From Actinomycetota bacterium (GTDB lineage Bacteria; Actinomycetota; UBA4738; HRBIN12), in contig DASSCU010000018.1 of the NCBI GenBank assembly GCA_035697485.1, positions 1-47,387 on the forward strand: a stretch of 47,387 nucleotides of DNA, written 5' to 3'. Shown in pieces: positions 1 through 47,387 of the stretch. Both the position numbers and the translations under genes were made by a program. Each line of letters opens with the position of its first letter. Positions within the stretch are counted from its first letter, which is position 1. The notes under the pieces are model-generated. The model was not told where the DNA came from. It did no database searches and worked only from the letters and a program-made list of their open reading frames with translations.

Positions 1-467
1 GCCTGCGTCTTGCCGTCGAGATACGCCATCTCGAGCACCTGTTGCTGCGCCGGAGGAAGGGTCGTGAGCGCGGCGCGAACCTCCTTGCGCCGAACGCGCA
101 GGTACGCGTCCTCGACGACGTCCTCCGCAGGGTCTTCGCCGGTCGCGGGCTCGAGGTTCGCCGCCCGCTCGGTCCGTCTGCGCAGGCGTTCCTCGCGCCG
201 GACCGCATCGACGGCGCGATGGTGGACCAGGGAGAGGAAGAACGACCGGAACGCGCCTCGCGTGGGGTCGAACGCCTCGGGCGCTCGCCACAGGGCTAGG
301 AAGGCATCCTGGACGACCTCCTGGGCGATCAGGTCCTGCGAGGTGACGCGCAACGCCACCCCGTAGGCCGAGCGGGCGTACCGGCGGTAGAGCTCGTCGA
401 AGGCCGATCGTTCGCGAGCGGAGACCAGCCGGTGGAGCTCGAGATCGTGCCGGTCGTCCTCTCCCAC
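1..467 (-). CDS. ECF-type RNA polymerase sigma factor, C-terminus cut by window edge
   Basis: The visible 155 residues read as a group 4 (ECF) sigma factor. Region 2 is clear (FDELYRRYARSAYGVALRVT, then QEVVQDAFLALWR and AFRSFFLSLVHHRAVDAVRR), and region 4 begins at ALTTLPPAQQQVLEMAYLDG just before the edge. The GTG at 467 is chosen because AGGAA lies 6 bases upstream and region 2.1 starts soon after; an upstream ATG at 511 is in another frame. It is divergent from the glutaredoxin gene, with only 50 bases between the start codons. No anti-sigma gene is visible because the downstream side lies outside the window. The family call is firm; the regulon is unknown. Confidence 0.85.
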   Translation of the reverse strand, partial: MGEDDRHDLELHRLVSARERSAFDELYRRYARSAYGVALRVTSQDLIAQEVVQDAFLALWRAPEAFDPTRGAFRSFFLSLVHHRAVDAVRREERLRRRTERAANLEPATGEDPAEDVVEDAYLRVRRKEVRAALTTLPPAQQQVLEMAYLDGKTQ

Positions 468-505
468 GGGCTGTTCCTACCACACGGCGACCACCGCTCC
501 CTCGC

Positions 506-511
506 TAGCAT
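506..511 (+). promoter_or_regulatory. Candidate -10 box of a leaderless glutaredoxin transcript
   Basis: TAGCAT fits TANNNT and ends exactly 6 bases before the GTG at 518, which would put the transcription start on the start codon. No Shine-Dalgarno sequence fits there. The same geometry occurs upstream of 18707 and 21448. No good -35 is visible. Confidence 0.4.
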
Positions 512-517
512 GCGACG

Positions 518-754
518 GTGCCCGAGGTCCTGATGTACTCGCGACCCCGATGCGGCCTGTGTGACGAGGCCCGCGAGGTGATCATGGCGGAGCGGGCGAG
601 GACGCCGTTCGACTACCGGGAGCTGGACGTCTCCGGGGACGACGAGCTCGAGCTCGAGTACGGGATCCGGATCCCCGTGGTGCTGGTCGACGGGCAGGAG
701 CTGTTCGAGATCCGCGTGGACGCCGATCGCTTCGCGGAGGCGGTGGCGACCTAG
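518..754 (+). CDS. Glutaredoxin-like protein (DUF836 type)
   Basis: A 78-residue thioredoxin-fold protein with an N-terminal redox motif, CGLC at residues 13-16, in the context MYSRPRCGLCDEAREV. The cis-Pro loop follows near residue 53 (IRIPVVLVDG). Size and layout match small glutaredoxin-like proteins of the DUF836 family, whose substrates are mostly unknown. It starts at GTG 518; the next in-frame ATG at 533 would remove the first beta strand. The stop codon lies inside the long palindrome 752-786 that precedes rex, so the two genes share control DNA. A role in thiol homeostasis beside a redox sensor is inference. Confidence 0.8.
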   Translation: MPEVLMYSRPRCGLCDEAREVIMAERARTPFDYRELDVSGDDELELEYGIRIPVVLVDGQELFEIRVDADRFAEAVAT

Positions 755-786
755 TGCATTCGTGAATCGGATTCACGAATGCACTA
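752..786. promoter_or_regulatory. 35-bp near-perfect palindrome, candidate Rex operator at the rex promoter
   Basis: Two 17-base arms are exact inverse complements around one central G. The core TTCGTGAA-N5-TTCACGAA resembles the Rex operator TTGTGAA-N4-TTCACAA, with G/C changes and a spacer one base longer. The left arm contains the TAG stop of the glutaredoxin gene. The right arm runs into the rex -10 box at 785-790. Bound Rex would block its own promoter. As RNA it could fold into a stem of about 15 pairs with a 5-base loop, so it may also end glutaredoxin transcripts, though no U tract follows. Confidence 0.65.
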
Positions 787-790
787 TTAT
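785..790 (+). promoter_or_regulatory. Candidate -10 box of rex
   Basis: TATTAT differs from TATAAT at one position and ends 8 bases before the GTG at 799. This predicts a start site at or within a base or two of the start codon, hence a leaderless or nearly leaderless mRNA. The expected -35 position falls inside the palindrome. Confidence 0.5.
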
Positions 791-798
791 CCCCGGGA

Positions 799-1473
799 GT
801 GATCGAACGTTCGATCCCGGAGGCCACGGTGGGACGGCTGCCCGTGTACCTCCGAGCTCTGGTCGAGCTCGCGGAGTCGGGGACCCCGACGGTGTCCTCG
901 GAGGAGCTCGCGGAGCTGACCGGCGTGAACTCGGCCAAGGTCCGCAAGGATCTGTCGCACCTGGGCTCCTACGGGACGCGAGGCGTCGGCTACGACGTCG
1001 CGTACCTCGTCCATCAGATCCGACGCGAGCTGGGGCTCACGCAGCACTGGTCGATCGTGATCGCCGGGATCGGCAACCTCGGGCACGCGCTCGCCAACTA
1101 CCGTGGGTTCGCGGAGCGCGGGTTCCGGCCGGCGGCGCTCGTCGACAACGACCCGGAGAAGGTGGGGGAAGACGTCGGCGGTCTCCGGATCCGTCCGCTG
1201 GAGGACCTGCCGGTCATCGCTCGCGACCACGACGTGTTGATCGGGGTGATCTGCACGCCCGCGCCCGCCGCGCAGTCCGTCGCCGACGCGATGGTGGAAG
1301 CCGGCGTTCGTTCGATCCTGAACTTCGCGCCGGTGTCGCTGGTCGTCCCCGAGGGGGTGTCGGTCCGGAAGGTGGATCTGGCCGTCGAGCTCCAGATCCT
1401 CACCTACTACGAGCAACGCAAGGCCGCGCTCGCCGAGGTCAAGGGTCGGCGCAGGGCATCCGCGGACGCCTAG
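799..1473 (+). CDS. rex: Redox-sensing transcriptional repressor Rex
   Basis: A 224-residue Rex homologue. An N-terminal winged helix spans about residues 6-80, with the conserved IPEATVGRLPVYLRAL, the recognition segment NSAKVRKDLSHLG and SYGTRGVGYD. A Rossmann NAD(H) domain follows, with GIGNLG at 90-95. The C-terminal stretch NFAP...VRKVDLAVELQILTYYEQRK is the domain-swapped helix of the family. Rex binds operators when NADH/NAD+ is low and leaves DNA when NADH rises. GTG 799 keeps the conserved IPEAT motif; a GTG at 829 has a better GGAGG but would remove it. The gene is probably autoregulated through 752-786, and two more candidate sites in this window suggest a local respiratory regulon. 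It converges on the bc operon with a 14-base gap. Confidence 0.95.
   Translation: MIERSIPEATVGRLPVYLRALVELAESGTPTVSSEELAELTGVNSAKVRKDLSHLGSYGTRGVGYDVAYLVHQIRRELGLTQHWSIVIAGIGNLGHALANYRGFAERGFRPAALVDNDPEKVGEDVGGLRIRPLEDLPVIARDHDVLIGVICTPAPAAQSVADAMVEAGVRSILNFAPVSLVVPEGVSVRKVDLAVELQILTYYEQRKAALAEVKGRRRASADA
801..816. repeat. Perfect 16-bp palindrome at the 5' end of rex
   Basis: GATCGAACGTTCGATC begins two bases into the GTG start codon and encodes residues 2-6. It is a perfect inverted repeat. It resembles an actinobacterial LexA half-site pair with no spacer, so it is not a standard SOS box. It may be an operator for another regulator or chance. Confidence 0.3.
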
Positions 1474-1487
1474 CCGGATCCGTGGGA

Positions 1488-1601
1488 CTACTTCGCGATC
1501 GTGAACCAGAGCGCGATGAAGATCACGATCACGGTCACGCCGAACAGGATGAACTGGACGGCCCCCTGTTCGATCAACGGCGCGGCTTCCTGCGCGAGCA
1601 T
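1488..1601 (-). CDS. 37-residue single-helix membrane protein at the end of the bc operon
   Basis: This short frame starts with ATG 1601 behind a full AGGAGG (spacing 4), whose TAGGAGG overlaps the stop codon of the preceding gene. It encodes MLAQEAAPLIEQGAVQF followed by one hydrophobic helix of about 18 residues (ILFGVTVIVIFIALWFTI) ending AK. The ribosome site and the tight 8-base spacing from the upstream gene argue that it is real. Small single-helix subunits are common in b6f and oxidase complexes, so an accessory subunit of this bc complex is a fair inference. I recognise no named family. Confidence 0.6.
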   Translation of the reverse strand: MLAQEAAPLIEQGAVQFILFGVTVIVIFIALWFTIAK

Positions 1602-1609
1602 CGGTCCTC

Positions 1610-2353
1610 CTAAGCGGGTCCGTACCACGGCGGGGCCGTCCCGCCCGTCAGGATCTCCTTGCGTTTGCGCTCCGCCCGGTCCAGGAACGGGAGGTGGGCG
1701 CCGAACAAGAGCGTCGAGCCGATCAGGAACATCCAGGAGTAGCGGTCGACGCTGCCCGAGTCGTGGCGGAGGTAGACCGTGAGGATCGGCCCGCCGTCGG
1801 TGAAGAACGCGTGGGCGGCGGCGAGCGAGACCCCGTCCTCGGTCGCGAAGAACTCGATGTTCTGGACGGTGAAGTCCGTCGTCGTGAGCGCCCCGGGCTC
1901 GTGCTCGCCCTTGCCGAGCTCCTCGTTCGCCTGCTCCGCGAGGAAGCCCTGCGTCGCCGACGTCACCGACTGGACCGACGCCGTGTCCTCGTCGTTGTCG
2001 CCGGGCTCGCGCCATCCGTCGCCGGGGTACGCGGCGAACGCCTCGTAGACCGGCTCGGGATCGGTCCCGGCCGACTCGACCACCCACGCGGGCTCGGTGC
2101 CGCGCGGACCGAGGTTCACGGGCGTGTCGAGGCCCTGCGAGAAGAAGCCGAACGTCCACAGCGACGACAGGATGATCATCCAGCCGAAGAACGAGACGGC
2201 CAGGACCAGGTACCCCATGCGCCGGCCGAACACCGCCGCGAGCACGAGCAGGATGCTCCCGACGAACAGCACGAACGACATGATCACGGTGAGCCCGCCC
2301 TTGATCAGGGTCTCGCACCCGATCTCGAACCCGAGGCAGCCGGCGCCGATCAT
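1610..2353 (-). CDS. Uncharacterised membrane protein of the bc operon
   Basis: A 247-residue protein with two N-terminal transmembrane helices (about residues 18-42 and 46-70), a soluble acidic middle of about 130 residues, and one C-terminal helix (about 207-225, YSWMFLIGSTLLFGAHLPFL) followed by a basic tail. ATG 2353 overlaps the TGA of the cytochrome c gene by one base (TGATG), so translation is coupled. No haem, iron-sulfur or copper motif is visible. Its place as seventh gene of the operon suggests a subunit or assembly factor of the quinol:cytochrome c reductase; that is inference and I do not recognise the family. Confidence 0.75.
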   Translation of the reverse strand: MIGAGCLGFEIGCETLIKGGLTVIMSFVLFVGSILLVLAAVFGRRMGYLVLAVSFFGWMIILSSLWTFGFFSQGLDTPVNLGPRGTEPAWVVESAGTDPEPVYEAFAAYPGDGWREPGDNDEDTASVQSVTSATQGFLAEQANEELGKGEHEPGALTTTDFTVQNIEFFATEDGVSLAAAHAFFTDGGPILTVYLRHDSGSVDRYSWMFLIGSTLLFGAHLPFLDRAERKRKEILTGGTAPPWYGPA

Positions 2354-3102
2354 CAGAGCTGGATATTGGTCGTCGGGTTCGGCTTGTCGGCGAGGTTGCC
2401 GTTCAGGAACTCCTCGACCGCGGCGTCGACGGCCTCCGGGTTCGTGCACACGTTGTTCTCGAACGGGACCTGCTCCTCGTCCTGGATGCTCACGAGGTAG
2501 TTCACGATGTCGTTGATCTGCTGGTCGCCGAGCGCGCCGGCGTACCGGATGCTCCACGAGGGCATCAGCCCGCGGCCCTGATCGATCGTCGTGTAGATGT
2601 CCCTCAGCCCGTAGATGGCCGCGTGGCTGGTGAACGGCCCCCCGCACACCGTGGTGAGGTTCGGCGTCGGGACAACGTCGTTGGGGTCGTCGGGGGTGAG
2701 CGTGTTGAGGATGAGCGACCCCTCGAGTGTTGGCCCGTGGCACTGCACGCACCCGACGCCGCCCTGGTTCTCCTCGGTGAACAGCTGGACGGCGGCCGCG
2801 CCCCGTGCGATCGCATCGTCGGACAGGTCCTGCTCCTGATCGAGGTTCTGTTCGGGTTCGAGCAGCCAGACGGCCGGCATCCAGATGACGAAGAACAGGA
2901 CGAGCACCACGCCCCAGCCCTGGAGCTTCTGCAGGAGGGGCGTCTCCAGGTCCGGGTCGGACGGTCCCGGGCGCATCGCGTTGGGGATGTCGGCCTCCTG
3001 ACGAGCTCGCCCGCGAAGGACGAGGACGGCGCCGGCGATCGCCACGAAGATCGCCCCACCGACCGCCAGGACGATGCCCTGCGCCTGGGAGAGGCCGAGC
3101 AT
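2353..3102 (-). CDS. Membrane-anchored monohaem cytochrome c of the bc complex
   Basis: A 249-residue protein with two N-terminal transmembrane helices (about 8-30 and 60-81) and a class I cytochrome c domain. CVQCH at 118-122 binds the single haem, and Met in GRGLMPSW is the probable sixth ligand. ATG 3102 overlaps the Rieske stop (TGATG); GTG one codon upstream is possible. It probably takes electrons from the Rieske centre and passes them to the CuA or haem c domain of the caa3 oxidase. The actinobacterial QcrC of Mycobacterium type carries two haems; this protein has only one CxxCH. It needs the ccdA-resB-ccsB products across the divergent promoter. Confidence 0.85.
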   Translation of the reverse strand: MLGLSQAQGIVLAVGGAIFVAIAGAVLVLRGRARQEADIPNAMRPGPSDPDLETPLLQKLQGWGVVLVLFFVIWMPAVWLLEPEQNLDQEQDLSDDAIARGAAAVQLFTEENQGGVGCVQCHGPTLEGSLILNTLTPDDPNDVVPTPNLTTVCGGPFTSHAAIYGLRDIYTTIDQGRGLMPSWSIRYAGALGDQQINDIVNYLVSIQDEEQVPFENNVCTNPEAVDAAVEEFLNGNLADKPNPTTNIQL

Positions 3103-3833
3103 CACTGCACCGCCACGCAGAACGGGCCCGACGGCGGGTCCTTGATCGTGTCGGCACCCCGTGGAGGCCCGAGGATCACCTCGGCCGTGTCGACGAGGAC
3201 GTCGCCGGTCTCGCTCACCGACACCTTGAAGCGGTCCAACCCGTGCGGCGCCGGGCCGAGCTTGTACTCGCCCGCGGTGTTGTACTTCGAGCCGTGGCAG
3301 GGGCACTCGAACCACTTCGACGAGCCGCAGTACGGCACCCGGCAGCCGAGGTGCACGCACCGCTGGTACAGGGGCATGATGCCCTCGGCCGTCACGCCTT
3401 CGGTCGCGTAGTCGATGTCGCCGGTCGGCGACCCCCTGTACTCGACGACGTAGAAGCGACCCGTGCCGTTGTAGGCCACGCCGGCGTCGTTGATCTCCGC
3501 CTTGATGTCGTCGATGTTGCCGGCGTCCACCAAGGATCCGAACCCGCCCTTCAGGTTCGGCCAGAGGAAGGCGATCGTCGCGCCGCCGAACTGTGCGCCG
3601 AAGATCACGAGCGAGGTCAACAGCGAGCGACGGAAGAAGTCACGGCGGGACAGCGACTTGACCGGCTTGCCGGCCACCTCGATCTGGCCGTCGGCCGTCT
3701 CGCGGGCGGCCCGGTTCGCCCGCACGAACGAGAGGCCGAAGACGATCGCGAAGATGTCGAGCACCACGAACGCCAGGATCGCGGCAACCAACGGCGTGGA
3801 GATGCCCAACAGACCGGGGAACAGCGTGCTCAC
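3102..3833 (-). CDS. qcrA: Rieske [2Fe-2S] protein of the cytochrome bc complex
   Basis: A 243-residue Rieske protein. The cluster motif is complete: C159-V-H161-L-G-C164 and C177-P-C179-H180, giving two Cys and two His ligands plus the disulfide pair. An additional C169 lies between the boxes. A hydrophobic helix spans about residues 5-36. A twin-arginine segment (SRRDFFRR at 62-69) precedes a second helix of about 70-90, as in Tat-exported Rieske proteins with an extra N-terminal helix. GTG 3833 overlaps the stop of the subunit IV gene (GTGA). It oxidises quinol at the outer site and reduces the neighbouring cytochrome c. Confidence 0.93.
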   Translation of the reverse strand: MSTLFPGLLGISTPLVAAILAFVVLDIFAIVFGLSFVRANRAARETADGQIEVAGKPVKSLSRRDFFRRSLLTSLVIFGAQFGGATIAFLWPNLKGGFGSLVDAGNIDDIKAEINDAGVAYNGTGRFYVVEYRGSPTGDIDYATEGVTAEGIMPLYQRCVHLGCRVPYCGSSKWFECPCHGSKYNTAGEYKLGPAPHGLDRFKVSVSETGDVLVDTAEVILGPPRGADTIKDPPSGPFCVAVQ

Positions 3834-4690
3834 AGTTCGAAGAACACCCCCTGCGCCCAGGGCCACACCCAGTTGTAGCCGGGACCGCGGAAGAACGAGC
3901 CGATGATCGTGAGCACGCCGCCGAACATGAAGAGGATCGTGAACATCGTGATCGCGATCTTGCGGTCGCCGGGCTTGTTGCTCGGGTTGCGGTCGACGTA
4001 AGGGATCGCCGCGAGCCCGACCAGGATGAACGTCGGGATCGTGATGCCTGCGACCATCGGGTGGAAGTAGCGCAGCAGCTCCTGCAGGCCGAGGAAGTAC
4101 CACGGCGCCTTCGACGGGTTCGGCGTGAGGTTCGGGTTCGCGAGCTCGCGCAGCGGCGCGTTGATGAAGGTGGAGAACAGCGTCAGGCCGGCGAGCAGGA
4201 TGAACATCGCCACGAACTCTTCGATCAACAGGTGCGGCCAGACGTTCACGCGATCGCCCTGTTCGCGCTCCACGCGCTGGATGCCCTCGGGGGGCACGAG
4301 CGCGAGCAGCCGGTGCTTGTCCTCGGCGCCCTTCTTCGGCGTGGGGACGTTGCCGGTCGGCAGCGGCGCCTCGCGCGTCGGGGTCGTGACGGCGGCGGCT
4401 GCGACGGCGACGGGGGCTCCCGCAGGAGCGGCGGCGGCCGGGGCGGCAGCTGCAGGGGCTGCGGCAGCTGCAGGGGTCGTGCCGCCCCCGCCGGCAGCGG
4501 CGGCAGCGGCGGGCTTGGCACCCGCGGCCTCGTGCTTCGCGGCTTCCTCAGGGTTGGCGGCGCGGTAGGCGCGCACCGCGGCCGAACGGGCCCGGCCTTC
4601 GGCCACGCGCCGGTCGGTGCCCTTGGCGAGCTCGGCCTCGAGCGCGGAGTCGAAGACTGCTTGGTCGAGCGGGGTGTCTTCCTTGGCCAT
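3830..4690 (-). CDS. petD: Cytochrome b C-terminal subunit (subunit IV-like) with long N-terminal extension
   Basis: A 286-residue protein. Residues about 125-286 are the C-terminal half of cytochrome b: helix at 155-176, the quinol-site segment NPSKAPWYFLGLQELL at 191-206, helix at 212-232 and helix at 244-266. The normally acidic PEWY motif reads APWY at 195-198. Ahead of it are a charged, probably helical domain (1-58) and an Ala/Pro/Gly tract (59-103) that I do not know from b6f subunit IV, which is about 160 residues. ATG 4690 has AGGGGA at spacing 5. It forms the quinol-oxidising site with the b6-type subunit and the Rieske protein. Confidence 0.88.
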   Translation of the reverse strand: MAKEDTPLDQAVFDSALEAELAKGTDRRVAEGRARSAAVRAYRAANPEEAAKHEAAGAKPAAAAAAGGGGTTPAAAAAPAAAAPAAAAPAGAPVAVAAAAVTTPTREAPLPTGNVPTPKKGAEDKHRLLALVPPEGIQRVEREQGDRVNVWPHLLIEEFVAMFILLAGLTLFSTFINAPLRELANPNLTPNPSKAPWYFLGLQELLRYFHPMVAGITIPTFILVGLAAIPYVDRNPSNKPGDRKIAITMFTILFMFGGVLTIIGSFFRGPGYNWVWPWAQGVFFEL

Positions 4691-4708
4691 GTCGTCCCCT
4701 GGTTCCCT

Positions 4709-5479
4709 CTAGAGCGGTCCCGAGATGCCGCCGTCCTTGCGGATACGCCAGAAGTGCACCGCGAGGAAGATCACCAACACGAACGGCAACCCGATCACGT
4801 GCAGCGTGTACCAGCGGAGCAAGGTCTCGGGGCCGACCACGACACCGCCGAGCAGCAGGAAGTTCGCCTGCTTCGCGATGAAGGGTGAGTACCCCGCGAG
4901 CGACGTGCCCACCGTGACCGCCCAGATCGCGAGCTGGTCCCACGGCAGCAGGTAGCCCGTGAACGACAGGCCGAGCGTGAGGAAGAGCAGGATCACGCCG
5001 ACGACCCAGTTGAACTCGCGCGGCGGCTTGTACGCCCCGGTGTAGAAGACCCGCGCCATGTGCAGCGTCACGCTGAAGACCATGAGGTGCGCGCCCCACC
5101 GGTGCAGGTTGCGCACCAGGTCGCCGAAGAACACCGATGTCCGGATGTTCTGCATGTCGGCGAACGCCTGCGCGCCGCCGATGTCGGCCGTGGGGCGGTA
5201 GAAGAACATCAGGAAGATGCCGGTGATCGTCAGCAGGATGAACAGGAAGAACGAGAGTCCGCCCAAGCAGAACGTGTAGGTGAGCTTCAGCCCGTGCCGC
5301 TTCACCTTCACCGGGTGCAGGTGGTACAGGACGTTGTTCATCGTCGCGAGCGCGCGGTCGCGCGACGTGTCCTTGTAGCCCTTCCGGAAGATCGAGCCCG
5401 GCCGGAAGATCGACTTCCAGACCTCGGTCTCCCTGATCCGATCACCCAGATCGCCGGGTGACGGCGGCTTCAGCTTCAC
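4709..5479 (-). CDS. petB: Cytochrome b6-type subunit of the bc complex
   Basis: A 256-residue four-helix cytochrome b N-terminal domain. Haem ligand pairs are H126/H140 (14 apart) and H227/H242 (15 apart); the 14/15 spacing is that of b6 proteins, not of mitochondrial cytochrome b. C71 in TFCLGG aligns with the Cys that binds the extra covalent haem c(n) in chloroplast b6 and in Bacillus QcrB, so a third haem is likely (family knowledge, not proven here). GTG 5479 has AGGGAG upstream. The split into b6 plus subunit IV differs from the single QcrB of Mycobacterium and Streptomyces. Confidence 0.92.
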   Translation of the reverse strand: MKLKPPSPGDLGDRIRETEVWKSIFRPGSIFRKGYKDTSRDRALATMNNVLYHLHPVKVKRHGLKLTYTFCLGGLSFFLFILLTITGIFLMFFYRPTADIGGAQAFADMQNIRTSVFFGDLVRNLHRWGAHLMVFSVTLHMARVFYTGAYKPPREFNWVVGVILLFLTLGLSFTGYLLPWDQLAIWAVTVGTSLAGYSPFIAKQANFLLLGGVVVGPETLLRWYTLHVIGLPFVLVIFLAVHFWRIRKDGGISGPL

Positions 5480-5512
5480 GTTCTCTCCCTTCGCGCTACC
5501 GCCTTCGGCTGC

Positions 5513-5550
5513 ATGAGCGCGAGAACCGTCGGGACGCCGCGGGCGCTCAT
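5513..5550. repeat. 8-bp inverted repeat between ferredoxin and cytochrome b6 genes
   Basis: ATGAGCGC at 5513-5520 and GCGCTCAT at 5543-5550 are exact inverse complements with a 22-base loop. The right arm covers the ferredoxin stop codon. This 67-base gap is the largest inside the bc operon, so the hairpin may set processing or relative expression of the upstream two genes. The function is a guess. Confidence 0.35.
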
Positions 5551-5945
5551 ACGCCTTCTGCCTGCGACGCGGGGACCTCGGCCATCGTGCGCTGTCCGCC
5601 CTTGGAACCCTCGGGCAGTCGCGCATAGTACAGGGTGTCGGTGGGGCAGCGGTCGACGCACACGGAGCAGCGCGTGCACGCGTTGTCGTCGACCACGAAG
5701 ACCGCCGTGGCGTTGTCCACCTCGTCGCCAACGGCGTGCTCGGCGGCGCCGGTGACGATGCCGGGCGACATCATGTAGATGCAGTTCCACGGGCAGACGT
5801 CCTCGCATGCCCGACAGAGGATGCAGTTGTCGGGGTCGAGCATCAGGTGCTTCGGTGACTTGACCCCCTGGGCGAGCCACGCCGGATCGACGGCCTCCAC
5901 GGTGTAGTCCTCGTGGATGTCGACCTCGGTCTTGGTGTAGGGCAT
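5547..5945 (-). CDS. 2x[4Fe-4S] ferredoxin-type protein of the bc operon
   Basis: A 132-residue soluble protein with two ferredoxin boxes: CILCRACEDVCP followed by WNC at about residues 41-55, and CTRCSVCVDRCP at about 89-100. Each gives the CxxCxxCxxxCP pattern for a [4Fe-4S] cluster. There is no signal peptide or membrane helix, so it should face the cytoplasm. ATG 5945 has AGGAGCGGAG upstream. A ferredoxin encoded with a b6f-like complex suggests electron input or output on the cytoplasmic side, near the haem c(n) site of the b6 subunit. This coupling is inference; it could also be a structural subunit. Confidence 0.85.
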   Translation of the reverse strand: MPYTKTEVDIHEDYTVEAVDPAWLAQGVKSPKHLMLDPDNCILCRACEDVCPWNCIYMMSPGIVTGAAEHAVGDEVDNATAVFVVDDNACTRCSVCVDRCPTDTLYYARLPEGSKGGQRTMAEVPASQAEGV

Positions 5946-5960
5946 CGGAGGGCTCCGCTC

Positions 5961-6377
5961 CTACCGGTATCCGCCGGCCGGCCGGCTGTCGGACGCGCCG
6001 CGGAGCTTGCGACGCCAGTTCTGCAAGATCGCCGCCACCACCAGTACGAGGATGATCGGCACCGTGGACAGACCCATCGCGATCGCGTCGCGCACCTGCA
6101 GCAGCAGCTCTTGGTACTCCCCGGGATCACCCCCCGGGAGCAAGGTGGGGATCTCTTGGAGTGCGGCCTCGATGTCGGTCGGGCCCTGCCAGCCGAGCGT
6201 CTGCTCGGAGAAGTACAGCCAGAACGACGGGAGCACCGACGTCGAGATCAACAGGAAGAAGACGAGTCCCAATGAGAAGACGACGGCCGTGGTCCACGAC
6301 CACTCGAACACCTTCAGGAACGCCTCGACGCGTTCTCTCCGGGTCTGGGTGGGCGTCGTGCTCTCGACCTGGCTCAT
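5961..6377 (-). CDS. Uncharacterised two-helix membrane protein, first gene of the bc operon
   Basis: A 138-residue protein with a basic N-terminus, a first helix at about 30-52 (TAVVFSLGLVFFLLISTSVL), a soluble loop of about 50 residues and a second helix at about 104-122, ending in a basic tail. ATG 6377 is chosen because AGGAG lies three bases upstream and the start sits about 46 bases downstream of the predicted transcription start. A longer in-frame start at 6440 would overlap the -10 box. I see no cofactor motif and recognise no family. Position suggests a subunit or assembly partner of the bc complex. Confidence 0.65.
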   Translation of the reverse strand: MSQVESTTPTQTRRERVEAFLKVFEWSWTTAVVFSLGLVFFLLISTSVLPSFWLYFSEQTLGWQGPTDIEAALQEIPTLLPGGDPGEYQELLLQVRDAIAMGLSTVPIILVLVVAAILQNWRRKLRGASDSRPAGGYR

Positions 6378-6429
6378 ACGCTCCTGGGTTCCTAGCGTCT
6401 CCGTGGGCGAGTCTCCCTGAGGCGGGGCG

Positions 6430-6435
6430 ATTATA
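6430..6435 (-). promoter_or_regulatory. -10 box of the bc operon
   Basis: On the minus strand the hexamer is a perfect TATAAT, giving a predicted start near 6423 and a leader of about 46 bases before ATG 6377. The candidate Rex site lies about 50-65 bases upstream of that start. Confidence 0.6.
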
Positions 6436-6471
6436 GACATGTGTCGCGCGCGCCCGACGACCGCCCGACCC

Positions 6472-6489
6472 TCGTGAATCGTTTCACAA
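6472..6489. promoter_or_regulatory. Candidate Rex operator between the bc and ccd/res/ccs operons
   Basis: TCGTGAATCGTTTCACAA matches TTGTGAA-N4-TTCACAA at 13 of 14 defined positions. It overlaps the expected -35 region of the plus-strand promoter (-10 TACTAT at 6500-6505) and lies upstream of the minus-strand -10 at 6430-6435. One bound Rex dimer could therefore act on both divergent operons. Spacing and the full half-site match make this the second-best Rex site in the window. Confidence 0.72.
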
Positions 6490-6499
6490 GCGTCGCGAC

Positions 6500-6505
6500 T
6501 ACTAT
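6500..6505 (+). promoter_or_regulatory. Candidate -10 box of the ccdA-resB-ccsB operon
   Basis: TACTAT fits TANNNT; its -35 region (about 6477-6482) lies inside the candidate Rex operator. The predicted leader to GTG 6551 is about 40 bases and contains GGAG seven bases before the start. Confidence 0.45.
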
Positions 6506-6550
6506 CGCTGCAGGTCCACGGTCCACGCAAGACAATCGCCCGGAGCTACC

Positions 6551-7288
6551 GTGATCGCCGACATCGTGCAGACCGGCCTCTCCTCGTGGTGGGCGCCCGC
6601 CTTGGCGTTCGCCGCGGGCCTCGTCTCCTGTCTCAGCCCGTGCGTGTGGCCGTTGTTGCCCGGCTACCTCTCGTTCATCACGGGCGAGCAGATCGTCGGC
6701 GAGGAGTCGGGCGTCGATCGCACGCCGCTGGCGCCGATGCTGCTGTTCATCCTGGGGTTCACGATCGTGTTCGTGTTGCTCGGGGCGTTCGCTTCGACGT
6801 TCGTGCGGGTGTTCAAGGGGACGACCGGGCAGCGGGTGGGCGGCGCGATCGTGATCACGTTCGGGGTGCTGATGATCGGGTACGCGCTGCGGCGCGGCTC
6901 GATGGCGCTGTACGCCGAGCGCCGCCCGTTCCTCGCCCGCGTGCGCCCGGGCGTCGGCGCGGTGCCGCTCGGCATGGCGTTCGCCGCGGGCTGGACCCCC
7001 TGCATCGGGCCCGTGCTCGGGTCGATCCTCGCGATCGCCGCGAGTGGGAGCACGGCGAGGGCGGTGGTGCTGCTTGTCTGTTACTCGGCAGGGCTCGGCC
7101 TGCCGTTCCTGCTCGTCGGTCTCGGGGTGACGAGGTTCATGGGCGCCTTCGACTGGGTGAAGCGCCGGTACACGCCGATCGGGATCGTCTCGGGGTCGCT
7201 CATGATCGCGGTCGGCGTGCTGCTGTTCACCGGGGAGTTCACGCGCATCGTCGCGCCACTCGCCGAGCGCTTCACCCTGGGCATCTGA
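6551..7288 (+). CDS. ccdA: Cytochrome c biogenesis protein CcdA
   Basis: A 245-residue six-helix membrane protein of the CcdA/DsbD-transmembrane family. The redox Cys pair lies in helices 1 and 4: SCLSPCVWPLLPGYLSFITG near residues 22-41 and GWTPCIGP near 142-149, each with the conserved Pro. It carries electrons from cytoplasmic thioredoxin to the outside, keeping apocytochrome CxxCH thiols reduced. The GTG start has GGAG seven bases upstream. It is first in an operon with resB and ccsB, which together form system II; the TlpA-like protein at 16155 is a possible partner. Confidence 0.92.
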   Translation: MIADIVQTGLSSWWAPALAFAAGLVSCLSPCVWPLLPGYLSFITGEQIVGEESGVDRTPLAPMLLFILGFTIVFVLLGAFASTFVRVFKGTTGQRVGGAIVITFGVLMIGYALRRGSMALYAERRPFLARVRPGVGAVPLGMAFAAGWTPCIGPVLGSILAIAASGSTARAVVLLVCYSAGLGLPFLLVGLGVTRFMGAFDWVKRRYTPIGIVSGSLMIAVGVLLFTGEFTRIVAPLAERFTLGI

Positions 7289-7303
7289 TGGCGCGCAGCT
7301 AGG

Positions 7304-8923
7304 ATGGCCCCCGGTCCCATGTCCTCGTCCCAGCGCCTCACGCTGCGTCAGTCGGTCGCCCTCGTCTGGCGGACCCTGCGTTCGATGCGCACGGCGCTGA
7401 TCCTGCTGCTGATGATCGCGCTGGCCTCGGTCGCGGGGTCGCTGCTGCCCCAATGGCCGAACACCCCCGACCGCGTGCTGGGCTACCGGGCCGACCACCC
7501 GTTCTGGGGAACGTTTTTCGACCGGGCCGGGCTGTTCGACGTCTTCGGGTCGTGGTGGTTCGTCCTGCTCGTGACGCTGCTGTTCGTCTCGCTCGTCGCG
7601 TGCCTCGTGCCGAGGACGAGGGCGCTCTGGCGGGCCGTGCGAACCCCGCCGATGCAGGCCCGCGAGATCGACGCCTTCCCGCACTACGCGGACGTGTCGG
7701 TCGCCGAGCCCCCCGACCGGGCGATCGAGGCGGCCCGCCGCACGCTGCGCCGGCGGAGGTTCCGCGTCGCGCGGGATCCTGATCGCGAGGCGCTCGCGGC
7801 GGACAAGGGCATCGCCCGCGAGGTCGGGAGCCTCGCCTTCCATTGGGCGTTCATCCTGCTGCTGGCCGGCGTGGTCTACGGCAAGGGCACCGGGTTCAGC
7901 GGGCTGATCGCCGTCGTCGAGGGACAGACGTGGGTCGACGCCGAGGCGAACTACGACGGCACGATCCGCGCCGGCCGTTTCTTCGACGACTTCACCGGCA
8001 TCGGGCTGCGCCTGAACGACTTCCGGAGCGACTTCGCGAACACGGGCCAGCCGATGGACTTCGTCTCCGACGTCGACCTGCTCGCGCCCGACGGCTCGCC
8101 GGTGCGGGAGGAGGCCATCAGGGTGAACCACCCGGCCAAGATCGAAGGCCTCTGGATCTACCAGTCGAGCTTCGGGTGGGCGCCGGTGATCGAAGTCACC
8201 GACGACGGGGACGTGGCGTTCTCGGGGCCGGTGGTGACCGACCGCGATCCGGCTCCCGAGGGGGTCGTAGAGTTCGCGATGCCGTGGCGCGGCGTGGTCA
8301 AGCTTCCCGGTGCGGGCGCCGACGGCCTCGACCGCGCGATCGAGCTCGAGCTGTGGCCCGACAGCCGGGCGCTCACCGAGCTCGTGCGGGGCGGCGAACC
8401 GCGGGCGATGCTCGTCGCGTTCGACCCGATCATCCGGTTCACCGTCTGGGAGGGCGCGCTCGCCGACCTCGCGACGAACCGCCTCGACACGAGGGCGCTC
8501 GACGAGGTGTCGTCGGGCATCGTGGGGGCCGAGCGCACCGCCGACCTCGCCGACGGCGCCGCCCTGCCCGAGGGCGAGGACGGATCGGGTTCCACCATCT
8601 CGTTCCCAGAGCTCCGCCAGTACTCGGTCTTTCAGGTGGCGCGCGACCGCGGGGTGCCCCTGGTGCTGGCCGCCGCTATCCTCATCCTCGTGGGACTGCT
8701 GCCCGCGTTGTACGGCTCCCGTCGCAAGGTGTGGGTGCGCGCCGATCCCGACGGCGATGGAGCGGTCGTGCGGGTCGGCGGTTTCGCGCTGCAGCGCAAG
8801 CCGCAGTTCGAAGAGGAGTTCGCCCGCCTGGTCGACGCGCTCTCCTCGGCGGCCGGCGGCATCTCGGCGCCACGTCCCGAGCCGGACGATCGCGAGGATC
8901 GAGAGAAGGTGCAGACGCCGTGA
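7304..8923 (+). CDS. resB: Cytochrome c biogenesis protein ResB
   Basis: A 539-residue ResB/Ccs1 protein. The N-terminal helices (about 30-50 and 85-103) follow a basic start; the third helix is near 185-200 (FHWAFILLLAGVVYG), a large extracytoplasmic domain spans about 205-450, and a final helix lies near 455-475 (VPLVLAAAILILVGLLPAL). With CcsB it moves haem across the membrane and attaches it to CxxCH motifs. The start is uncertain: ATG 7304 has no usable Shine-Dalgarno, and a second in-frame ATG at 7319 follows a TAGGAT that could be a weak internal -10. The end overlaps ccsB by four bases (GTGA). Confidence 0.9.
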   Translation: MAPGPMSSSQRLTLRQSVALVWRTLRSMRTALILLLMIALASVAGSLLPQWPNTPDRVLGYRADHPFWGTFFDRAGLFDVFGSWWFVLLVTLLFVSLVACLVPRTRALWRAVRTPPMQAREIDAFPHYADVSVAEPPDRAIEAARRTLRRRRFRVARDPDREALAADKGIAREVGSLAFHWAFILLLAGVVYGKGTGFSGLIAVVEGQTWVDAEANYDGTIRAGRFFDDFTGIGLRLNDFRSDFANTGQPMDFVSDVDLLAPDGSPVREEAIRVNHPAKIEGLWIYQSSFGWAPVIEVTDDGDVAFSGPVVTDRDPAPEGVVEFAMPWRGVVKLPGAGADGLDRAIELELWPDSRALTELVRGGEPRAMLVAFDPIIRFTVWEGALADLATNRLDTRALDEVSSGIVGAERTADLADGAALPEGEDGSGSTISFPELRQYSVFQVARDRGVPLVLAAAILILVGLLPALYGSRRKVWVRADPDGDGAVVRVGGFALQRKPQFEEEFARLVDALSSAAGGISAPRPEPDDREDREKVQTP

Positions 8924-9882
8924 CCGACCTGCAGTGGGCCCGCATCTCGAACGACGCGTTCAACGTGGCCTTGTTCGCCTACCTCGCGGCGATGGTCGGA
9001 TACTTCGTGTTCCTCGCGTTCAAGCGTGATGCGATCTGGCAGGTCGCTCGCGCTGTGGTGGTCGTCGGCATCGCGGCCAACCTCGTGTCGATCGTCGCGA
9101 GGGGCCTCGCGGCCGACCGGGTGCCGTGGGGCAACATGTACGAGTACTCCTCGCTGCTCGCCCTGCTCGTCGTCGTGGGCGCCCTCGTCGTCGTCGAAGG
9201 CGTGTACCACGTGCGGTCGCTGACCGGGTTCGCCCTGATGTTCAGCGTGCTGACGATGGCGGTGGCGGTGTCGTTCCTCTACGTGGGTCCCGGCCCGCTC
9301 GTGCCGGCGCTCGACTCGTACTGGATCAAGATCCACGTGCAGGCCGCGATCTGGGGCTCGTCGTTGTTCGCGCTCGGCGGAATCGCGACGATCGCCTACC
9401 TCGTGGTCGACCGCGTCGAGCGCCGGCGTCTCGAGGCGATGAGTGCGCAGGGCCCGCCGCCGATCATGGGTGGCGCGATCGATCTCGACGCCGACCCCGA
9501 CGTGCCGGCCGATCTCGTGCCCGACTCGGCCGAGGACGCCGAGACCCGGCCCGCGAGGCGACGGCTGGTGCCGTCGGCCGCGGGGCTCGACCGTCTCGCC
9601 TACCGCATCATCGCGGTCGCGTTCCCGATCTGGACGTTCGCGGTGATCGCCGGAGCGATCTGGGCCCAGGAAGCGTGGGGCCGCTACTGGGGCTGGGACC
9701 CCAAGGAGACGTGGTCGTTCATCACCTGGGTGATCTTCGCCGGGTACCTGCACGCGAGGGCTACGAGCGGCTGGAAGGGACGCCGAGCGGCCGTGATCGC
9801 GCTCGTCGGCTTCGTCTCGTTGTTGATCACGTACTACGCCGTGAACCTCTGGATCGTCGGCCTCCACAGCTATGCGAAGTGA
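8920..9882 (+). CDS. ccsB: Cytochrome c biogenesis protein CcsB/CcsA
   Basis: A 320-residue multi-helix haem handling protein. The tryptophan-rich WWD motif is present as WGRYWGWDPKETWSFITW near residues 264-281, with conserved His residues in flanking loops (IHVQAAIW and the C-terminal GLHSYAK). A hydrophilic cytoplasmic loop of about 60 residues (about 165-225) separates the two halves. GTG 8920 overlaps the resB stop. It forms the system II synthetase with ResB and is needed for the cytochrome c in the bc operon and the haem c domain of oxidase subunit II. Confidence 0.93.
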   Translation: MTDLQWARISNDAFNVALFAYLAAMVGYFVFLAFKRDAIWQVARAVVVVGIAANLVSIVARGLAADRVPWGNMYEYSSLLALLVVVGALVVVEGVYHVRSLTGFALMFSVLTMAVAVSFLYVGPGPLVPALDSYWIKIHVQAAIWGSSLFALGGIATIAYLVVDRVERRRLEAMSAQGPPPIMGGAIDLDADPDVPADLVPDSAEDAETRPARRRLVPSAAGLDRLAYRIIAVAFPIWTFAVIAGAIWAQEAWGRYWGWDPKETWSFITWVIFAGYLHARATSGWKGRRAAVIALVGFVSLLITYYAVNLWIVGLHSYAK

Positions 9883-9918
9883 TGCACCGACGGCGTCTGG
9901 TTGCGTAGACGTGGGTGA

Positions 9919-9924
9919 TACAGT
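9919..9924 (+). promoter_or_regulatory. Candidate -10 box of the cox operon
   Basis: TACAGT, within GTGATACAGTTCG, fits TANNNT and would start transcription near 9931, leaving a leader of about 60 bases. Within that leader GGCCGG-cac-CCGGCC (9947-9961) can form a small hairpin, and AAGGAG at 9974-9979 precedes the start. No Rex-like site is visible here, unlike at the other respiratory promoters. Confidence 0.35.
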
Positions 9925-9990
9925 TCGCGCGTCCCGGTCGGGGGTGGGCCGGCACCCGGCCGCGGCGGCGTGCAAGGAGCGAGACTGATC

Positions 9991-11079
9991 GTGCGGAAGA
10001 AGGCGCTGTGGACCCTCGGCCTCGTCGCTGCGGGACTGCTGCTCTCGGCGTGCGCGCCCGACGCGAGCCAGGACACCCTGCAGCCCGTCGGTGACGTCGC
10101 CAAGGAGCAGAAGGCGCTGTTCGTGCCGGTGTTCTGGGTCGCCGTCGGCGTCTTCGTGATCGTGCAGGGCGGCATCCTCTACATCGCGATCCGCTATCGC
10201 CATCGCAAGGGCCACGACCGCATACCTCGGCAGACCCACGGCAACACCCGGCTCGAGATCGGCTGGACGATCGCGCCCGCCGTGGTGCTCGCCGTGGTCA
10301 TGGTGCCGACGGTCTCGTTGATCTGGGAGCTCGCCCGCCCGGCGGAGGAAGGCGCGCTCAACATCACCGTCGAGGGCTACCAGTGGTGGTGGGGGTTCTC
10401 CTACCCCGACGAGGACATGGTCACCGACTGGGATCGCCCGATCACGATCGCCGACACGATGGTGATCCCGACCGGCCGCGACATCTACCTCTCGCTCGAG
10501 TCGCTGGGCGGGGGTGCCAAGGACAGCAACGGCGACCCGGACTTCCAGGTGATCCACTCGTTCTGGGTCCCGCAGCTCTTCGGCAAGCAGGACGTCGTCC
10601 CGAACCGGACGAACCACATCCAGTTCAGCGTCGACGAGGCCGGCACCTACACGGGGCAGTGCGCGGAGTTCTGCGGGCTGCAGCACGGCCGCATGAAGCT
10701 CGAGGTCGTGGCGCTCGATCCGGCGGACTGGGATGCCTGGGTGGAGAACCAGCAGACCCTGGCGCCGAGCCCGACCGACCCGCTCGCCCAGCAGGGCGAG
10801 GAGCTGTTCCTCAACCCCTTGAGCGACGGGCGGGGGGCCTGCACCGCGTGTCACGCCGTGGGCGACGCCGGCGGCGCCGCGGCGCCGAACCTGAGCCACT
10901 TCGCCGACCCGACGCACACGTGCTTCGCGGGCTGCAACTGGTCGACCGAGGACCGTGAGGCCCTCGCCGCCTGGCTCGCGAACCCCGGCGCGGAGAAGCT
11001 GGGGGCGAAGATGCCCGACTATCAGCTCACCGACGAGGAGATCGACGCCCTCGTCGCCTACCTGTACAGCCTGACGTGA
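9991..11079 (+). CDS. coxB: Cytochrome c oxidase subunit II with fused haem c domain (caa3 type)
   Basis: A 362-residue lipoprotein-like subunit. The lipobox LLSAC puts the lipidated Cys at residue 21. Two helices span about 43-68 and 92-114. The CuA ligands are complete: H189 and C224-A-E-F-C228-G-L-Q-H232-G-R-M235. A C-terminal cytochrome c domain has C284-T-A-C287-H288 and probable Met ligand M341, which makes this a caa3-type oxidase. GTG 9991 is preferred because AAGGAG at 9974-9979 lies upstream of it; an in-frame GTG at 9970 precedes that site. It accepts electrons from the bc complex and passes them to subunit I. Confidence 0.95.
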   Translation: MRKKALWTLGLVAAGLLLSACAPDASQDTLQPVGDVAKEQKALFVPVFWVAVGVFVIVQGGILYIAIRYRHRKGHDRIPRQTHGNTRLEIGWTIAPAVVLAVVMVPTVSLIWELARPAEEGALNITVEGYQWWWGFSYPDEDMVTDWDRPITIADTMVIPTGRDIYLSLESLGGGAKDSNGDPDFQVIHSFWVPQLFGKQDVVPNRTNHIQFSVDEAGTYTGQCAEFCGLQHGRMKLEVVALDPADWDAWVENQQTLAPSPTDPLAQQGEELFLNPLSDGRGACTACHAVGDAGGAAAPNLSHFADPTHTCFAGCNWSTEDREALAAWLANPGAEKLGAKMPDYQLTDEEIDALVAYLYSLT

Positions 11080-11098
11080 TGGAGGCGATCACCCACCC

Positions 11099-12979
11099 AT
11101 GGCGAGCGTGACCGTTCCTGCGACCGGGGGTCGAGGGCTGCTGCGGCGGCCCACGGCGGTCACCGGCTTCTGGAGCTGGCTCACCACGGTGGACCACAAG
11201 AAGATCGGCATCATGTACGGGGTCGCCGCGTTCGTGTTCTTCATCATCGGTGGTCTCGAGGCCCTGCTGATCCGTGCGCAGCTCGCCCAGCCCGACGGCA
11301 CCCTCGTGAACGCCGACCAGTACAACCAGATCTTCACGATGCACGGCATCACGATGATCTTCCTGTTCGTGATGCCGATGTCGTCTGCGCTGTTCAACTA
11401 CCTGATCCCGCTGATGATCGGCGCCCGCGACGTCGCGTTCCCTCGCATCAACGCCTACAGCTTCTGGGCCTTCCTGTTCGGTGGCCTCTTCCTGTATTCC
11501 AGCTTCTTCCTCGGGGGCGCGCCGAACGGCGGCTGGTTCGGGTACGCGCCGAATTCCACGACCGACCCTTCGATCGGCATGACGTTCTACGCGCTCGGCC
11601 TGCTGATCACCGGCATCGCCTCGACCGCCGGAGCCGTGAACCTTGCCGTCACGGTGATCAACATGCGCGCGCCGGGCATGACCCTGTTCCGCATGCCCGT
11701 CTTCGTCTGGATGGGGCTGGTCGTGCAGTTCTTGCTGGTCTTCTCCCTGCCGATCATCACCGTGGCCCTCTTCCAACTGCTCTTCGACCGGCGGTGGGAC
11801 ACGGCGTTCTTCGACCCGACCCGAGGCGGCGACCCGATCCTGTGGCAGCACCTGTTCTGGCTGTTCGGGCACCCAGAGGTCTACATCTTGATCCTGCCTG
11901 CGTTCGGTGTCTTCAGCGAGGTGTTGCCCGTCTTCAGCCGCAAGCCGCTGTTCGGTTATCAGTTCGTGGTGTTCTCTGGCATCGCGATCGGGTTCATCGG
12001 GTTCGGCGTGTGGGCCCACCACATGTTCGCCGCCGGCCTCGGTCCGGTCGCGAACACGGCGTTCGGCATCTCGACGGCGATCATCGCGATCCCCACCGGC
12101 GTGAAGATCTTCAACTGGATGGGCACGATGTACGGGGGCGACATCCGCTTCACGTCGGCGATGCTGTTTTCCGTCGGCGGCGTGGCGATGTTCGTGATCG
12201 GCGGACTCTCGGGAGTGACGCACGCGATCGTGCCGAGCGACTACCAGCAGACCGACACGTACTACATCGTCGCCCACTTCCACTACGTGCTGTTCGGCGG
12301 GGCGATCTTCGGCATCTTCTCGGCCTTCTACTACTGGTGGCCGAAGGCCTTCGGGCGTCGCCTCGGAGAGGCCATGGGCAAGGTGCAGTTCTGGATCCTG
12401 ATCGTGGGCTTCAACCTGGCGTTCGGCCCGATGCACATCCTCGGGCTGCAGGGCATGATCCGTCGTGAGTACACGTACCCCGAGTCCCTCGGCCTTACCC
12501 TCTGGAACCAGGTGTCCACCGTCGGCGCCTTCCTGATCGCGTTCGCCGTGGTGATGTTCATGGTGAACGTCGCCCGCACCCACCTGAAGCCCCGCGGCGA
12601 GGCGGTGGAGGATCCCTGGGACGCTCGCACGCTCGAGTGGATGACGACGAGCCCGCCGCCCGTACACAACTTCGACGAGATCCCCACCGTGCACGCGCTC
12701 GACGAATACTGGCACCGCAAGTACGTCGAGGACGAGCGTACGGGCACCCTGGTGCCGGCGCAGGCCGGGGCCTCAGACGACCACGACGCGGCGCACGCCG
12801 ACGGTCACGGATCGATCCACCTGCCGAGCCCGTCGTTCTGGCCGCTCGTCGCGAGCATCGGCCTGCCGATCATGGGGTACGGGGTGCTCTACTCGTGGTG
12901 GCTGGTGGGACTCGGCGCGCTGGTGGCGCTGGTCGGCTTCTATGGGTGGGCCCTCGAGCCTTCGGTGGCGGAGGGATAG
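11099..12979 (+). CDS. coxA: Cytochrome c oxidase subunit I
   Basis: A 626-residue haem-copper oxidase core subunit. Visible signatures are WLTTVDHKKIG at the start, the low-spin haem His in FTMHGITMIF, the CuB box GHPEVYILILP with the cross-linked Tyr and the Glu of A1-family D channels, the paired WAHHMFAAG, and the haem a3/a His pair in HFHYVLFGGA. The NYLIPLMIGARDVAFPR loop carries the D-channel Asn and Asp. A C-terminal extension of about 60 residues adds one or two helices (about 578-618), resembling a fused subunit IV or start of subunit III. GGAGG lies 13 bases before ATG 11099. Confidence 0.96.
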   Translation: MASVTVPATGGRGLLRRPTAVTGFWSWLTTVDHKKIGIMYGVAAFVFFIIGGLEALLIRAQLAQPDGTLVNADQYNQIFTMHGITMIFLFVMPMSSALFNYLIPLMIGARDVAFPRINAYSFWAFLFGGLFLYSSFFLGGAPNGGWFGYAPNSTTDPSIGMTFYALGLLITGIASTAGAVNLAVTVINMRAPGMTLFRMPVFVWMGLVVQFLLVFSLPIITVALFQLLFDRRWDTAFFDPTRGGDPILWQHLFWLFGHPEVYILILPAFGVFSEVLPVFSRKPLFGYQFVVFSGIAIGFIGFGVWAHHMFAAGLGPVANTAFGISTAIIAIPTGVKIFNWMGTMYGGDIRFTSAMLFSVGGVAMFVIGGLSGVTHAIVPSDYQQTDTYYIVAHFHYVLFGGAIFGIFSAFYYWWPKAFGRRLGEAMGKVQFWILIVGFNLAFGPMHILGLQGMIRREYTYPESLGLTLWNQVSTVGAFLIAFAVVMFMVNVARTHLKPRGEAVEDPWDARTLEWMTTSPPPVHNFDEIPTVHALDEYWHRKYVEDERTGTLVPAQAGASDDHDAAHADGHGSIHLPSPSFWPLVASIGLPIMGYGVLYSWWLVGLGALVALVGFYGWALEPSVAEG

Positions 12980-12981
12980 GC

Positions 12982-13620
12982 ATGGCCGACCTCGCCATCA
13001 CGCCCGGGCACGGCGCCGTCGAGGCGCACGACGAGCACGCGACCACCACGGGGCTGCCCAACACGAAGATCGCGATGTGGCTGTTCCTGGCCTCGGAGTG
13101 CCTGCTCTTCGGCGCTCTCATCACGACCTACGTGCTCTACCGGGGGGCGAGCGGGACCGGCCCCTATCCGGCCGACGTCTTCGACATCCCCTACACGTCG
13201 GTGTCATCGTTCGTGCTGCTGGCCTCATCGCTCACGATGGTGCTGGCCCTCGCGTCGGCGCAGAAGCGAGACGTGGCGCGCATGCGGCTGTGGCTGCTCG
13301 CGACCGCGATGCTGGGACTGACCTTCGTGGGCGGCCAGGTGTACGAGTTCACGACGTTCTACGACGAGGGGCTCGCGATCTCGACGAACCTGTTCGGGAC
13401 CACCTTCTACGTGCTCACCGGGTTCCACGGGGTGCACGTCACGGTCGGCATCCTGATGCTGCTGTCGCTCGTCGGGTTCTCAACTGCCGACCGCCTTCCC
13501 GACGACGCGGCGTTCCCGGTCGAGATGGTGGGGCTGTACTGGCACTTCGTCGACATCGTGTGGATCATCATCTTCACCGTCGTGTACCTGATCCCGACCC
13601 CGGCGCCGGCGCCGGTCTGA
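12982..13620 (+). CDS. coxC: Cytochrome c oxidase subunit III
   Basis: A 212-residue subunit III of the five-helix bacterial type, starting after the helix that seems to be attached to subunit I. Signatures are KIAMWLFLASECLLFGAL, the Glu in GQVYEF, TGFHGVHVTVGI and YWHFVDIVWI near the end. ATG 12982 follows GGAGGGATAGG. The gap from coxA is two bases. Subunit III stabilises proton uptake and binds lipid next to subunit I. Confidence 0.94.
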   Translation: MADLAITPGHGAVEAHDEHATTTGLPNTKIAMWLFLASECLLFGALITTYVLYRGASGTGPYPADVFDIPYTSVSSFVLLASSLTMVLALASAQKRDVARMRLWLLATAMLGLTFVGGQVYEFTTFYDEGLAISTNLFGTTFYVLTGFHGVHVTVGILMLLSLVGFSTADRLPDDAAFPVEMVGLYWHFVDIVWIIIFTVVYLIPTPAPAPV

Positions 13621-13627
13621 GGAGGCG

Positions 13628-13993
13628 ATGACGGTGTCCGAGACCGAGACCAAGTTCCAGGAGGAACTCGGCACGCGCGACATGCCCGACCCCCGCGAGG
13701 CCGCGGCGCCCCACCACGAGCACCCCAGCGCCAAGGAGTACATCCGCATCGGCATCATCTTGGGGGTGCTGACCGCGCTCGAGGTCGCGACCTACTACAT
13801 CGACGTCGGCGGCGTGCTCGTGCCCACCCTGATCGGGCTCGCGATCGTCAAGTTCGCCCTCGTGGTGATGTGGTTCATGCACCTCAAGTTCGACAGCCCC
13901 ACGTACGCGAGGTTCTTCCTGCTGGGGCTCGCGGGCGCGGCGACCCTGTACCTGATCGTGTTGATCTCGTTCGGCATCTTCCTCGTGGAGTGA
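13628..13993 (+). CDS. Cytochrome c oxidase subunit IV (prokaryotic COX4 type)
   Basis: A 121-residue protein with a soluble His-rich N-terminus (about 1-38) and three helices (about 38-58, 65-88 and 94-118). The helices match the CyoD/COX4-pro pattern LTALEVATYYI, AIVKFALVVMWFMHLKFD and a C-terminal helix. GGAGG sits three bases before ATG 13628. It is a small accessory subunit that stabilises the oxidase. It is distinct from the CtaF subunit IV of Mycobacterium as far as I can tell. Confidence 0.88.
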   Translation: MTVSETETKFQEELGTRDMPDPREAAAPHHEHPSAKEYIRIGIILGVLTALEVATYYIDVGGVLVPTLIGLAIVKFALVVMWFMHLKFDSPTYARFFLLGLAGAATLYLIVLISFGIFLVE

Positions 13994-14000
13994 GGCGACG

Positions 14001-14828
14001 GTGCTTCCCACCTGGCACGTGCATCCCGACGTCTGGTTGCTGTTCGGTTCGATCGTCGCGGCCTACCTGATCGCCGCTCGTCGCCACCTCGACGTGACCG
14101 GCGAGCACACCCCGCGCCGCACGAGGGTGCTGTTCCTCAGCGGCATGGGTGTGCTGTGGCTCGGTGCCGACTGGCCCGTGCACGATCTGGCCGAGGGCTA
14201 CCTCTACCTGATGCACATGACGCAGCACCTGCTGTTCACGCTGGTCGCGGCGCCGCTGCTGATCGCCGGCATGCCAGCATGGATGCTCAGGGCCCTGCTC
14301 GCGCCCCCGCCGGTGCGACGGGTGTTCCGCTTCTTCACCAGGCCGCTGGTGGCCCTGATCGTCTTCAACGGCGTGCTGCTGTTCACGCACTGGCCCGAGG
14401 TGGTCGAGGCCTCGGTCGGCTCGGAGCCGGTCCACCTCGTGCTGCACGTGCTGATCGTGGCCTCGGCGCTCGTGATGTGGTGGCCGGTGATGTCGCCGCT
14501 GCCCGAGATGCCGGCGCTCGCCCCGCCCGGACAGATGGTCTACCTGTTCCTGCAGTCACTTGCCCCCACGATCCCGGCCTCGTTCCTGACGTTCGGGCAC
14601 ACGCCCCTGTACCCGGTCTACGCGGAGTTCCCGCGCATCTGGGGCATCTCGGCGCTCACCGATCAGCTGATCGCCGGCCTGATCATGAAGCTGGTCGGCG
14701 GGCTCCTGCTGTGGGGCGTGATCGCGGTCGTCTTCTTCCGCTGGTTCGATCAGGAGCAGCGCGACGGTCTCGATCGGTCCGCCCACCAGAACCTGCATCG
14801 AGAGATCGGCGCGGAGCTCGGCCGATGA
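14001..14828 (+). CDS. ctaG: Cytochrome c oxidase assembly protein CtaG (caa3 type)
   Basis: A 275-residue protein with about six or seven helices. Conserved His and Trp residues appear as ADWPVHDLAEGYLYLMHMTQH near residues 57-77, which fits the caa3_CtaG family of Bacillus-type oxidases, involved in loading copper on CuB. It is not related to the proteobacterial Cox11-type CtaG. It starts at GTG 14001 just after the subunit IV stop. It is followed by a 49-base gap and the cupredoxin gene, which strengthens the copper-handling reading of this part of the operon. Confidence 0.88.
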   Translation: MLPTWHVHPDVWLLFGSIVAAYLIAARRHLDVTGEHTPRRTRVLFLSGMGVLWLGADWPVHDLAEGYLYLMHMTQHLLFTLVAAPLLIAGMPAWMLRALLAPPPVRRVFRFFTRPLVALIVFNGVLLFTHWPEVVEASVGSEPVHLVLHVLIVASALVMWWPVMSPLPEMPALAPPGQMVYLFLQSLAPTIPASFLTFGHTPLYPVYAEFPRIWGISALTDQLIAGLIMKLVGGLLLWGVIAVVFFRWFDQEQRDGLDRSAHQNLHREIGAELGR

Positions 14829-14877
14829 GCGCCCGGCGACGATCCCGATCGAGGCACCGACGAGGAGCGACGCGAGC

Positions 14878-16200
14878 ATGAGTGAAGGCAAGAACCGGCA
14901 GAGCCTGTTGCTGCCGATCCTGATGCCGATCGGGGCCCTGGTCGTGATCGGGCTCGTGCTGGTCGGCTTCTCGCGGGTGCTGCTGGCGATCTCGCACAGC
15001 GCCGCCACCGCGGTGGCGCTCGTGGCCGCCGCCAGCATCGTCGCGGTCGGCGCCTGGGTCGCCTCGAGGAAGCGTGTGACCGGGGCGACCTTGTTCTCGA
15101 TGGTCGCGGCCGTCACCGGCATCGCGATGGTGGCGGGTGGGCTCGCCGTGGTCGCCGCGCCGCTGGAGCACGAAGGTGAGGGCGGGGGACCGGGCGGCGA
15201 GGTCGTCGTGGCCCTCACCGCCCCCGAGGGGGCGGCAACCACCGGCTTCTCGACCGACGCGCTGTCGGCGCCGAGCGACGTGCCGTTCACGCTCGCGTTC
15301 GAGAACGCGGACCCGGCCGTGCCGCACAACGTGGTGATCTACGACGGTCCCGACGCCGAGGCGCCGCAGCTGTTCCGCGGGGAACTGGTCACGGGTCCCG
15401 CGACCGTCGACTACGCCGTCGAGCCGCTCGCCGAGGGCGAGTTCTTCTTCAACTGCGAGGTGCACCCGACCACGATGACGGGCACGATGACAGCGGCGCC
15501 CGGCGGGGGAGAGGGTGGGGGCGGCGGCGGTGAGGGGATCACGGTCGTGGCCGCCGACATCGCGTTCGACACCGACACGATCGAACTGCCTGCCGACGCG
15601 CCCACCAAGATCACGCTGGACAACCAGGACGCGGGCACCCCTCACAACCTCGCGATCTACACCGACGACACGCTCGACGAGTCGCTGTTCGTCGGTGAGA
15701 TCGCGACCGGGCCGGTGAGCGTGGTGTACGACATCCCACCGATCCCCGAGGGCGAGTACTACTTCCATTGCGACGTGCACCCGAACATGAGCGGGACCGT
15801 CGTGGTGGCCGGGGAAGGTGGGGCCGGAGGCGGTGGCTCGGGCGGAGGTGGCGGCTCGGGCGGGGGCGGCGGCGGTGAGGAACCGCCCGACGAAGGCGGC
15901 GGTAGGTCCGAGGGCACGGCGGCGGCATCGGTCGTCGCCGAAGGCACCGCGTTCGACCCGACGGCGCTCTCCTGGCCCGCCGACACCGAGGTGGCGCTCA
16001 CGTTCGACAACCGAGATCCGGTCGACGTCGCGGGCCCGCACAACGTCTCGGTCTACGACGGCGATACCGCGCTCTTCCAGGGGGAGCTCATCGACGGGCC
16101 TGCGACGGTCGACTACTCCATCCCGCCGATGCCGGCAGGGACCTACGAGTTCCGATGCGACGTGCACCCGACGATGATCGGCTCCGTCGAGGTCACCTGA
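14878..16200 (+). CDS. Membrane protein with three tandem cupredoxin domains
   Basis: A 440-residue protein. Three N-terminal helices (about 10-38, 41-62, 70-94) anchor three cupredoxin domains outside the membrane. Each has a type 1 copper set: H150/C193/H196/M200, H256/C298/H301/M304 and H388/C427/H430/M433. Domain 1 has one extra residue between the last His and Met, so its site may differ. Gly-rich linkers join the domains; that at 311-333 contains natural GGGGS-like repeats. AGGAG lies upstream of ATG 14878. It could carry electrons to the CuA site or hold copper for CtaG; position supports both. I know no named protein with this exact layout. Confidence 0.85.
   Translation: MSEGKNRQSLLLPILMPIGALVVIGLVLVGFSRVLLAISHSAATAVALVAAASIVAVGAWVASRKRVTGATLFSMVAAVTGIAMVAGGLAVVAAPLEHEGEGGGPGGEVVVALTAPEGAATTGFSTDALSAPSDVPFTLAFENADPAVPHNVVIYDGPDAEAPQLFRGELVTGPATVDYAVEPLAEGEFFFNCEVHPTTMTGTMTAAPGGGEGGGGGGEGITVVAADIAFDTDTIELPADAPTKITLDNQDAGTPHNLAIYTDDTLDESLFVGEIATGPVSVVYDIPPIPEGEYYFHCDVHPNMSGTVVVAGEGGAGGGGSGGGGGSGGGGGGEEPPDEGGGRSEGTAAASVVAEGTAFDPTALSWPADTEVALTFDNRDPVDVAGPHNVSVYDGDTALFQGELIDGPATVDYSIPPMPAGTYEFRCDVHPTMIGSVEVT
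15816..15876 (+). repeat. Glycine-codon-rich low-complexity linker DNA
   Basis: This stretch of GGT/GGC/GGA and single serine codons encodes the linker between cupredoxin domains 2 and 3, with GGGGS-like units. Another Gly-rich linker lies at about 15500-15540. Such DNA can slip, so linker length may vary between strains. Confidence 0.6.
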
Positions 16201-16799
16201 CGACCCCCGTCGAGCCACCGGCGACCGCCCCGCGGGATGCGGACGAGGCGCCCGCGAGGCGTCGCCTGGGACGTGTCGCGGTCGTCGTCGCGGTGATCGT
16301 CGTCGTCGCCGGCCTCGTTGCGTTCGCCCTGCGACCCACGACCGATCCCCGCGAGGAGGGGGGCGTCGCCGAGCTCGACGAACCGTTCCCCGGTCTCGAG
16401 GGGGAGGCGGTCGTCGGGCCGCCGATCGACACGGGGTCGATGGAGTGGTCGGTGCTCGTCGTGAACGTCTGGGCGACGTGGTGCGAGCCGTGCCGACGTG
16501 AGCAGCCCGCCCTGCAGCAGGTGCAGGCCGACTACGAGGGGCTGGCCGTCGGGTTCGTCGGCATCGACTACCGCGACGACCGAGCCGCCGCCCAGCGGTG
16601 GATCGAGGACTTCGGTGTCACCTACCAGAGCCTGTTCGACCCCGAAGGGCGAACGGCCTCGACGCTGGGGTTCCCGTTCCTGCCCGACACGTACGTGGTC
16701 GATGCTTCGGGCACGATGCGGTACGCGGTGTACGGGGAGACGAGCGCCGCGGAGCTCTCCGGGCTGATCGACGAGGTGCTCGCCGAAGGCGGTGCCTAG
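16155..16799 (+). CDS. Membrane-anchored TlpA/ResA-like thioredoxin
   Basis: A thioredoxin-fold protein of up to 214 residues with one N-terminal helix (about 39-59, VAVVVAVIVVVAGLVAFAL) and the active site WCEPC in NVWATWCEPCRREQP near 105-119. The later FLPDTYVVDASG carries the cis-Pro loop of the AhpC-TSA/Redoxin family. It probably reduces apocytochrome c or CuA cysteines, fed by CcdA. The start is unclear: ATG 16155 overlaps the cupredoxin gene by 46 bases, while a CTG at 16197 overlaps its stop and has GAGG five bases upstream. Its stop shares the palindrome CTAG with the convergent ctaA-ctaB stop. Confidence 0.85.
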   Translation: MRRAPDDDRLRRGHLTTPVEPPATAPRDADEAPARRRLGRVAVVVAVIVVVAGLVAFALRPTTDPREEGGVAELDEPFPGLEGEAVVGPPIDTGSMEWSVLVVNVWATWCEPCRREQPALQQVQADYEGLAVGFVGIDYRDDRAAAQRWIEDFGVTYQSLFDPEGRTASTLGFPFLPDTYVVDASGTMRYAVYGETSAAELSGLIDEVLAEGGA

Positions 16800-18613
16800 A
16801 CGACCGCGTCGAGCGCGACCGCCCCGAACAGCGCGGCGAGGTAGACGATCGAGTAGCTGAACAGGCGCCACGAACGGTCGGCGCTGGCCGAACGCCAGAG
16901 CGCGAGCGCGCGGTAGACGAACACGCCACCGAGCACCACGGCCGTGGCGAGGTAGATCGGCCCGAGGCCCGCGGCGGGCGCGAGCAGCAGCGTCGTGCCG
17001 AACAGCACGAGCGAGTACAGGAAGATCTGTCGCCGGGTCTCGTCGTCGCCCTTGACCACGGGCAGCATCGGCACGCCCGCCGCCGCGTAGTCGCCGCTGA
17101 ACCGCAGGGCGAGCGCCCAGAAGTGCGGTGGGGTCCAGACGAACACGATCGCGAAGAGGATCCACGCCGGCAGGGCGAGCGAGCCGGTCACGGCGGCCCA
17201 GCCGATCAGGGCCGGGGCCGCCCCGGCCGCCCCGCCGATCACGATGTTCTGGGTCGTCGAGCGTTTGAGCCACATCGTGTAGACGACGACGTAGAAGGCG
17301 ATCGCCGCGAGCGAGAGGGTGGCCGCGAGCACGTTCACGGTCACGCCCAGGAACAGGAACGAGAACGCCCCGAGCCAGAACCCGAACGCGAGGGCCCGCT
17401 CGGCCGGCACCTGGTGCGCGGGCAGGGGGCGGCTGCGCGTCCGCCGCATCACCTCGTCGATGTCGCGGTCCAGATACATGTTGATCGCGTTCGCCGCCCC
17501 GGCGGCGAGCGAGCCTCCCACGAGCGTCGCGAGCACGAGCCACGGCGAGGGGAACCCCCTCTCGGCGAGCACCATCGCAGGCACGGTCGTGATCAGCAGC
17601 AGCACGATGATGCGCGGCTTCGTGAGCCGGACGTAGGCCGTGACCGTGTCGCCGAGCGAGGCGGGCTCGGTGACCTCCGGCGCCCCGAGCTCGTCGGCGC
17701 CGACGAGCTCGGCCTTGACCGGTTCCCGACGAGCGACGACCGCGATCGCGACCACGGTGGCCCATATCGCCGCCGACATCGCCACGTGCAGGGCGCGGGA
17801 CCAGGTCGAGAGCTCGGTCAGCACGTTGATGCCGCCGACCGCGATCTGGCCGACGAAGAGCAGGCCGGCAAGCGTGGAGAGCCGGACCAGGCGGTCGGAG
17901 CGCTCACGCATCGTGCGCGCGCGCACGGTCAGCCAGAGCACGAGGGCCGCCACGAGGATCGCGAGCACCCGATGGGCGAACATCTCCGCGGCGCCGCGGG
18001 TCCCGAACGGTGGCACCAGCCGCCCGTCCATCAGCGGCCAGTCCCGGAACGCGAGCCCGGCGCCCTCGGCGCGAACGTAGGTGCCGACGAGCAGCAGGGC
18101 GAACGTCGCCGTCGCGGCGACCACGGCGACCCGGGCGTACCCGCGGTCGCCGGCACGTTCGTCGCCCTCGAACGCCAGCGTGGTGGCCGCCACCAGCACC
18201 CCCAGCACGATCATCGCGAGCCCGAAGTGCAGCGTGACCACCGCCGGATCGAGCGCGCTGTTCACGACCGCCCCGCCGAGGGCCCCCTGCACGCCGAAGA
18301 GTGGCACGAGCGCGACCGCCATCCAGACCGCCCCGCGCGGGGCCGAGCTCGGTCGCCCGCGACGGGCGCGGACGAGCTCGACGACGCCGACGACGGCGAG
18401 GGCGACGGCGAGCAGCCCCGAGACCACCCCGAGCAACCGGTGCACGTACTCGATCAGCGTGTGGTACTCCCACCGCGGCACCCAGCTTCCGAAGCACGTC
18501 GGCCAGTCGGGACATCCGTCGCCGGATCCGGTCGTTCGCACCACGCCGCCCCACACGATCAGCGTGAGCGTCGTGACCGTCGTGGCGATTGCGAGCTTCT
18601 GGAACCGGGTCAT
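16796..18613 (-). CDS. ctaA-ctaB: Fused haem A synthase (CtaA) / protohaem IX farnesyltransferase (CtaB)
   Basis: A single 605-residue frame holds two enzymes. Residues 1-295 are CtaA: eight helices, the haem-ligand His residues H58, H129, H214 and H276, E55 beside H58, and an outer-loop Cys pair C34/C40. After a hydrophilic linker (about 296-325) residues 326-605 are CtaB: NAINMYLDRDIDEVMRRTRS at 375-394 holds the prenyl-diphosphate Asp motif, and YTMWLKRSTTQN the second. CtaB makes haem O from haem b and CtaA oxidises it to haem A for the oxidase. The fusion could channel haem O. AGAGGA precedes ATG 18613 by five bases. Confidence 0.93.
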   Translation of the reverse strand: MTRFQKLAIATTVTTLTLIVWGGVVRTTGSGDGCPDWPTCFGSWVPRWEYHTLIEYVHRLLGVVSGLLAVALAVVGVVELVRARRGRPSSAPRGAVWMAVALVPLFGVQGALGGAVVNSALDPAVVTLHFGLAMIVLGVLVAATTLAFEGDERAGDRGYARVAVVAATATFALLLVGTYVRAEGAGLAFRDWPLMDGRLVPPFGTRGAAEMFAHRVLAILVAALVLWLTVRARTMRERSDRLVRLSTLAGLLFVGQIAVGGINVLTELSTWSRALHVAMSAAIWATVVAIAVVARREPVKAELVGADELGAPEVTEPASLGDTVTAYVRLTKPRIIVLLLITTVPAMVLAERGFPSPWLVLATLVGGSLAAGAANAINMYLDRDIDEVMRRTRSRPLPAHQVPAERALAFGFWLGAFSFLFLGVTVNVLAATLSLAAIAFYVVVYTMWLKRSTTQNIVIGGAAGAAPALIGWAAVTGSLALPAWILFAIVFVWTPPHFWALALRFSGDYAAAGVPMLPVVKGDDETRRQIFLYSLVLFGTTLLLAPAAGLGPIYLATAVVLGGVFVYRALALWRSASADRSWRLFSYSIVYLAALFGAVALDAVV

Positions 18614-18661
18614 CGAGTCCTCTGGGACGGGATCGGCGCGCGGCCGCGTGCGACGCCGACC

Positions 18662-18667
18662 ATGATA
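18662..18667 (-). promoter_or_regulatory. Candidate -10 box of ctaA-ctaB
   Basis: On the minus strand TATCAT matches TATAAT at five of six positions. It predicts a start near 18655 and a 40-base leader with AGAGGA. It faces away from the divergent polyprenyl synthase promoter, so the two share a 93-base intergenic region (18614-18706). Confidence 0.45.
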
Positions 18668-18694
18668 GTGGCGGGCCGCCAGCCCCGGCTGCGA

Positions 18695-18700
18695 GATACT
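18695..18700 (+). promoter_or_regulatory. Candidate -10 box of a leaderless polyprenyl synthase transcript
   Basis: GATACT keeps the key A2 and T6 of TATAAT and lies exactly 6 bases before ATG 18707, predicting transcription to begin at the start codon. No Shine-Dalgarno precedes the ATG. Confidence 0.4.
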
Positions 18701-18706
18701 CGGCGG

Positions 18707-19633
18707 ATGGCAGCCACCCCGGTCGTCGGCGACGAGGCGCTCGGCTCGGTCCGAGCCGCCGTCGACGAGGTGCTCGCGGCGTACCTGCGCGAGTGTGCGA
18801 CCGATCTCGGCCGCATCGACGCGGCCGCGCCGATGCTCGTCGACGAGATCGCCCGGCTCGTGCTGGCCGGTGGGAAGCGGCTCCGTCCCGCGTTCTGCGT
18901 CTGGGGCTACCGGGCCGCGCCGGGTGCTCACGGGGCTTCCGCTCCCGGGCGGGCGGCGGCGGATGGGCCGTCGGCCGGGGAACCGATCGTGCGAGCGGCG
19001 TCGGCGTTGGAGCTGCTCCACACGATGGCGCTGATCCACGACGACCTGATGGACGGGGCGACCGAGCGCCGCGGGGTCGCGAGCTCGGCGCCCTTCCTGG
19101 CGTCGCAGGCGAGGGAACGGGGGATGCCTGGCGACCCCGAACGGTTCGGCCGCGCGGCCGCGCTGCTCGCGGGCGACCTCGCCGCGGTGCTCGCCGATCG
19201 GCTGCTGCTCACGAGCGGGTTCGACCCGGTCGCGCTCGCCCGGGCGCTCGCCGCGTACCACGAGATGCGGCTCGACATGGCCGCCGGTCAACTGCTCGAC
19301 GTCGCGGGCCTGGCGTCCGATCCCGAGTCGGCCCTGCGTGCCGCCCGCCTCAAGGGCGGCAGCTACACGGTTGAGGGGCCGCTCGTCGTGGGCGCCGAGC
19401 TCGCGGGCGCCGGACGGGGGACCATCGACGGACTCCGTGCCTACGGGGTCCCGCTGGGGGTGGCGTTCCAGCTGCGCGACGACCTGCACGACCGCGAGGG
19501 GGCGCACGGCGCCACGTCGGCGACGGTCAACGAGCTCGTGCGGACGGCCCGGCGGGCGCTGCCCGACCCCCGGATCGATCCGGGGGCCGCGGCGGTGCTC
19601 GACTCGCTCGCGCAGGCGATGGCGATGCCATGA
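18707..19633 (+). CDS. Polyprenyl diphosphate synthase (first copy)
   Basis: A 308-residue trans-prenyltransferase. The two Asp-rich motifs are present: DDLMD in LIHDDLMDGATERRGV and DDLHD in AFQLRDDLHDREG. GGKRLRP near residue 50 binds isopentenyl diphosphate. The residue five before the first motif is Met rather than an aromatic, so the product is probably longer than farnesyl, such as geranylgeranyl. Product length cannot be settled by eye. It lies beside ctaA-ctaB, which uses farnesyl diphosphate, and upstream of a geranylgeranyl-reductase-like gene. The last codon overlaps the next gene (ATGA). Confidence 0.88.
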   Translation: MAATPVVGDEALGSVRAAVDEVLAAYLRECATDLGRIDAAAPMLVDEIARLVLAGGKRLRPAFCVWGYRAAPGAHGASAPGRAAADGPSAGEPIVRAASALELLHTMALIHDDLMDGATERRGVASSAPFLASQARERGMPGDPERFGRAAALLAGDLAAVLADRLLLTSGFDPVALARALAAYHEMRLDMAAGQLLDVAGLASDPESALRAARLKGGSYTVEGPLVVGAELAGAGRGTIDGLRAYGVPLGVAFQLRDDLHDREGAHGATSATVNELVRTARRALPDPRIDPGAAAVLDSLAQAMAMP

Positions 19634-20055
19634 GCGACGACCTCGACGGTCTGCGGCGGGCCTTCGGCGACCTGCCGACGTGCCGGGTGGGCACGGTGCG
19701 GACCGACGGTGGCCCCCACGTGGCCGCGCGCTGGTTCGTCTGGCGCGACGACGGCCTGTGGGTGTCCACCCGGGTCGGCGACACGACGTGGGAGCACGCG
19801 GTGCGCGACCCCCGCCTGTCGGTGCTGATCGATCGTGGCCGCGACTGGCCCGAGCTCGCCGGCGTGCGCGTCGAGGGGGTCGCCGAGGCCTATCCGGCGG
19901 AGCACCCGGACCTGCGTGCCCCGATGTCCCAGTGGCACGAGAAGTACCGCCAGATGTTCGCCCGTGACGGCTTCGAGGCGTTCACGCGCGACGTGCCCGC
20001 CCTCGGGTTCCTGCGCGTCGTCCCCTCGCGGATCGATTCGTGGGACCACCGCTGA
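19630..20055 (+). CDS. Pyridoxamine 5'-phosphate oxidase-like flavin/F420-binding protein
   Basis: A 141-residue split-barrel protein of the PNPOx-like superfamily. The pattern RVGTVRTDGGPHVAARWFVWRDDGLWVST near residues 19-47 is the usual start of actinobacterial members that bind FMN, F420 or haem. ATG 19630 overlaps the stop of the polyprenyl synthase gene, so the two are translationally coupled. Substrate and cofactor cannot be told from sequence. Coupling with a prenyl synthase hints at isoprenoid or quinone redox chemistry, which is inference only. Confidence 0.75.
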   Translation: MSDDLDGLRRAFGDLPTCRVGTVRTDGGPHVAARWFVWRDDGLWVSTRVGDTTWEHAVRDPRLSVLIDRGRDWPELAGVRVEGVAEAYPAEHPDLRAPMSQWHEKYRQMFARDGFEAFTRDVPALGFLRVVPSRIDSWDHR

Positions 20056-20120
20056 CGCCGCGTTGCCCGCCTTCGAGGGGTCGGGGTAGCGTGGGTCGTG
20101 CGCGTTCGGACGCGCTGCGG

Positions 20121-20126
20121 TAGCCT
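20121..20126 (+). promoter_or_regulatory. Candidate -10 box of the flavoprotein/nuo operon
   Basis: TAGCCT fits TANNNT and predicts a start near 20133, which lies at the left edge of the Rex site. Repressor binding would sit on the start point. Confidence 0.5.
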
Positions 20127-20131
20127 GAGCT

Positions 20132-20149
20132 TTGTGAAGTTTTTCACAA
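20132..20149. promoter_or_regulatory. Rex operator upstream of the flavoprotein/nuo operon
   Basis: TTGTGAAGTTTTTCACAA matches the Rex consensus TTGTGAA-N4-TTCACAA at every defined position. It lies 31 bases before the GTG start at 20181 and overlaps the predicted transcription start. Rex bound at low NADH would repress the NADH dehydrogenase operon, the usual logic of Rex in actinobacteria. It is the best Rex site in the window. Confidence 0.85.
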
Positions 20150-20180
20150 GCTGCGCCCCAACCGCGCAGGGGGGAGCGAC

Positions 20181-21431
20181 GTGATCGCACGACCAGTCGA
20201 GACCGACGTGCTCGTGGTCGGAGGCGGTCCGGGAGGCGCCGCGGCCGCGTACTACCTCGCCCGGCAGGGCCTCGACGTCACCGTCGTCGATCGGTCCTCG
20301 TTCCCTCGGGAGAAGGTCTGCGGAGACGGCCTGACACCGCGCAGCGTGGCCGCCCTGGAGCGGATGGGCATCGACACCGACGACCCGCGGTTCGAGCGGG
20401 TGAAGGGCCTTCGGGTGTATTCGCGCGGTGCGACGATCGAGCTGCCGTGGCCCGAGCTCTCGAGCTGGCCCACCTACGGCCTGGTGATGCCGCGCGCCGA
20501 GTTCGACCACCTGCTGATCCAGCGGGCGCAGAAGGCCGGCGCCCGCGTCCACGAGCGCACCGAGGCCGTGACGCCGACGTTCGAGACCGGGTGGGTCACC
20601 GGCGCCCGCGTGCGGCCCTCCGAGGACCGCGACGCCGAGCCGACCGAGATCCGCGCCCGGTTCACGATCGCGGCCGACGGCGCGGCGAGCCGGTTCGCGA
20701 AGCCCGCGGGGGTGCGCCGCGACGATTCCCGGCCGCTGGGCATCGCCGCCCGCCGCTACTACCGCACGCCGTACCACCCCGGGCCCTGGTTCGAGTCCTG
20801 GCTCGACCTGTGGGAGGGCGACCTGCTGCTGCCCGGCTACGGGTGGCTGTTTCCGGTCGCGGGAGGCCGGGTCAACCTGGGGGCAGGCCTGCTGAACACG
20901 TTCAAGGACTTCAAGCAGATCTCCGCCCAGCGGCTGTTCGACGCGTTCTCGACGATGCTGCCCGCCGCGTGGGAGATCTCGGAGGAGACGGCCGAGGGAC
21001 GGGTGCTGTCGGGTCCGCTGCCGATGAGCCTGAACCGCGTGCCCCAGGTGGTGCCGGGCATGCTCCTGATCGGCGACGCGGCGGGCGCGGTCAACCCGTT
21101 CAACGGCGAGGGCATCGCCTACGCGATGGAGACGGGCGAGGTCGCCGCCGACCTGGTGCATGAGGCGCTCGTGAAGGACCGCCCGGGTATCGCGATGATG
21201 TATCCGACCGTGCTGCGTGAGCGCTACGGCGACTACTTCACGATCGGGCGGGGCTTCGCCAAGATCATCGGGCGCCCCGCGATCATGAGCCGTGCCACGC
21301 GGTACCTGCTGCCCAACCAGCGCGTGATGGGCTTCGCGATGCGGGTGATGGCCAATCTCACCGACGGCCCCGACGGCGACCGGCAGGACCGCCTCTTCCA
21401 CCTGTTGCAGCGGCTCGCGAGGGCGGCATGA
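20181..21431 (+). CDS. Geranylgeranyl reductase family flavoprotein
   Basis: A 416-residue FAD-dependent oxidoreductase. The dinucleotide motif VLVVGGGPGGAAAAYYLA lies near residues 10-27, followed by the family box KVCGDGLTPRSV and the second FAD motif LIGDAAGAVNPFNGEGIAYA near 295-314. Relatives saturate isoprenoid chains; Mycobacterium MenJ reduces one bond of the menaquinone tail. A position directly ahead of nuo, with prenyl synthases on both sides, fits a menaquinone-tail reductase, but lipid substrates are possible. GGGGGGAG precedes GTG 20181. The Rex operator at 20132-20149 should control it together with the nuo genes. Confidence 0.85.
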   Translation: MIARPVETDVLVVGGGPGGAAAAYYLARQGLDVTVVDRSSFPREKVCGDGLTPRSVAALERMGIDTDDPRFERVKGLRVYSRGATIELPWPELSSWPTYGLVMPRAEFDHLLIQRAQKAGARVHERTEAVTPTFETGWVTGARVRPSEDRDAEPTEIRARFTIAADGAASRFAKPAGVRRDDSRPLGIAARRYYRTPYHPGPWFESWLDLWEGDLLLPGYGWLFPVAGGRVNLGAGLLNTFKDFKQISAQRLFDAFSTMLPAAWEISEETAEGRVLSGPLPMSLNRVPQVVPGMLLIGDAAGAVNPFNGEGIAYAMETGEVAADLVHEALVKDRPGIAMMYPTVLRERYGDYFTIGRGFAKIIGRPAIMSRATRYLLPNQRVMGFAMRVMANLTDGPDGDRQDRLFHLLQRLARAA

Positions 21432-21435
21432 CCGA

Positions 21436-21441
21436 TAGGAT
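21436..21441 (+). promoter_or_regulatory. Candidate -10 box of a leaderless nuoA transcript
   Basis: TAGGAT lies exactly 6 bases before GTG 21448, predicting a transcript that begins at the start codon. This would let nuo be expressed separately from the Rex-controlled flavoprotein promoter. AGGA in the same place could instead serve as a Shine-Dalgarno sequence. Confidence 0.35.
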
Positions 21442-21447
21442 TCGCCC

Positions 21448-21915
21448 GTGCTGACCGAGTACCTGCCGATCGTGGCGATGGCTGTGCTCGCGATCGTCTT
21501 CGGGGTCGCGTCGCTCGTGGTCTCACGCGCGTTCCGACCCCATCGACCGAACCCCGTGAAGCTCTCCGCCTACGAGTGCGGCAACGATCCCGTGCGGCTG
21601 CCTCGTGGGGAGAAGTTCAGCGTGAAGTTCTACGTGGTCGCGATGCTGTTCATCATCTTCGACATCGAGATCATCTTCCTGTTCCCGTGGGCGGTGCGGT
21701 TCCGCCAACTCGGGCTGTTCGGCCTCGTTGAGATGGCCTTCTTCATCGGTTTGGTGTTCGTCGCCTACGTCTACATCTGGCGCACCGGCGGGTTCGACTG
21801 GGCCGAGGACGTCGAGACCCCCGCCGAGACCGAGATGCCGGGCGACGTCATGGCCGGGGCCGAGGCCGATCTCGAGGCGTCGATGCGCGACCCGGAGGTC
21901 GCCGGTGCCCGTTGA
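21448..21915 (+). CDS. nuoA: NADH-quinone oxidoreductase subunit A, cluster 1
   Basis: A 155-residue three-helix NuoA (ND3). The conserved loop AYECGNDP with the Cys near the quinone tunnel follows the first helix; [22 protein letters not shown] is the second helix. The C-terminal tail of about 40 acidic residues is longer than in cluster 2. The start is GTG 21448, 16 bases after the flavoprotein stop. It overlaps nuoB by 11 bases. Confidence 0.93.
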
Positions 21916-22423
21916 GCGCCTGGAAGGTGTGCACCTCGGGAAGACCCCCGAGGAGATCGAGGAAGAGGTCCGCCGCGGCGTGCTGCTGACCTCCCTCGAC
22001 CGCGCGGTCGGGTGGGCTCGGAAGCAGTCGATGTGGCCGGCCACGTTCGGCTTGGCGTGCTGCGCGATCGAGATGATGTCAACCGGCGCCGGCAAGTACG
22101 ACCTGTCCCGCTGGGGGATGGAGCTGTTCCGCGCGTCCCCCCGCCAGGCCGACCTGATGATCGTCGCCGGACGGGTCTCGCAGAAGATGGCACCGGTGCT
22201 GCGGCGCATCTACGACCAGATGCCCGAGCCGCGGTGGGTGATCTCGATGGGCGTGTGCGCGAGCGCCGGCGGCATGTTCACGAACTACGCGATCGTGCAG
22301 GGGGTCGACACGATCGTGCCGGTCGACGTGTACGTGCCCGGGTGCCCGCCCAAGCCGGAGATGCTGATGTACGGCATCCTCAAGCTGCAGGAGAAGGTCC
22401 GCACGACGGAGCCGTTCAAGTGA
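21905..22423 (+). CDS. nuoB: NADH-quinone oxidoreductase subunit B, cluster 1
   Basis: A 172-residue NuoB (PSST) that binds the terminal cluster N2. All four ligands are visible: C52-C53, C118 and C147 in PGCPPKPE. The SPRQAD and VPVDVYVPG motifs are standard. GTG 21905 overlaps the end of nuoA and has GGAGG seven bases upstream. It passes electrons from the iron-sulfur chain to menaquinone at the interface with NuoD. Confidence 0.94.
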
Positions 22424-22920
22424 CGCCTGCCGAGATCGCCGAGCGTGTGCGGGCTCGATGCCCCGATACCGTCGTGGCGCGCGGTGAGGTGACCGTGATC
22501 GTCGACCGCGAGGACCTGCTCGAGACCCTCGTCTGGCTGCGCGAGGACGACGCGCTCGGGCTGGGCTTCTGTTCCAGCATCACCGCAACGGACTGGCCCG
22601 GTTCCGACCCGAGGTTCTGGGTGGTCTACGAGATGCTGTCGATCGAGCACCACCACCGTCTGCGGGTGAAGCTCGGGCTCGCGGAGGACGACGCGCACGT
22701 GCCCACGGTGACCCCACTGTTCCCCACGGCGAACTGGCTCGAGCGCGAGACCCACGATTTCTACGGCATCGTGTTCGACGGTCATCCCGACCCCCGGCCG
22801 CTGCTGCTGCCCGAGGGCTGGGACGGCTTCCCGCTGCAGAAGACCGAGGAGCTCGGCGGCGTGAACACCCGCTTCCACGGTGCCTTCATCCCGCCGGTCG
22901 ACACCCGCACGACCACCTGA
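22420..22920 (+). CDS. nuoC: NADH-quinone oxidoreductase subunit C, cluster 1
   Basis: A 166-residue NuoC (30-kDa subunit). The family motif [20 protein letters not shown] near residues 107-126 is clear. The end of the motif, usually GHPLRKDY, reads [10 protein letters not shown] here, so the tail is somewhat diverged. GTG 22420 overlaps the nuoB stop by four bases. NuoC holds NuoD in the connecting module of complex I. Confidence 0.92.
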
Positions 22921-22930
22921 GGTTCCGCGA

Positions 22931-24219
<1,289 letters not shown>

Positions 24220-24220
<1 letters not shown>

Positions 24221-24816
24221 TGGCGATCTTCGAGGGCGAATGGCTCGAGGAGGCTCGGGCGATCATCGCACGGTACCCGGAAGGACGAGAGCGTTCCGCG
24301 GTCATGCCCCTGCTCTACCTCGCTCAGTCCGTCGACGGGCACGTCACGCGTGGCGCGCTGCAGGAGGTCGCCTCCCTGATCGGCGTGCGGACCGCCGAGG
24401 TCGAGGCGGTCGCGAGCTTCTACACGATGCTGCGGCTGCGCCCGACCGGCACCCATCTGATCGCGGTCTGCACGAACCTGTCCTGCGCGTTGCGGGGGGC
24501 GAGCGAGGTGTACGAGGCCGCGCACCGGGCGACCGGCATCCCGCACGGCGGGGAGGTGAGCGACGACGGCGACTTCACCGTGCACGAGGAGGAGTGCCTC
24601 GGCGTGTGCGAGCACGCGCCCGTCGTGCAGGTGAACGTCGCGAACCACGACCGCGTCACGCCGGAGCGCGTGACCGAGATCGTGGCGGCGTTGCGGGGCG
24701 GCGAGGTGCCCGAGCCCGCCCGGGGGCCCGCGGTCGACAGCTTCAAGACCGCCTCGAGGATCCTCGCGGGGCTCGAGCCGCTCGACGAAACGCTCGCCGA
24801 GGGGGCGAACGCGTGA
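24220..24816 (+). CDS. nuoE: NADH-quinone oxidoreductase subunit E, cluster 1
   Basis: A 198-residue NuoE (24-kDa subunit) with the [2Fe-2S] cluster N1a. The ligands are C84 and C89 (CTNLSC) and C126 and C130 (CLGVC). A C-terminal tail of about 40 residues follows the thioredoxin-like fold. It belongs to the NADH-oxidising module with NuoF and NuoG. It starts inside the TGATG junction with nuoD. Confidence 0.94.
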
Positions 24817-26174
24817 GCGAGCCGCGGCGCGTGCTCACCGCCCACTGGGACGACCCGAGCGTGATCCCGCTCGCGGGGTACGAGGCCGCCGGAGGGTACC
24901 GGGCCTTGCGCACCGCGCTGGGCATGAGCGCGGACGAGCTGATCCAGCTCGTGAAGGACTCGGGGCTGCGCGGGCGTGGCGGGGCGGGGTTCCCCACGGG
25001 CATGAAGTGGTCGTTCGTGCCTCGGAACACCGGCAAGCCCACGTACGTCACGGTGAACTTCGACGAGTCCGAGCCCGGCACTTGCAACAACCGCGAGCTC
25101 GTCGAACGCGAACCCCACGCGCTGATCGAGGGCGCCGCGATCGCAGCGAGGGCGATCGACTGCCACCTCGCCTACATCTACATCCGCGGGGAGTACCTCT
25201 GGCAGGGCCAGGTGCTGCAGCGGGCGCTCGACGAGGCGTACGCGGTCGGCTACCTCGGCCGGGACATCATGGGCGGCGACTACGACCTCGACATCGTGCT
25301 GCACCGGGGCGCCGGCGCCTACATCTGCGGCGAGGAGACGGCGCTGCTCTCGAGCCTCGAGGGGTTCCGGGGCCAGCCCCGCCTGCGGCCGCCGTTCCCG
25401 GCGGTGGAGGGTCTCTACGAGTCCCCGACGGTGATCAACAACGTCGAGACCCTGATGAACGTGCCGCACATCGTGAACAACGGGGCCGAGTGGTTCAAGG
25501 CGGTCGGCACCGAGAAGGCGCCTGGCACGAAGATGTTCACGATCAGCGGCAAGGTCGAGCGCCCCGGCAACTACGAGCTGCCGATGGGCACGCCGTTCCG
25601 GGTGCTGCTCGAGGAGCACGGAGGCGGGGTGCTCGGCGGCAAGGCGATCAAGGCATGGACGCCGGGCGGGTCCTCCACGCCGTTCCTCACGGCCGACCAC
25701 CTCGAGGTCGGGCTCGACTTCGAGTCCGTGATGGAAGCCGGCTCGCTGCTCGGCACCGGCGCGATCATGGTGCTCGACGAGTCCGATTGCATGGTGGAAG
25801 CCGCCCGCCGTCTCGTCGAGTTCTACGCCCACGAATCGTGCGGCAAGTGCACGCCGTGCCGCGAGGGAACGTGGTGGGCGACGCGCGTGCTCGGGCGCAT
25901 CGAGGGCGGGTACGGCCGCGACGAGGACCTGCCGCTCATGGCCGACGTGGGCGAGAACATCCTGTTCCGCGCGTTCTGCGCCCTCGCCGACGGCGCCGTC
26001 TCGCCGATCCAGTCGACGCTGCAGCACTTCATGGACGAGTACGAGGCGCACATCCGCGAGGGGCGGTGCCCCGTGACGGGGAAGGGGCCCGGCCACCACG
26101 ATGCCGAGCCCGCGCCGGACGCCGTCACGTTCGCGACGACCGGTCCCTTCGAGATCCAGGGAGCGCCCACATGA
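24813..26174 (+). CDS. nuoF: NADH-quinone oxidoreductase subunit F, cluster 1
   Basis: A 453-residue NuoF (51-kDa subunit). RGRGGAGFPTGMKW near residues 51-64 and GAGAYICGEETALLSSLEG near 166-184 form the FMN and NADH sites. SCGKCTPCREGT near 343-354 plus a later Cys bind cluster N3. A short acidic tail ends the protein. GTG 24813 overlaps the nuoE stop by four bases. NADH enters the complex here. Confidence 0.95.
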   Translation: MSEPRRVLTAHWDDPSVIPLAGYEAAGGYRALRTALGMSADELIQLVKDSGLRGRGGAGFPTGMKWSFVPRNTGKPTYVTVNFDESEPGTCNNRELVEREPHALIEGAAIAARAIDCHLAYIYIRGEYLWQGQVLQRALDEAYAVGYLGRDIMGGDYDLDIVLHRGAGAYICGEETALLSSLEGFRGQPRLRPPFPAVEGLYESPTVINNVETLMNVPHIVNNGAEWFKAVGTEKAPGTKMFTISGKVERPGNYELPMGTPFRVLLEEHGGGVLGGKAIKAWTPGGSSTPFLTADHLEVGLDFESVMEAGSLLGTGAIMVLDESDCMVEAARRLVEFYAHESCGKCTPCREGTWWATRVLGRIEGGYGRDEDLPLMADVGENILFRAFCALADGAVSPIQSTLQHFMDEYEAHIREGRCPVTGKGPGHHDAEPAPDAVTFATTGPFEIQGAPT

Positions 26175-28705
26175 CGGGGGAGGCCGTCACCCTCACGATC
26201 GACGGGAAGGAGGTCACCGTGCCTTCGGGCACGCTGATCATCCGCGCCGCGGAGCAGATCGGCGTCGAGATCCCGAGGTTCTGCGACCACCCCCTGCTGG
26301 ATCCGGTCGGCGCGTGCCGACAGTGCTACGTCGAGGTCGAGGGTCAGCGGAAGCTGTTCACGTCGTGCACGACGACCGTGTCCGAGGGCATGATCGTGAA
26401 GACGCAGAACACCAGTGACGTCGTGCACGACGCGCAGGTTGCGAACCTGGAGTTCCTGCTGCTGAACCATCCGCTCGACTGCCCGATCTGCGACCGCGGG
26501 GGCGAGTGCCCGCTGCAGGACCAGGCGCTCGCGTTCGGGCCCGGGGAGAGCCGCTACCGCGAGGCCAAGCGCGTCTACCCCAAGCCGCTGCCGCTGTCTC
26601 CGCTCGTGAACCTCGACCGCGAGCGCTGCGTGCTGTGCGCGCGCTGCACGCGCTTCTGCGACCAGATCTCGGGCGACCGGTTCATCGAGCTGTTCGCGCG
26701 CGGCGCGGCCGAGCAGGTCTCGATCGCGCCCGGCGAGGACTTCCGTTCGCCGTTCAGCGGCAACACGGTGCAGATCTGTCCGGTCGGTGCGCTCACGTCG
26801 ACCCCGTACCGCTTCGTCGCCCGGCCGTTCGACCTCACCACGGTCGACACGGTCTGTCCCCACTGCAGCGCGGGCTGCAACATCAAGCTCGACATGCGCC
26901 GGGGCGAGGTCGTGCGCCAGCTCGCGCGAGACAACTACGACGTGAACGACGCCTGGCTCTGCGACAAGGGGCGATACGCGTTCCGGTTCCCCGACTCGCC
27001 GGATCGCGTCGCGACGCCGCTGATCCGCGACCGCGGCCTCGAGCCCGCGTCGTTCGGCGAGGTCCTGACCCGGGTGGCTGCCTGGACCGAGGGGAAGCGC
27101 GTCGCGATGCTCACCGGCGGCCGGCTCATGGACGAGGACTACTTCGCGCTGTCGAAGCTCGCCCGCACGGTGTTCCGTACGAACGACGTCGACCACCGGC
27201 GGGCGGGGGAGACGGGCGCAGCCGCCGCCGAGCGGCACGCCGCCGCGAGCCCGATGGCGGTCAGCTACAAGGACGTGGAACGGGCGGGCGCGATCCTCGT
27301 GGTCGGGCTCGACGCGGAGCAGGAGGTGCCGATCCTGCACCTTCGCCTGCGGAAGGCCGCGAGGCGCGGGGCGAGGATCTGGGTCGTGCATCCGCGGCGC
27401 ACCCGCCTGCACGATGTGGCGACCCACGTGCTGTGCGCGCCGGGAGACGAGGCGCGTCTGCTGGCCGGCGGTGCCGACGCGACCGTCGACGAGGCCTTGG
27501 CGGCGATCCGGGATCTGGGCGACGAGGCGGTCGTGCTCGCGGGCGAGCGGCCCGGTGCCGCCGACGCCGCGAAGGCCTCGGCCGACGCGGCCGGCGCGCG
27601 GTTCCAGTACGTGACCCGGCGGGCGAACGACCGCGGGGCGCTGCTCGCAGGGGTCCACCCGTCACTGCTGCCCGGGGGGCGCTCGATGCAGCAGGTCGAC
27701 GACGTCGAACGGGTATGGGGCCCGCTGATGAACCGCGAGCCGGGTCGAGACACGATGGGCATCCTGCGTGCGTGCGCCGACCGGGAGGTCGACGTGCTGT
27801 TCCTGATCGGCGTCGACCTGCTCCGCGACGTGCCCGACGCGGGCCTCGTGCGACGCGCGCTCGACAACGTGCCGGTCAAGGTCGTGCAGTCGCTCGAGCT
27901 CGGCTCGCTCGAGCGCTTCGCCGACGCGTTCCTGCCGGCCAGCGCGTTCCTCGAGAAGGACGGGCACGTCTCCACCTGGGAGGGGCGCGGTCAGCGGCTG
28001 CGGGCGATCCGGGGACGCGACGGGATCAGCCTGGCGGACTGGGAGATCTTCTCGAGCATGGCGCTCGCGTGCGGCGGTGACCTGGGCTTCGAGACGCTCG
28101 ACGAGATCCACGAGGAGATGGGCCGGCTGCTGGGGGCGCGCGCGGGAAGCGTGCGCGACGAGGAGGTCGGCGCGCCCGTCGCCGAGGGCCAGCCCAGCGG
28201 CTCGGTCGAGGGCCTCGACGCCCAGCCCGACTGGGAGCGCGTGCGGGGTGACGAGGGGGCCACGGCCGAGGTGGACCGCTCGCGCGGAGGCCTCGGCGAG
28301 ACGCACGACGCGGGCACGGCCGAGGGTGACGACGGCCTCGTTCTCTTCACCTATCCGCTGCTCGTCGACGAGGGGCGGCTGTCCGAGCACGCCGACGAGC
28401 TGAAGGCGGCGCTCGAGGACGAGGCGTTCGTGGAGCTGCACCCGGCCGACGCCGCCGCGATCGGCGTCGTCGACGGTGCCCTGGCGACCGTGCGCACCGA
28501 GGCCGGCGAGGCCGAGCTCCCGGTGGTCGTGACGGAGCACGTCGCCCGGGGGTCGGCGTTCGTGCCCTTCAACCAGCCCGGCCTCGCGGCGAACGCCCTG
28601 CTGTCGGGGCAGATGCTTGTGCGCGCGAGTATCTCGACGATCGGCGGCACGACGGGGGACCAGGCTGCCGAGCCGGCCGCCGCCGCGGTGGGGGGTGACG
28701 CCTGA
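26171..28705 (+). CDS. nuoG: NADH-quinone oxidoreductase subunit G, cluster 1
   Basis: An 844-residue NuoG. Ligand sets are visible in order: [2Fe-2S] C38/C49/C52/C66; N5 H100/C104/C107/C113; N4 C153/C156/C159 and C203; and an additional [4Fe-4S] box C229/C232/C236/C264, the N7-type cluster kept by some bacteria. A molybdopterin-oxidoreductase-like domain follows with no sign of catalytic molybdenum use. A low-complexity acidic insert at about residues 655-720 splits this from the C-terminal substrate-fold domain. ATG 26171 overlaps the nuoF stop. Confidence 0.94.
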
Positions 28706-29835
28706 TGGATTGGGTCGATTGGGCGATCCTCGTCGTGCAGGTCGTGATCGTGTTCTTCGGCCTGCTGATCGCCGTGATGCTCTACATCTGGATGGAGCGC
28801 AAGGTGATCGCCGACATGCAGACCCGGGTCGGCCCGATGCGCGCCGGGCCCCGCGGCGTGCTGATCACCCTGGCCGACGGCATCAAGCTCTTCTTCAAGG
28901 AAGGCATCACCCCCACCTCCGCCGATCGTGCCGTCTACGCGATCGCGCCGATCCTGGCGATGTTCCCCGGCTTCCTCGCGTTCTGCGTGATCCCGTTCGG
29001 CACCGAGGTCACGCTGTTCGGGCGCGAGATCCCGTTCCAGCTCGCCGACCTGAACATCGGCATCCTGTGGATCCTCGCGATGACCTCGCTGGCTGTCTAC
29101 GGCGTCGTGCTCGCCGGGTGGTCGAGCGGTTCGAACTACCCGCTGCTCGGCGCGGTGCGCTCGAGCGCGCAGATGATCTCCTACGAGGTGGGCATGGGAC
29201 TCGCGCTCGTGGCGGTGCTCATGTACAGCGGCACGCTGCAGATGAGCGAGATCGTGGCCTCGCAGGACACCGTCTGGAACGTGATCCCGCAGTTCCCGGC
29301 GTTCATGGTCTTCCTGATCGGGGCGATCGCCGAGACGAACCGGCCGCCGTTCGACCTGGCCGAGGCGGAGTCGGAGCTCGTGGCCGGGTTCCACACCGAG
29401 TACTCCGGCATCAAGTTCGCGATGTTCTACCTCGGCGAGTACGTGAGCACGGTGACGATCGCGGCCGTCGGCGTGACGCTGTTCCTCGGCGGGTGGCGCG
29501 GGTACTGGCCGTTCGAGGGTGCGCTCGCGTGGGTCGGCCCCCTGCTGTGGTTCATCCTGAAGGTCACCGCCGTGATCTACGTGTTGATCCTCGTGCGCGC
29601 CACGATGCCCCGCATGCGCTACGACCGCCTCATGAACTTCGGGTGGAAGATCCTGATCCCGTTCGGCCTCGTCTGGGTGCTGATCACCGGCCTCGTGGTC
29701 GTGCTGCCCCAGGAGTACGGCAATCGCGGTCGGTTCATCGCCGCCGCGGTGATCGTCGGAGTGGCGGCGCTCGCGACCCTGGTCGCCCCGTTGGTGACCC
29801 GCCGTTCGGCCGAGAGCGAGGAGGCGCGCGCATGA
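28705..29835 (+). CDS. nuoH: NADH-quinone oxidoreductase subunit H, cluster 1
   Basis: A 376-residue eight-helix NuoH (ND1). The conserved loop between helices 5 and 6 is standard: [20 protein letters not shown] at 210-229, with acidic residues E220, E222 and E224. The loop lines the entrance to the quinone tunnel and the proton path. ATG 28705 overlaps the nuoG stop by one base. It serves as reference for the altered NuoH at 38668. Confidence 0.94.
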
Positions 29836-30410
29836 GCGACCGCCGATCAGAGGAGCCGGTCGTGACCGACGAGCCCGACGTGACCGACGAGCCCGCGGTG
29901 CGCGATGAGCCCGTCGTCGGCCCGCAGCCGGGCGAGCAAGGCGCCTGGGAGGCCGCGCTCGCGATCGGCAAGGGCATGGCGACCGTCTTCAAGCAGACGT
30001 TCCGGCCCGACAACACCGAGCGATACCCGAAGGAGATCGCCACGATCCCCGAGCGGTCCCACATCGGCCGGCACCGGCTCAACCGGCACGAGGACGGACT
30101 CGAGAAATGCATCGGCTGCGAGCTCTGCGCGTTCGCCTGTCCGGCCGACGCGATCTGGGTGGAAGGGGCCGACAACGATCCCGAGCACCCGACGAGCCCG
30201 GGGGAGCGGTACGCGAAGGACTACCAGATCAACTACCTGCGCTGCATCATGTGCGGCCTCTGCGTCGAGGCGTGTCCGACCCGTGCGCTCACCCTGACCG
30301 ACTATTTCGAGCTGTCGTTCACGAGCCGCGAGGAAGCCGTCTGGTCGAAGGAGCAGCTGCTCGAGGCGCCGCCGCCCCTCGGCTCGGACCCGGTGGATCG
30401 AGAGGGCTAG
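29832..30410 (+). CDS. nuoI: NADH-quinone oxidoreductase subunit I, cluster 1
   Basis: A 192-residue NuoI (TYKY) with clusters N6a and N6b: C93/C96/C99/C103 and C138/C141/C144/C148. The N-terminus has a 34-residue extension built of V-x-D-E-P repeats, encoded by an 18-base tandem repeat. ATG 29832 overlaps the nuoH stop by four bases. The two clusters link NuoG to NuoB. Confidence 0.94.
29862..29915 (+). repeat. Three tandem 18-base units in the 5' part of nuoI
   Basis: The units start at 29862, 29880 and 29898. The first two differ only in their last codon; the third has more changes. They encode [12 protein letters not shown] and VRDEPV. Such in-frame units can change copy number without breaking the gene. 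Confidence 0.7.
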
Positions 30411-30416
30411 CCCGCC

Positions 30417-31037
30417 GTGCCGCTCGACAACCTCGTCTTCTGGGTCTTCGCCCCGCTCTCGGTCGCGACGGCGATCGGCATGATCGTGGTGCGCAACGCG
30501 GTGCACGCCGCGCTGTTCCTCGTCGTGAACTTCTTCACGATCGCCGTGATGTACCTGCTCCTCGACGCGCCGTTCCTGTTCGCCGTGCAGATCGTCGTGT
30601 ACGCGGGCGCGATCATGGTGCTGTTCCTCTTCGTGATCATGCTCCTCGGGGTCGACCGCGGCGCCGAGCCGGCCGAGCGGCTGTTCGGGCAGCGCACGAC
30701 CGCGGTGCTCCTCGCGGTCGCGATCGTCGCGGAGCTCGCGACCGCGATCCGCGCGGGCATCGGGTTCGCGACCCGGGCCCCCGCGGGCTTCGAGGCGGCG
30801 AACCCGAGCGGGAATCCGTCGGCACTCGCCGACGTGCTGTTCCGCGACTACTTCTTCCCGTTCGAGGTGACGTCGGTGCTGCTGATCGTCGCCGCGGTCG
30901 CCGCCATGGTGCTGGCGCTGCGGCGCTCGAAGGCCCTCACCCAACGCGAGATCGAGGCGCACGCGGGCGACGACCTCGAGGCCTACGCCATGGCGCCGCC
31001 CGGCGGTCCCGGGCCGGTGCGGGAGCCGGGCCGATGA
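30417..31037 (+). CDS. nuoJ: NADH-quinone oxidoreductase subunit J, cluster 1
   Basis: A 206-residue five-helix NuoJ (ND6). Signatures are [20 protein letters not shown] and the third helix with [20 protein letters not shown], which holds the flexible bulge of the family. A C-terminal tail of about 30 hydrophilic residues follows. GTG 30417 starts six bases after nuoI; the end overlaps nuoK (ATGA). Confidence 0.92.
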
Positions 31038-31339
31038 GGACGCCGATCGCCTACTTCCTGCTGCTCTCGGCGATCCTGTTCGCCCTCGGCTCCGCCTCGG
31101 TGCTTCTGCGCCGCAACGCGCTCCGCATCTTCATGGGGGTCGAGCTGCAGCTGAACGCCGTCAACCTCACGCTCGTCGCGTTCTCGCGGATGCACCTCGA
31201 GCTCGACGGGCAGATCCTCGCGTTCTTCTCGATGGTCGTGGCCGCGGCGGAGGTGGTCGTCGGCCTCGCGATCATCGTGGCCGTGTTCCGACGAACGGCG
31301 ACGACCGACGTCGACCGAGCGAGCGTGTTGCGAGGATGA
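31034..31339 (+). CDS. nuoK: NADH-quinone oxidoreductase subunit K, cluster 1
   Basis: A 101-residue three-helix NuoK (ND4L). Both membrane Glu residues are present, in [16 protein letters not shown] and [11 protein letters not shown], and are needed for proton transfer along the membrane arm. It overlaps nuoJ and nuoL by four bases each. Confidence 0.94.
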
Positions 31340-33216
31340 TCGACCTGATCGGCCTCGCGATCGCGATCCCGCTGCTCGCCGCGGCGGTGAACATGCTGTT
31401 CGGCGCGCGGCTCGGCCGGTGGGCCGGGTGGTTCGCGACCGCGGCGATGGCCGCGTCGTTCGCGATCGTGCTCGGTGCGCTGCTCGACCTGATGTCGCTG
31501 GCCGCCGAGGATCGCACCCAGATCGTCACCGTCGCCGAGTGGATCCGCGCCGGGGCCGCCAGCGTCGCCATCGACCTGCGGGTCGACCCGCTCTCGATCA
31601 CGATGGCGATGGTCGTGACGGGGGTCGGGTCGCTGATCCATCTCTACGCGATCGGGTACATGGACCACGACCCGCGGCCAGGCCGCTTCTTCGGCTACAT
31701 GAACCTGTTCTGCGCGTTCATGCTCGTGCTCGTCCTCGCGAACGACTTCCTGCTGCTCTATTTGGGCTGGGAGGGCGTCGGGCTCTGCTCGTACCTGCTG
31801 ATCGGGTTCTGGTCGGACCGTCCGGAGGCGGCCCGGGCCGCGAAGAAGGCGTTCATCACCACACGCGTCGGCGACGTGCTGCTGATGCTCGGTCTCTTCG
31901 TGATGTGGCTGCACTTCGGCTCGTTCGACTTCGACACCGTGCTCGGGCACGAGGGCTCGTTGCCCGAGATCGCTACGGGGACCGCCACCGCGATCTCGCT
32001 GCTGCTGCTCGGGGGCGCGGTCGGCAAGTCGGCGCAGCTGCCGCTGCACGTGTGGTTGCCCGACGCGATGGCGGGTCCGACCCCCGTCTCCGCCCTGATC
32101 CACGCTGCCACGATGGTGACCGCCGGCGTCTACCTGGTGGTGCGCTCGCACGTGCTGTTCGAGGTCTCGGAGGTCGCGCTGACCGTCGTGGCGGTCGTCG
32201 GACTCGCCGGCGCGCTCTACGCAGGGTTCTCCTCGCTCGGGCAGTACGACATGAAGCGGGCGCTCGCGTACTCGACGATGTCGCAGCTCGGGTTCATGTT
32301 CCTGGCGGCCGGGCTCGGCTTCTCCGCGGTCGCGATCTCGCTGCTCGTGGCGCACGCGTTCTACAAGGCCCTGCTGTTCCTGACGTCGGGCAACGTGATG
32401 CACGGTCTCCACGACGAGATCGACGTGCGCCGCCTCGGCGGCCTGCGGCGCGACATGCCGTGGACGGCCGCGTTGTTCGGCGCCGGCGCCCTCGCCCTGT
32501 CGGGCCTGCCGCCCTTCAGCGGCTTCTTCACGAAGGACGCGATCCTCGAGCTCGCGAGCCACGCCGGCGACGTCTGGGCGTACGTGCTGGGCTCGCTCGG
32601 GGCGCTCGTCTCGGCCTGGTACATCGCGCGGCTCTACTTCACGGCGTTCATGGGTGACCAGCGATACGAGGGGCGTGCCCACGAGGCCTCGCCGCTGATG
32701 CGGGCGCCGCTCGTCGTGCTCGCGATCGGCGCGCTGTTCGCCGGCGCCTGGCTCACGTTCACCCCCGAGGGGCGCCTCGCGACGTTCCTCGAACCGGTGG
32801 TCGGCGTCGTCGAGGAAGGGCACGCGGGGCCGACGACGCAGGCGCTGATCGCGATCTCGATCGTGCTGACCCTGGCGGGCATCGCGATCGCCTGGCGCCT
32901 GTACCGGCCGAGGAACGCCGAGCGCTGGATCTCGTTCCCCGATCGCGAACCCGGCATGGCCGGGGTGCTCGGTCACGCCTTCTACATCGACGACCTCTAC
33001 GCCTGGGTCGTGGGCACCGTGGGACTGCGCGGAGCGGCGGGCCTCGCCTGGTTCGACCGCACGGTGGTCGACGGGGCTGTGAACGGCGTCGGGCGGCTCG
33101 CCGTCTGGGCGGCCGGGTTCGCGCCGATCTGGCAGTCGGGGAAGGTGCGCCGCTACGCCCTGTCGTTCCTGGCCGGGGGCGCGGCGCTGCTCCTGTACGC
33201 GGCGGTGAGGGTCTAG
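31336..33216 (+). CDS. nuoL: NADH-quinone oxidoreductase subunit L, cluster 1
   Basis: A 626-residue antiporter-like NuoL (ND5). Conserved polar residues are in place: Glu in [14 protein letters not shown], Lys in [17 protein letters not shown], Lys in HAFYKALLF and Lys in GFFTKDAIL. The lateral C-terminal helix region holds a single [13 protein letters not shown] unit before the last helix; the cluster 2 NuoL has two such units. ATG 31336 overlaps nuoK. Confidence 0.94.
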
Positions 33217-34761
33217 ATGGACACGATGCCCTGGCTCACGCTCGCGATCGCGGCCCCCCTCGTGGGCCTGCCGGTGCTGCTGGTGTGGCGCTCGATCACC
33301 GACGACGCCGCACGGTGGGTCGGGCTCGCCGCCACGCTCGCGGCCTTCGCGGTCTCGATCGGCATGCTCGCGAACTTCGAGACGGGCGAGGCCGGGTTCC
33401 AGATGGTCTCGAAGCACCCGTGGGTGGAATCGGTCGGCCTGAACTGGTTCGTCGGCGTCGACGGCTTCTCGATCTGGCTCGTGATGGTCACGACGTTCAT
33501 GTTCCCGATCGCGATCGCCGCGTCGTGGAAGGTGGAGCACCAGGTGCGCCGCTACATGGCGATGGCGCTGTTCCTCGAGACGGTGATCATCGGGGCGTTC
33601 CTCTCGCTGGACCTTCTGCTGTTCTTCGTCTTCTTCGAGGCCCTGCTGTTCCCGATGTACTACATCATCGGGGTGTGGGGCTCGAAGCGGCGCATCTACG
33701 CCGCGACGAAGTTCCTGCTGTACACGATGTTCGGCTCCGCGTTCCTGCTCGTGGGCATCCTGTGGCTGTACGTCGAGTCCGGGAAGCAGCTCGGTGCGGC
33801 GACGTTCGATCTCACACAGCTCGAGCAGCTGCAGCTTCCGACGGGTGTCGCGCGATGGCTGTTCCTCGCGTTCTTCGTCGGCTTCGCCGTGAAGGTGCCC
33901 GTCTGGCCCCTGCACACCTGGCTGCCCGACGCCCACACCGAGGCGCCGACGAAGGGTTCGGTCGTGCTGGCGGCGATCCTGCTGAAGACGGGCCCCTACG
34001 GCATGCTGCGATTCAACCTCGATCTGTTCCCCGAGGCCTCGCGGTACTTCGCCACCGCGATCATGGTGCTGGCAGTCGTCGGCATCATCTACGGCGCGAT
34101 CGTCGCGATGATGCAGACCGACATCAAGCGTCTGATCGCCTACTCGTCGGTCAGCCACATGGGGCTGATCGTGCTCGGCATCTTCGCGTTCTCGGCCGAG
34201 TCGATGGACGGCGCCGTGCTGCAGATGGTGAACCACGGGTTGTCGACCGGCATGCTCTTCCTCGTCTTCGGCATGCTCTACGAGCGCACGCACACCCGCG
34301 AGATCGCCGACCTCGGCGGCATCGTCCAGGTGACGCCGTGGCTCGCCGGCGCCTACGTCGTCGCGATGCTGTCGTCGATCGGACTGCCGGGGCTCAACAA
34401 CTTCGTGGGCGAGTTCCTCGTGCTGCTCGGCACGTTCTCGGTCGACCGAGTGCTCGCGTCGATCGCGATCGTCGGGGTGATCCTCAGCGCGGTGTACATG
34501 CTCTGGTCGTACCAGCGCACGTTCCAGGGGTCGCTGAAGGAGCGATGGGGGTCGCTGCCCGACCTGTCGTGGCGGGAAGGCGCGATCGTCGTGCCGATCG
34601 TCGCCGTGATGCTCTGGATCGGCCTGCACCCGGCCCCGGTGCTCGAGCGACTGCGTCCAACCTCGGAGGAGGTCTCCGAGCGCGTGCGCGCGGTGCAGGT
34701 CGGCGAGCCGGTGGAGCCGCTCGTCGAGGCGAGCGCCCCGACGGGGGAGCAGGCGCCGTGA
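33217..34761 (+). CDS. nuoM: NADH-quinone oxidoreductase subunit M, cluster 1
   Basis: A 514-residue antiporter-like NuoM (ND4). Conserved Glu in FFVFFEALLFPMYYI, Lys in FAVKVPVWPLHTWLPDAH, Lys in AAILLKTGPYG and Glu in NNFVGEFLVLLG mark a complete proton channel. The ATG directly follows the nuoL stop. A hydrophilic tail of about 35 residues ends the protein, overlapping nuoN by four bases. Confidence 0.94.
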   Translation: MDTMPWLTLAIAAPLVGLPVLLVWRSITDDAARWVGLAATLAAFAVSIGMLANFETGEAGFQMVSKHPWVESVGLNWFVGVDGFSIWLVMVTTFMFPIAIAASWKVEHQVRRYMAMALFLETVIIGAFLSLDLLLFFVFFEALLFPMYYIIGVWGSKRRIYAATKFLLYTMFGSAFLLVGILWLYVESGKQLGAATFDLTQLEQLQLPTGVARWLFLAFFVGFAVKVPVWPLHTWLPDAHTEAPTKGSVVLAAILLKTGPYGMLRFNLDLFPEASRYFATAIMVLAVVGIIYGAIVAMMQTDIKRLIAYSSVSHMGLIVLGIFAFSAESMDGAVLQMVNHGLSTGMLFLVFGMLYERTHTREIADLGGIVQVTPWLAGAYVVAMLSSIGLPGLNNFVGEFLVLLGTFSVDRVLASIAIVGVILSAVYMLWSYQRTFQGSLKERWGSLPDLSWREGAIVVPIVAVMLWIGLHPAPVLERLRPTSEEVSERVRAVQVGEPVEPLVEASAPTGEQAP

Positions 34762-36203
34762 TCGACCCGCCCCGCGTGGAGCTGTGGGCGATCCTGCCGG
34801 TGCTGATCCTGTTCGGCGGGGCGCTGATCGCGCTGCTCGGCGCCGCCTTCGCCCGCCGGGCCGCCCAGGCGCCCTTCGTGCTCTTCACGCTGGCCGTGCT
34901 CGCGGCCGCCGCCGCCTCGGCGCTCTGGTTGTGGGACCGCGAGCCGGTCACCGTGCTCGGCGGCATGGCGAGCGTCGACCGTCTGGCGGTCGTCGCGACG
35001 CTCGTGCTCTGCGGGATCGGCGCCCTCGGCGCCTACCTCGGATTCCACTACTTCGAAGAGGACGAGTTCCGGCGCAACGAGTTCTACGCGCTGCTGCTGT
35101 TCGCGCTCGGCGGCATGGCGCTGTTGGTGGCCGCCGCCGACCTGATCATCGTCTTCCTCGCGATCGAGGTGCTCTCGCTCTCGCTCTACGTGCTCACGGC
35201 GCTCACGTTCCGCCGCGGGCCGACCGAGGCAGCGATGAAGTATTTCCTGATGGGCGCGTTCGCCTCAGCGTTCCTGCTGTACGGGGTCGCGATGAGCTAC
35301 GGCGCGGCCGCCACCACGAGCATCCAGGGCCTCGCCCGAGCGCTCACCGGCACGACCGGCAGCCAGCCGCTCGCGGTGATCGCGGCGCTGCTGCTCGTGG
35401 TCGGGCTCGGGTTCAAGGTCTCGCTCGTGCCGTTCCACATGTGGACGCCCGACGTCTACCAGGGCGCCCCGAGCCCCGTGACGGCGTTCATGTCAGCCGC
35501 CACGAAGGCCGCCGTCTTCGTGGCGCTCGTGCGCGTGCTCGACGTCGCCTTCGTCGCGCAGCAGTGGGATCTCGCGCCGGCGATCGCAGCGCTCTCGGCC
35601 GTCTCGATGGTGGTCGGCAGCGTGCTCGCGATCGCCCAGCGCGACGTGAAGCGCATGCTCGCGTACTCGAGCGTGGCGCAGGCGGGGTTCATCCTGTCGG
35701 CCTTCGTCCAGCCGGGCCGCGACGGCATCGCCGCCGCGCTGTTCTACGTGATCACCTACGGCGCGGCGGTGCTCGGCGCGTTCGGCGTCGTGATGCTGAT
35801 CTCCGGCGGGATCCGCGAGCAGACCGGGTTCGACCGCTTCCGCGGCCTGATCCGCACCCAGCCCGTGCTCGCCGTGCTGCTGACGATCTTCCTGCTCTCG
35901 CTCGCGGGCATCCCCCCGACGGCCGGGTTCGTCGCGAAGGTGCTGGTGTTCGGGGCGGCCACCAGCGCCGGCTACTGGCCGCTCGTGCTGATCGGCGCGC
36001 TCGCGAGCGTGGCCGGCGCCTTCTTCTACCTGCGCATCGTGGCGCTGATGGCGATGCGGGACCCCCAGGGCGAGGATGCCGCCGATCGCGCGCCGCTGCC
36101 TCGGCTGGTGCTCGCCGTGCCGGCCGCGATGATCGTGGTGCTGGGTATCGTGCCCGGCGTGATCGTGCCGTTGCTGCAGGAAGCCGGGGTGCTCACGTGG
36201 TGA
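34758..36203 (+). CDS. nuoN: NADH-quinone oxidoreductase subunit N, cluster 1
   Basis: A 481-residue antiporter-like NuoN (ND2). Channel residues are standard: Glu in FLAIEVLSLSLYVL, Lys in GFKVSLVPFHMWTPD with H227, K250 in SAATKAAVF, and Lys in GFVAKVLVF. This is the reference for the altered NuoN at 44615. GTG 34758 overlaps nuoM. A 22-base gap leads to the second polyprenyl synthase. Confidence 0.94.
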   Translation: MIDPPRVELWAILPVLILFGGALIALLGAAFARRAAQAPFVLFTLAVLAAAAASALWLWDREPVTVLGGMASVDRLAVVATLVLCGIGALGAYLGFHYFEEDEFRRNEFYALLLFALGGMALLVAAADLIIVFLAIEVLSLSLYVLTALTFRRGPTEAAMKYFLMGAFASAFLLYGVAMSYGAAATTSIQGLARALTGTTGSQPLAVIAALLLVVGLGFKVSLVPFHMWTPDVYQGAPSPVTAFMSAATKAAVFVALVRVLDVAFVAQQWDLAPAIAALSAVSMVVGSVLAIAQRDVKRMLAYSSVAQAGFILSAFVQPGRDGIAAALFYVITYGAAVLGAFGVVMLISGGIREQTGFDRFRGLIRTQPVLAVLLTIFLLSLAGIPPTAGFVAKVLVFGAATSAGYWPLVLIGALASVAGAFFYLRIVALMAMRDPQGEDAADRAPLPRLVLAVPAAMIVVLGIVPGVIVPLLQEAGVLTW

Positions 36204-36225
36204 TCGAGAGCGAGGGGGACGAGCG

Positions 36226-37236
36226 ATGAGTCGGCGGGTGATCCCGGGGCTCGAGCCGCCGGACGCGACCCTCGAGTCCGAGGTGCGCACGAGGCTCGAC
36301 CAGGTCGAGGAGGCGCTCGAGAAGTCGGTGCAGATCGAGGCCTCGGGCATGCTCACCGAGACGTCGTCCTACCTGATCGCCGCGGGCGGGAAGCGGTTCC
36401 GCGCGATGCTCGTGCTGCTGGCCGGGTACTTCGGCGACCCCGCCGACCCACGCCTCGTGCCGGGCTCCGTCTCGATCGAGCTCGTGCACCTCGCCACGCT
36501 CTACCACGACGACGTGATCGACGAGGCCGACGCCCGCCGCGGCGCACCGAGCGCGAACGTCCGCTGGGACAACACGGTCGCGATCCTCACCGGCGACTAC
36601 CTCTTCGCGCGTGCCTCGGAGATCTCGACCGATCTCGGCACCGACGTCTGTCGGCTGCTCGCGCGCACGATCGCGGTGCTGTGCGACGGGCAGATCCGCG
36701 AGGTGTCGAACTCGGCGAAGGTCGAGCAGGAGGTCTCGAACTACCTCGAGATCATCCACCGCAAGACCGCCTCGCTGATCGCGACCTCGTGCCGGCTCGG
36801 CGGCATGCTCTCCGACGCCCACCCCGATCACGTCGACGTGCTGGAGGAGTTCGGCGACGCCCTCGGCATGGCCTACCAGCTCTCCGACGACATCATGGAC
36901 ATCACGTCCTCGCAGATCGAGCTCGGGAAGGAGCCGGGCCAGGACCTGCGCGAGGGCGTCTTCACGCTCCCGGTGCTGCACGCCCTGGCCGAGGACGAGC
37001 ACCGGGAGGAGCTCGCCCGCATCCTGTCGCACGGCTCACCCGACGGCGAGATGCTCGACCGGGTGCTCGAGATCGTGCGATCGGGGGGTTCGGTCGACAC
37101 CGCGCGGGTCGCCGTCACCGACGAGGTCAAGCGGGCCACCCGGCTCGCCGAACGCTTGCCGGACAGACACGCGCGGCACGCGCTGATCCAGCTCGCGAAG
37201 TTCCTGGCGGTCCGCTGCGGAGCGGCGGCCGCATGA
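36226..37236 (+). CDS. Polyprenyl diphosphate synthase (second copy, long-chain type)
   Basis: A 336-residue trans-prenyltransferase. Asp motifs are LYHDDVIDEADARRG and QLSDDIMDITSS, with GGKRFRAM near residue 49. Ala lies five residues before the first Asp motif, as in heptaprenyl to nonaprenyl synthases, so it probably makes the menaquinone tail. It lies between the two nuo clusters and seems to be cotranscribed with the first. No small regulatory subunit gene like Bacillus HepS is nearby. Confidence 0.9.
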   Translation: MSRRVIPGLEPPDATLESEVRTRLDQVEEALEKSVQIEASGMLTETSSYLIAAGGKRFRAMLVLLAGYFGDPADPRLVPGSVSIELVHLATLYHDDVIDEADARRGAPSANVRWDNTVAILTGDYLFARASEISTDLGTDVCRLLARTIAVLCDGQIREVSNSAKVEQEVSNYLEIIHRKTASLIATSCRLGGMLSDAHPDHVDVLEEFGDALGMAYQLSDDIMDITSSQIELGKEPGQDLREGVFTLPVLHALAEDEHREELARILSHGSPDGEMLDRVLEIVRSGGSVDTARVAVTDEVKRATRLAERLPDRHARHALIQLAKFLAVRCGAAAA

Positions 37237-37275
37237 GGGGCGCCGAACCCATGCGAGGCCGCGAGAAGGCGCTGC

Positions 37276-37281
37276 TAGGAT
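37276..37281 (+). promoter_or_regulatory. Candidate -10 box of the second nuo operon
   Basis: TAGGAT, followed by AC, fits TANNNT and predicts a start near 37289. GAGGAG lies in the leader, 12 bases before ATG 37310. No Rex-like palindrome is visible in 37237-37309, so this set may escape the Rex control seen for cluster 1. Confidence 0.4.
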
Positions 37282-37309
37282 ACGGGCGCCCGAGGAGCCT
37301 TCCACTGTC

Positions 37310-37675
37310 ATGAGCGATTACTACGCGTCATACGGAGTCGTGCTGGCGGTCCTGGTCGCAGGCGCGCTGTTGGTCGCCGTGGCGTTCACGACGGCGTGGT
37401 TGGTCGGCCCCAGCAAGCCCAACCGCGAGAAGCTGCTGACGTACGAGTGCGGCATCGATCCCGTGGGACAGGGCTGGTCCCAGAGCCACGTGCGCTATTA
37501 CGTCTACGGGTTCCTGTTCGTGATCTTCGACGTCGAGAGCGTGTTCCTCTTCCCGTGGGCTCGGGTGCTCGAGGACATCGGCTATGCGGCGGTGGTCGAG
37601 ATGGCCATCTTCATCGGGATCTTGGCCGTCGGACTCCTGTACGCGTGGCGCAAGGGGGTCCTGCGGTGGGCCTGA
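37310..37675 (+). CDS. nuoA: NADH-quinone oxidoreductase subunit A, cluster 2
   Basis: A 121-residue Nuo[16 protein letters not shown] is the conserved loop with its Cys, and [22 protein letters not shown] the second helix. It lacks the long acidic tail of the cluster 1 protein. It is the first gene of a ten-gene set and overlaps nuoB by ten bases. Confidence 0.92.
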
Positions 37676-38175
37676 TCACCGAGAGGACCCCACTGCCCAG
37701 GATCCAGCCCGTCAAGTTCATCCTCAACTGGGGACGCCGCTACTCCCTGTGGGTCATGAACTTCGGCCTCGCCTGTTGCGCGATCGAGTTCATCGCCGCA
37801 TCGACCGCCAAGAACGACTTCATCCGGCTCGGCGTGATCCCCACGGCCCATGGACCTCGGCAGGCCGACCTGCTCGTCGTGGCCGGCACGCTCACCGACA
37901 AGATGGCCCCGGCGCTCAAGCGGGTGTACGAGCAGATGCCCGATCCGAAGTACGTGATCTCGTTCGGCTCGTGCTCGAACTGCGGCGGCCCGTACTGGGA
38001 CAGCTACTCCGTGACGAAGGGCGTCGACCAGATCGTGCCGATCGACGTGTACGTGCCCGGGTGCCCGCCACGGCCCGAGGCCCTGCTGCACGGCATCATC
38101 GAGCTGCAGCACAAGATCAAGGACGAGGACATCGGGGAGAAGTTCGGTGGAACGGTCCAGCCCGCTGTCTCCTGA
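37666..38175 (+). CDS. nuoB: NADH-quinone oxidoreductase subunit B, cluster 2
   Basis: A 169-residue NuoB with a full N2 ligand set C37-C38, C103 and C133, plus an additional C106 in [14 protein letters not shown], where cluster 1 has [20 protein letters not shown] reads GPRQAD. These differences show it is not a recent copy of the first gene. GTG 37666 has AAGGGGG seven bases upstream; the end overlaps nuoC by 29 bases. Confidence 0.92.
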
Positions 38176-38671
38176 CGAGGCCGCCTCCCGGCTGCGGGCG
38201 AGGTTCGGCACCGACGTGCTCGATGTCGCCGACCAGCACGGGCAGACGGTCGCGACCGTGACCCGCGAGCGCTACCACGACGTGTGCCGCTTCGTCCGAG
38301 ACGAGCCCGAGTTCGCGTGCGACTACGCGGACTTCACCTCAGGCGTCGACTGGGGCGAGGAGCGGGGGTTCGAGGTCGTGACGCAGCTGTTCTCCACGAC
38401 GCACCACCACAACGTGCGGGTGAAGGTCGGCGTGCCTCACGACGACGCGGTGCTCGCGACCGTGAGCGACCTGTGGGCGACGTGCGACTGGCACGAACGC
38501 GAGACCGCCGAGATGTTCGGCATCCGCTTCCAGGGCCACCCGCAACCCGTCAAGCTGCTGTTGTCGGAGCCGTTCGAGGGCCATCCCCTCCGCAAGGACT
38601 TCGCCCTGATGACGCGTGAGGCCAAACCGTGGCCCGGCGCGGTCGAGGGTGAAGAGGAGGAGGAAGAGTGA
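38147..38671 (+). CDS. nuoC: NADH-quinone oxidoreductase subunit C, cluster 2
   Basis: A 174-residue NuoC with the motif [20 protein letters not shown] and the standard GHPLRKDF near the end, followed by a Glu-rich tail. It is not fused to NuoD. Its stop overlaps the nuoH start by four bases, so there is no room for a lost nuoD at the usual place. GTG 38147 has GGGGAG upstream. Confidence 0.92.
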
Positions 38672-39687
38672 TCGTGATCGACCTCCTCGCGCAGGCGGGC
38701 ACGTCGTTCATCGACGACCTCTCGTCGAACTTCTGGGTGGCGCTGATCCTGAAGACGGTGCTCGTGATGGCGTTCTTCCTGATCGTGCCCCTCGTGGTCG
38801 GCTACGCCGAACACAAGGTGTTGGCCCACATGCAGGCGCGTCTCGGGCCGATGGAGGCCGGCGCGTTCCACGGGTGGGCGCAGCTGATCGCCGACGGCGT
38901 GAAGTTCATCCAGAAGGAGAACGTCGTGCCGGAGGCGGCCGACCGCACGATCTTCACTCTGGCGCCGGCCGTGGCCATGGTGCCCTACATCGCGATCCTG
39001 GTCGTGATCCCGTTCAGCGACTCGCTGTTCGCGCTCGACCTCGACGTGGGCATCTTCTTCGTGATGGCGATGTCGAGCGTCTCGGTGATCGGTGTGCTGA
39101 TGGCCGGGTGGTCGAGCGCGAACAAGTTCTCGCTGATCGGGGCGCTGCGCGCCGCCGCCCAGCTGATCGCCTACGAGCTGCCGCTCGTGCTCGCCGCCGC
39201 CGGCGTCGTGATGCTCTCGGGGGTCACCTCGATGGTCGGCATCGTCGAGGCGCAGGAGTCGCTGTGGTACGCGATCCCGCTCTTCCCGCTCTTCCTCATC
39301 TTCATGCTCGCCTCGCTCGCTGAGCTCAGCCGCACCCCGTTCGACATGCCGATCGCCGACTCCGAGATCATCTACGGCGCATACACGGAGTACGGCGGTC
39401 TGAAGTTCGCGTTCTTCCTGCTCGCCGAGTACGCGGGCATCGTGGCCCTGTCAGGCATCGCGGCCGTGCTGTTCCTCGGTGGGTACCAGGGGCTGCCGGG
39501 CATCCCGCTTCCCGATCCGATCTGGATGGCGGCGAAGATCGGCATCCTGTCGTTCGTCGTGATCTGGTTGCGGGCGACGTACCCGAGGCTGCGCGAGGAC
39601 CAGCTGCAGCGGTTCGCGTGGCTCACGCTGATGCCGATCTCGCTCGTGTGGATCCTGGGCGCGGCCGTCTTCAAGGTCGCGTTCTGA
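38668..39687 (+). CDS. nuoH: NADH-quinone oxidoreductase subunit H, cluster 2, with altered acidic loop
   Basis: A 339-residue NuoH with the expected helices and the KFIQKENVVPEAADR loop. The usually strict loop reads ELSRTPFDMPIADSEIIYGA at 219-238: I229 and D231 replace two Glu of cluster 1 (E220, E222), and only E233 is kept. The loop lines the quinone tunnel and proton path, so coupling may differ. GTG 38668 overlaps the nuoC stop; GTG 38674 is an alternative. Confidence 0.92.
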   Translation: MIVIDLLAQAGTSFIDDLSSNFWVALILKTVLVMAFFLIVPLVVGYAEHKVLAHMQARLGPMEAGAFHGWAQLIADGVKFIQKENVVPEAADRTIFTLAPAVAMVPYIAILVVIPFSDSLFALDLDVGIFFVMAMSSVSVIGVLMAGWSSANKFSLIGALRAAAQLIAYELPLVLAAAGVVMLSGVTSMVGIVEAQESLWYAIPLFPLFLIFMLASLAELSRTPFDMPIADSEIIYGAYTEYGGLKFAFFLLAEYAGIVALSGIAAVLFLGGYQGLPGIPLPDPIWMAAKIGILSFVVIWLRATYPRLREDQLQRFAWLTLMPISLVWILGAAVFKVAF

Positions 39688-39708
39688 CGGACAAGGACGA
39701 CTGACACC

Positions 39709-40257
39709 GTGGCCATCGACACGACCAAGCACGAGGAGCAGCCGGAGTCCGGCGTCGGCCAGGGCCTGCTCAAGGGCCTCACGGTCACGATGAAGACGAT
39801 GCTGCGGCCGGCCGTCACGGTGCAGTACCCGCACGTGAAGCCCGACCTGCCGGCACGCACGCGCGGCGTGATCGCCCTGAAGCAGGGGAACTGCACGGTG
39901 TGCTACAAGTGCGCGCGCGAGTGTCCCGACTGGTGCATCTACATCGACGCCCACAAGGAGACGCACGAGCCCGCCGGCGGCGGACGCGGCCGCTCGATGA
40001 AGGTGCTCGACCGGTTCGCGATCGACTACGCGCTGTGCATGTACTGCGGCATCTGCGTCGAGGTCTGCCCGTTCGACGCGCTCTTCTGGAGCCCGGAGTT
40101 CGAGTACGCCGAGTACGAGATCGATCCGCTCACGCACGAGAAGGAGCGGCTCGAGGAGTGGACCTACACGGTGTTGCCGCCCCCTGCCCTCGAGGAGGGA
40201 GCGGTCCCTGACACGGACGAGGCCGGCCCTCAGGCGGCCGCAGGCGGTAGCGCGTGA
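39709..40257 (+). CDS. nuoI: NADH-quinone oxidoreductase subunit I, cluster 2
   Basis: A 182-residue NuoI with two [4Fe-4S] boxes: C62/C65/C68/C72, followed by an additional C76, and C110/C113/C116/C120. Retaining both clusters means electrons are expected to pass through this module to NuoB even though no NuoE, F or G is encoded in the set. The donor could be the cluster 1 NADH module or a ferredoxin. It starts at GTG 39709, 21 bases after nuoH. Confidence 0.92.
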
Positions 40258-40757
40258 GTGCGCAGGAGTACGCGTTCCTCGTGCTCGCCGTGGTCGGCGG
40301 CCTGTCGGCGATCGCGGTCGTCACCGCCACCAACGTCGTGCACGCCGCCCTCTACCTCGTCGTCTCGCTGCTCTCGGTGGCGGGTGTCTACCTGCTGCTC
40401 GGCGCCGAGTTCGTCGCCTGGGTCCAGATCCTGATCTACGTGGGCGCGATCGTGATCCTGTTCCTGTTCGGGCTGATGCTCACGAAGGCGCCGATCGGAC
40501 GCGACACGCTCGACAACCAGCAGCGGGGCATCGGCGCGCTCGTCGGGGTCGGGGTCTTCGCGGGCCTCGTCTTCCTGATCCAGGAGGCCTTCCCTGTCCA
40601 GGACGCCGTGGCGTTCGAAACCACGCAGGGCAGCACCGACGTGGTCGGTGAGGCGATCTTCCGCAACTACGTGCTGCCGTTCGAGGCGGTCTCGTTCCTG
40701 CTGCTCGCGGCGCTGATCGGGGCCATCGTGCTCGCGAGGAAGGACGACGCCTCGTGA
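40254..40757 (+). CDS. nuoJ: NADH-quinone oxidoreductase subunit J, cluster 2
   Basis: A 167-residue Nuo[26 protein letters not shown] and [23 protein letters not shown] show helices 2 and 3 with the conserved Tyr. It lacks the long tail of the cluster 1 protein. GTG 40254 overlaps nuoI and the end overlaps nuoK, each by four bases. Confidence 0.91.
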
Positions 40758-41056
40758 TCAGGCTGCCACTGGTGCTGATGTTCTCGGCCCTGCTGTTCTC
40801 CGCGGGCGTCTACGGCGTGCTGGCCCGCCGCAACGCCGTGATGGTGCTGATGGCGATCGAGCTGATGCTGAATGCCGTCAACGTGAACCTGGTGGCCTTC
40901 GCGTCGGCGCTGCAGCAGATGACCGGACAGGTCTTCGCGCTGTTCGTGATCGCCGTGGCCGCCGCCGAGGTGGGCATCGGGCTCGCGATCGTGATCCTGC
41001 TGTTCCGCACGCGTGAGTCGATCAACGTGGACGAGGTGAACCTGCTCAAGTGGTGA
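40754..41056 (+). CDS. nuoK: NADH-quinone oxidoreductase subunit K, cluster 2
   Basis: A 100-residue NuoK. Both membrane Glu residues are present in [16 protein letters not shown] and [14 protein letters not shown], so the proton path through K looks intact. GTG 40754 overlaps the nuoJ stop by four bases; the end overlaps nuoL. Confidence 0.93.
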
Positions 41057-43050
41057 ACGCGCTCGCCTCCGAGGGTGAGGTGGTCTACGAGGCCACCACG
41101 AACGGGCTCTGGTTCGTCGAGCACGCGTGGGTCGTCGTGGTGCTGCCCCTGATCTCGGCGGCGCTGATCCTGTTCTTCGGCAAGCGCACCCCCGGCAAGG
41201 GCGCCGTCTACGGCATCGTGGCGGTGGGTGCGGCGTTCCTGTTCTCGCTCGGGGTCCTGTGGCACTTCGTGGAGGGCGGCGGACCGTTCGGGGGAAGCAT
41301 CGACTGGTTCACGATCGGGCCGCTGCACCTTGAGCTCGGCATCCTCGTCGACGGGCTCACCGGCATCATGCTGGTGGTCGTCACGTCGATCTCGCTCTGC
41401 GTGCACATCTACTCGCTCGGGTACATGCACGGCGACGAGCGCTTCACGTGGTTCTACGTCGTGCTGTCGCTGTTCACCGCCGCGATGCTCACGGTGGTCG
41501 TCTCGAACAACGTGATCCAGCTGCTCGTCGGGTGGGAGATCATGGGCGTCTGCTCCTACCTGCTGATCGGCCACTGGTGGGAGGTCAAGGAGAACTCCAA
41601 CGCCGCGATCAAGGCGTTCATCACGACCCGGGTCGGCGACATCCCGTTCACGTTCGGCATCATCATGCTGATCGCCCTCACCGGGTTCACCACCACGAAC
41701 ATCACCGAGATCTCTCACGAGCTCGGCCTCGGCGAGACCTCACCGCTGTTCATCTCGATCGCCGCGATCCTGCTGTTCGGCGGCACCGTCGGGAAGTCGG
41801 CGCAGTTCCCGCTGCACGTGTGGCTGCCCGACGCGATGGCCGGCCCCACGCCCGTCTCGGCGCTGATCCACGCGGCCACGATGGTGGCCGCCGGCGTCTA
41901 CCTGATCGGCCGGCTCTTCGAGGTCTTCCTCGAGGCGGACCAGTGGGTGCTCACGACCGTCAGCGTCGTCGCGGCGATCACCGCGCTCGGCGCCGCGCTG
42001 CTCGCGATCGTGCAGGACGACATCAAGCGCGTGCTCGCCTACTCGACGCTCTCGCAGCTCGCGTACATGGTGGCCGGCCTCTCGCTCGGTGAGCTCGGGC
42101 TCACGGCCGGGTTCTTCCACCTGTTCACGCACGCGTTCTTCAAGGCGCTGTTGTTCCTGGGGGCCGGCTCGGTGATCCACGCGGTGCACTCGAACAACAT
42201 GAGCGACATGGGTGGCCTTCGGAAGTCGATGCCGGTCACGTTCTGGACGATGCTGATCGGCTCGCTCGCCCTCGCCGGGATCTTCCCGCTGGCCGGCTTC
42301 TGGTCCAAGGACGAGCTGCTCGTCGTCGCCGAGGAGGAGCACGTCTACTGGCTGTTCGTCGTGTTCCTGATCACCGCCGTGATCACCGCCTTCTACACGA
42401 TGCGCATGGTCTTGCTCACGTTCTTCGGGGAGTACAAGGGCCACGCGCACCCGCACGAGTCGCCGGCGACGATGACCGGCCCGCTCGTCGCACTCGCCGC
42501 GGCCACGCTCGGCGTCGGCCTGCTCGGGTCGCCACAGCTCGGTGCCGTGTTCGGCCAGTGGGTCTTCTACGAGGCGGTCCACGAGGCCGTGTTCGTGCCG
42601 TGGATCGCGCTGCTGTCGACGGCCGGGGCGCTGCTCGGGCTGTTCGCCGGGTACGCGCTCTACAAGGAGCGGAAGGCGCAGGACCCGTTGCAGGCGCCGA
42701 TGGGTCCCCTCTGGAACGTGTTCCAGAACCGCTACTACATCGACGCCTTCTACATGCGCGCGATCGTCTATCCGGTGCGCGACACCTGGTCGTCGGGCGT
42801 CAACTGGTTCAACCAGGTCGTGCTCGACGGCATCGTGAACGGCGCGGCGTCGGTCACCAGGGCATTCGCCCAGGTGATCGCGTGGTTCGACCGAGCCGTG
42901 ATCGACGGCATCGTCAACGGTGCCGGCGAAGGGGCCAGCAAGACCGGCAACGTCCTGAGGTACCTGCAGACGGGCAACGTGCAGTGGTACGCCGTGGGGC
43001 TGTTCGTGGGCGTGATCGCGTTGGCCGTCGTGTTCATCCGAGTCGTCTGA
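41050..43050 (+). CDS. nuoL: NADH-quinone oxidoreductase subunit L, cluster 2, with duplicated C-terminal unit
   Basis: A 666-residue NuoL. Channel residues are conserved: Glu in [14 protein letters not shown], Lys in [17 protein letters not shown], Lys in HAFFKALLF and Lys in GFWSKDELL. The C-terminal lateral region holds two similar units, [14 protein letters not shown] (42805-42846) and [14 protein letters not shown] (42883-42924), 26 residues apart; cluster 1 NuoL has one. The duplication may lengthen the amphipathic helix. The start is GTG 41050 or 41053. Confidence 0.93.
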
Positions 43051-43069
43051 GAGGAAGCGTGGAGGCCAC

Positions 43070-44605
43070 ATGACCTGGGAGAACTCGGCCATCACGATCA
43101 CGACGTTCCTGCCCGTGCTCGGGGCGATCGTGATCGTGCTGATGCCGAAGGACAAGGATCGCGCGATCCGAGGGCTCGGCATCGCGATCACGGGGGCGGC
43201 GCTCGCGCTCTCGCTCGCGATCGCCGTGGGCTTCGACTACGCCGTCGACGGTCTCCAGTACGTGCTCGACGTCAGCTGGATCCGCGCGATCGGCGTTCGG
43301 TACCACGTCGGGATCGACGGCATCTCGATGCCGCTGTACGTGCTCACGTTCCTGCTCTCGTTCCTCTGCGCGATCTACACGTGGCGCTACGTGCCCGACC
43401 CCGGTCGCACGAGGGCGTTCCTCGCCTTGATGCTGTTGCTGCAGACCGGCATGGCCGGCACGTTCATCGCCTTCGACCTCATCCTGTTCTTCGTGTTCTG
43501 GGAGCTGGTCCTGGTGCCCATGTACTTCCTGATCGCCGTGTGGGGATCGGCGAACCGCGAGTACGCCTCGATCAAGTTCTTCCTGTACACGCTGTTCGGG
43601 TCGATCTTCATGCTGCTGGGGTTCCTCGCGATGTACTTCCAGGGGCCCGACCCGCACACGTTCGACATGGTCGTGCTCCGCGACTACGGCCTGGCCGGGG
43701 GATTCAGCCAGACGTTCCAGCTGGTCGTGTTCGGCGCCGTCGCGCTCGGCTTCGCGGTGAAGGTGCCGATGTGGCCGTTCCACACGTGGCTCCCCGATGC
43801 GCACACCGAGGCGCCCACGATCGGGTCGGTGCTGCTGGCCGGCATCATGCTGAAGATGGGCACCTACGGGTTCATCCGGATCGCGATCCCGTTCATGCCC
43901 TACGGCGCCCAGAAGTACGCGCCGTGGATCGGTGCCCTCGCCGCGATCGCGATCGTGTACGCGGCCCTGGCCTGTCTGGCGCAGAAGGACCTGAAGCGGC
44001 TGATCGCGTTCTCATCGGTGGGGCACATGGGCTTCGTGATGCTCGGCATCGCGACGCTGACGGAGATCGGCATCCAGGCGGCGATCTTCGGCATGGTGGC
44101 CCACGGCGTGATCACCGGCATGCTCTTCTTCTGCGTCGGGTCGATCTACGACCGCTACCACACCCGCGAGATCGCGAAGATCGGCGGCGGCATGCTGCAG
44201 ACGATGCCGAAGCTCGGCGGCGTGTTCGCTTTCGTCGCGATCGCCTCGCTGGGGCTGCCGGGGCTGGCCGGCTTCTGGGGCGAGGTGATGGCGCTGCTGA
44301 GCTCCTTCAATCCGAACGAGTTCGTGCTCGCCGACCAGGTCGGTCTGTTCCGGGTGTTCATGGTGATGGGCGGCATCGGCACGGTGCTCACGGCCGGCTA
44401 TTTCCTGTGGATGTTGCAGCGGGTGAACATGGGCACCCTGCCCGATCAGTGGCGGGAAGCCGGTCTGCGCGACGTGCTCGTGGTCGAGTGGGTCTCGTGG
44501 CTGCCGTTGCTGATCCTGATCCTGGTGCTCGGCCTCTACCCCAGGCTGGTCTTCGGCGTGACCGACGAGGCCGTGACCGGGCTCATGAGCCTGTTGGGGA
44601 GCTAG
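43070..44605 (+). CDS. nuoM: NADH-quinone oxidoreductase subunit M, cluster 2
   Basis: A 511-residue NuoM. Conserved Glu in FFVFWELVLVPMYFL, Lys in FAVKVPMWPFHTWLPDAH, Lys in GIMLKMGTYGF and Glu in LAGFWGEVMALL are present. The channel therefore looks functional. ATG 43070 is 19 bases after nuoL with AGGAAG and GGAGG upstream. Confidence 0.93.
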   Translation: MTWENSAITITTFLPVLGAIVIVLMPKDKDRAIRGLGIAITGAALALSLAIAVGFDYAVDGLQYVLDVSWIRAIGVRYHVGIDGISMPLYVLTFLLSFLCAIYTWRYVPDPGRTRAFLALMLLLQTGMAGTFIAFDLILFFVFWELVLVPMYFLIAVWGSANREYASIKFFLYTLFGSIFMLLGFLAMYFQGPDPHTFDMVVLRDYGLAGGFSQTFQLVVFGAVALGFAVKVPMWPFHTWLPDAHTEAPTIGSVLLAGIMLKMGTYGFIRIAIPFMPYGAQKYAPWIGALAAIAIVYAALACLAQKDLKRLIAFSSVGHMGFVMLGIATLTEIGIQAAIFGMVAHGVITGMLFFCVGSIYDRYHTREIAKIGGGMLQTMPKLGGVFAFVAIASLGLPGLAGFWGEVMALLSSFNPNEFVLADQVGLFRVFMVMGGIGTVLTAGYFLWMLQRVNMGTLPDQWREAGLRDVLVVEWVSWLPLLILILVLGLYPRLVFGVTDEAVTGLMSLLGS

Positions 44606-44614
44606 GTCCTCTCG

Positions 44615-46087
44615 ATGGACGTCGACTACCACGCGCTGCTGCCGGAGTTCATCCTCGCCGGCACGATCCTGCTCGTGCTCGTGGTCGACGTCTTCCTGCC
44701 CGAGCGCCTGAAGTGGTTCGCGATGCCGATCGGCCTGGTCGGCGTCGTGGGGTCCCTGGCCGCGGTGCTCACGCTGATCGGCGCCGACGACCGCGTGAGC
44801 TTCGGCGGCACCTACGTGGTCGACGAGTTCGCCCTGCTGTTCAAGGCGTTCTTCCTCGTGACCGCGATGCTCGTGCTCGGGCTCTCGCTCCGGTACTTCC
44901 GCGAGGGCGGGTTCTACCAGGGGGAGTACTACTTCCTGCTGCTGACGTCGTTCCTCGGCTGCGTGATGATGCCGAGCTCGCGCGACTTGCTGCTGCTGTT
45001 CATCGCCCTCGAGCTGGTCTCGGCGCCCGGCTTCCTCATGGCCGCGTTCCGCAAGGGCGACGTGAAGTCCAACGAGGCAGGGGTGAAGTTCTTCATCATC
45101 GGCGTGCTGTCGACCGCCGTGATGCTGTTCGGCATGAGCCTGATCTACGGCGTCACGGGCGGGAAGACGCAACTCGCGGAGATCGGCGTCGCCCTCGGCG
45201 GGCTCTCGGGTGACCTGGAGACGCTCGCGTTCGCCGCGATCCTGTTCGTGGTCGTGGGCTTCGCGTTCAAGGTCTCGGCCTTCCCGTTCCAGTTCTGGGC
45301 GCCCGACACGTACGAAGGCTCGCCGGTGCCCGTGGCGGCGTTCCTCGCCGTCGCGTCGAGCGTGGCCGGTTTCGCCGGCCTGCTGCAGCTGATGTTCGTC
45401 GCGTTCGCGGACCAGTACGAGTTTTGGGTGCCCATCTTCGCGTTCCTGTCGATCGCGACGATGTTCGTGGGCAACCTCGTGGCGCTGCAGCAGGTCCAGG
45501 TCGTGCGACTGCTCGCCTACTCGGGCATCGCCCAGTCGGGCTACATCCTGCTGACGTTCGCGCTCGTGACCGATGATGCTGCCACGAACCGCACCGCGTT
45601 CGCCGCGGCCGTCGCCTACATCCTGATCTACGGCATCATGAACATCGGCGCGTTCGCCGCGACGGTGGCGGTCTCGCGTCGGCACCCCACGCTGCGCATC
45701 GCCGACTTCGCCGGCCTGCGCGAGACGGCCCCGTTCATCGCGGTCGGCATGGCCGTGTTCATGATCTCGCTGGCCGGCGTGCCCCCGACCGGTGGGTTCT
45801 GGGGGAAGCTGCTGATCTTCCAGGCCGCGATCGAACGCGGCGGCACGCTCGGACCGGTGCTCGCCGTCGTGATGCTCGTGAACTCGGTCGTGAGCGTCTT
45901 CTACTACCTGGCCGTGCCGCGGGAGATGTTCCTGCGCGACGCGGCCGACCGGTCGCGGCTACGGGTGCCGGTGCTCGTGACCGCCGTGGTCGCGGTATCG
46001 ATGGTCGCGATCGTGGCGATCTTCGTGCTGCCGGGCGCGATCGCCCGCCTCGCCGAGTTGTCGACCCTCGTCGGCCTCGGCTCCTGA
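44615..46087 (+). CDS. nuoN: NADH-quinone oxidoreductase subunit N, cluster 2, with altered channel residues
   Basis: A 490-residue NuoN. Glu in FIALELVSAPGFL, Lys in AFKVSAFPFQFWAPD and Lys in GFWGKLLIF are kept. Two usual residues are changed relative to cluster 1: PFHMW becomes PFQFW (Q226 for H227), and the helix 8 Lys in AATKAA becomes Ser in VASSVA (S249 for K250). This channel may pump differently or not at all. The ATG 44615 start has only a weak AGG upstream. Confidence 0.93.
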   Translation: MDVDYHALLPEFILAGTILLVLVVDVFLPERLKWFAMPIGLVGVVGSLAAVLTLIGADDRVSFGGTYVVDEFALLFKAFFLVTAMLVLGLSLRYFREGGFYQGEYYFLLLTSFLGCVMMPSSRDLLLLFIALELVSAPGFLMAAFRKGDVKSNEAGVKFFIIGVLSTAVMLFGMSLIYGVTGGKTQLAEIGVALGGLSGDLETLAFAAILFVVVGFAFKVSAFPFQFWAPDTYEGSPVPVAAFLAVASSVAGFAGLLQLMFVAFADQYEFWVPIFAFLSIATMFVGNLVALQQVQVVRLLAYSGIAQSGYILLTFALVTDDAATNRTAFAAAVAYILIYGIMNIGAFAATVAVSRRHPTLRIADFAGLRETAPFIAVGMAVFMISLAGVPPTGGFWGKLLIFQAAIERGGTLGPVLAVVMLVNSVVSVFYYLAVPREMFLRDAADRSRLRVPVLVTAVVAVSMVAIVAIFVLPGAIARLAELSTLVGLGS

Positions 46088-46129
46088 GTCCTGTGCGCCC
46101 GCCGACACCGGGGAACCGCCGGGCCCTTC

Positions 46130-46165
46130 GTATCGAACGGCCTATGGGACGATCGGTATCGAACG
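46130..46165. repeat. Direct repeat GTATCGAACG upstream of htpX
   Basis: GTATCGAACG occurs at 46130-46139 and again at 46156-46165, 26 bases apart, in the 97-base gap between nuoN and htpX. The second copy lies within GATCG...CGATC arms. Two copies on one face of the helix suggest an activator or repressor site for the protease gene. No clear -10 box is visible. Confidence 0.35.
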
Positions 46166-46184
46166 ATCACGGGGAGTGATGACG

Positions 46185-47066
46185 GTGACACCTGGTATCA
46201 ATCGGGCCAAGACGTGGATCCTGCTCGCCGCCCTGATGGGGCTGTTCCTGGCGGTGGGCGCGCTGCTCGGCGGGCGTGCAGGCATGACGATCGCGCTCGT
46301 GATGGGGCTCGGGTTCAACTTCGCGATGTACTGGTGGTCGGGATCGATCGCGATCCGGTCGACGCGATCCCACGAGGTGGGGGAGGCTGAGTACCCGCAG
46401 CTGTACCGCATCGTGCGGGAGCTGACGCAGGCCAACGACATGCCGATGCCGGGGGTCTACGTCTCCGACATGCAGCAGCCCAACGCGTTCGCGACCGGGC
46501 GCAACCCGCAGAACGCCAAGGTCGCGGTGACGAAGGGCATCCTGCAGCTCCTCGACGAGCGTGAGCTCCGAGGCGTGCTGGCCCACGAGCTCAGCCACGT
46601 GGCGAACCGCGACATCCTGGTCGGCTCGATCGCGGCCGCGATCGGCACCGCGATCAGCTACCTCGCGTGGATGGCGCTGTGGTTCGGCGGCGACGACGAG
46701 GGCGGGAACCCGATCGTGGCGCTCGTCGCCTGGCTCCTCGCGCCGATCGCCGCCGGCCTGATCCAGATGGCGGTGTCGCGCTCCCGGGAGTTCCAGGCCG
46801 ACGAGTCGGGGGCGTTCCTCTCGAGCGACCCGCGGGCACTCGCGAGTGCGCTGCAGAAGCTCGAGCAGACCAGCAGGCGCGTGCCGCCGCCGCACTCGCT
46901 GCAGCCCGGCGAGGCCCACATGTTCATCGTGAACCCGCTGGCGGCGCTGAAGGGCCGCGGCCTGACGAGCCTGTTCTCGACCCACCCGCCCACCGAGGAA
47001 CGGGTGGCGCGCCTGATGGCGATGCAGGACGAGGCATACCGCCGGCAAGGACCGATCGGGAACTAG
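46185..47066 (+). CDS. htpX: Membrane zinc protease HtpX
   Basis: A 293-residue M48 protease. Two N-terminal helices (about 10-29 and 33-52) are followed by the zinc motif HELSH at 134-138, helices at about 145-190 and SREFQADESGA with the third zinc ligand Glu. The C-terminal FSTHPPTEERVARL is typical. HtpX degrades damaged membrane proteins. GTG 46185 is preferred because GGGGAG lies eight bases upstream and the protein then begins close to the conserved NRAKT; GTG 46176 and ATG 46179 are alternatives. It follows nuoN but has its own upstream repeats, so it is probably not part of the nuo operon. Confidence 0.9.
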   Translation: MTPGINRAKTWILLAALMGLFLAVGALLGGRAGMTIALVMGLGFNFAMYWWSGSIAIRSTRSHEVGEAEYPQLYRIVRELTQANDMPMPGVYVSDMQQPNAFATGRNPQNAKVAVTKGILQLLDERELRGVLAHELSHVANRDILVGSIAAAIGTAISYLAWMALWFGGDDEGGNPIVALVAWLLAPIAAGLIQMAVSRSREFQADESGAFLSSDPRALASALQKLEQTSRRVPPPHSLQPGEAHMFIVNPLAALKGRGLTSLFSTHPPTEERVARLMAMQDEAYRRQGPIGN

Positions 47067-47118
47067 CGGACTCGGTCGGCTCCTCGAGACGTGATTGCGA
47101 GGGGTTCAACCCGGGCGA

Positions 47119-47176
47119 GCTCGGCAGGGACCTCCCTCTTCCGACGCAGGCGGTACTACGGAGGTGCCTGCCGAGC
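47119..47176. terminator. Long hairpin in the convergent region after htpX
   Basis: GCTCGGCAGG (47119-47128) pairs with CCTGCCGAGC (47167-47176), and inside it ACCTCC (47130-47135) pairs with GGAGGT (47160-47165), separated by a single G on each side. The loop is 24 bases. It lies between convergent genes and could end transcription in both directions or form a structured RNA end; there is no U tract. Confidence 0.4.
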
Positions 47177-47184
47177 CGACGCGA

Positions 47185-47217
47185 GGGGGCGTGCCACCGT
47201 GAGGTCCGCCCGCCCCC
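47185..47217. terminator. GC hairpin before the end of the decarboxylase gene
   Basis: GGGGGCG (47185-47191) pairs with CGCCCCC (47211-47217) around a 19-base loop, 10 bases past the decarboxylase stop. It is a candidate terminator for the minus-strand gene, without a U tract. Confidence 0.35.
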
Positions 47218-47227
47218 AGGGCGCCCG

Positions 47228-47387
47228 CTACGACGTCATCGTGCCCAGCACCGCGCGCACGTGGTCGATCGTGGTGCGGGGATTCACGAAGCACAGCCGC
47301 GCGAGCTTCTCGCCCTGCCACGTCGTCGGTTGCACGAACGCGATCTGCGCCTCGAGCAGCCGGCGCCACCACGATTCGTAGTCGGCG
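47228..47387 (-). CDS. PLP-dependent decarboxylase, C-terminal fragment (cut by window edge)
   Basis: The last 52 residues of a gene entering from the right edge. The visible end FVQPTTWQGEKLARLCFVNP followed by RTTIDHVRAVLGTM resembles the C-terminus of group II PLP-dependent decarboxylases (aromatic amino acid, diaminobutyrate or glutamate type). The active-site Lys region is outside the window, so the substrate cannot be assigned. The stop TAG is at 47230-47228. It is convergent with htpX. Confidence 0.7.
   Translation of the reverse strand, partial: ADYESWWRRLLEAQIAFVQPTTWQGEKLARLCFVNPRTTIDHVRAVLGTMTS

Follow-up and report, generated by a model that had tools for sequence, protein, structure and literature searches.

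Organization of the oxidase locus

The window, by which we mean the whole 47,387 nt stretch of DNA that was analysed, carries on its forward strand the cytochrome oxidase genes coxB, coxA, coxC, coxD and ctaG, followed by a gene for a 440 aa cupredoxin protein and by a gene for a TlpA/ResA-like thioredoxin (Table 1). CoxB contains a CuA motif as well as a fused haem c domain with a CxxCH motif, and the operon is thus of the caa3 type. The interval given for the TlpA-like gene is that of its longest ORF, which overlaps the cupredoxin stop, and the true start is possibly later. A CtaA/CtaB gene on the minus strand comes after it, and CcdA-like, ResB and CcsA genes are also found on the plus strand of the window. 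The genes of a bc complex are oriented divergently from the caa3 operon; cytochrome b is split here, and a 4Fe-4S dicluster protein is encoded alongside. With a conventional bc-to-caa3 chain present in the window, the cupredoxin is therefore best seen as an addition to it and not as a substitute.

The same genome contains a second oxidase cluster (L182, C64:88000-106000), with a CoxB that lacks haem c and a second cytochrome b alongside, and elsewhere (L061:8802-10214, contig C29) a multicopper-oxidase-like domain (Cu-oxidase_3/Cu-oxidase_2) followed by a Cupredoxin_1 domain. Alternative complex III was rejected as the electron donor, as there is no NrfD match in the window's own genome. A plasmid search gave no match.

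Table 1. Features of the caa3 oxidase locus and of the anchored triple cupredoxin
Feature	Position	Strand	Evidence and details
bc complex genes: cytochrome c, Rieske, cytochrome b in two parts, 4Fe-4S protein	2353..5945	-	Pfam
CoxB, caa3 type	9970..11079	+	CuA domain (CAEFCGLQHGRM) and fused haem c domain (CTACH); Pfam COX2, COX2_TM, Cytochrom_C; motifs
CoxA with C-terminal subunit-IV-like hairpin	11099..12979	+	Pfam COX1, Cyt_c_ox_IV
CoxC (start approximate)	12997..13620	+	Pfam COX3
CoxD, prokaryotic subunit IV	13628..13993	+	Pfam COX4_pro
CtaG, Caa3_CtaG type assembly factor	14001..14828	+	Pfam PF09678, E 4.9e-48
Triple cupredoxin with three-helix anchor (whole ORF)	14878..16200	+	440 aa; Pfam, AlphaFold
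Three-transmembrane-helix anchor, motif FSRVLL	14896..15156	+	TM 7-37, 40-63, 69-93 (AlphaFold helices); profile A1
Cupredoxin domain 1	15205..15501	+	H150, C193, H196, M200; C-x2-H-x3-M
Cupredoxin domain 2	15529..15813	+	H256, C298, H301, M304; C-x2-H-x2-M
Disordered Gly/Ser-rich linker, domains 2-3	15814..15912	+	GGGGSGGGGGSGGGGGG...
Cupredoxin domain 3	15913..16197	+	H388, C427, H430, M433; copy of domain-2-type domain
TlpA/ResA/DsbE-like membrane thioredoxin	16155..16799	+	Pfam AhpC-TSA/Redoxin; NCBIfam DsbE family

The cupredoxin protein and its copper sites

The cupredoxin ORF has an ATG start preceded by AGGAG and begins 49 bases downstream of ctaG. Its product matches the Pfam family Cupredoxin_1 (PF13473) three times (106.9 bits, E-value 6.5e-31, with a cut-off of 27), and in the AlphaFold model (mean pLDDT 83.6, 28 sequences in the alignment) the three N-terminal helices are followed by three beta domains with pLDDT above 90. 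Disorder is predicted at residues 94-106, 211-217 and 315-344, and the mutual placement of the domains is undefined in this model (pTM 0.42). The Pfam matches, the AlphaFold helices and the gene neighbours all bear out the sequence-only reading of this gene as a three-domain cupredoxin on a three-helix anchor within an oxidase operon, and the full type 1 copper set that it assigned to each domain is likewise present, since domains 1, 2 and 3 all have the complete His/Cys/His/Met ligands expected in the sequence of a blue copper protein. Of the GGGGS-like linkers that it described, the long Gly/Ser-rich one is found only between domains 2 and 3 (about residues 313-345), whereas domains 1 and 2 are joined by a short Gly-rich stretch.

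The top Foldseek matches of the model are multi-cupredoxin proteins, for example NirK and laccases. The PDB was searched with a single domain, the results of a whole-protein query being dominated by scFv linkers, and auracyanin, plastocyanin and amicyanin are among the nearest sequence relatives of known structure. The window domains share with this group both the fold and the His-Cys-His-Met set, and the loop spacing of amicyanin is that of domains 2 and 3; the window protein differs in its tandem domains, its polytopic anchor and the C-x2-H-x3-M spacing of domain 1. The score against the NCBIfam amicyanin equivalog TIGR02657 is well below the cut-off (40.7 versus 110.2 bits), and neither Sco (PF02630) nor PCuAC (PF04314) is among the Pfam matches of the protein. 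The anchor gave no match in Pfam and no relative in the PDB.

The Cys-His-Met loop is complete in all 85 homologous domains detected, with four different spacings: C-x2-H-x2-M (38 domains), C-x2-H-x3-M (31), C-x4-H-x4-M (10) and C-x4-H-x3-M (6). Every variant retains all four ligand residues, and the last two, which resemble loops of the auracyanin/plastocyanin type, occur on the same anchor in other families; the copper loop is exchanged, and the anchor is kept. The Met of domain 1 had been singled out as shifted, and the spacing is indeed as described, but it is no oddity, being the norm for domain 1, where the four ligand positions do not vary among 28 aligned anchored cupredoxins. A degenerate site was ruled out on account of this frequency and conservation.

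The number of cupredoxin domains is three in the window protein, two in most proteins of the window's order and one in most other families. Domain 1 groups with other first domains in a domain tree and domains 2 and 3 both fall inside the second-domain clade, so that domain 3 derives from duplication of a domain-2-type domain. A relative (G010) probably encodes a second three-domain version (L048:1236-2436), with a frameshift in domain 1 that is either an assembly error or real.

Distribution and genomic context of the anchor

A search of 60 relatives placed the cupredoxin gene at the same position in nearly every family member, within the conserved order coxB-coxA-coxC-coxD-ctaG-cupredoxin-tlpA and with ctaB converging. 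A profile restricted to the three-helix anchor (A1, motif FSR[IV]LL) was then run on 296 genomes sampled across Actinomycetota and found matches in 88 of them (about 30 %), usually one per genome. Cox/cta genes adjoin 84 of the 86 anchor ORFs examined, the remaining two being at contig ends. The gene directly upstream is ctaG in 56 of these 86 and coxD in 10, and most of the ORFs with neither are located immediately 5′ of coxB. We use the three-helix anchor to define a family of anchored oxidase-operon cupredoxins, to which the window protein belongs both by its match to the profile and by its position next to cox/cta genes. The sequence-only reading would have been refuted by homologues lying mainly outside oxidase operons; the result is the opposite, and the link with the oxidase is strongly supported. 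The anchor is a component, widespread though unnamed, of actinobacterial oxidase operons.

An architecture unique to the window is refuted, one- and two-domain proteins on the same anchor being common. One match from Chloroflexi begins with a lipoprotein-like segment and lacks the anchor. Next to the anchored cupredoxin of family f4, four loci (L051, L053, L056 and L060) have an additional, divergent CtaG gene.

Fusions, ligand loss and domain loss

Ilumatobacter-like and other families encode a four-helix subunit-IV-like module and the anchor in one ORF. The assignment of the module rests on Pfam, hhalign and hmmsearch: its best member matches Pfam Cyt_c_ox_IV with an E-value of 2.9e-5, just under the curated cut-off, hhalign pairs it with the CoxA subunit-IV tail (94.7 %, E-value 6e-8), and its profile also retrieves CoxA tails; a PDB search gave no relative. 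The fused anchor is homologous to that of the window protein (hhalign E-value 3.7e-17). No other evidence speaks as strongly for the anchor being part of the oxidase, or docked on it, as does this gene fusion with an oxidase-subunit-like module. Physical association of the protein with the oxidase is, in our view, highly probable.

The part that follows the anchor is variable. Single ORFs at L040:6069-8597 and L132:5558-7234 consist of the module, the anchor and a fully liganded cupredoxin, nine Ilumatobacter-like genomes have the module, the anchor and a beta domain in which all copper ligands are lost, and the fusions of families f44, f66 and f70 stop after the anchor, with no cupredoxin. 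The Ilumatobacter-like beta domain matches cupredoxins in Foldseek, in a low-confidence model (mean pLDDT 58.8) and with weak profile-profile support. The persistence of the anchor where the copper ligands or the entire cupredoxin are missing implies that it has a role independent of copper. We note that the ligand-less form (L133, L142, L143, L148, L152, L153, L156, L158 and L161) keeps two invariant cysteines and that these loci adjoin a divergent second CoxA-like gene, while at L136, L146, L151, L154, L160 and L163 the module and anchor, with no cupredoxin, are directly 5′ of coxB.

A different fusion is found in three relatives from the window's order (L053:3156-4211, L056:159-1205 and L187:1591-2721), in which the CoxB of a second oxidase is composed of COX2 and a C-terminal cupredoxin that replaces haem c and has complete ligands (HNFAIY ... 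CDVHGPAM). This cupredoxin matches the model of the anchored domains with an E-value of about 1e-26 and forms its own clade in the tree. In the window's order, then, a copper domain can be wired permanently to CuA, and this speaks more for electron transfer than for metal delivery.

Relationship to known systems

The closest parallels are found in two described proteins. AcoP is a membrane-anchored cupredoxin that binds both the oxidase and cytochrome c and supports oxidase activity (PMC4059628), and the window protein resembles it in being a membrane-anchored cupredoxin encoded in an oxidase gene cluster. As described, however, AcoP crosses the membrane once and is a single-domain protein from a different phylum, with no three-helix anchor, and its loop is Cys-x6-His followed by His-x4-Met (PMC4059628, PMC5328820), in contrast to the C-x2-H-x2/3-M of the window domains. 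In haloarchaeal ba3 operons a halocyanin is fused to oxidase subunit IIa and encoded beside subunit II (PMC3128077), so that here too a blue-copper redox partner is joined to an oxidase membrane segment. That oxidase is of the B-type and its partner has one copper domain with one helix C-terminal to it, whereas the present family is associated with an A-type caa3 oxidase and has its three helices at the N-terminal end, together with one to three domains.

Other relationships are less close. Sco and PCuAC are also anchored or periplasmic copper proteins that serve cytochrome oxidase, but the ligand set of the window protein is a different one, of type 1. A module like actinobacterial subunit IV (Cyt_c_ox_IV, CtaF) is fused to the anchor in several families, although the anchor proper is something other than subunit IV. 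Cupredoxins bound to the membrane are mentioned, together with TlpA, as occurring at oxidases in a 2021 paper on iron oxidizers (PMC8239418). The sequence-only reading knew of no described protein with this arrangement, and for the three-helix anchor form, with one, two or three domains, we found no description in a literature of incomplete coverage that leaves most subscription papers outside; the kind, by contrast, is known from AcoP and the halocyanin-IIa fusions.

Possible roles of the anchored cupredoxins

The explanation that we favour, and to which we give about an even chance, is that the protein is an accessory subunit or a permanently bound partner of the caa3-type oxidase, working as an electron relay. 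The three-helix anchor would dock in the membrane at the oxidase, beside subunit IV/CoxA, and the type 1 copper domains would lie on the outer face, near CoxB's CuA and haem c domains, forming a tethered one-electron relay by which electrons could pass from the bc complex, or from its cytochrome c, to the haem c/CuA entry or be buffered there. The architecture, the intact ligands, the operon position, the anchor's deep conservation alongside the oxidase, the subunit-IV-like fusions and the CuA-subunit fusion in relatives are established; that the protein binds the oxidase and is loaded with copper, what its redox potential is and which way the electrons flow are matters of inference. The relay function, taken by itself, we regard as evenly balanced. 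Such a relay is not required, because CoxB has its own haem c and the bc complex its cytochrome c, and the alternation of the metal loop between amicyanin-like and auracyanin-like spacing also counts against it, as do the missing ligands of the nine Ilumatobacter-like genomes, the missing cupredoxin of families f44, f66 and f70 and the Pfam score of the subunit-IV-like module below the curated threshold. CxxCH is kept in every complete main-operon CoxB. The copper relay would run parallel to cytochrome c and not instead of it: of the two forms of shuttle in the sequence-only reading, a tethered one that aids cytochrome c is the best functional guess, whereas a shuttle that replaces it is at odds with the haem c of CoxB and the cytochrome c of the bc complex.

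Copper delivery, which takes in the copper store feeding CtaG that the sequence-only reading also offered, is the most serious competitor, although we think it rather unlikely. The anchored cupredoxins would then take up copper outside the membrane and pass it on, either to CtaG (destined for CuB) or to CoxB (for CuA), in place of Sco and PCuAC, with the TlpA-like protein keeping cysteines reduced. The position of the gene directly between ctaG and the TlpA-like gene fits this, although the latter is also explained by cytochrome c maturation, given its neighbours ResB and CcsA. Sco and PCuAC were not detected in the window genome, a draft that is 95.6 % complete and in which absences are therefore soft, and are present in few members of its family; it is this lack of detectable Sco and PCuAC that keeps delivery a live rival. 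Among 84 classified genomes, PCuAC is present in 17 of the 69 with liganded domains as against 10 of the 15 without (Fisher P 0.004), and Sco in 23 and 11, respectively (P 0.008), but the trend depends on phylogeny, with a P value of 0.25 at the family level, and family f12 has everything. Delivery also sits poorly with the 10 operons in which the gene follows coxD with no ctaG directly upstream, and with the f26 type, which is far from ctaG. Type 1 sites normally bind copper tightly, and domains permanently fused to CoxB or to the subunit-IV-like module would make poor metal shuttles. Caa3_CtaG is linked to oxidase copper trafficking in Bacillus, which speaks for delivery, and the literature leaves open whether its target is CuA, CuB or both (PMC13344008; PMC9145763).

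A structural role is improbable, in spite of features that point to it. The anchor could clamp CoxA/subunit IV or the bc-oxidase interface and so stabilize a supercomplex, the beta domains being protein-binding spacers in which copper is incidental; it is the best-conserved part of the protein, is retained where the cupredoxin is ligand-less or lost and is fused to the subunit-IV-like module. The completeness of the copper loop throughout the detected domains outside the f26 type, and the invariance of the domain 1 ligands, argue the other way, as a mere spacer would not be expected to keep its copper ligands. That the protein serves in copper storage or detoxification, with its operon location a coincidence, we consider very improbable indeed: there are as many as three copper sites per chain, and a contribution to copper tolerance has been proposed for AcoP and rusticyanin (PMC5328820), but most homologues outside the window's order have one site only, and a coincidence is hard to reconcile with the near-exclusive linkage to oxidase genes and the fusions to oxidase modules.

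Returning to the oxidase-bound relay, a bolder form of it may be put forward more tentatively, namely that the anchor is an unrecognized integral subunit of A-type oxidases in a large part of Actinomycetota, and that its copper domains could be a built-in electron-entry path beside haem c, tripled here and silenced or lost elsewhere. Few respiratory enzymes have been studied as closely as cytochrome oxidase, and yet nearly a third of the sampled Actinomycetota have an unnamed anchor protein, mostly with type 1 copper, in its operon. If this protein is a subunit, then the textbook composition of the oxidase and the entry of electrons by cytochrome c only would be incomplete for the carriers; should it instead donate copper, this would go some way to explaining how the oxidase is metallated where Sco and PCuAC are not detected. 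The same anchor carries three, two or one copper domains, a ligand-less one or none, and this diversity amounts to a natural experiment, by which the question may be tested.
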